Shown here piece by piece: positions 1 to 35,165 of a stretch of DNA of 35,165 bases. Numbering within the stretch: the first letter of the stretch is position 1; the number at the start of each line of letters is the position of its first letter. The stretch is from NCBI GenBank assembly GCA_017881795.1, contig JADGQM010000006.1, positions 1 through 35,165 on the forward strand. The letters are read 5' to 3'. The DNA is from Syntrophobacteraceae bacterium. Its GTDB lineage: Bacteria > Desulfobacterota > Syntrophobacteria > Syntrophobacterales > Syntrophobacteraceae. The notes beneath the pieces were generated by a model. It saw only the letters and a program-made list of their open reading frames with translations, had not been told where the DNA came from and searched no databases. The translations under genes were made by a program, and so were the position numbers.

Positions 1-237
1 CGCGGCTACAAGGAAGAGGGCACCATCACCACGCCCTTCGACATGACGGTGCTGAACGATCTGGACCGCTTCCACCTCGTGATGGACACCATCGACCGCC
101 TGCCGCGGACCGGTGATAAGGGCATCTACCTGAAGCAGCAGCTCAAGGACAAGCTGATCGAACACAAGCAATACATCGACAAGTATGGCGAAGACCTGCC
201 GGAGATTCGGAACTGGAAATGGAGCAGCCTCAAATGA
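1..237 (+). CDS. xfp: Phosphoketolase, C-terminal end (5' partial)
   Basis: The frame is open from the first base of the window, so only the last 78 residues are present. They carry the C-terminal signature of xylulose-5-phosphate/fructose-6-phosphate phosphoketolases: a [17 protein letters not shown] block, followed by IDRLP and the ending [11 protein letters not shown]. The family uses thiamine diphosphate to split xylulose 5-phosphate or fructose 6-phosphate with phosphate, giving acetyl phosphate plus an aldose phosphate in the cytoplasm. The thiamine-binding parts lie outside the window, so activity cannot be judged. The gene converges with the patatin remnant on the other strand, 67 bases away. 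Confidence 0.93.
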
Positions 238-304
238 ATGCGCAAGAGCTTATGGCCACCACTGGCTCATGCTCTCGACACAGCGGAGCGCGCTCTGCAG
301 GCAG

Positions 305-1245
305 CTATTGCAGAGAATGCAGAAAATCCTGGAATTGGGGCGAGTCGTCGAGGAGTTTTTTTGCGGCGGCGCGTACACGGTCGACGCTTTCGCGTGGTAA
401 ATCGAGACGCGTTCCGATGCTGTTGAGGAACTGCCGTTCGCTGTCGTCCTGCAGGCTGTCGAATCTCAGATGGACGAGAGATGTCTGCGGATATGGCGGC
501 GGCCCTTCCGGGTAGATTTCTCCCACGCAGTGTTCGGCTCTGTCCCGCTCATTGTTCTCACAATACGCCCATCTCTCTGCGTAGGCCGTTTCGGCTTTTT
601 TCCATTGGGCAAAAAGATCGTTGATCCTTTCGGTGGTGTCGGATGAGTAGTTCTCCAGCACAGAAACGGTCACCCTGCTGACAGTCTGAGCGAGCCCGAT
701 TCTGCTCAGCACCGACTCGGATGTTTCGACCGGTTCCGCCCTGGCGTTCACGATAATCACAAGGAGCTTTTTGATTTCCCCTCGCTTGATCTTATCCTGC
801 AGACTCCACAGGCCGTCCTCTCGAAGGAGTGCGTAAAGCGGGCCGCGCAGAGCACTTGCATCCGAAATGCCTCCGTCCACAAGCTTTATGGTTGGCCTCC
901 TCTGGAAATCCGGGTAGGTCATGAGCATTCTGGATTGATCGTACCGTCCTGTATTCATGTCCTTTTCCTTATAGTCTCGGATCAACCATTCCGGAGGCTG
1001 ATATCCGCATTCCCCGGCATGATTGTCCAAACGCATCGGGGCAAAGACCAAGGGGAAAGATGTGGATGCGGTGACCGCGCGCGAGACGTGGAGTTTGGAA
1101 AGATCGCTGCACAAGAGATCGAATTGATCCTGGGAGATCTCGAAGCGCACACCTTGGATGATGTCGGTTGCATTGATCAGAATGAAGGGGCGCACTATAG
1201 CGCAAGCACAAGAATGAGCAGGAACGTAAGGAACTTACCTTTCAC
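305..1245 (-). pseudogene. Patatin-like phospholipase remnant lacking the catalytic serine half
   Basis: From 1195 down to 305 the minus strand encodes 296 residues matching the second half of bacterial patatin-like lipoproteins: INATD near the start, a CSDLS block, AVTAS, CGYQPP, and a DGG motif that would hold the catalytic Asp. The oxyanion-hole loop and the GXSXG nucleophile motif, which belong before this part, are absent. Just upstream (GTG at 1245) a short frame encodes VKGKFLTFLLILVLAL and then meets TAG at 1197-1195. This looks like the hydrophobic core of a lipoprotein signal peptide, but it is in a different frame from the patatin part. The simplest reading is a gene that lost an internal stretch of roughly 200 codons, leaving the start and the 3' half out of frame. 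The palindromic element at 1255-1388 sits immediately upstream and would displace the original promoter. An annotator may call 305-1195 as a CDS with a GTG start; I doubt it makes an active lipase. Confidence 0.7.
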
Positions 1246-1254
1246 GATCTTAGT

Positions 1255-1388
1255 ACTACAACGAGATTTCCGCAGGGAGCTTTGGTTTGTGGGGCAGGCT
1301 TTCCAGCCTGCCTTTTGGCCAGTTCGGCATGGCAGGCTGGAAAGCCTGCCCCACACGGCATGGAACTTCATCAAAGTCTCGTTGTAGT
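1255..1388. repeat. Nested palindromic element (REP/MITE-like)
   Basis: The ends are a 12-bp inverted repeat, ACTACAACGAGA at 1255-1266 and its complement at 1377-1388. Inside is a perfect 24-bp inverted repeat (1289-1312 against 1331-1354). Each 24-bp arm contains a further palindrome, GGCAGGCT-GGAA-AGCCTGCC. The element has no coding capacity and lies between the ribonuclease stop and the broken patatin gene. Sequences with the same GGGGCAGGCTTTCCAGCC core occur as dispersed intergenic repeats in many bacteria; copy number here cannot be seen from one window. Confidence 0.75.
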
Positions 1389-1434
1389 GTTAGGCCCTGC
1401 AACTGAAACCGTGAGGGGGCCCGTCGGCAAACGT

Positions 1435-2910
1435 CTAGTGGATCTTCTTGAAATCGATATAGCCCTTCTCCACATCGGTGTGGATGAGCTGCACCTTAAG
1501 CCGGTTGCCCACATCGACACCTTCATAGCCGTAGAGTAAACGACCTTCAATGGGTGGATGGAAGATGCGCACCCATGTCCCTTTGTCGGCAGCACCCGTG
1601 CACATGGCGTCAAACTGATCTCCGATCCTCGAAGAAAGCAGCATGGCTGCGGCCGATTTGGCAACGAGCCGTTCTACCTTGTTGGCGTCATTTTCCTTCT
1701 CCGTGCAGTGTCGGGCCAGTTCCACCAGTTCGTCCCGGCTGTAGGACACGGGCGACCCGTCCAGGGCTGCCTTCAGGATGCGCTGGGTAATCAGATCCGG
1801 AAACCGCCGGTTGGGAGCCGTTGAGTGGGTGTAATCCTTGACGGCAAGACCGAAGTGGCCGGGCGGTGTCTCTCCCGGGAATTCGACGACGTATTCACCC
1901 GGGCCGAGCAATTTGATGACGGCCAGAGAGAGATCGGGAAAACGGAGTGGGTCGGCTGCTTTCTGCGCTGCCAGGAAACTCGCGAGAGCCACCGAATCCG
2001 GCTCCGCTGGAAGCTGCGAATGGTGCTGGGCCGCGATCTCTACGATCCTGTCCCACCGCTTGGGTGAACGAACCATGCGCCTCAGGGAGGGGACTTTTTT
2101 CCCGTGGAGAAAACGCGCGGTCACGCCGTTGGCCGCAATCATAAAGTCCTCGATAAGTTCTTTGGCCCGGTTCCTCTCCTCCACCCGCAGATCCTGGATC
2201 GCGTCTCCGGCAAAGATCGGGCGAGCCTCCAGCGTCTGTAGATCCAAGGCGCCATGCTCATGCCGCAAGCCTTTCAATTGCTGCGCCACCCGGTCCTGGA
2301 TACGGAGATTCTCCGCAAGCCCCGGGACAACCCCAACGGCCTCCGGCATGGGCCCTTTGTCTTCCAGCCAGGCCGCCACACTATTGTAGGCCAGCTTGGC
2401 GTGGTTACGGACTAAAGCACGATAGATATCCGAGCTTTGTATCTCCCCCACATCGCTGAGCACTCCCTCGATGACAATGACCGGACGGTCTTCATCATAA
2501 TTAAGCGAGGTGAGATCCGTGGAGAGTTTCTCCGGGAGCATGGGAAAAATCTTGCCGGCCGTGTAAACCGAAGTCGTGTTCTGCCGGGCGTGCTCATCAA
2601 TGGCCGAGCTCCTCTTTACAAGGGCGTCCACGTCGGCGACAGCCACAAGAATCTTTACCGTCTTATCCGGCAGGGTCTCTGCCACCGTCAGCTGGTCCAG
2701 GTCTAAGGAATCATCGTTGTCAATCGATGCCCAGAGCAAGTGGCGCAGGTCCTTCCAGGGAGATTTTGCCCCCCAATCGACCTGCGCAAACTTTTCCACC
2801 TCGTTTAGGGCAGCCTCTGAAAAATCGACCAGAAAACCGCGTTCCATCATCACCCGGCGCGCGATGCGCTCCAGGATACCTTTTCCTCTATCATTCCGGA
2901 GAGTTGACAT
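1435..2910 (-). CDS. RNB-domain exoribonuclease (RNase II/R family)
   Basis: This 491-residue protein has the RNB catalytic domain of RNase II/R enzymes, which degrade single-stranded RNA 3' to 5' with magnesium. The acidic catalytic motif is SIDNDDSLDLDQ near residues 48-59, and the downstream RNB motif appears as STAPNRRFPDL near residue 365. The C-terminal 60 residues look like a degenerate S1-type RNA-binding end. The protein is shorter than RNase II (about 640) or RNase R (about 800) and lacks obvious N-terminal cold-shock domains. It resembles the short RNB subfamily in which the last of the four acidic residues is Gln. ATG at 2910 is the first start in the frame. Its upstream ribosome-binding site is weak. 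The gene follows the small secreted protein gene by 66 bases. Confidence 0.9.
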   Translation of the reverse strand: MSTLRNDRGKGILERIARRVMMERGFLVDFSEAALNEVEKFAQVDWGAKSPWKDLRHLLWASIDNDDSLDLDQLTVAETLPDKTVKILVAVADVDALVKRSSAIDEHARQNTTSVYTAGKIFPMLPEKLSTDLTSLNYDEDRPVIVIEGVLSDVGEIQSSDIYRALVRNHAKLAYNSVAAWLEDKGPMPEAVGVVPGLAENLRIQDRVAQQLKGLRHEHGALDLQTLEARPIFAGDAIQDLRVEERNRAKELIEDFMIAANGVTARFLHGKKVPSLRRMVRSPKRWDRIVEIAAQHHSQLPAEPDSVALASFLAAQKAADPLRFPDLSLAVIKLLGPGEYVVEFPGETPPGHFGLAVKDYTHSTAPNRRFPDLITQRILKAALDGSPVSYSRDELVELARHCTEKENDANKVERLVAKSAAAMLLSSRIGDQFDAMCTGAADKGTWVRIFHPPIEGRLLYGYEGVDVGNRLKVQLIHTDVEKGYIDFKKIH

Positions 2911-2976
2911 AGATTAATGGAAATTCCCACCTTTCTACTTTTTGATCCTGCCGGATTAGTCAATATTGAGGCTTCC

Positions 2977-3294
2977 CTATCGAATGTGGATGGGGAAGAC
3001 GAGGCTGACGCCTGGCGACGGCATTGGGACATAGACGCCCACTGGTGGCGTATAGACATATGGCGAGTAGTAGGTGCGGGGCTGATACCCACGCCGTCCG
3101 TGCTCGTACCGGTTGTGCTCGTACCGTTCGTGCTCGTAACGGCCCTGCCCGGAATACCCTCCGCGTCTATCGTCATCGTCGCCGAACGCCGGCGCGATGA
3201 ATATACCGCCGATCATTGAAGCGAAGACGAGCGCCATCATCATCTTGCCGACTGTCGAACTAAACTTCCTGGTTCGCGTGTTCGAGGTTTTCAT
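2977..3294 (-). CDS. Small secreted protein with RYEH repeats
   Basis: ATG at 3294 is chosen over an upstream ATG at 3372 because GGAGGG lies 7 bases before it. The 105-residue product begins with a basic, Thr/Ser-rich stretch, then a hydrophobic core ending APAFG, a likely signal peptidase site. The mature part starts DDDDRRGG, has three RYEH units in a row, then a Tyr/Pro-rich segment (PRTYYSPYVYTPP) and ends PGVSLVFPIHIR. The tail resembles many small periplasmic or surface proteins of unknown role. No enzymatic motif is visible. It lies 74 bases after the Spy-like gene on the same strand, and the two may be co-transcribed. Confidence 0.75.
   Translation of the reverse strand: MKTSNTRTRKFSSTVGKMMMALVFASMIGGIFIAPAFGDDDDRRGGYSGQGRYEHERYEHNRYEHGRRGYQPRTYYSPYVYTPPVGVYVPMPSPGVSLVFPIHIR
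3100..3141. repeat. Three 15-bp tandem repeats within a gene
   Basis: The unit GTGCTCGTACCG plus three variable bases is present three times (3100, 3115, 3130) on the plus strand. Read on the coding minus strand it gives the repeated RYEHx units of the small secreted protein. The period is a multiple of three, so unit gain or loss would keep the reading frame. Confidence 0.85.
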
Positions 3295-3368
3295 AGTGAC
3301 CCTCCATTCTTGGAGTGATTCCCTATCGCAAAATAGGGTTTGCTGTCTTGACGTTTTAGCAGTCGCGA

Positions 3369-3854
3369 TCATTTGCCCTTTGCCTTTGACTTCGCGTGGC
3401 CGTGATCTTTGAATACGATATCAGCATTCTTCTTCTGAGCGTCCGACATGCTGTCGTAGAGAGCCTCGAACACCGGGATGAACTTCTTGATGCCATCTGC
3501 ATGGGCTTGATTAATTTCGCCATAGGACTTGAAATCGTCCACCGCGGTCATAGTCTTTGCATTTTCGTCCCTTGCTGTGATGAGCGCGTCCATCGTTTTG
3601 GCATTGTCCCGCATCACCTGGGTGACGTTATTCCATAACTCCTCCTGTGCAGGGGTAATCTTGAGCAAGGTATGCAGTTCTTTGATGCGTGCCTCGACAT
3701 GGACGGCCTTTGAGGTCTTAGCAGCGGTCGCCGGGGCTGGCTTGGGCGAGGCCGCGAGCAAAGGCGTTGCACTTGCGAGAACGATAAAGGCGAGGAGCGC
3801 CACCGCAACAGCAAATGCAGCCGGATAAATGAACTGATTGGTAATTCGTTTCAT
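3369..3854 (-). CDS. Spy/LTXXQ-type periplasmic protein
   Basis: The start is placed at ATG 3854, 161 residues, because a strong AAGGAGG lies just upstream; a longer frame to 3911 has no comparable site. The N-terminus (MKRITNQF, then a long hydrophobic run ending LLAAS) is a signal peptide. The mature part contains LLKITPAQEELWNNV, a match to the LTXXQ motif, and a second SDAQKK copy near the end. This is the pattern of Spy/CpxP-like envelope chaperones. The rest is helical and charged, and the tail HGHAKSKAKGK is rich in Lys and His. Spy-like proteins bind unfolded or metal-stressed envelope proteins; that role here is by family only. Confidence 0.78.
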   Translation of the reverse strand: MKRITNQFIYPAAFAVAVALLAFIVLASATPLLAASPKPAPATAAKTSKAVHVEARIKELHTLLKITPAQEELWNNVTQVMRDNAKTMDALITARDENAKTMTAVDDFKSYGEINQAHADGIKKFIPVFEALYDSMSDAQKKNADIVFKDHGHAKSKAKGK

Positions 3855-4166
3855 GAGCTGCCTCCTTATAAGGTTAGAAACACTAGAATTCGTAGAATAT
3901 CTATCTCCCATCCATCATCGAGAAAGATACCTGCGAGCATCAGTTCAAATTCTGTTCCATCCATTCTTGCCAGAGCTTCCCGGTAACCTCCTGTCAGGAG
4001 CGGTGATCGGTAGGCAATGAGTGGGATGGCGATCAGACATGCTTTGAAATGATCAAAATCCGTGCCGGAAAGGCGCAGGAGATCACTTATTCCATATTAT
4101 GGCGAAATAACAGGAACTTAAGTCTGGGTAGGTAGGGTACTGGCCGATAGCCGACAAGGAAATGAG

Positions 4167-4216
4167 TGTTGCATGCAACAGAAGCGTTGCATGATTTCTG
4201 TGTTGCATGTAACACA
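4167..4216. promoter_or_regulatory. Cluster of three GTTGCATG sites (possible operator)
   Basis: A perfect 14-bp palindrome TGTTGCATGCAACA lies at 4167-4180, a half copy GTTGCATG at 4186-4193, and a near-perfect 18-bp palindrome TGTGTTGCATGTAACACA at 4199-4216. The repeat starts are 18 and 16 bases apart. They sit in the 419-base gap between the ftsH stop and the Spy-like gene start, about 310 bases upstream of the latter. The arrangement suits a dimeric DNA-binding protein acting from a distance on the Spy-like gene. The rest of the gap holds nothing I recognise; a GG-N10-GA resemblance to a sigma-54 promoter near 4050-4070 was judged too poor. Confidence 0.45.
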
Positions 4217-4273
4217 CGAGTGACACGGGCAACTTGTTGGCCGTCCGCACTTGACTCCGCTCACACATGAGCA

Positions 4274-6217
4274 TCAAAGTGATGACTCGGCCTGGGCTTG
4301 CTCGCCGGTGGCAGCCGCGCGAATCCTCACTTCCTCGGCAAACTGTTTCAGGTCGTCACCCTCGATGGACTCCTTTTCGAGCAGGATCCTGGCGAGCTTT
4401 TCCAGGAAGCTCCTGTAATCCTTCAGTTTCAGGAGGACCTTCTGGTAAGCTTCATCGATGATCCTGCTTTTTTCTTCATCGATCTCCTGGGCTGTGCGCT
4501 CACTGTATTCTCTCTCCCCTGAACCCAATCCCAGATCGAGGTACCTCGACTGCGGCTGACGGGTGTAGGTCAACAGTCCGAGGCGTGCACTCATTCCATA
4601 CTCCATCACCATACTGCGGGCAATATCGCTGGCGCGCTGCAGGTCATTCTGAGCCCCCGTTGAAATATCTCCAAAGATCACCTCCTCCGATACCCGCCCT
4701 GCCAGAAGCACCTGCAAGCGATCCAGGAGCTCATCCCGGGTCATGAGATAGCGATCTTCGGTGGGAAGCTGCTGGGTGTAGCCCAAGGCTGCAATCCCTC
4801 TGGGGATGATGGAGATCTTGCTAACGGGATCGGTATCGGGCAGGAGCATCGCCACCAGCGCATGGCCTGATTCGTGGTAGGCAACGATTTCTTTTTCCTT
4901 CGGACTCATAACCCGGTTCTTCTTCTCCAGTCCGCCGATGATACGGTCCGCTGCCTCCTGGAAGTCGGCCATGGTCACTTCATCCGCATTTCCCCGGGCA
5001 GCAATCAAGGCGGCCTCATTGATGAGATTCGCCAGATCGGCCCCCACAAAGCCGGTGGTCATGGCGGCGATCTTTTTTAGATCCACATCCGGGCCCAGCT
5101 CAACACCTTTTGCATGAACCTTGAGGATAGCCTCCCGACCCCGAATGTCCGGCTTGTCGATGGCCACATGGCGGTCGAACCGGCCGGGACGCAGCAGTGC
5201 CGGATCCAGTATGTCCGGGCGGTTGGTGGCGGCCAGGATGATGACCCCCGCCCTCGGATCAAAACCATCCATCTCGACGAGGAGTTGGTTAAGAGTCTGC
5301 TCCCGCTCGTCATGCCCGCCCATGGGATTGAGTCCACGGGCCTTGCCCAGAGCATCCATTTCATCCAGGAAGATAATGCACGGAGCGTGCTCTTTGGCTT
5401 GTTTGAAGAGGTCCCTGATACGGGCCGCGCCAACGCCCACGATCATCTCCACGAACTCGGAGCCGCTCATGCTGAAAAACATTACTCCGGCTTCGCCCGC
5501 AACGGCCTTTGCAAGCAGCGTCTTACCGGTCCCCGGCGCCCCCACCAGGAGAACCCCTCTGGGAATACGTCCCCCAAGGCGCTGAGATTTCTCCGGATCT
5601 TTCAGGAATTGGACGACTTCCTCAAGCTCGCCCTTGGCTTCATCAATTCCGGCCACATCATTAAAGCTTACCTTTACATCCTTCTCGCCATAGATCTTCA
5701 CGCGCGCTTTACCCAGGGAGAGCACACCCTGTGCGCCGCCGCTCATTCGCCTGATCATAAAGGACCAGAAAAAAACCAAGAGCGCAAGCGGCAACAGCCA
5801 GGAGATCATCGCCCCGATCCACTTATTCTCAACGTAGCCGCTGAACTTGATGCCTTGTTTCTCAAGTTGCCCGACGAGTTCCGGATCTTCCACCCGAACG
5901 GTCTCAAACGACCTGGCTGGCCCTTTCTCATCTTTCACATCACCCGTTATCTTTTCCGGTGCAACCACAAGATTTTCTACCTTCCCATCTCTAGCCCACT
6001 GCTTGAAATCCGAATAGGAAATCTTTTCGGTCTGCTGGCCTCCCATGTAGCTCTGAAACCAGGCAAACAGCAGCATGCCGGCAATAAAATACCATATGGA
6101 AAAGCGCACTTTTCTCTGAGATGGGTCGGATCTGCCCGGCCCCCCCTCTCCTAAACCTTTAATACGATCCATTATCCTGTCGATCAGACTGGAATCGTCG
6201 TTGCTCTTTCTTGCCAT
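4274..6217 (-). CDS. ftsH: ATP-dependent zinc metalloprotease FtsH
   Basis: The 647-residue protein has the full FtsH layout. A transmembrane helix lies near residues 40-57, then a periplasmic domain, and a second helix near 135-155. The AAA+ module follows, with Walker A GAPGTGKT near 226, Walker [10 protein letters not shown] near 280 and the second region of homology [20 protein letters not shown]. The zinc protease motif HESGH is near 448. The membrane-anchored hexamer unfolds and degrades membrane and short-lived cytosolic proteins. AAGGAGTG lies 5 bases before ATG 6217 and fixes the start. Walker B reads [11 protein letters not shown] rather than the commoner DEIDAVGRQRG, which is a conservative change. 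The gene stands alone on the minus strand. Confidence 0.97.
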
Positions 6218-6886
6218 TGATCACTCCTTATCCCAAGAGGGTTTCAGGACAACTCTCTCCCTTTGGCGGTCCACAGCACTGGATAGACGGTCCACAAATA
6301 AGCGACTGAATCAGGACGGCCTGGAAGCATGGATTGGTGGGAGAACACATTGTTTTTCCCCCACGCTCTGAATCTTATTTCTCTCATCTAAGTCTCTTAA
6401 TCGTTATACTTTTAAATTAGCAAATGGGCTTATTCTGTCAAGACAGGAGAAACGTTATGGAACAAAAAGAACAATTCGACAAGCGTTACCTATTGATGCA
6501 GCCAATTCTGAGCGGTACATGTCGAGTTTTCCCTCTGAAACCGGGATTAGAACATACAGATGCATCACTTTCCGCATTTCTTCGACCAACGCGGCAGTAG
6601 AGGTCTCTTTTACCTCGATCCATTTATCGATGCGGCGCTCAATTCGTTGAGAATGGCTTCGCTTTATGTTCCCGCATCGGTTATGATGAGAGTAGTTGAA
6701 AATTGGATGAGGTGTCCACCTCTCTCTAAGCGGGTACCCACCGCACTCTGAGACTCTCTCCCTCTGGTGGGAAATTATTGAGAATCGTGGATGGCAACTC
6801 CACATTGTCGCCTTCCAGAGAACCGGATCGGCGAATTTAAGTTGCTTTTACGAGACGATCAAACAGCACCGAATGGGAGATTGATC
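6218..6886. other. 669-base region without a confident gene
   Basis: It should hold the ftsH promoter and leader (right to left) and the start region of the next plus-strand gene. No convincing -35/-10 pair was found. A plus-strand ATG at 6457 has a good AGGAGA site but its frame stops after 47 codons. A 116-codon minus-strand frame ends on the same bases. Neither resembles a known family. A short direct repeat CGGTCCACA occurs at about 6270 and 6290. Confidence 0.5.
6457..6600 (+). CDS. Possible 47-residue peptide or frameshifted gene start
   Basis: ATG 6457 follows AGGAGAAACGTT, a near-ideal ribosome-binding site and spacing, preceded by a small CTGTC-AA-GACAG hairpin. The encoded peptide begins MEQKEQFDKRYLLMQ and stops at TAG 6598-6600. 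The +3 frame from just after KRY stays open for about 50 more codons, so the region may be a decayed gene. The family is not recognised. Evidence is limited to the start signals. Confidence 0.22.
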   Translation: MEQKEQFDKRYLLMQPILSGTCRVFPLKPGLEHTDASLSAFLRPTRQ

Positions 6887-7402
6887 ATGGCAGAGACACA
6901 GCTTGCATTAGTAAAAGATTTGATCTCGACAGGGAATTTCTTTGAGAAATTAAGAACGTACTCTAAGTCCAAAGAGATTGATCTACCCTCACTCAGCAAG
7001 GATTTTGTCGTTCCCTATTTGACCAGGATATCAGGGTCATATGAAGAATCCGGGCAACCCGATAGAAGCAATATTTTGAATTTCGCTGCTAAGCATCTAT
7101 GTGATGTCAGTGATGACAAACTGGTGGATTCCATCTTCGGACTCAAGAAAATTGCTGCGTCTGAGATAGATACTAATGAAAAAGCACTCTATCAAAGTGA
7201 CCAACTCAATAAGTACGAGCTCCGGTCTTGTCGACAGAAGTCCGAATCAGCGACGTCTCTTTCCAAGCTACTCATAAGTATTATACGGATGTTCAAACTT
7301 GTTGAGGTCAAAGTTAAACACGATGAATCCGAGGGAAATCGCAATTCCATTTATGATGCAATCAGAGACAGTTGGAAGCTGTCGGTTCTGCCGAGCGCGT
7401 GA
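6887..7402 (+). CDS. Hypothetical protein, family not recognised
   Basis: ATG 6887 is preferred to the earlier in-frame ATG at 6791 because GGGAG lies 6 bases upstream, and because the added N-terminus (MATPHCRLPENR) is not protein-like. The 171-residue product starts MAETQLALVKDLISTG, is mostly charged and helical, and has no signal peptide, membrane segment or Cys/His cluster. It contains a Lys/Ser-rich middle and ends KLSVLPSA. It lies about 290 bases before a PAS histidine kinase on the same strand, so a role as its partner is possible but not shown. The intervening 7403-7695 contains nothing that I recognise. Confidence 0.5.
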   Translation: MAETQLALVKDLISTGNFFEKLRTYSKSKEIDLPSLSKDFVVPYLTRISGSYEESGQPDRSNILNFAAKHLCDVSDDKLVDSIFGLKKIAASEIDTNEKALYQSDQLNKYELRSCRQKSESATSLSKLLISIIRMFKLVEVKVKHDESEGNRNSIYDAIRDSWKLSVLPSA

Positions 7403-7695
7403 TCCTTCCATCACCCGCAAGCCACGTTCCATATCACGGCAAGCGGTCAGGCGCCGGGATCAGGAGTCAGATTTCTCTACACTCTGTCATTCGTTTCCCA
7501 TCTTTTCTCTACCTCGATGAGGAGGAGTCGAGCAGCTCTATAATGCTTATCCCTGTACCCAAGCCGACGACTCAGCTATGGGGGAATTCTCCAGGGATGC
7601 AGCGCATTAGGGGTTATCTTCCCTGGCTTTGGCCATCAAGACTGACATTTTCACTACCTCCAGCAATTTGCTGAAAATCCCTTAAGGAAATTGCA

Positions 7696-8994
7696 ATGAG
7701 AGACAAAAGGAAGAATGAGGAAGAACGGATATCCGAGTTGGGAGAACTTGCCTGCCGGAATGCTCAATTTGAAGCAGCGGAAGCGGAATGTGAGGTGACT
7801 GAGAGAGCATTGGAAGATCAGCTCCAGTTCTTGCAGACTCTTGTTGATACGATCCCAAACCCGATCTCCTACAAGGATACCGGAGGAAACTTCTTGGGCT
7901 GCAATAAGGCTTTTCAGAAACGCATCGGCTTGAGCAAGGACGAGATTATCGGAAAGACCTCATACGACCTCTTCCCGAAGGAATTTGCCGATAAGTGCCA
8001 TAAGATGGACATGGAATGCTTTGTAAATCCGGGAGAGCAGATCTATGAGACCACCCTCCTTTATGCGGACCGCAAGGTTCACGATATCATCATTTATAAA
8101 GGAACCTTCACGGCTGCGGATGGCACTCTCGCCGGATTGGTAGAAGTTGCGGTAGATATCACTGAACGTAAGAAGGACGAGGATTCCCTTAGAAAAGCCC
8201 ATGATGAACTGGAGATGAGGGTTGTACAGAGGACGGCTGATCTAGCCAGGGCAAATGAGGAATTGCGCAATGAAATCGCTGAGCGCAAACTGGCTGAAGA
8301 GGCTTTGCGGAAAAGCTCCGAGAAACTGAAACTTTTTGCCTATTCGGTTGCACACGACCTAAAGAGCCCCAGTATCGGCATCTATGGACTAACAAAGCTT
8401 CTCTGGAAGAAATATCATTCCAGCTTGGATGAGAAAGCAAAGAAGTATTGCGATCAAATTCTCATAGCCTCTGAAAATGTTGTTGCCTTGGTTGAAAAAA
8501 TAAATATTTACGCGGCGACGACAGAGACATGTCTTGCGATTGAAAAGGTAGATACCAAAGAGATTTTCCAAATACTCCGGGATGAGTTTTCCACACAACT
8601 GAGTATCCGCGAGATAGAATGGAGTGAGCCAGCGGTCATGCCGGATATAGACGCAGATAGAATTGCTATTCTGAGGATATTTAGGAACTTTGTGGATAAT
8701 GCTCTGAAGTATGGAGGAAAGGATTTAAGCAAGCTGACTTTTGGATACGCAGAAACTGAAGGAAGCCACGTTTTCTCAGTAACTGATGATGGGGTGGGGA
8801 TCAAAAGGAAGGATTCGGACAAGATCTTCGAATTGTTTCAGCGGATCGAGACATCCAGAGGAGTCCCAGGAACAGGTTTAGGACTGGCCATAGTTAAAGA
8901 AATTGCCGAGAAGCATCGAGGAAGTGTATGGGTTGAGCCTGGGACTCAAGATGGATCTATATTTTACGTATCCATCGCAAAGGATTTGTCTTGA
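7696..8994 (+). CDS. PAS-domain sensor histidine kinase
   Basis: The 432-residue protein has no membrane segment. An N-terminal helical stretch (1-45) leads into a PAS domain (about 45-157, with TIPNPISYKD and the closing VDITERK). A coiled coil follows (about 160-205), then a phosphoacceptor helix with His near residue 220 in AYSVAHDLKSP, and a C-terminal ATPase domain with N box FRNFVDNALKYG, G1 DDGVGI and G2 GTGLGLAIV. It should be a cytosolic kinase phosphorylating a response regulator that is not next to it. AAGGAA lies upstream of ATG 7696. No receiver domain or output gene is adjacent, so it is an orphan kinase. Confidence 0.92.
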   Translation: MRDKRKNEEERISELGELACRNAQFEAAEAECEVTERALEDQLQFLQTLVDTIPNPISYKDTGGNFLGCNKAFQKRIGLSKDEIIGKTSYDLFPKEFADKCHKMDMECFVNPGEQIYETTLLYADRKVHDIIIYKGTFTAADGTLAGLVEVAVDITERKKDEDSLRKAHDELEMRVVQRTADLARANEELRNEIAERKLAEEALRKSSEKLKLFAYSVAHDLKSPSIGIYGLTKLLWKKYHSSLDEKAKKYCDQILIASENVVALVEKINIYAATTETCLAIEKVDTKEIFQILRDEFSTQLSIREIEWSEPAVMPDIDADRIAILRIFRNFVDNALKYGGKDLSKLTFGYAETEGSHVFSVTDDGVGIKRKDSDKIFELFQRIETSRGVPGTGLGLAIVKEIAEKHRGSVWVEPGTQDGSIFYVSIAKDLS

Positions 8995-9085
8995 AAAGGG
9001 AATTCTTCAACAAGATGAGTGGGTCGCCCTGTAGTGAAGGCCATACCCTTTGCGCATCGTCCAAGAAATTCAAGAATCAGGATTG

Positions 9086-9117
9086 GCCGGAGTTATAGAA
9101 AGCTCCGGCTTTTTCGT
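9086..9117 (+). terminator. Rho-independent terminator after the PAS kinase
   Basis: A 7-bp stem, GCCGGAG at 9086-9092 and CTCCGGC at 9103-9109, encloses a 10-base loop and is followed directly by TTTTTCG. It lies about 90 bases after the kinase stop. The rest of the gap to 9396 shows nothing else that I can identify. Confidence 0.8.
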
Positions 9118-9396
9118 TTCTAAAAACCTGTCTCCGACCCATGCGAGCAAAGGTCACGATATCTGCGCTCTCCGTCATAATCAGCGTCATATCTCGATAA
9201 ACCTGGGCAGATAAACCCGTCTCAAAACTTGCTTCATTTATGGAGAATTTTTGCTAAGATTGGAAACCGTGAAGAGGACCAGCCAGATTCCAGGGCGGCA
9301 TCCTCAGATCGGAATCGCCGCCTGAATTCTTTCGCTTTTGAGCAATCCGCAGGTGAGTCTGACGTTTCGGGCAGCCTTGACGCGAAAAGGGGACAA

Positions 9397-12009
9397 ATGA
9401 AACCACGTGAAAAGAAAACCGAGAACAAGGTCTTCCCCATCGTCGGAATTGGGGCTTCCGCAGGGGGGCTTGAGGCTTTCGAGCAATTCCTGCGCAACAT
9501 GCCACCCGACAGCGGCATGGCCTTCGTCCTGGTCCAGCATCTCGACCCCACACGTAAGGACATCATGGCCGAGCTTCTGCAGCGGGTTACCAAAATGAAG
9601 GTCTTTCAGGTTAATGATGGGACGAAGGTTGAACCGGACTGCGTCTACGTGATCCCACCAAACAAAGACATGTCGATCCTGCATGGCGTTCTCCACCTCA
9701 TGGAACCATCTGCTCCGCGTGGGTTGCGTCTTCCCATTGATTTCTTTTTCAGACACCTGGCGGAAGATCAGAAAGAGAGGAGCATCGGGATCATCCTTTC
9801 CGGCATGGGAACGGACGGCAGCCTGGGGCTGAAAGCCATCAAGGAAAAGATGGGCATGACCATGGTACAGTATCCTGCATCGGCCAAGTTCGGCGGGATG
9901 CCCGGCAGCGCCGTCGATATGGGTCTTGCCGATTACATCGGCCGCGCCGAAGACCTGCCGGCAAAACTGTTCGCCTATGTCAAACACACGGCTGCCTCCA
10001 AGGCCCGGTTAGCCACCGAGGAAAAGACTTCAGGCGCCCTGGAGAAGGTTTGTATCCTGCTGCGAGCCCATACGGGCAATGATTTCTTCCTCTACAAAAA
10101 GAATATGCTCTCCCGCCGCATTGAAAGACGGATGAGCATCCATCAGATCGACAAGATCGTCCTGTATGTCCGTTTTCTTCAGGAGAATCCCCATGAGCTC
10201 GATTTGCTCTTCAAGGAACTGCTGATCGGGGTGACTGATTTCTTCCGGGACCCTGACGCTTTTGAGGGATTGAAAGGAAAGGCCATCCCCATGATCTTGA
10301 AAAACAGAACGATGGATAACACCCTGCGGATTTGGGTCCCGGGATGTTCCACGGGGGAAGAGGCCTATTCCATGGCCATCATCCTGAGAGAGACGCTGGA
10401 TGAGGTCAAAAGCAAATCCGGGTATAAGATCCAAATCTTTGCCACCGACATCGACAAGGACGCGATTGATAAAGCCCGTCAGGGCATATACCCGGGCAGC
10501 ATTACTGCTGATGTGTCTCCTGAGCGTTTAGAGAGATTCTTCGTCAAAGAGACCGGCAACTATCGGGTCAGCAAGGAAATCCGGCAGATGGTGATCTTTG
10601 CCTCCCAGAACGTCACTACCGACCCGCCCTTCACCAAGCTCGACCTTGTCAGTTGCAGGAATCTCCTGATCTACCTGACACCCGAACTGCAAAAGAAGCT
10701 CCTCTTCCTCTTTCACTACTGCTTGAAGCCCCAGGGGATTCTCTTCCTCGGTCCATCCGAGACCGTAGGAAGCACTACCGACCTCTTTACCACCCTGGAC
10801 GCCAAATGGAAGCTTTATGTGCGCCGGGAGTCCGCTGCTGCCATGATGCGGGGACTTGAGTTTCCCTCATCCCTTTTTTCTCCTGAAACGATTGAAAGGG
10901 AAGGGATGAGAAGAGGTGACGGTGTCCTTGTGGGCAGCATTCAAGATCTGGCGAACCGGCTGTTGATCGAGAACTTTACGCCACCAGCCGTGCTCATCAC
11001 CGATCAGGGTGACATCCTGTATGTAAGCGGGCACACGGGGAAATACCTTGAACCTGCAGCCGGGAAGGCCAATCTGAATATCTATGCCATGGCGCGTGAA
11101 GGGCTGCGCTATGAACTGGGAAGCGGGGTGAGCAGGGCTTTGGCCGAGAATGAAGTCGTTATCTTGAAGGGACTCAAGGTAAAGACCGACAGCGCCAACC
11201 AGACTATTAACCTCACCATCAAGCCGGTGACCGAGCCGGAAGCGCTGAAAGGGCTCCTGCTGGTTGTCTTTGAGGATGTGGCTGAACCCCTGGCGACAAA
11301 ACGCTCCCGCAGCAAAAGAATGGTCCCGGAAACCTTCCATGACGACAGGGTTGTCGAATTGGAAAGAGAGCTGCAGTATACCCAACACAATCTTCAGAAA
11401 ACCCTCGAAGAAATGCAAACTTCCCAGGAAGAGATCAAGTCAGCCAGCGAGGAGCTGCAGTCAACCAATGAGGAACTGCAGAGCGCCAACGAAGAGTTGA
11501 CCACATCCAAAGAGGAGCTGCAGTCTCTCAACGAGGAGCTCATGTCAGTCAATGCAGAGCTGCAGACCAAGATCGATGAATTGACCCTGACTCACGACGA
11601 TATGAAGAACCTCCTCAACAGCACTGACATCGCGACCCTCTTTCTTGACGGTGATCTGAACGTGAGGCGCTTTACCCCCCAGGCGACCGGGATCATTAAG
11701 CTGATCAACAGCGACGTCGGGAGGGCGATCACCGACATAACCACGAGTCTTCAATATGACGCTCTGGTGGACGATGTAAAGAGGGTGCTGGAGACCCTTG
11801 TTTTTAAAGAAACCCAGGTGATGACAAAAACCGGGCAGTGGTACACGGTGCGCATCATGCCTTACCGCACCTATGAGAACGTGATTGACGGGGTGGTGAT
11901 CACCTTTGCGGACATTACGGCATTGAAGCGACTGGAAATATCGCTAAGGGAGAACGAGGAGCGCTTGAAGGTTCTCCTGAGCCGAGATAATCCGGAGGCG
12001 CGAACTTGA
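9397..12009 (+). CDS. CheB-CheR fusion protein with coiled coil and PAS domain
   Basis: ATG 9397 is chosen, giving 870 residues, because AAAAGGGG precedes it and the protein then runs straight into the CheB domain; a frame from 9229 adds 56 unlikely residues. The first about 190 residues are a CheB methylesterase domain without a receiver, with GIGASAGG (Ser), QHLDP (His) and GMGTDGSLG (Asp). A CheR methyltransferase follows (about 220-480), with the SAM loop [14 protein letters not shown]. Then come a ligand-type PAS region, a long Glu/Leu coiled coil with repeated EELQS.NEEL units (about 670-740), and a last PAS domain. Such fusions act in receptor-like methylation or sensory circuits, often feeding kinases. 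The stop overlaps the TTG start of the next kinase, implying coupled translation. Confidence 0.9.
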
Positions 12010-14504
12010 CAAAGGATAAACCAAACCCACCGGACTATTCCGAACTGCGCCGCCAGGCGGAAGAGCGGTTTGCGGCAAAACAGCGGGAGAGCGGTCAGCC
12101 TCCGGGTTACGTTGAAAAATTGTTGCACGAATTACAGGTTCACCAGATTGAGCTCGAACTTCAGAATGAGGAGCTTCGCGGCTCCCAGGTGCAACTTCAA
12201 GAATCCCTCGTGCAGTATTCAGACCGCTATGACTTTGCGCCGGTCGGCTACTTCACTTTAAATGAAGAAGGACTGATTCTTGAGGCAAACCTTGCCGGGG
12301 CCGCACTCTTGGGTGTGGAGCGGAGCAATCTCATCAACAAGCCTCTGCGAGCTCTTATTGCCAATGAGTCCCGGGCAGTTCTTGATGATTTCCGTAAAGC
12401 CCTCTTCAAGACGTTGACCAAACAGCTCTGTGAAGTGAAGCTCTTGAGGAAAGGAAACCTCTTCGCCCATGCGCTGATCGAGGGCGTTGTCCTGGAGGAT
12501 GCGCAGGAGAGCGAAAAACAATGCCGCATAGCAGTCATTGATATCACCGACCGGAAGCTTGCCGAAGTGGCACTTCGCCAGGCGCACGACGAGTTGGAAG
12601 AACGTGTTCGAGAACGCACCGCCGAATTGGTGGCTGCCAACAAGGAATTGCAGGCCGAAATCACCGAGCGCAAACGGGCGCAAGAGATACTGAGCAAAAG
12701 CGAGGAGCGCTTCCGCTCCCTGGTAACGGCCACGTCACAGATCGTGTGGACCACTGACCCAATGGGAGAGGTAGTGGATGATCTCCCCACGTGGCGCGTT
12801 TTCACCGGCCAGAGCGAGGAGGAGCTCAAAGGTTCGGGCTGGAGTCAAGCGCTGCACCCGGAGGATCGCCGGCCAACCGCGGAAATCTGGAAGCAAGCCG
12901 TAAAATCACGAACGATCTATGAAACCGAGTATCGCTTGCGTCGTTATGATGGAGAATATCGGCACGTTGCCGCGCGAGGTGTGCCGGTACTGGACCAAGA
13001 TGGCAGCATTCGCGAATGGGTGGGGACCTGTACCGACATCACCGAACGAAAACGGGCGGAGCAAACCCTGAGGCGATACACGCTGCTCTCAAAACATGCT
13101 CGCGAAATCATCCTCTTCATCTCTCAAGATGGGCGCATTCTGGAGGCCAATGAAGCCGCCTGTGAAGCCTACGGGTATGGTCTGGAAACGATTCTAGCCT
13201 TGACTATTAACGATCTTCGAGCTCCTGAGACCAGACATCAAATACCGAATCAAATGGAGAAAGCATTCCACGAGGCGAATCTTTTCGAGACCAAGCAGGT
13301 GCGAAAAGGCGGCAGTGTCTTCCCGGTGGAGGTCAGTTCCCGCGGTGTCGAACTCGGTGAGGAGAGAATCCTCTTGAGCATTATCCGGGACATCACTGAG
13401 CGCAAGCAGGCGGAAGAGAAGATAAGCAGTGCCAAGGCCATGCTGCAGACGGTCTTTGACGGGATTTCAGATCCCTTGTTAATGGTTGAGAAGGACCTTA
13501 CCGTCAGGATGCTCAACAAAGCGGCCTCCAGATACTTTCGCATAGCTGACAGCGAAGAGACGGTAGGGAAATTTTGCTACGACCTGGCTTCCGGAAAACA
13601 TGAGCCCTGCAACGATTGTGTTGTGTGTTCGGCCATCCTGGAGGGAAAGAGTATCAGATGCGAGCGGAAGGGAGTCTTCGATTCCGGGCGTACGGAAGAA
13701 GTGGTCGTTTACCCTGCGGAAAAGACAGATGATGGGTTCTCCGGCGCCATTATCCGAATCAGTGACATTACCGAAAGCAGGAACATGGAAAAGCATTTGA
13801 TGCGTGCGGACCGGCTCTCCTCATTAGGAGTGCTTTCAGGGGGGATCGCCCATGAAATCCGCAATCCTTTGGCGGGAATAAGCCTCTTTATCGACGTCCT
13901 CCGTGACGAAGAAAAATTCAGTCGAACAAGCCAGGAACAAACTATTTTCGAAGAGATCAAGCTCAACATCAAGAAGATTGACGGTATCATCAAAAGAGTC
14001 CTGAGTTACGCTAAGCAATCGGAGACTGCCACCCTGAGTACACTGGATGTGAGCCCGCTGGTTGAGGAGAGCCTGAAGTTCTGGCACTCAAGGATGGTGA
14101 GGGATGGGATTCAATTGAGATTATCCCTTGAGGAAGACCTTCCCGAGGTTCTTGGAGATCCAACTGAAATCCACCAGATCCTGACTAATTTGATTCAAAA
14201 TGCCCTTGAGGCTATGGATAACGACGGCACCCTTAGCATCAGCGTTGAACAGGGAACCCTTTCCTTTGATAAGAAACGCCCTGCAGTCATAGTGAAGGTT
14301 CAGGATTCCGGACCAGGGATTCCTCTGGATCAGCAAAAGAACATTTTCAACCCGTTTTTCACTACGAAGCATACCGGGACCGGGTTGGGGCTTGCCATCA
14401 CGCACCGGATCGTTTCCCGCCACGGCGGGCTCATCTCATTCGAGAGCATTCCGGAGGTGGGAACAACCTTTACGGTTGAACTTCCCGTTGCACCTGGAAA
14501 TTGA
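12006..14504 (+). CDS. Multi-PAS sensor histidine kinase coupled to the CheB-CheR fusion
   Basis: The 832-residue product starts at TTG 12006, which shares bases with the TGA of the upstream gene (TTGA); CGGAGG lies about 10 bases before. A helical N-terminus leads into four PAS-type domains, each closed by a DITxRK/DITERK-like element near residues 180, 347, 467 and 593. The third linker region ends in coiled coil. The phosphoacceptor motif is [13 protein letters not shown], and the ATPase has N box [13 protein letters not shown]1 DSGPGIP and G2 GTGLGLAIT. No membrane helix is seen. The fourth PAS contains a Cys cluster ending PCNDCVVC that could bind metal or sense redox. It is probably the kinase output of the methylation-linked protein before it. 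Confidence 0.9.
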
Positions 14505-14795
14505 AATGGCATAGTACTTGCTCTATGTTGTCGATTGAAAGAAGTCATCGTTTGCGCCCCTTGAGTCTATGCAAGACTGGAATGATGGTTTATATTCAGC
14601 AGCGAGAGGGTGGCTATAATCCCGTGAGGGTCCATCAGGTTTTGAGAAAAGATCTCTGCGATGGTGTGTGATCTTCTTGGCGTTCCGGAAAGGCATTCTT
14701 AGAGGCCAAAAAGAGCGAACCAGCGCAAATTTTGACCAGTCACAGGCGAGGATACGAAAATTTCCGAAAAGAGGAAGAATCACATATGGATTAAG

Positions 14796-15488
14796 TTGCT
14801 TGGGCTGCTTGTTATTGTGGGCGGCATCTCGGCTTTGATCTATCGGTCGGAATGGATCCGACTCTTCCTTTGCAGAGAACAGCTTCTGCATTTTTTGGAA
14901 TCTCTTGGTCCCTGGGCGTCAGTGGTATTTGTTCTTTTGCAGGCCTTCCAGGTTGTGGCGGCGCCGATTCCAGGCGAGGCTACGGGGCTTTTGGGCGGCT
15001 TTCTTTTCGGCCCGTGGCTTGGGGTGTTGCTCTCGACGATCGGCTTGACTCTGGGCTCTTACATCGCCTTCGCTCTTGGAAGGTATCTCGGCAGGCCTGT
15101 CGTTGAACGCTTTGTAGCTCCATCGACGACGGAACGATTCGATTATCTGCTTCATCATAAAGGCGCGTTTTTGGTTTTTTTGCTGTTTCTCATCCCCGGT
15201 TTTCCCAAAGACGCTCTTTGTTACCTCCTTGGATTGGGGCACCTTTCAACCATGGAATTTCTCCTCATCGGCGGCGGTGGTCGTTTGCTGGGGACGGTCT
15301 TACTCACTATGGAAGGGAATTATTTAAGACTCCACCAGTATGGCCGGTTGTATATTCTCGTTGGAATCACCTTGGTTATCATTCTCATTGCCATGGTTTA
15401 TAAAGATAAGCTGGAGAGACTTTTCCAGCATTGGCACAGCAAGGATTACCGGAAAAAGGATGCTAAACCCTTACCGAATCCCGAATAG
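14796..15488 (+). CDS. TVP38/TMEM64 (VTT domain) membrane protein
   Basis: The protein (about 230 residues) has five or so hydrophobic segments and the VTT/SNARE-associated signature: PIPGEATGLLGGFLFGPWLG, then GSYIAFALGRYLGRP, and later LIPGFPKDALCYLLGL with GGRLLGT. Bacterial relatives are DedA-like inner-membrane proteins linked to lipid scrambling or membrane homeostasis. The start is uncertain. TTG 14796 is the first accepted start codon, but the frame is open back to 14736 and the residues KRKNHIWIK before it look authentic. A strong GAGGAAG site points instead to ATG 14786, which is out of frame and stops after two codons. The next gene follows 22 bases after the stop. Confidence 0.85.
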   Translation: MLGLLVIVGGISALIYRSEWIRLFLCREQLLHFLESLGPWASVVFVLLQAFQVVAAPIPGEATGLLGGFLFGPWLGVLLSTIGLTLGSYIAFALGRYLGRPVVERFVAPSTTERFDYLLHHKGAFLVFLLFLIPGFPKDALCYLLGLGHLSTMEFLLIGGGGRLLGTVLLTMEGNYLRLHQYGRLYILVGITLVIILIAMVYKDKLERLFQHWHSKDYRKKDAKPLPNPE

Positions 15489-15510
15489 GGTGTTTCAGGA
15501 GGCTGTCTTC

Positions 15511-16134
15511 ATGCGAAACATCATCTGCCTTTCGCTCCTCATCCCTGCTCTTCTGTTTCCGATTGTGGTTTTTGCTCAAGCGCCTGAGCAGATTGCGGGG
15601 ATTCGCCTGGGAGCAAACATCGATCAATATAAGAATATTCTCCAGATGGATACCTCCCTGCCCGTTCGCCACATGGAATACATATCGGAAGTCGAGCTCA
15701 AGCCCTCTTTCGAAGGCTACCGGAGCGGCTACATCTTTTATGGGAACTGTGATAAGCCCGGTCGCATCGTCAAGCTCAAGCTCAAATACGAGCGCAGCGA
15801 CAAGCAATTTTTTGATGAACTGCTGCAGCGTTTCAAGCAGAAGTTCGGTGAGCCGGACCAATATCGCGGAGATGCTTTTCGCGCATTCATCGCCTGGAAA
15901 TGGTCCTTCAGGGACAAAGATGGCAATAATATCAGTCTGATCCTGCAGCACAACAGCGCAGATGTTGAGGAATACACCAGGGGAAATTCGGTGAAACTGT
16001 CTGCAACATCGCTCATGGAAAAAGAAACGAAGTGTGATGAATTGAAAAACCCGGAACCGAAGCAAACGCAGCAGGAAAAACCAGGGAAAGGCTCCTTGGG
16101 GCAAGCGGATTACCAGCGGTTCCTTCCCGAATGA
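15511..16134 (+). CDS. Periplasmic protein of unknown function
   Basis: ATG 15511 is supported by AGGAGG 8 bases upstream; the longer frame from 15340 overlaps the membrane-protein gene and is ignored. The 207-residue product starts with a clear signal peptide (MRNIICLSLLIPALLF, cleavage after VVFAQA). The mature part begins with IAGIRLGANIDQYK, a pattern seen in small periplasmic proteins that follow the form G.xLGxxxxxv. It has a KFGEPDQYRGD element, ends in a Lys/Gln-rich tail, and has one Cys pair candidate (GNC and TKC). No enzyme motif is visible. It sits between the VTT protein and hpnJ and could be part of the same envelope-lipid unit. Confidence 0.75.
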   Translation: MRNIICLSLLIPALLFPIVVFAQAPEQIAGIRLGANIDQYKNILQMDTSLPVRHMEYISEVELKPSFEGYRSGYIFYGNCDKPGRIVKLKLKYERSDKQFFDELLQRFKQKFGEPDQYRGDAFRAFIAWKWSFRDKDGNNISLILQHNSADVEEYTRGNSVKLSATSLMEKETKCDELKNPEPKQTQQEKPGKGSLGQADYQRFLPE

Positions 16135-16214
16135 AACATCGTCAGGCAGTTTAGCAAGGTGCTTCCTTCTGCGACGGTGCCATAAGGGTTCACCGTGGAG
16201 CATACAGAGAAAAA

Positions 16215-17651
16215 ATGAAAACCTTACTCCTTAACCCCCCTTCCTTCGAAAAATTCGACGGGGGGGCAGGCTCTCGCTGGCCGGCACGCCGAGAGATAAG
16301 TTCCTTCTGGTATCCCGTATGGTTGTCCTACCCTGCAGGCCTCATCAAAGAAAGCCGCTTGCTTGACGCTCCGTCCCACGGGGTGACTCCTGAGGAAACC
16401 GTCCGGATCGCCAGGGATTACGAATTTGTTGTCGTCTTCACCAGCACCCCTGGATTCAAGAACGATATCTTACTCGCCGAAAGAATCAAGGATACCAGCC
16501 AGGGAGTTAAGATTGCCTTCGTTGGTCCACCCGTGTCGGTGTTGCCGGAAGAGACGCTCAAGGCTTCAGCCGCGATTGACTTTGTGGCCCGGAGGGAATT
16601 TGATTACACCATTGCCGAGTATGCCTGGGGAAAGCCAATTGAGCAAATAAGCGGGGTCTCGTTCAGGGGGAATGGGCAGGTGATCCACAATCCTGATCGC
16701 CCTCTCCTCGACGATCTCGATTCCCTTCCTTTCGCCGTAGAAATTTACAAACGTGACCTCGACATAACGAAGTACAATGTACCGTTTTTGCAGCACCCGT
16801 TCATCGCGTTCTATACCTCCCGCGGGTGTCCGGCCTTTTGCACCTTCTGCCTCTGGCCGCAAACCTTCGGCGGTCACAAATGGCGCTGTCGGAGCAGCGA
16901 AAATGTTGTGGCCGAGATCCGGAGAGCCTTCGAACTTTTTCCCAACGTCAGGGAAATCTTCTTTGATGACGATACGTTCGCCTGGGGGAAGGCCAGAGTT
17001 CTGGAGCTTTGCGGCAAACTGAGGCCGCTCAACTTTACGTGGTCGTGCACCTGCCGCGTACACGCCGACTTTGAGATGCTCAAGGCCATGAAAGAAGCGG
17101 GTTGCCGCTTGTTGATCGTAGGCTTCGAGTCGGGGGATCCGACCATTCTGAAGAACATCAAGAAGGGAGCCACGGTAAAGCAGGCACTTGCCTTCATGAA
17201 GCACTGCAAAGAGCTCGACATCAGCGTTCATGGTGATTTCATCATCGGGCTTCCCGGAGAGACTCCCGAGACCATCATGCGTACGATCGGCTTTGCGGAA
17301 GAACTGGATTGCGAGACCATCCAGGTATCCATCGCTCATCCCTATCCGGGGACCGCATTTGATTCCTACGTGCGCCGCCACGGCTACCTGACCGATGATG
17401 ATATGGCCGATGAACTGGGCCACCAGCTTCCCAATCTTCAGTATCCCGGGCTTTCCAGGGAGGAGATCGTCGAGGCGGTCGAGTACTTCTATGGCAGGTA
17501 TTATTTTCGCCCTAGAATCGTTTTCAGAATCCTGCGACGGGCGCTGTGGGACCACGACGAACGCACCCGTTTGTTCCGTGAGGCCAAAGAATATCTGCAA
17601 TTGCGCGCCAAGAGGAAACGGTTCTCCAGGGCCAAAACGGCGCCATCCTAA
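16215..17651 (+). CDS. hpnJ: Hopanoid-modifying radical SAM protein HpnJ
   Basis: The 478-residue protein matches HpnJ throughout: LLNPPSFEKFDGGAGSRW at the start, a B12-binding-like N-terminal domain, then the radical SAM core with SRGCPAFCTFCLWPQTFGG (CxxxCxxC near residues 204-211), FFDDDTFAW, and GDFIIGLPGETPET. HpnJ is known to act after HpnI and HpnK, contracting the sugar ring on glucosaminyl-bacteriohopanetetrol to the cyclitol ether. The [4Fe-4S] cluster cysteines are all present. ATG 16215 has only a weak AGAG site. The gene begins a plus-strand run hpnJ-hpnK-hpnI, with hpnK starting 34 bases after its stop. No early squalene-hopene genes are in the window. Confidence 0.93.
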   Translation: MKTLLLNPPSFEKFDGGAGSRWPARREISSFWYPVWLSYPAGLIKESRLLDAPSHGVTPEETVRIARDYEFVVVFTSTPGFKNDILLAERIKDTSQGVKIAFVGPPVSVLPEETLKASAAIDFVARREFDYTIAEYAWGKPIEQISGVSFRGNGQVIHNPDRPLLDDLDSLPFAVEIYKRDLDITKYNVPFLQHPFIAFYTSRGCPAFCTFCLWPQTFGGHKWRCRSSENVVAEIRRAFELFPNVREIFFDDDTFAWGKARVLELCGKLRPLNFTWSCTCRVHADFEMLKAMKEAGCRLLIVGFESGDPTILKNIKKGATVKQALAFMKHCKELDISVHGDFIIGLPGETPETIMRTIGFAEELDCETIQVSIAHPYPGTAFDSYVRRHGYLTDDDMADELGHQLPNLQYPGLSREEIVEAVEYFYGRYYFRPRIVFRILRRALWDHDERTRLFREAKEYLQLRAKRKRFSRAKTAPS

Positions 17652-17685
17652 CCGACAACTCCATTGCACCTGTGTCCCGGACTCG

Positions 17686-18552
17686 ATGCATCAGGCTCAA
17701 GTGATTATAAACGGGGATGATTTTGGCAAGTCCCAGGAAGTGAATGATGCCATCATCCATGCCTTCAAAGCGGGGACGCTTACCAGTTGCAGCTTGATGG
17801 TGACTGGGGACGCTTTTGAGCATGCGGTGCGCTCAGCCAGGGAAAATGTCGATCTGGCCGTTGGCATCCATCTCGTTACCGTACAAGGCAAGGCGGTCCT
17901 GCCCCATGCTGAAATTCCCAATCTCGTCGATGGGAAAGGTCATTTCCCCGAAAGTCCTGTTGCCGCCGGCCTGAAATATTACTTTTCACGAGTGGCGCGC
18001 GAACAACTGACCAAAGAACTCGCTGCACAATTCAGGAGATTCCACGCCACCGGACTCAGACTCTCTCATGTTGACAGTCATCTCCACATGCACGTCCATC
18101 CGGTGGTCTTCGCCGCTGCCCTCAACCTTGCCGAGCTTTACCAGGTCAGGCGGATGCGAGTCCCCTATGATGATTTCCGGATCGCGGTGCGATTTCAGAG
18201 GAAGAGCTTGCCGAGCAAGGCAATAGTCGCTCTGATCTTTTGGCTGCTTACACGACGGATGAGAAAACCCCTTCAAGATCGTGGCTTCTCCTTTACCGAG
18301 CGCGTTTACGGTCACCTTTTGAGCGGTGGGATGACCCTCGAATACGCCCTTTTTCTTCTGGAGCATCTCTCAACAAAAACCAATGAGATCTATTTCCATC
18401 CCGCAGTTGCCGAGAGCTTTCCTGCCTCGAATTTCCAGCAGCTTCAAAGCGTCAGGGAGCTTGACATCCTTACCAGCAGCGCATTCAAGAAGCGACTGCA
18501 TGGTCCTGGCATTATTCTGACAGACTATTGCAGACTGGCAGGCGGCGAATGA
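17686..18552 (+). CDS. hpnK: Hopanoid biosynthesis deacetylase HpnK (YdjC/ChbG family)
   Basis: The 288-residue protein starts MHQAQVIINGDDFGKS and carries the ChbG/YdjC-fold metal and catalytic motifs: GDDFG near residue 9, VGIHLVT near 60 and HVDSHLHMHVHP near 123. HpnK removes the acetyl group from N-acetylglucosaminyl-bacteriohopanetetrol before HpnJ acts. ATG 17686 is chosen because the residues before it (HCTCVPDS) are not protein-like, although the upstream ribosome site is poor, which suggests dependence on translation from hpnJ. The stop TGA overlaps the ATG of hpnI (ATGA). Confidence 0.92.
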   Translation: MHQAQVIINGDDFGKSQEVNDAIIHAFKAGTLTSCSLMVTGDAFEHAVRSARENVDLAVGIHLVTVQGKAVLPHAEIPNLVDGKGHFPESPVAAGLKYYFSRVAREQLTKELAAQFRRFHATGLRLSHVDSHLHMHVHPVVFAAALNLAELYQVRRMRVPYDDFRIAVRFQRKSLPSKAIVALIFWLLTRRMRKPLQDRGFSFTERVYGHLLSGGMTLEYALFLLEHLSTKTNEIYFHPAVAESFPASNFQQLQSVRELDILTSSAFKKRLHGPGIILTDYCRLAGGE

Positions 18553-19685
18553 TCACCATCATCCTGACGCTTTTGAGCATTGTGTCGATTTGCTACTATT
18601 TTACCTGCATCGTTGCCGCACGGCGGTTCTTCTCGCGGCCACCGGTTGCGAGAAGCTCGCCGTTGCCTCCCGTCTCGATCATGATCCCTCTTTACGGCAA
18701 GGATTTTGAGGCCTATGAGAATTATGTCTCCTTCTGTCGCCAAGATTACTCAGATTACCAAATCGTCTTTGGTGTAAACAACCTACAAGACTCGTCGATT
18801 CCTGTTATCCGAAAATTGATTGCTGATTTTCCCGATAAGGATATCACGCTTGTGATCGATGCGGGGGTCATCGGGCAAAATCCCAAAGTTAACAACCTCA
18901 ACAACATGCTCAAGATGGCAAAACATGATGTATTGGTGCTCGTTGACAGTGATATCAGGGTGGCCGCGGATTATCTCGCACGGGTTGTCTCTGAGCTTGC
19001 GAGCGAGCGAGTGGGTCTCGTTACCTGTCTCTATCGGGCGGGTAAGGCGCCGAATTTTGCAGCAAAGCTCGAAGCGGTTGGGATAACAGGAGAATTTGGG
19101 CCGGGAGTCCTGGTTGCGTGGCTTATCGAGGGCCTTGCCTTTGCCTTGGGCGCAACCATTGTGACCACGAGGAAGCACCTTCAGGCTATCGGAGGCTTTG
19201 GAGCCATCGCGGATTATCTTGCTGACGATTTCATGCTCGGCAACCTCATGTCACAGGCCGGCTATGAGGTCAGGCTTTCATCATACGTTGTAGAAATCGT
19301 ACTGCCGCCAACCACGTTGATGAGCATGATCAAGCACCAGGTGCGCTGGGCGCGAGGTATCAGAGCATGTCGTCCCTGGGGCTATTTGGGTTCCATCGTG
19401 ACCCATGGGACGGTCCTCGCACTGCTGTTGGTCCTCGCCAGCCAAGGTTCGACGCTTAGTCTCTCGCTCCTGGCAATGACGCTCGGTGCCCAGATGGCAA
19501 TGAACCGCAGGGTAGCCATCGCCAGGCTGGGCGACAATCTCTTACGGCAGCACTTCTGGTTGGCGCCCCTGAGAGATCTTCTCGGCTTCTTGTTCTGGTG
19601 TCTAGGGCAGACGGGAAAGAACGTGGAGTGGCGAGGAAGGACCTTCAAACTCGTCGACGACGGGAAAATGGTGGCTAGTGGCTAG
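18549..19685 (+). CDS. hpnI: Hopanoid glycosyltransferase HpnI
   Basis: The 378-residue family 2 glycosyltransferase has an N-terminal membrane helix (MITIILTLLSIVSICYYF) and a catalytic domain with VSIMIPLYGKD, VLVDSDIRV (DxD-type), and LADDFMLG followed by QVRWARG (the QxxRW motif). C-terminal hydrophobic segments follow. This matches HpnI, which adds N-acetylglucosamine to bacteriohopanetetrol at the inner membrane and resembles ceramide glucosyltransferases. ATG 18549 overlaps the hpnK stop by four bases, with AGGCGG before it; the frame could start at TTG 18528 but that would bury the start in hpnK. The stop codon lies inside the large palindrome at 19677-19720. Confidence 0.92.
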   Translation: MITIILTLLSIVSICYYFTCIVAARRFFSRPPVARSSPLPPVSIMIPLYGKDFEAYENYVSFCRQDYSDYQIVFGVNNLQDSSIPVIRKLIADFPDKDITLVIDAGVIGQNPKVNNLNNMLKMAKHDVLVLVDSDIRVAADYLARVVSELASERVGLVTCLYRAGKAPNFAAKLEAVGITGEFGPGVLVAWLIEGLAFALGATIVTTRKHLQAIGGFGAIADYLADDFMLGNLMSQAGYEVRLSSYVVEIVLPPTTLMSMIKHQVRWARGIRACRPWGYLGSIVTHGTVLALLLVLASQGSTLSLSLLAMTLGAQMAMNRRVAIARLGDNLLRQHFWLAPLRDLLGFLFWCLGQTGKNVEWRGRTFKLVDDGKMVASG

Positions 19686-19720
19686 TAGGGGCGACCGGCC
19701 GGTCGCCCCTACTAGCCACT
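19677..19720. terminator. 44-bp perfect palindrome, likely bidirectional terminator
   Basis: The two 22-base halves are exact complements, centred between 19698 and 19699 on CCGG. On the plus strand the palindrome is followed by TGTTTTT. It covers the last codons of hpnI and separates it from the convergent MlaC-like gene (stop at 19734). The GTAGGGGCGACC core is also typical of dispersed intergenic repeats in several bacterial groups, so it may be a repeat copy serving as terminator. Confidence 0.7.
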
Positions 19721-19733
19721 GTTTTTCGAGCGT

Positions 19734-20357
19734 TTAGGATGCCGAACCATCCTGAATCGCCTGGCTCTGCAGGCGCATTTTCTGCAGAAGGTTGTCGAAC
19801 GAGCTGGTCTGGATGACACGGCGGAAGGTGCTCCGGTAATTTTCGACGATGCTCACCCCGTCTATGTCCACATCCGCTATGAGCCAGCGGCCATTTTTCT
19901 GGACCAGATGGTAATCCACCGGAATGTGCTCGTTTGCCCGCATGATCGTGGTCGGGACTTTCACCCCTTTATTCTCCGTAGACTCCTGACCATATTCCAC
20001 CGTCTCCTTTTGAAGAAAGTTCAGAACCATGCGGGTGTAAGAATCCTGGAACAGGCTGGTGAAGAGTTTTTGAAACTCCGTGCGTTGAGCCGGTGAAAGC
20101 TTATCCCAATTATCTTTTAGCGATTCCTTAGCCATCTCCTCGGCAGCAAAACTTTCGGAAATAAGCTGCCGGATCAGGCGTGTCCGTTCCTTGACTTGAG
20201 CCTCTCCATGGAGGTCTGGCCGCGTCTGGATGTCCATGGCTTTGTCCAGGACAGACTTTACGGCCGCCGAACCGCTTGTCGAAGCCGCCATCCTTTGGGA
20301 CCAGCCCAGCATCAAGATAACGCTGAAGCATATGATTAAGCATGTCCGCATCTTCAT
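19734..20357 (-). CDS. MlaC/Ttg2D family periplasmic protein (HpnM-like)
   Basis: The 207-residue protein has a signal peptide (MKMRTCLIICFSVILMLG) and the Tol_Tol_Ttg2 (MlaC) domain: RLIRQLISESFAAEEMAKESL, LSPAQRTEFQKLF, and VDYHLVQKNGRWLIADVDIDGVSIVENYRSTF. MlaC proteins shuttle phospholipids between outer- and inner-membrane complexes; in hopanoid clusters the same family is called HpnM. Its position facing hpnI favours the HpnM reading. GGAAGGACG lies before ATG 20357; a second ATG two codons later is an alternative. It follows the TolC-like gene by 36 bases on the same strand, so the two are probably co-transcribed. Confidence 0.88.
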   Translation of the reverse strand: MKMRTCLIICFSVILMLGWSQRMAASTSGSAAVKSVLDKAMDIQTRPDLHGEAQVKERTRLIRQLISESFAAEEMAKESLKDNWDKLSPAQRTEFQKLFTSLFQDSYTRMVLNFLQKETVEYGQESTENKGVKVPTTIMRANEHIPVDYHLVQKNGRWLIADVDIDGVSIVENYRSTFRRVIQTSSFDNLLQKMRLQSQAIQDGSAS

Positions 20358-20393
20358 TCTTACGTCCTTCCCTAAGCGAAGCCCGGCTACGTG

Positions 20394-21815
20394 TTATTGA
20401 TTCAACTGGTCCGCGGGTTCTGACCATTTTTCTCCGGCGGCATAGGCCAACTTGGCCAACGCGACATGGTAGTTGTAAAGAGAGACGAGATAGTCGCCCC
20501 GGTTTTTGCCATAACGGTCAATGGCATCAAACATATCCTTGGCGGTGCCCGTGCCGATGTCGAAATTAGCAAAGGCCGCGACAATCCATTTGCGGGCTGC
20601 AATCATGCCCTTCTCGAAAGCCTTGAAGGACTTCTGATATTCCGTTGCATCCTGATAGTACTTGGCAGCCTCAAGAGGAATGTTCCGCTCTGCGTATTCT
20701 TTGGTATGGAGCAATTTCTGATGTTCCGCCTTCGCTTTGTTCACTTTACCGGTGCCGATGCCAAAGTCGAAATGCCAGTTGGTGCCAAGAAAAAAACCCC
20801 CTGTGTTATGGTTGAACTCGTCGCCGAAATAGGAAATCGGCATCCTCTCCCGGCCGGGCGCCCCGGCGAGTGAACCAACCGCTCCCAGAAAAAATGATGG
20901 ATAGAGATCGGCCCTGGCAGCATCGACAAGCGCCTTGCGCGCCTCAATGCCATTCTTAAGCTCCTCCAGTTCAGGTCTGTTAGCCAAAGACCTTTCCATG
21001 TATTCGTCCTGGCGATCAAGCTCTCGCGTGTCTTTGGGAAGCTCCCTCAGCTCAAGTTGAAATTCCTGGTCCTCCTTGAGCCCGATGTTTTTCTTGAGGG
21101 CCAGATAAGCAACGTGGGCTCCTGCCTCGGCTTTCGCTTTGAATTGCATGACGTCAGATTCAAAGGTTTCAAGCCGGTAGAGGTCAACGTCGCTGACATT
21201 GGGGGAGCCAAGGTTGAGCAAACGCTGGATGCGCTGGCGTGCGTCCTGGATAAATTGGTTGGCGTCATCGGCAGCGCCTACTCCCTGTTTGGCAACGATC
21301 ACCCCATAAAAGAGTTCCTTGATATTCAGCACCACTTGCGCGCGTTTCTTGTCCTTGGCCGCTTTCTGTGCTTCCACTCCGTATGAGGCGGCATCCTGAC
21401 GATAGGAAATTTTACCGAAAGTGAAGATCGGCTGGATGACGGCAATATCAAGCGAGCCGAAGATGCCGACACTGTTTTTATCGTTGTTTACGAGCTGTCC
21501 GACATATTTCCCTCCACCTGCGGACTGGCTCAGGACGGTTGGCAGGTCTGCATTCTGGGATGGGCCGGTCACCGCAAACACATCCAGTCGAGCCCATTGC
21601 CCGGCCTTTGCCTGGGCCAGTTCACTTTGGGCCGCAACAACGTCTTGTTCTGCCTCTTTCATTTCGGGGCTCTTTTCCAATGCCATCTGAATCATCTGAT
21701 TCAACCCCAGCACCGGAACTTCAGCCGTCGCAGCAAAGCCACCTGGAAAAAGCAAAGCGACCAACAAGAGCAGCAACCAAAGTCCCTTCATTCCCAAAAC
21801 GAACATCCCCCTCAT
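20394..21815 (-). CDS. TolC-family outer-membrane efflux protein
   Basis: The 473-residue protein has a signal peptide (hydrophobic run GLWLLLLLVALLFPGG, cleavage near FAATAE) and the paired outer-membrane efflux protein repeats: LNQMIQMALEKSPEMKEAEQD in the first half and RPELEELKNGIEARKALVDAARADLYPSFF in the second. TolC trimers form the outer-membrane exit duct of export systems. No inner-membrane pump or adaptor is adjacent in the window; its only same-strand partner is the MlaC-like gene. ATG 21815 is the first start but lacks a clear ribosome site; in-frame ATGs at codons 4 and 9 would also leave a signal peptide. Confidence 0.88.
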   Translation of the reverse strand: MRGMFVLGMKGLWLLLLLVALLFPGGFAATAEVPVLGLNQMIQMALEKSPEMKEAEQDVVAAQSELAQAKAGQWARLDVFAVTGPSQNADLPTVLSQSAGGGKYVGQLVNNDKNSVGIFGSLDIAVIQPIFTFGKISYRQDAASYGVEAQKAAKDKKRAQVVLNIKELFYGVIVAKQGVGAADDANQFIQDARQRIQRLLNLGSPNVSDVDLYRLETFESDVMQFKAKAEAGAHVAYLALKKNIGLKEDQEFQLELRELPKDTRELDRQDEYMERSLANRPELEELKNGIEARKALVDAARADLYPSFFLGAVGSLAGAPGRERMPISYFGDEFNHNTGGFFLGTNWHFDFGIGTGKVNKAKAEHQKLLHTKEYAERNIPLEAAKYYQDATEYQKSFKAFEKGMIAARKWIVAAFANFDIGTGTAKDMFDAIDRYGKNRGDYLVSLYNYHVALAKLAYAAGEKWSEPADQLNQ

Positions 21816-21937
21816 CTCGATTTTGAACCAAACTTCACCATTAAGACGCGCCAGAATATAGCCCAGGCGGGGTCAAATGAAAAGCAGTAAACCTCTCGCA
21901 GAGTGAGCAGAAAGCCAGGCGCGACCAACTTGACACT

Positions 21938-21953
21938 TGGCAATACTTTTGCT
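21938..21953 (+). promoter_or_regulatory. Sigma-54 promoter motif before the second deacetylase
   Basis: TTGGCAATACTTTTGCTA has GG at 21939-21940 and GC at 21951-21952, with the invariant 10 bases between, and otherwise fits TGGCAC-N5-TTGCW well. Transcription would begin near 21963, leaving a leader of about 34 bases to ATG 21997. A perfect palindrome TTTTGCTAGCAAAA (21947-21960) overlaps the -12 element. No convincing upstream activator palindrome was found in 21816-21937. Confidence 0.65.
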
Positions 21954-21996
21954 AGCAAAAATCACCTTTTATCCAAATGAGAGAAGAAGGGAAGAT

Positions 21997-22881
21997 ATGG
22001 CAGGTGCCGGGAAGCGAATTCTGATCGTCAATGCGGATGACCTTGGTTATACGCAGGGTATTAACCAAGCCATAAGGCAATGCTCGGTTGCCGGGATCCT
22101 GCGCAGTTCCACGATCATGGCCAATGGTCCTGCTTTCGATCACGCCGCGGCCATGGTCAAGAGCAATGAGAACCTGGATGTCGGCGTGCATCTGGTGCTT
22201 ACAGAACTTCCTCCGGTCTCGCCCTCGACAAAGATTCGCGGGCTGGTTGATGACCGAGGATTCCTTCCGGGCAGTCCCTGGGAACTCAAGGCTTTGCTTC
22301 TTGGAGGAAGAATCAGCAGGGAGGCGCTTCAACAAGAGCTGAGGAGTCAAATCGTCAGAGTTCTGGACTGTGGTTTACAACCTACGCATTTGGACAGTCA
22401 CAAACATGTGCATGTCATGCCCCAGGTCTTGGAAGTCGTTATCGAACTCTCGCATGAATTTTCCATCCCCTGGATTCGCAATCCCTTTGACGAAACGGCC
22501 TTTTTCCGCTTCCTTCATCTAGTGGACAGGAAAAGAAAGCGAGCATTTTGCATCCAGCATTTGAAGGCGAAAGTGATTGGAGCTTATCGGCCTTCCTTTC
22601 TTGGACGTATAAAGGGATCCGGTGTGTGTCTACCCGACCATTTCTTCGGGATTTCAGTCACCGGCATCTGGAATGAGGCCGTCATGATCGAGCTCCTTAA
22701 CGAGCTCCCACCAGGAATAACCGAATGGATGGTCCACCCCGGCAATTGTGACCAGGATCTGCTCCGGTCGGACACCCGTCTGCACGAGCAGCGTGAAAAG
22801 GAGAGAGACTTGCTGACCTCTCCGGCATTACAGGAACACCTCGCCCGGCAGCGCATCACCTTGAGCAGTTACCGATCATAA
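21997..22881 (+). CDS. ChbG/HpnK-family carbohydrate deacetylase (second copy)
   Basis: ATG 21997 is supported by AGAAGGGAAG upstream, giving 294 residues; the longer frame from 21937 starts inside the sigma-54 promoter motif. Motifs are VNADDLGYTQGIN, DVGVHLVLTELPP and THLDSHKHVHVMP, covering the Asp and His residues expected of the family. Its C-terminal GITEWMVHPG also fits. It is clearly related to HpnK but diverged, so its substrate could be another acetylated sugar-lipid or glycan. It is transcribed alone and faces the receiver-protein gene, overlapping its 3' end by 13 bases. Confidence 0.87.
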   Translation: MAGAGKRILIVNADDLGYTQGINQAIRQCSVAGILRSSTIMANGPAFDHAAAMVKSNENLDVGVHLVLTELPPVSPSTKIRGLVDDRGFLPGSPWELKALLLGGRISREALQQELRSQIVRVLDCGLQPTHLDSHKHVHVMPQVLEVVIELSHEFSIPWIRNPFDETAFFRFLHLVDRKRKRAFCIQHLKAKVIGAYRPSFLGRIKGSGVCLPDHFFGISVTGIWNEAVMIELLNELPPGITEWMVHPGNCDQDLLRSDTRLHEQREKERDLLTSPALQEHLARQRITLSSYRS

Positions 22882-23276
22882 ATGATTGAAGCGTCGGGCT
22901 CTTGATTCTTTGCTGACCGACAGCCCTCGATCAAGGCGACAATCTCTGCGCAACAAAGGGAAGATTTATCCAGAAAATAGTCGGCACCGCACTTGGAGGC
23001 AGTCGCGCGGTATTCAGGCAGGTCAAGATTGGAAAAAATGCCGATTTTCGTTTCCGGATACCTCGTTTTTATTTCTCTTGTCAATTCGAGCCCATTTTTC
23101 CCGGGCAGTCGTATGTCGAGAAAGATGATATCCGGAATCTTCGAACCGATTTTTTCGATGGCTTCGTTTCCATCCCCGGTCTCTTCGATCGCAAGAGCCG
23201 GCAGGTGGCTCTTCAGCATGCCCGTAAAGGATTTCCTGAAAAACTCGTTGTTTTCAATTACCAGTACCGAAAACAT
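22869..23276 (-). CDS. Single-domain response regulator
   Basis: ATG 23276 is chosen because AAAGGAGA lies 7 bases upstream; the frame to 23321 lacks such a site. The 135-residue product is a receiver domain alone: phosphorylation Asp in IIFLDIRLPGKNG (near residue 54), IGIFSN with Ser in the usual Thr position, and Lys in YFLDKSS. The first acidic pair, normally DD, is EN (VIENNEFF), which may alter metal binding. After the receiver there are about 15 more residues and no DNA-binding domain. It could take phosphate from the nearby orphan kinases. It overlaps the convergent deacetylase gene by 13 bases, so no terminator separates them. Confidence 0.85.
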   Translation of the reverse strand: MFSVLVIENNEFFRKSFTGMLKSHLPALAIEETGDGNEAIEKIGSKIPDIIFLDIRLPGKNGLELTREIKTRYPETKIGIFSNLDLPEYRATASKCGADYFLDKSSLCCAEIVALIEGCRSAKNQEPDASIIYDR

Positions 23277-23468
23277 CTTCAGTTCTCCTTTCGGACACCG
23301 AGAACCCGGATTGGAAACCACTCTTCTGGATTGTTAATAACACTGCCTATTCGTTTCAAAGTGATTCGTAAATGGGGGTTTCTATGTATTCTAGGATAAA
23401 TGAGAGTGTATTTTATCACTATCCCTGTTCTGGGACAGGACTTGGAGCTTGTTTGAGAACTCCTTTCC

Positions 23469-23556
23469 GTTATTTCGAACGAAGCGTAGCGCAGTGAGAA
23501 ATTTGAAAAATTGCCATTTGCGCCAACCAGATTTCTCGCCTTCGGCTCGAAATGAC
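23469..23556. repeat. Imperfect palindromic dispersed-type repeat
   Basis: The left part GTTATTTCGAACGAAGCG...GAGAAATTT and the right part, read in complement, GTCATTTCGAGCCGAAGGC..GAGAAATCT are inverted copies about 90 bases across. This ATTTCGA-CGAAG-GAGAAATCT pattern is a widespread dispersed bacterial repeat. It lies in the 308-base gap between the receiver gene start and the sigma-54 activator stop; nothing else is recognised in this gap. Confidence 0.65.
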
Positions 23557-23584
23557 AATTCTCGGGCAGCCTTCCCGGGTCCTT

Positions 23585-24997
23585 TCAGTCACTGTGAGAT
23601 TCATCAGCGCCTGAGCGTTTTCCAGCCATTTCAATGCCATATTTTTTGATTTTGTAATGGATCGCCCTGCGGCTGATACCAAGCAACTCCGCGGCATCCT
23701 TTTGCACCCATCCCGCCTGTTGCAGGGCGCGAATGATGGCATTGCGTTCACTCTCGTCGAGAGAGAAGGCCTCTGTTCCACTCGCCGCTGCACCCTTGGA
23801 CCGCACCTCCGGAAGTCCCGGGAGGTTAAGTTCGCTGGGGCGCAAGGTGCCATCGCGACAGAGCACCACCCCACCCTCCAGCGCGTTTTTCAGCTCCCTC
23901 ACGTTGCCTGGCCACGGATAGTCAGTGAGCCACTTCACGGTTTCGGGCGGCAGCTTGGCCATGGAAAGTTTGTGACTTTCGCAAAAGGCTTCCACAAAGT
24001 TTTGGGCAAGGAGGGGAATGTCCTCTTTTCTTTCGCGGAGAGGCGGGATCTTGAGGGTGACCACTCGCAGACGATAATAGAGGTCCTCACGAAAATTCCC
24101 TTCCTCAACCTCCTCCGGCAGGTCCACATTGGTGGCGGCAATCACTCGGCAGTCGATAGGGATCTCCCGGAGATCTCCGATTCTTCGGATCTTGCGATCC
24201 TCAAGGAAGCGCAAGAGCCGCATCTGCATCTCGGCGGAAATGTTTCCAATCTCATCCAGGAAGAGGGTTCCCCGATCTGCCGCCTCGATCAATCCTTTCT
24301 TGTCACGGATAGCATGAGTGAAGGCCCCACGCACATGCCCGAAGAGCTCACTCTCGAGCAGCCCGGTTGGGGTGGAGCCACAATCCACCACCACAAAAGG
24401 ATGATGCCGACGGGGGCCGCGCTCATGAATCAAGCGGGCCACCCTTTCTTTTCCTACGCCACTCTCACCCAGTATGAGAACGTTAATATCGCTCGGCGCG
24501 ATCCGCTCAATCAGGTCGTAGAGCTCTCGCATCGCCGGACTTTTGCCTCCGGTCAGGACTTTGTTCAGCGGAGGCAAGGCTTCTTGAGTTGGACGCGGCG
24601 CTCGTGTACGCAGGATGTCCTGGACCTTGAGCAGGAGATCGCGACCTTCGAAGGGTTTGGTCAAATAGTCCACAACTCCGGCCTTGACTGCTTTCACTGC
24701 ATCGGGAATGGTCCCGTAAGCCGTCAAAAAAATCACCGGAAGCTCCGGACGCATGGCGTGGGCTTCGCCAAAAAGGTCCATACCTCCCATCCCGGGCATC
24801 CGAACATCTGAGATAAGAAGGTCTATGGGGTGGGCTTTCAGGATTTCAAGGGCTTCCCGGGCGCTGATGGCGATGCGAACGCGAAGTCCTGCCGAGGAAA
24901 GGCGGGCTTCGAGGACTTCCAGAATATGAGGATCATCATCTACGATCAGGACGCTCTGCTTGGCGGGCGCCGTTTGGTCCGAGCTCCGGTCTTTCAA
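23585..24997 (-). CDS. Sigma-54-dependent response regulator, GlrR/NtrC type
   Basis: The 470-residue protein has a receiver domain (VLIVDDDPHIL, Asp in LLISDVRMPG, Lys in YLTKPF), an AAA+ activator domain (Walker A GESGVGKE; Walker B GTLFLDEIGN; NFREDLYYRLRVVTLKIPPL) and a C-terminal Fis-type helix-turn-helix (QKDAAELLGISRRAIHYKIKKYG). It would drive sigma-54 promoters when phosphorylated. The loop that contacts sigma-54, normally GAFTGA, reads GAFTHA. The TTG start at 24997 shares bases with the stop of the lipoprotein gene (TTGA), with AAGGAG upstream, so translation is coupled. With the kinase and lipoprotein before it, the layout is that of glrK-qseG-glrR. Confidence 0.9.
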   Translation of the reverse strand: MKDRSSDQTAPAKQSVLIVDDDPHILEVLEARLSSAGLRVRIAISAREALEILKAHPIDLLISDVRMPGMGGMDLFGEAHAMRPELPVIFLTAYGTIPDAVKAVKAGVVDYLTKPFEGRDLLLKVQDILRTRAPRPTQEALPPLNKVLTGGKSPAMRELYDLIERIAPSDINVLILGESGVGKERVARLIHERGPRRHHPFVVVDCGSTPTGLLESELFGHVRGAFTHAIRDKKGLIEAADRGTLFLDEIGNISAEMQMRLLRFLEDRKIRRIGDLREIPIDCRVIAATNVDLPEEVEEGNFREDLYYRLRVVTLKIPPLRERKEDIPLLAQNFVEAFCESHKLSMAKLPPETVKWLTDYPWPGNVRELKNALEGGVVLCRDGTLRPSELNLPGLPEVRSKGAAASGTEAFSLDESERNAIIRALQQAGWVQKDAAELLGISRRAIHYKIKKYGIEMAGKRSGADESHSD

Positions 24998-25656
24998 GGC
25001 GAAGAGACTCCTTGTTTGCGTTCTTGATACTTCAGATGAATGGCTTCAAGGCTGTCAATTTGATGCTTGAGGCGCCGTATTTCCTTCTCTCGAGCATCAA
25101 GTCTCGACTTAGTCCGATCCAATTCCTTTTCTTTAGCCTGGAGAAGGTCTTTACAACCGCCAGGGCTGTTGTACACGATGATCTTCTTCACGGGCGGCTG
25201 ATTCTGCGTGAGGTGCGTCTCAGGTGCTCCGGGTGGAGTGAGACGCTGCAGAAAGGGAGTGAGCATTCGTGGGTCTTCTTCCGCCAGGTTAGCAGGCAAC
25301 TGCCGGCTCCAGCATGTCCAGACGGACATGGCCTCACTGAATTCCTCCGGCGATTGAGCCAAAACCAGACGGGTCGAGGCCAGGGCGAAGAATGCACTCC
25401 GCCTCAGGCTCTCGGTTTCTGCACTCTCGGTGAGCGCCTCAAAGACCGCTTGAGCTTTCTCATAGTTGCCGTCATCAAAGGCTTGCATGCCCTCTTCCCA
25501 GGTTTTGAACTCGCTCTCACGCGAAAGCGAACTTATTCCTGACGATTGCGGTTTAGGAAGGGTATTGCAAGCTGAAAGTCCAATCCCGGCAAGGAAGATC
25601 AGTATCAGGCATAAGCAATATAGCCGACCTGAGTGAATAATCCACCCCATACTCAT
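24994..25656 (-). CDS. QseG-like lipoprotein
   Basis: The 220-residue protein has a lipoprotein signal peptide with lipobox LSAC near residue 30, a helical repeat-like middle (MQAFDDGNYEKAQAVFEALTESAETES, a TPR-type pattern), a Pro/Thr-rich linker and a C-terminal coiled coil with DLLQAKEKELDRTKSRLD. Between a GlrK-type kinase and a GlrR-type regulator, E. coli carries qseG (yfhG), a lipoprotein controlling the kinase; this gene matches in position and type. ATG 25656 follows AAGGA, 4 bases after the kinase stop. Sequence similarity to QseG itself cannot be tested here. Confidence 0.75.
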   Translation of the reverse strand: MSMGWIIHSGRLYCLCLILIFLAGIGLSACNTLPKPQSSGISSLSRESEFKTWEEGMQAFDDGNYEKAQAVFEALTESAETESLRRSAFFALASTRLVLAQSPEEFSEAMSVWTCWSRQLPANLAEEDPRMLTPFLQRLTPPGAPETHLTQNQPPVKKIIVYNSPGGCKDLLQAKEKELDRTKSRLDAREKEIRRLKHQIDSLEAIHLKYQERKQGVSSP

Positions 25657-25660
25657 TCCT

Positions 25661-27118
25661 TCATTCCTTGGTCAGAGCGGGAAGAGTAAAACCAAAGGTG
25701 CTTCCCTGTCCGACCTCGCTTTTTACCCATATCGTTCCACCATGCGCTTCGACGATATATCGGGAAATGCTGAGGCCCAAGCCCACGCCATCCACCTGAT
25801 CCCGAGTCCCAGGGGCTCGATAATACTTATGAAACACAAGCGACTGCTCTTCTGGAGGGATTCCCGGGCCACTGTCGGAGACGGAAAACTTCAACTTGAG
25901 GCCATTTGCAGAACTCTCCGGCTCCACCAAAACCATCACCTCACTTTGCGGAGGAGCGAACTTAATGGCATTACCCAAAAGATTCAAAAGCACCTGCTGG
26001 AGGTTATCTGGATCTCCCATGATTAAGGGCATCCCAGTGGGGATGTCCGTCTTGATGGTGATGCCTCTGGCCTCTGCGGCCGGAGCAACGCGCACAATGC
26101 AATTGGACATGAACACCGAAGGGTCAAGTGGTCGCAGATCGATCTTGAGGGCTCCTGCCTCCATGCGAGAAACCTGCATGAGGTGGCTCAACAGGTCTGA
26201 GATCCGCTCAATTTCGCCGCCTGCAATCTCCAGGAACCGACGTTGCCGCTGGTTGATGGGACCCATCAGCTCCTCTGCAATCATGTTCACCGACTCTCTG
26301 ATGGAGGTGAGAGGAGTTCGGATCTCGTGGCTCAACATGGAAATAAAGTCTGAGCGCATGCGCTCTTCTTCCTTGAGCAGTGCCGCCATCTCGTTAAAGG
26401 CCCCAGCCAGTTCCCCAAATTCATCCCGCGAAGCGATGTGTATAGGATCACTCAACCCTTCATGAGAGATGGCGCGAATGCCCCTGCGCAGCTCCCGCAG
26501 AGGTCGGTTCATAGAGTGGGTCAGGAAGATGCTTCCCAGCAACCCTACCAGGGTCGAGAAACCCAAACCCACGAAGCCGAGCCGGACAGCCATCTGACCC
26601 CGTTGGTTGAGGGCCCGCATTTGCGACTCGATGCTCTGCTCGTTATCCGCTCTCGCTTTGGAGATGCTTTGGATCCAGTCATTGATAACCGTTTCCGGAA
26701 TCCAGAGCGTTTTTGCCGCTTCTCCTTCCTCCGGCCCTTCCCCCGCGCCAGGAAGCTGAGCCATATAGTCTCGATAAAGCTGCTTCCAGGGCTCGTCAGC
26801 AGCGTCGCCCGCGGTTTCCAGAAAGAGGATCTCGGTGAGGCTTCCCTCGAACGCTCTTTGCGCCGCGACAAAATACTCCTTATAGTCTTCTTTTTTCAAT
26901 AGGTCATATTTGCTCTCGCTCTCCGCCATCCAGAGCAAGCTGTCAATCATCTTCTTGGATGCCGAGGAGATTCTATAGTTCTTGTTCACGATGTTCTCGG
27001 AAACGTTCATGATCTGCTGAATGTGAACAAAGAGAATCAGAATCGTGCCGTAGAATATCGAGACTAGAATCAGGTACCACAAAAAGAGCTTGGACATTAT
27101 ACCAAATTTTATCTTCAT
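25661..27118 (-). CDS. Membrane sensor histidine kinase, GlrK/QseE type
   Basis: ATG 27118 (MKIKFGIMSKLFLW) is chosen over 27157 because AGGGGAAAT precedes it and it avoids overlap with the channel gene; 485 residues. A first membrane helix (LFLWYLILVSIFYGTILILF) is followed by a helical periplasmic region of about 150 residues, a second helix (LGFVGLGFSTLVGLLGSIFL), a HAMP domain (PLRELRRGIRAIS), the phosphoacceptor SMLSHEIRTPLTS, and an ATPase domain with N box LLNLLGNAIKFA, DSGPGIP and GVGLGLSIS. The lipoprotein and sigma-54 activator follow in the same operon and are its likely partners. Confidence 0.9.
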   Translation of the reverse strand: MKIKFGIMSKLFLWYLILVSIFYGTILILFVHIQQIMNVSENIVNKNYRISSASKKMIDSLLWMAESESKYDLLKKEDYKEYFVAAQRAFEGSLTEILFLETAGDAADEPWKQLYRDYMAQLPGAGEGPEEGEAAKTLWIPETVINDWIQSISKARADNEQSIESQMRALNQRGQMAVRLGFVGLGFSTLVGLLGSIFLTHSMNRPLRELRRGIRAISHEGLSDPIHIASRDEFGELAGAFNEMAALLKEEERMRSDFISMLSHEIRTPLTSIRESVNMIAEELMGPINQRQRRFLEIAGGEIERISDLLSHLMQVSRMEAGALKIDLRPLDPSVFMSNCIVRVAPAAEARGITIKTDIPTGMPLIMGDPDNLQQVLLNLLGNAIKFAPPQSEVMVLVEPESSANGLKLKFSVSDSGPGIPPEEQSLVFHKYYRAPGTRDQVDGVGLGLSISRYIVEAHGGTIWVKSEVGQGSTFGFTLPALTKE

Positions 27119-27144
27119 ATTTCCCCTGAACTGTGCCCAACTAT

Positions 27145-28908
27145 TCACTTTGTCCAAAGACTCCAGCGACTCTTTCCCTTAGCCTGGGGTGGATAGTCAT
27201 CCGTGTCGTCGAGGGAACCGACGCTATGGAGGGCGATCTGTGGAAAGGGAATCACCCATCCATGCTCGTTGCTCGCCTCCACTGCAATCCTCGGGATGAT
27301 CCTTGTCAGTTTATCATAATGCCGGCCAGCCTTCCCGCCGACATCCACGAGTATGGCAAGATCCAGGGAGGAAGGCTGAGCTTCCTTGAATTCGACACTG
27401 ACATTGAGAATGCTTTTGGCGAAGTCTTCATTCTTGAGCCCCTGCAGCACGGCCTCCCGGAGTTTATCGGGAATTTCGCGGGTACTTTCACTCCGGTGCT
27501 GATAGTCGAGGCGAAAAGTGGTGCTGAGGCGAAAGCCCATGGAGATGTTGTTTGGATTCTGTCTCAGAAATTCCGCCGTGGGATAGGTCTTGCGGCTTCC
27601 CCCTACGAGTGTGAGCTCCACCATTTCAGGGGTCTGCATGGTCACCTGACCCAGAGTTCCATCCGCGAGCATCACCCATTGGGATTCCTTGCAGGGAAAC
27701 CAGGGTTCAGCCGGATCATAGGCGCGCGATCTGAGATCCATGAGCTCCCGTACAGGAAGCCTCAACATCCCTCCTTTCAAGAGGGGATTGACCAGTTGGG
27801 TGCTGAAGTTCAAGGACTCCACCCTCCATGGAAGTCCGTGGTAGACAATTCGCTCATCCTCTCTCACCGTTCCCAGATTCAACAGAAATTTTGCTTCGGT
27901 CCAGAATTTTGGCAGGGTTTGTCTCGCGGTCCAGGCTATCCCCAGCAGAAACAGGGCGGCGATACTGAGGAGCACCCAGTCCCCCGAGGCATAGAGCACC
28001 AGGAGTGAGGCTCCGGTGGCTCCGAGAACAGTAACTGCGTAATAGATCAAATCGGTAAGGCGCGTGTAAAAAGTGCGATCACCTGATTTGTGGAGGGGGC
28101 TAAAGCGGTAAATGAACCGATGGAGAAGACGAAACAGGAACAACACCAAGACGAACGCGCACAGAGCGAAGAGCAGGTTTCTCCCCCGGCTCTTGAAGAA
28201 AGCCTTCATCCCATTCTGGAACGATTCCAGGAAGGGCTTTTGTTCCTTGAGTTTTTCGCCGATTTGAAAGCCCACCACCGCCAGTTGGCTGGAGAGTTGC
28301 TGCTCTTTTTGCCGCCACTCTTTTTCCACTCTCTGCAACTGGGTGAGGAGCTCCTGGTCCTGGGTCTCGCTGATGAGTTTCTGAACATTTTGGACAGCCC
28401 CTCTGGTTGTTGCGATCTGGCTTTCGTAATAGGCCGCCTGGCCGCGCAGGGTTTCGATCTCCCTCGGGTGGGCCGTCATGTTCTTCAATTCTTTAATGAG
28501 CGGCCCTAAAACCTCCTGGAGCTCTTCCCGCCAGTCAAAGTGCTCCCTGCGTTTCGCGGTGAAAGCTTCAAGATTCACGCCGGTGGCAATCTGTTCGAAA
28601 TCCCGCGCGAGGATCTGGATGCGAGCATTCACCTCGGCCAGTTCTTTCAACACCCGCGCCTTTTGATCTTCGGTTTTGAGAAGTTCGAGCTCTTCTTCTT
28701 TCTGGGTGACCTGCTGTTTGAGGTCATCAATGGATTCTAAGAGTGTTTTCATGGTGAGAATCGCGACATCGTCATGCTGCACCCGAGATGGTTCGCTCGG
28801 AGTGGCGCCCGTAACGTCCTGCGGTTCTCCCCATACGAGATGGGATGCCGAAAAAATGAGCGTCCCAAACATGACACACAGGGCAGTTAAGATTATTCGT
28901 GCTTTCAT
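27145..28908 (-). CDS. MscS-family mechanosensitive channel, coiled-coil type
   Basis: ATG 28908 is chosen for the signal peptide that follows (MKARIILTALCVMFGTLIF), giving 587 residues; the frame from 28977 adds a polar N-terminus. A long periplasmic coiled coil (about residues 50-230; many Glu/Lys/Gln) leads to four or so membrane helices (about 250-365). The cytosolic beta/vestibule domain follows, with DLRSRAYDP, SQWVMLADGTLGQVTMQTPEMVELTLVGG, and YPTAEFLRQNPNNIS. This looks like MscK/YbdG-like channels that open under membrane tension. It starts a four-gene minus-strand operon with the sensor kinase 26 bases downstream. Confidence 0.82.
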   Translation of the reverse strand: MKARIILTALCVMFGTLIFSASHLVWGEPQDVTGATPSEPSRVQHDDVAILTMKTLLESIDDLKQQVTQKEEELELLKTEDQKARVLKELAEVNARIQILARDFEQIATGVNLEAFTAKRREHFDWREELQEVLGPLIKELKNMTAHPREIETLRGQAAYYESQIATTRGAVQNVQKLISETQDQELLTQLQRVEKEWRQKEQQLSSQLAVVGFQIGEKLKEQKPFLESFQNGMKAFFKSRGRNLLFALCAFVLVLFLFRLLHRFIYRFSPLHKSGDRTFYTRLTDLIYYAVTVLGATGASLLVLYASGDWVLLSIAALFLLGIAWTARQTLPKFWTEAKFLLNLGTVREDERIVYHGLPWRVESLNFSTQLVNPLLKGGMLRLPVRELMDLRSRAYDPAEPWFPCKESQWVMLADGTLGQVTMQTPEMVELTLVGGSRKTYPTAEFLRQNPNNISMGFRLSTTFRLDYQHRSESTREIPDKLREAVLQGLKNEDFAKSILNVSVEFKEAQPSSLDLAILVDVGGKAGRHYDKLTRIIPRIAVEASNEHGWVIPFPQIALHSVGSLDDTDDYPPQAKGKSRWSLWTK

Positions 28909-29289
28909 CGCTTTATCTCTATTGGCCAGGTTACTATTTCTTGTCGATCGAGTTTTTGGTGATCCATCATTGCCCATTTACCCGTCGGTGAGCGTATAGA
29001 CTTTGGTGAACCATTTGCTGAAGGTGGAATTATAAACATTCCTGTCATGCATTCCATACTTTCTTCTCTTCATGTCCTCGCTATTCCTGATCTAACCTGT
29101 TATTTCCCACCTTACAGCAACAGGAGCCTCAAGACAAACGCTGTTCGCAACGCCGTCTTCCTCCCCCCGCTCATTCTTTGAGACCCAGAACGGATGAGAT
29201 GTAATTTAAGTGAAAAATTACGGCTTAAAATGATCAAAACTGAGTAAAATCGTCGCACTCATACGCTGCTCTTCTTGGGCTTGTGGCAC

Positions 29290-29304
29290 TTTCTGTTACA
29301 GAAA
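29290..29304. promoter_or_regulatory. 15-bp palindrome, candidate activator site
   Basis: TTTCTGTTACAGAAA is a perfect 6-bp inverted repeat around TTA, centred about 90 bases upstream of the -24 element at 29386. Sigma-54 activators normally bind such palindromes at 80-150 bases upstream, so it is a candidate enhancer-like site. It is a single copy. Confidence 0.4.
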
Positions 29305-29384
29305 TAATCATCTTCTTCTCGTCAAGCAAGAATTTATTAAAATATATCATACACCTAGCTGCATGAGAAGCACATATTTCTTCT

Positions 29385-29400
29385 TGGCATAAGTATTGCT
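29385..29400 (+). promoter_or_regulatory. Sigma-54 promoter motif of the RiPP-like operon
   Basis: TTGGCATAAGTATTGCTT has GG at 29386-29387 and GC at 29398-29399, exactly 10 bases apart, fitting the -24/-12 consensus TGGCAC-N5-TTGCW at nearly every position. Transcription would start near 29411, giving a leader of about 43 bases to ATG 29454 or 222 bases to the B2 start at 29633. A palindrome about 90 bases upstream may be the activator site. Confidence 0.7.
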
Positions 29401-29453
29401 TAATAGGCGCGCGGCAAAATTAGGACTGATCTAGGGCCTTCGAAGCCTGTCTC

Positions 29454-29618
29454 ATGGTGAATCTTTTCAAATTGCTGAAGCAGGGATCCTGTCCTTCTCC
29501 GGGTGATAGGAGGTCCCCTGGGGTGGGGGGAGGCAGGATCGGCGGGCCGGAGAGCAACGATTTGAATCCACAAAGGCTTCTCGAAGGTGCAGCTTCATCA
29601 ATCGTTGGAGCCGGTTGA
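29454..29618 (+). CDS. Possible 54-residue peptide, first frame after the sigma-54 promoter
   Basis: ATG 29454 opens a 54-codon frame that ends at TGA 29616-29618, 15 bases before the B2 start. The peptide begins MVNLFKLLKQGSCPSPG, is Gly-rich in the middle (SPGVGGGRIGGP), and ends RLLEGAASSIVGAG. It has no good ribosome-binding site, and its base composition gives no clear coding signal. Its position is that of a leader or RiPP precursor gene. Treat as speculative. Confidence 0.25.
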   Translation: MVNLFKLLKQGSCPSPGDRRSPGVGGGRIGGPESNDLNPQRLLEGAASSIVGAG

Positions 29619-29632
29619 GCAGGAGGGGAACG

Positions 29633-30151
29633 ATGCATCGGCTACTCAAAAGCGCGAAGGATGCCAGGCCAGAAGAAGTTCTTGTCGGTGAGGCAGGGCG
29701 CTTGGCGTTGGGCGTGCAGATCTTCGAGAACCTCATCCGGGCCTGGATGATTAAAGCGACGAAAAGGATGGCTCGAGTTAAATTGCCGGAGGTGCAGGCA
29801 GACAGGCAATTGTCTAACCGCAACCTGTCGTTCGTAATAACTTGCGCGGATATCGCCGTAAGGTTCGGAACACCGCGGACCATGCGTAAATGCTTCTTTC
29901 GTGCATTCATTATGGCTTCTGTTCTACGGACACAGGGCATACCAGTAGAGATGAATGTGGGCCTGTGTGGTTTCGGGGATTCCCCGGGAAAGAAGCGTGT
30001 TGACGGTCATTGTTGGCTGACGTTCGATGATCACCCATTCGCAGAGTCAGGAGAGCCCAGGAAGGAGTATCCGGACTTCGTAGGGGTTGCCCCCAACGGG
30101 GTTCGTTATTGGCTGGGTCTGGGACGTTCAGGCAAAGTGGATATGCCGTAA
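29633..30151 (+). CDS. Lasso-peptide B2-type transglutaminase-like protease
   Basis: ATG 29633 is preferred, giving 172 residues, because AGGAGGGG lies 5 bases upstream; TTG 29615 is a possible longer start overlapping the upstream stop. The C-terminal half is the transglutaminase-like domain of lasso peptide B2 proteins: Cys in MRKCFFRAFIMASVLRTQGI, then PVEMNVGLCGFG, and His in DGHCWLTFDDHPFAE, making a Cys-His-Asp triad. In lasso systems B2 cuts the leader from the precursor. The next gene encodes the B1-like leader-binding partner, 47 bases on. No cyclase (C protein) gene is seen nearby. Confidence 0.82.
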   Translation: MHRLLKSAKDARPEEVLVGEAGRLALGVQIFENLIRAWMIKATKRMARVKLPEVQADRQLSNRNLSFVITCADIAVRFGTPRTMRKCFFRAFIMASVLRTQGIPVEMNVGLCGFGDSPGKKRVDGHCWLTFDDHPFAESGEPRKEYPDFVGVAPNGVRYWLGLGRSGKVDMP

Positions 30152-30198
30152 TGGTTGGGCTGGAAGGGAATTTGTAAGTGAGGGAGGGACATTGATCC

Positions 30199-30477
30199 AT
30201 GAGCAAACACAAGAGCGAGGCCCAGTTGTTGAAGCCTCGCAATGACCTTGCGTGGCGGGAAATACGTGGTGAGTTTGTTGCGGTCGATATGAATTCTGGT
30301 GATTACCACACTTTTAATGAGGTTGGTGCGTTCATTTGGCGAAGAATCATTGCGGGTAGAGACCCTGAATCGATTCTTGATGAAATAATGGCAGAATATA
30401 AAGTGACCCGTGAAAAGGCTGGTAGTGATTTCGATGCATTTGTCCAGGTCCTGAAGAGTAATTGCCTGCTACAGTAA
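30199..30477 (+). CDS. PqqD-like RiPP recognition protein (lasso B1 type)
   Basis: The 92-residue product matches the PqqD fold used as a RiPP precursor recognition element: LKPRNDLAWREIRGEFVAVD, the turn MNSGDYHTFNEVGAFIWRRI, and the helices of DPESILDEIMAEYKVTREKA. Such proteins bind the leader peptide and deliver it to the protease or other enzymes. GAGGGAGG lies 12 bases before ATG 30199. Placed after the B2 protease, it completes the leader-binding plus leader-cutting pair. The order is B2 then B1, the reverse of the usual lasso order. Confidence 0.82.
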   Translation: MSKHKSEAQLLKPRNDLAWREIRGEFVAVDMNSGDYHTFNEVGAFIWRRIIAGRDPESILDEIMAEYKVTREKAGSDFDAFVQVLKSNCLLQ

Positions 30478-30589
30478 TGCCGCCGCCCACACGCAAGGGT
30501 GAGCTACGACTGTTCCACAAAATCAGTAAATTTCAGAAAGGTTTGAGTGAGTTTGGCGGCATTTGCCAGATGCGTTTGCCGCTAGCCGG

Positions 30590-30608
30590 CCGTGGGGTGG
30601 GCCCACGG
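30590..30608. repeat. Small GC-rich hairpin between B1 and the candidate precursor
   Basis: CCGTGGG (30590-30596) and CCCACGG (30602-30608) form a 7-bp stem with a 5-base loop. There is no following T run, so a processing or pausing signal between the B1-like gene and the candidate precursor gene is as likely as a terminator. Confidence 0.4.
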
Positions 30609-30643
30609 AGTGTAGAATCAACATACCCAGAGAGGAGAGCAGA

Positions 30644-30790
30644 GTGAGGGAAGAGAGGAAAGATCGCGAGCAGTTTCTGAGTCACGTCCTTGAGGAAAAG
30701 AAGGACTATGAAAGCCCGGTAGTCAAGCGCTATTCCCCGCTGGAGCATGTTCGTCAGTGGGTCGACAAATCCTCAGAGCTTGTGTTTTAG
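30644..30790 (+). CDS. Candidate RiPP precursor peptide
   Basis: The GTG at 30644 follows AGAGGAGAG and opens a 48-residue frame. A charged N-terminus (VREERKDREQF) leads to DYESPVVKRYSPLEHV, which fits the Y-x-x-P-x-[LV] leader motif that PqqD-like proteins bind in lasso precursors (YxxPxLxxxG). The remaining twelve residues RQWVDKSSELVF would be the core. A Glu sits at a position that would allow a 7-9-residue ring depending on the cut site, but the usual Gly at position 1 and the Thr before the cut are missing, and no cyclase gene is present. It lies 166 bases after the B1-like gene. The reading as a precursor is inference from leader motif and context. Confidence 0.5.
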   Translation: MREERKDREQFLSHVLEEKKDYESPVVKRYSPLEHVRQWVDKSSELVF

Positions 30791-30871
30791 CAAGTTGTAG
30801 GGGCGAGGATCCGGGTTTCTTCAAGAATTCGGAGAAACCACTTCAACGAAAAGCAAAACCGGATAGCATTC

Positions 30872-30916
30872 GCGTTGACGGCATCCTGAGAAGGAGCCGT
30901 CAACGCCTTGTTAGGC
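30872..30916. other. attC-like half site (integron cassette recombination site)
   Basis: GCGTTGACGGC (30872-30882) is the exact complement of GCCGTCAACGC (30896-30906), and the second arm is followed by CTT and GTTAGGC (30910-30916), the conserved right-hand core GTTRRRY of attC sites. The matching left core (GCCTAAC) would lie at about 30862-30868, where the sequence reads GGATAGC, a poor match. This looks like an attC that has decayed on the left or a chance stem-loop. It precedes a small membrane-protein gene, a typical cassette content. Confidence 0.4.
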
Positions 30917-30985
30917 GATGTGGCCGCATGGCAACGCTATCATTCACTGGGCACAGGAACGAAACATCACAGAGAGGAATACGCC

Positions 30986-31357
30986 ATGAGGCTCATCCTA
31001 TTCATGATCTTCGGCATCATCAATATGTTCATCGCCCAGAAAAAGGGATTCAATCCCTGGGCATGGCTACTGGCTGCAGGTCTGTTGGGCCTGATCCTGC
31101 TAGCTTGCCTGCCTTCCGCAATGGCTCAAGGAATTGATGAAGCGACTCGCCACAGACGCAGGAAGACCGACACTAGCATAGGCATTGCCATCTCCGTGCT
31201 TGGTCTTCTCCTTGCCATGGTATTTACTCAAAAACGACGGGTTCGAGCTGAGATTTCTTTGTTTCATGCGGCTTTCATTAGTTTATTGAACTTCCATTGC
31301 ATGGTATGTTCAAATTGGTTGCAGACTAAATGGTTTGTAAAATTACTTTTCAATTGA
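30986..31357 (+). CDS. Small membrane protein, 3' end replaced by IS sequence
   Basis: ATG 30986 follows GAGAGGAA with 5 bases spacing. The first about 79 residues form a two-helix membrane protein: MRLILFMIFGIINMFIAQKK, then WAWLLAAGLLGLILLACL with AMAQ, and a basic loop (RHRRRK) before IGIAISVLGLLLAM. From 31221 the frame reads into the inverted repeat of the insertion sequence, so the last about 45 residues (VFTQKRRV onward) come from the IS. The original ending is lost. It sits just after the attC-like site. No function assigned. Confidence 0.55.
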   Translation: MRLILFMIFGIINMFIAQKKGFNPWAWLLAAGLLGLILLACLPSAMAQGIDEATRHRRRKTDTSIGIAISVLGLLLAMVFTQKRRVRAEISLFHAAFISLLNFHCMVCSNWLQTKWFVKLLFN

Positions 31358-32670
31358 AATATACTCCAGGACCGCCCTGCGCAAATGTCTTTTTTCCGAG
31401 CACGAATCAATACGAGATAGGCGATAATGGCTATTCCAATTGATTTCTCGATGCGGTCGAGGTTCTTTGTGACTTGATGTTCGCCTAAACCCAGACCACT
31501 TTTGAGCTCTCTGAAGAGAATCTCAATGGACCATCTCCTTTGGTAGACGGAAATCACCTGTCTTGCTGTCAACTCTACGAGATTGGTCACCAGTATCTTG
31601 GTTTTTTTCGGGCCCACGTTACGCCCTTTTTTGCTCAGAACAATGGTGACATCACCGATGTGACGAAGGCGAGTACGCTTTCTGAATACCCAAAAGGTCT
31701 TTCGGCCTTTGTTATCCACTAACCGAGGAATCCATGTTCTTTGAAAAGTTTTGAGTGGGATATGCTTGACCAAATTGCTCAGGCTCTTTCCGTCTTCCAT
31801 ATTCCAGGTTCGGGCAATGGCAAACACAAACCCCCAGCGTCGCTCCGGGTCTGCCTGATCCAATTGCTTTATGAGTTGCATATTGTCTTTGGAAGCAAAC
31901 GCTGCATCGGCTGTGACGATCACAACTTTTGCCCAACTGGGCGGCTTGAAGCCTTTGAGCATCTCGCGGAACAGCTCATTTTCCGTTTTATAGTCAGGAT
32001 CTCCTTTGGGCAAGACAATGCGAAAATCTACAGGAATGCGATAGACATCCCATTGGACCATCAACAACACAAATTTGATGCCGAAGAAATAAGCGTGCAT
32101 CTCGCTTGTCTTCCCTTTCTGTGCTGCCGGGTTCTTTTTTCCTCGCTTGTCCTTTTTACTACCGTCGCCAGCAACGTAAACCACTTTGTCTTCAGGTTCG
32201 GGAAATGATTTGATGGCTCCTTCCGCAAACCACGACAGGAGGATGTTTAAGCTCCAGTATCCAGCGGCAAGCAAACGCCGAAAGTGCCATTCGGCAATAT
32301 GAGAGGGCGCCATTTGGGAAAGCCCTTTCAACGTCCTTGGGCCGGTAAGAATCATCTGCATCAGGACCAACCAGCAGAAAACCAACTGGTGTCGGTAACG
32401 AAAGACCGATGGCATGCCCTTGAACAAAACCCTTACGAAGTCTGGCAAATATGTAAACCCAGTGAATTTTACTATTGTTTCCATCATGGCTGAGACCTCC
32501 CTGCAAATTGGTGGTCTCTAACCATATAGAAAAAGATTTGGATTGTCCCGTGAAATGCGAACAGCTAAGCATCATACTCGAACAATTTCTCTGACCAGAT
32601 CTTAATAGACTGCCTCTTCCCTTGCCTCGCCTGCCGCCGAGGAGGAGTGCCTGTCGTTTTTGAGTAAATA
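31221..32670. mobile_element. IS4-like insertion sequence
   Basis: The element is bounded by perfect 18-bp inverted repeats, TATTTACTCAAAAACGAC at 31221-31238 and its complement at 32653-32670, about 1,450 bp in all. It carries one transposase gene on the minus strand. I see no target-site duplication: the flanking bases (CCATGG on the left, TAACAC on the right) do not match. Either the junctions have been rearranged, or one flank was deleted after insertion. The left end truncates the membrane-protein gene. Confidence 0.85.
31264..32487 (-). CDS. IS4-family DDE transposase
   Basis: The 407-residue protein has the DDE transposase features: first Asp in VYVAGDGSKKD (near residue 107), second Asp in VIVTADAAFA (near 195), and the IS4-family Y-x2-R-x3-E-x6-K signature in YQRRWSIEILFRELK (near 320) with the third acidic residue. 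GGAGG precedes ATG 32487. The frame is intact, so the element could still be active. The N-terminal region (FKGMPSVFRYRHQLVFCWLV) contains the DNA-binding part. Confidence 0.92.
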   Translation of the reverse strand: MMETIVKFTGFTYLPDFVRVLFKGMPSVFRYRHQLVFCWLVLMQMILTGPRTLKGLSQMAPSHIAEWHFRRLLAAGYWSLNILLSWFAEGAIKSFPEPEDKVVYVAGDGSKKDKRGKKNPAAQKGKTSEMHAYFFGIKFVLLMVQWDVYRIPVDFRIVLPKGDPDYKTENELFREMLKGFKPPSWAKVVIVTADAAFASKDNMQLIKQLDQADPERRWGFVFAIARTWNMEDGKSLSNLVKHIPLKTFQRTWIPRLVDNKGRKTFWVFRKRTRLRHIGDVTIVLSKKGRNVGPKKTKILVTNLVELTARQVISVYQRRWSIEILFRELKSGLGLGEHQVTKNLDRIEKSIGIAIIAYLVLIRARKKDICAGRSWSIFQLKSNFTNHLVCNQFEHTMQWKFNKLMKAA

Positions 32671-33145
32671 TAACACAAAACCCTGGTTGTCCAATTTGCC
32701 ATCAATGATACCAGTGTAAATACTCAAGGTATCTGTCTTTGGAATAAGGCGCCCTGCAATAAATAATCGTCCAAAATTGGGAGACCGACGCGGTTTCAAA
32801 AACCGCGTCGGTCTGGATGTCACTGACAAATATTCCTCGCCTGCGGCCTAATTTGGCGAATCAATCCACTCCGGGGCGCCCAGGGCCATCCAATGGCGGC
32901 GACAAACAATCTCTGGTCTCCCTTTTAATTGGACACTGCCCGCCCGTATGTCAGCAGATGAGCCTCTCATTGCAGTTTTCGGAAGCTGGTTTTTCAAGAA
33001 GCGGTGATAAGATTGGGAAGGCACCCATTGCCACGAGAAATCCACTCGAAGGCCGCTATGACGTTCGAACAACGTCATTAGTGTTGCCTGAGAGCAATGG
33101 ACATGGTACTTTTCACGCCTAAAAAGCTTTTTATAGGAGAATAGC
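32671..33145. other. Region right of the IS without a recognisable gene
   Basis: Both strands have open frames of 75-107 codons (for example minus 32848-33171 and plus 32817-33122), but none matches a family I know and none has a convincing start. Part of 32671-32770 might be a piece of a decayed gene. A strong hairpin lies at 32782-32814. The AGGAG before the antitoxin start at 33146 is the only clear signal. Confidence 0.5.
32782..32814. terminator. Perfect 15-bp hairpin
   Basis: AGACCGACGCGGTTT (32782-32796) and its exact complement (32800-32814) enclose a 3-base loop. On the plus strand there is no T run after it; on the minus strand the following bases are CCCAATTTT. It is either a terminator for minus-strand transcripts or a dispersed repeat. 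Confidence 0.5.
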
Positions 33146-33367
33146 ATGGCCTTGTCCGCACAACAGATCATCGAATCCTTTGAAGGTTTGCCGGAATCGG
33201 AAAAGCAGAGAGTTGCCTATGAAATCCTTCGCCGCAGTGTCTATCTCGATGTTCCTCCGCTCGCTGACGAGGAGCTTGTCGCTGCAGCAGAAGACCTTTT
33301 CCTAGCCCTTGACGCGAGAGAATCGGAAAATGGCTCATCCGAACCGGGGAGCGATTTGGTTAGTTGA
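33146..33367 (+). CDS. Antitoxin of a MazF-type toxin pair
   Basis: ATG 33146 follows TAGGAGAATAGC. The 73-residue acidic protein (MALSAQQIIESFEGLPESEKQRVAYEILRR opening, then PLADEELVAAAEDLFLALDA) matches small unnamed antitoxins found immediately before MazF/PemK-like toxins. Its end overlaps the toxin start by 38 bases in another frame, the common coupled arrangement. It has no visible DNA-binding fold. The antitoxin is intact while its toxin is broken, so it no longer needs to counter that partner. Confidence 0.75.
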   Translation: MALSAQQIIESFEGLPESEKQRVAYEILRRSVYLDVPPLADEELVAAAEDLFLALDARESENGSSEPGSDLVS

Positions 33368-33644
33368 TCTTGGGCTTGCAGCCAAAGTGCGTCCATGCCT
33401 GGTTCTCAGCATCCAGTATGAAGAGGAGGACCGGTCGCTTGTAACTGCCATTGCTCATAATACAAGCCCGCGCTCCTCTTGATTTGAGGTGAGTGTCAAA
33501 ACGGGCTTTCTGCGTTCTGGTGTATTTGATGCGCAAAATATCGTGACCATACCGAGAGGAAAGCCGCTCAGAAAGCTTGGCAAACTCAATCCTTCCCAAA
33601 TAGCAGATGTTGAAACAGCCGTCCGTCTGTGGCTTGGTCTCTGA
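33330..33644 (+). pseudogene. MazF/PemK-type toxin with an in-frame stop codon
   Basis: From ATG 33330, 104 codons read as a MazF-type endoribonuclease: RGAIWLVDLGLAAKVRPCLVLS, then SLVTAIAHNTSPRSS, the stop TGA at 33480-33482, and after it FEVSVKTGFLRSGVFDAQNIVTIP, continuing to VRLWLGL. The frame is unbroken on both sides of the single stop, and in relatives this position is usually Arg, as in RGSRFEV, so one C to T change from CGA would explain it. The translated toxin would be a 50-residue fragment without the second half of the fold. Selenocysteine insertion is unlikely, as nothing in the family uses it. Confidence 0.85.
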
Positions 33645-33907
33645 CCAACCTACATCAGATCGGAAATAAACTTGCTAACCTGGCCAATTTGTCCTGATGT
33701 AAGGGGAGGTTTTGTTATGCGACAATACCCAGGTCCGAAGACGTAAAAAGCCGAGCCCCATAAGATTTATGTGCCGGCGATGGCGAGTCGGAAAAGACTT
33801 CAAGGGATCGAGAGAGGCGACTTATCAAGAAGGTCTTCTACACACTCGCCCAAATTCTTCTGCCTGTGCTCCTGGTTTCCGGCAGCCTCTTGGGAGAGGA
33901 ATACAGA

Positions 33908-34795
33908 ATGAGCGATATCAGCGAAACGGCAGAGCGCTTGCAGCAGCACATGAAAATGCTGACGGTCACCATCGGGGAACGCAGCGTTTATCGACCAGAA
34001 AACCTTCTGAAGACCAGGGCCTACATCGAATCCTTTTACCGGGACTTGGGTTTGCCCGTCGAAAGTCAGATTTATCGCTACAAAGATCTCGAAGTGGCGA
34101 ACGTTATCACCCGGATTGACCTTGGTGAAAACCCATCGCGTCTTTTTGTCCTCGGGGCCCACTATGACTCGGTCGCAGGGACCGTGGGAGCCGACGACAA
34201 TGCCGCCGCCATTGCCGTGCAACTCGAGACGGCAAGGCAGCTCAAGGATATGACCGGCGCCTCGAAATCGAATGTTTCCGTGAAGATCGTCTCGTTCGCT
34301 CTGGAAGAACCCCCCACCTATGCAACGCGCCATATGGGGAGTAAGGTCTATGCCAGGCAGGCCAGGAGGGACGGCGCGAAGATCGAGGGGATGATCTGCC
34401 TAGAGATGGTGGGATATTTCTGTGATGAACCGGGGTGTCAGAGCTATCCTTTTCCGTTGATGTTCATGAATTACCCGAAGGAGGGCAACTTCATCGGCAT
34501 TGTTGGAAACTCGAGCTCACGTGGGCTGACCCGCTCCCTGGAGCATGCTTTTCAGAAAAACCCGAGTCTGCCGGTGGTCACCCTCACGGCCCCGCTCAAT
34601 GGATGGGTGCTGCCATCCGTCAGGTTGAGCGATCATTCGTCCTTTTGGGACGAAAATTACAGAGCGGTCATGGTCACGGATTCGGCCTTTTATCGGAACC
34701 CCCACTATCACCTTTCATCCGATACCATGGATAAGCTTGACTTTCGACGCATGGCCGAGCTCGTCAAGAGCCTGCTCATCTTTTTCGGGTCCTGA
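33908..34795 (+). CDS. M28-family zinc aminopeptidase
   Basis: The 295-residue protein starts at ATG 33908, chosen because GGGAGAGGAA lies 6 bases upstream. M28 zinc ligands are visible: His and Asp in LGAHYDSVAGTVGADDNAAA, the catalytic Glu pair in FALEEPP, Glu/Asp in LEMVGYF, and His near the end in NPHYHLSSDT. The family removes N-terminal residues from peptides. In the same frame before 33908 the DNA reads LIKKVFYTLAQILLPVLLV, a likely signal peptide, but the only start codon for it is GTG 33866, inside the hydrophobic stretch. The exported form may therefore have lost its start. The radical SAM gene follows 5 bases after the stop. Confidence 0.85.
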   Translation: MSDISETAERLQQHMKMLTVTIGERSVYRPENLLKTRAYIESFYRDLGLPVESQIYRYKDLEVANVITRIDLGENPSRLFVLGAHYDSVAGTVGADDNAAAIAVQLETARQLKDMTGASKSNVSVKIVSFALEEPPTYATRHMGSKVYARQARRDGAKIEGMICLEMVGYFCDEPGCQSYPFPLMFMNYPKEGNFIGIVGNSSSRGLTRSLEHAFQKNPSLPVVTLTAPLNGWVLPSVRLSDHSSFWDENYRAVMVTDSAFYRNPHYHLSSDTMDKLDFRRMAELVKSLLIFFGS

Positions 34796-34800
34796 ACGCC

Positions 34801-35165
34801 ATGGACGTGATTGAAATCGAGGCCCGGACGGCTCTGGTCCGCTCCAAAATTCCCGGCGTCAGCTACGTAATCAATCCCTACCTCGGGTGTGCTCATGGAT
34901 GTTTGTATTGCTACGCCGTCTTCATGCGGAAATATTCCCGCTGCCACACGCATGCCCGATGGGGTGATTTTGTGGAGTGCAAAGCAAATATCGTCGAGCT
35001 CCTGCGAAAGGAGCTGAGTCGTAAAAAGAGCCCGGGGTCCGTCATGGTTTCCAGCGTCTGTGACCCTTACCAGCCGGTAGAGCGGCGAAGGCAGCTCACG
35101 AGGGGCTGTATCGAGGTTTTGCGTGAGTTCGAGTGGGAGGTGGAAATCCTCACACGATCGCCGCT
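34801..35165 (+). CDS. SplB-like radical SAM protein (3' partial)
   Basis: ATG 34801, just after the M28 stop, opens a frame that runs off the window end. The first 121 residues include NPYLGCAHGCLYCYA, with the radical SAM CxxxCxxC motif near residues 30-37, and VSSVCDPYQPVERRRQLTRG. This is the pattern of the SPL-family radical SAM proteins related to spore photoproduct lyase. The role is not known for these non-spore relatives. It may be co-transcribed with the peptidase. Confidence 0.85.
   Translation, partial: MDVIEIEARTALVRSKIPGVSYVINPYLGCAHGCLYCYAVFMRKYSRCHTHARWGDFVECKANIVELLRKELSRKKSPGSVMVSSVCDPYQPVERRRQLTRGCIEVLREFEWEVEILTRSP

Follow-up and report, generated by a model that had tools for sequence, protein, structure and literature searches.

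A stretch of 35,165 nucleotides from a Syntrophobacteraceae bacterium, referred to here as the window, constitutes an entire contig (C384) of an assembly of 486 contigs estimated to be 92.6% complete, so that statements about the locus end at position 35165. Near its downstream end, three intact open reading frames follow one another on the plus strand. They encode a B2-type transglutaminase-fold cysteine protease of 172 residues (29633..30151), a PqqD-family RRE protein (B1) of 92 residues that is predicted to bind a leader (30199..30477), and a 48-residue precursor peptide with a GTG start (30644..30790). Shine-Dalgarno-like sequences precede all three; the one ahead of the peptide, read from the sequence, is AGAGAGGAGAG (30624..30643, plus strand). 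The initial annotation had described such a run of a B2 protein, an RRE protein and a lasso-like leader peptide, and its coordinates and identifications are borne out by the intact frames, the profile matches and a leader score of 26.9 bits. The peptide frame has a GC content by codon position of 63/27/63, resembling other genes of the contig. As other identities for the locus, a defence system and an RNA element found no match in PADLOC and Rfam, respectively.

The protease matches Pfam Transglut_core3 with an E-value of 6e-9 (36.2 bits; cut-off 26) and reaches 24.2 bits with the NCBIfam model lasso_biosyn_B2, under the cut-off of 33. Cys87, Gly110, His126 and Trp128 are invariant across an alignment of 18 B2 proteins, and in an AlphaFold model (pLDDT 84) Cys87 opens a helix and His126 lies within a strand. 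Judged from sequence, Cys87, His126 and Glu138 are the likely catalytic triad. The position of Glu138, twelve residues beyond the histidine, is occupied by Glu or Asp in the cyclase-free branch described below and mostly by Gly in the aligned B2 proteins of cyclase-linked loci, and it may mark two protease types. Searching the PDB with the B2 model was uninformative, with nothing below an E-value of 0.6. In the source genome this is the sole B2 match. The PqqD protein matches Pfam PqqD with an E-value of 1.8e-16, and its best matches among solved structures are TbiB1 and TfuB1.

The precursor peptide is recognised by its leader, KKDYESPVVKRYSPLEHVRQ. Scored with a profile of 29 peptides taken from other loci, the window peptide excluded, this leader obtains its 26.9 bits, compared with 12.0 for the second-best site in the window and a top score of 19.4 across 300 Markov-randomised windows. 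The 48 residues align in register with known and newly found YxxPxL leaders, and the peptide is the only one of the YxxPx[LV] type found genome-wide, although the E-value of that wider search is not independent, because its profile contained the window peptide itself. Conservation of the peptide, whose absence would have counted against the initial annotation, extends to the leader; a close homologue of the full 48 residues was not found. The motif is significant by profile, but its Leu is replaced by Val and Thr(-2) by Arg in the window. Ile(-2) is a validated exception to Thr(-2) in lasso leaders (PMC10368454). Thr(-2) is present in all 17 other peptides that lack a C protein, and Gly1, replaced here by Trp1, in 14 of those 17. 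With both residues missing, cleavage of the window peptide may be altered or lost.

In lasso leaders the Tyr is measured at position -17 (PMC10368454). This rule places the start of the core at Trp1 and gives WVDKSSELVF preceded by Arg(-2), instead of the core RQWVDKSSELVF proposed in the initial annotation; the accompanying argument that a peptide without Gly1 and the leader Thr is not a normal lasso precursor stands. A lasso precursor calls for a core of threading length with Asp or Glu at 7-9; the predicted core falls short of this with ten residues, Glu7 only and no acid at position 8 or 9. The YxxPxL peptides from cyclase-free loci number 18, window included. By the Tyr(-17) rule their cores measure 7-14 residues (median 8), compared with 15-44 residues (median 22) for 19 cyclase-linked peptides; all were chosen by leader motif, and the sequences are related and hence represent fewer independent events than peptides. 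The two ranges do not overlap but nearly touch, at 14 (L071) versus 15 (L141). Asp or Glu occurs at position 8 or 9 in 19/19 cyclase-linked peptides and in 3/18 cyclase-free ones, where it is the final residue. WVDKSSELVF groups with the cyclase-free set, all 18 cores of which contain Ser.

The initial annotation had also noted that no C protein is seen up to the window end. A tblastn search of the whole 35-kb contig with four cyclase-type proteins agrees, returning nothing credible and no remnant, with a downstream reach of about 4.4 kb to the contig end. An IS element lies close by, outside the RiPP locus (31221..32670, no strand assigned). It is bounded by 21-nt inverted repeats (31221-31241 and 32650-32670, 95% complementary), and its DDE transposase is encoded on the minus strand (31264-32487). 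It begins about 430 bp beyond the peptide stop and interrupts a small membrane-protein ORF starting at 30986, and the genes downstream of it look unrelated to the RiPP locus. With a membrane-protein ORF interrupted and seemingly unrelated genes beyond, a lost cyclase is evident on neither side of the element.

Phylogenetic placement was approached through both proteins. A direct B2 search of a collection of genome contigs, of plasmids and of 98 related genomes returned no sufficiently close homologue. The nearest relatives were located via PqqD in genomes of the phylum and in GTDB contigs, with neighbourhoods mapped by local profile models, and a PF13471 search of 395 phylum genomes supplied the B2-size loci for retrieval and mapping. 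In a tree of 52 B2 proteins, a 37-row side, 29 rows of which have a cyclase within 8 kb, separates from a 15-row branch that includes the window (support 98/97). Within this branch, 13 of the 15 loci have no cyclase nearby, and 11 of those 13 have radical-SAM genes; in several rows, contig ends restrict the cyclase and radical-SAM labels. The window B2 groups with rows from Desulfobulbaceae and Nitrospirota (99/97), outside the cyclase-linked clade, and a PqqD tree, built on few columns, agrees on this clade (99/91). The window B2 is itself a long branch (1.9), and none of its relatives in the tree exceeds 25% identity to it, so that, given also the truncated neighbourhoods, its exact placement is less sure than these support values suggest. 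Taken from sequence, the trees and core lengths suggest a separate branch, mostly devoid of the ring-closing enzyme and dedicated to much shorter peptides.

These results bear on the proposal that the locus is a lasso cluster whose cyclase has been lost or works from another site in the genome. The B2, PqqD and leader sequences are homologous to lasso parts, and the genome does encode three full-length Asn-synthetase-like (AsnB-like) proteins. However, none of them neighbours B2 or PqqD: two, on contig C430, adjoin a glycosyltransferase-like gene, and the third, on C68, sits between glycosyltransferase-like and epimerase-like genes. The ten-residue core, with no acidic residue at 8 or 9, is also unlike all 19 cyclase-linked peptides, the window holds no cyclase remnant, and the trees put the locus outside the cyclase-linked clade. 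We consider this proposal very improbable. Loss through the IS, one of the options of the initial annotation, finds no support in the insertion into a membrane-protein ORF, the contig free of cyclase remnants and the mostly cyclase-less, short-core branch. Homologous loci with a C protein where the IS sits were looked for, and the sole Asn-synthetase-like gene in the close clade (L062, Nitrospirota) lies upstream of B2; its product scores 400.6 bits against an ordinary asparagine synthase cut-off of 267.1 and 232 against a lasso-cyclase cut-off of 525.

Two kinds of cyclase-free cassette accompany the window in its branch. The first combines PqqD, B2, an HPrK-like protein and a B12-radical-SAM enzyme (B12rSAM), mostly with an NTP_transf_5 nucleotidyltransferase (NTase), often with DUF362, and with one to six small peptides, exemplified by MKKDYEKPELVIYEDLSDVTA followed by GGEPVSGTIT. 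Such cassettes occur in Desulfoferrobacter suflitae (L039/L063), in genomes G085 (L043) and G327 (L048), and in Bacillota MAGs (L070, L076). D. suflitae belongs to the same family as the window genome, and its cassette has the order PqqD-B2-HPrK-B12rSAM-peptide-NTase, with the peptide KKAYEKPELYLYESLQNLTG followed by GIVDPSKPLP and no cyclase gene across the 20 kb read. G085, a 100% complete genome, carries a cassette with six peptides, and a credible Asn synthetase is absent from the whole of it. Tiny YxxPxL peptides with cores of 7-10 residues form arrays of up to six copies (L043:7321-8660; L048:11734-12628; L070, about 10030-10213, minus strand; L076, about 10020-10198, minus strand), and NCBIfam lasso models call none of the three peptides drawn one each from L039, L043 and L048 above cut-off. 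Like the window, these cassettes are cyclase-free, have short Ser-containing cores and a related leader, and fall on the same B2 branch. The window differs in lacking HPrK, B12rSAM, NTase and DUF362, and in having Arg(-2) and Trp1 in place of Thr(-2) and Gly1. A published name for these short-core cassettes was not found.

The second kind, from Desulfobulbaceae (L041, L060), contains an HPrK-like gene, an NTase, two SPASM-like radical-SAM genes and a B12rSAM gene, with B2 last. Together with related Desulfobulbaceae cassettes (L041/L061, L040/L059, L060, L152), Nitrospirota L062 supplies the closest B2 and PqqD proteins, and L062 shares the B2-PqqD order of the window. These loci differ from it by their HPrK (not found in L062), SPASM-like radical-SAM, NTase and B12rSAM genes, and L062 by its Asn-synthetase-like gene. 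In the DNA read for these closest relatives the YxxPxL profile finds no peptide, so the pairing of the window's B2 and PqqD with such a peptide is not seen in the nearest clade. For instance, L041:9623-17577, L060:247-8186 and L062:5406-16231 are multi-radical-SAM cassettes with PqqD, B2 and NTase (HPrK-like in L041 and L060) and no recognisable precursor peptide.

Among characterised systems, the split B1/B2 lasso clusters (paeninodin, pseudomycoidin, bsf; TbiB1, TfuB1) resemble the window in their PqqD-family B1, their transglutaminase-like B2 protease and an in-register YxxPx[LV] leader. The window differs by having no cyclase, a ten-residue core in which positions 8 and 9 are not acidic, neither Thr(-2) nor Gly1, the order B2-B1-A, and a B2 of another clade. 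The RRE-Finder survey counts almost 8,000 discrete lasso-type RREs; a peptidase and cyclase accompany only about 4,000 of them, and radical-SAM enzymes about 300 (PMC7470986). By these counts, the existence of such genes is already known in bulk. That survey treats the lasso-type RREs without peptidase and cyclase as false positives of the model, and in the part considered here it describes no class that pairs B2 with short cores (PMC7470986). In the open literature searched, no description of a short-core B1/B2 class without a cyclase was found.

As the probable explanation we favour an intact and minimal RiPP operon of three genes, belonging to a branch of the lasso-type B1/B2 machinery that is free of the cyclase, and yielding a peptide of about ten residues that is linear or modified in trans. 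The PqqD protein would bind the YxxPxV leader and pass it on to the B2 cysteine protease; cleavage about 17 residues past the Tyr, near the bond between Gln38 and Trp39, would then free the decapeptide WVDKSSELVF. Relatives within the branch encode a B12-radical-SAM enzyme and an HPr-kinase-like protein, usually along with a nucleotidyltransferase, and these enzymes presumably modify their short cores, which contain Ser. The homologous kinases of lasso clusters have Ser as their phosphorylation target, and PsmN, the N protein, places hexoses on phospho-Ser (PMC9266682); together with the Ser in every cyclase-free core, this guides the chemistry predicted for the full cassettes. A linked B12-radical-SAM cassette enzyme, an HPrK-like gene and an NTase are all absent from the window contig, so the product would be left linear or be modified by enzymes encoded elsewhere.

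The absence of a modifying enzyme on the contig could also mean that the locus is decaying. The three genes would then be the leftover of a larger radical-SAM-type RiPP cluster whose tailoring genes were lost or moved, no longer functional and bound to decay. Every near relative has radical-SAM genes close by and the window has none that fits, an IS has been active next to the peptide, Thr(-2) and Gly1 are missing, and two genomes of the same phylum hold B2-like stretches with several in-frame stop codons, possibly decayed B2 genes (G028:C42:109980-110192; G069:C1:990799-991020). The intact frames with their ribosome-binding sites, normal codon-position composition and preserved B2 catalytic residues point the other way, and we regard a remnant as unlikely. 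Modification in trans by radical-SAM enzymes of other contigs appears improbable. A candidate for it is a locus on contig C273 of the same genome (L158, 187-5506), where two B12-radical-SAM proteins come after a SPASM-type enzyme and the second of the two has a C-terminal PqqD-like domain, the genome's only other PqqD match. These enzymes are just 21-26% identical to the cassette enzymes, unlinked to the window as far as the assembly shows, and equipped with a PqqD domain of their own. The C273 locus starts at a contig edge, so its precursor may be missing.

The locus may represent an undescribed RiPP class, a suggestion to which we give slightly less than an even chance. The class would comprise a cyclase-free B1/B2 branch in Thermodesulfobacteriota, Bacillota and possibly Actinomycetota, making peptides of 7-14 residues decorated by B12-radical-SAM, kinase and nucleotidyltransferase enzymes, and the window would be its smallest representative, releasing a free decapeptide with nothing but protease and RRE. 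B2 and PqqD genes of this kind are labelled as lasso-peptide genes by annotation pipelines. A missing cyclase goes together with a short core that has no ring-closing acid, and this sharp association offers a simple rule for separating the two kinds and draws attention to a group of small modified peptides. It further suggests a module for recognising and removing the leader that evolves independently of lasso cyclisation.

Elsewhere in the window, a B12-radical-SAM gene (16215-17651) was considered as a maturase and rejected, being of the hopanoid HpnJ type. It belongs to a group of hopanoid-type genes (16215-19685) that also includes deacetylase-like and glycosyltransferase-like genes, and a second deacetylase-like gene lies at 21937-22881. 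Beyond the IS, short ORFs at 33146-33644 resemble, as judged by eye, an antitoxin gene and, after it, a PemK/MazF-like toxin gene broken across two frames. A radical-SAM-like ORF sits at the contig end (34801-35163), where only 121 of its codons are visible.
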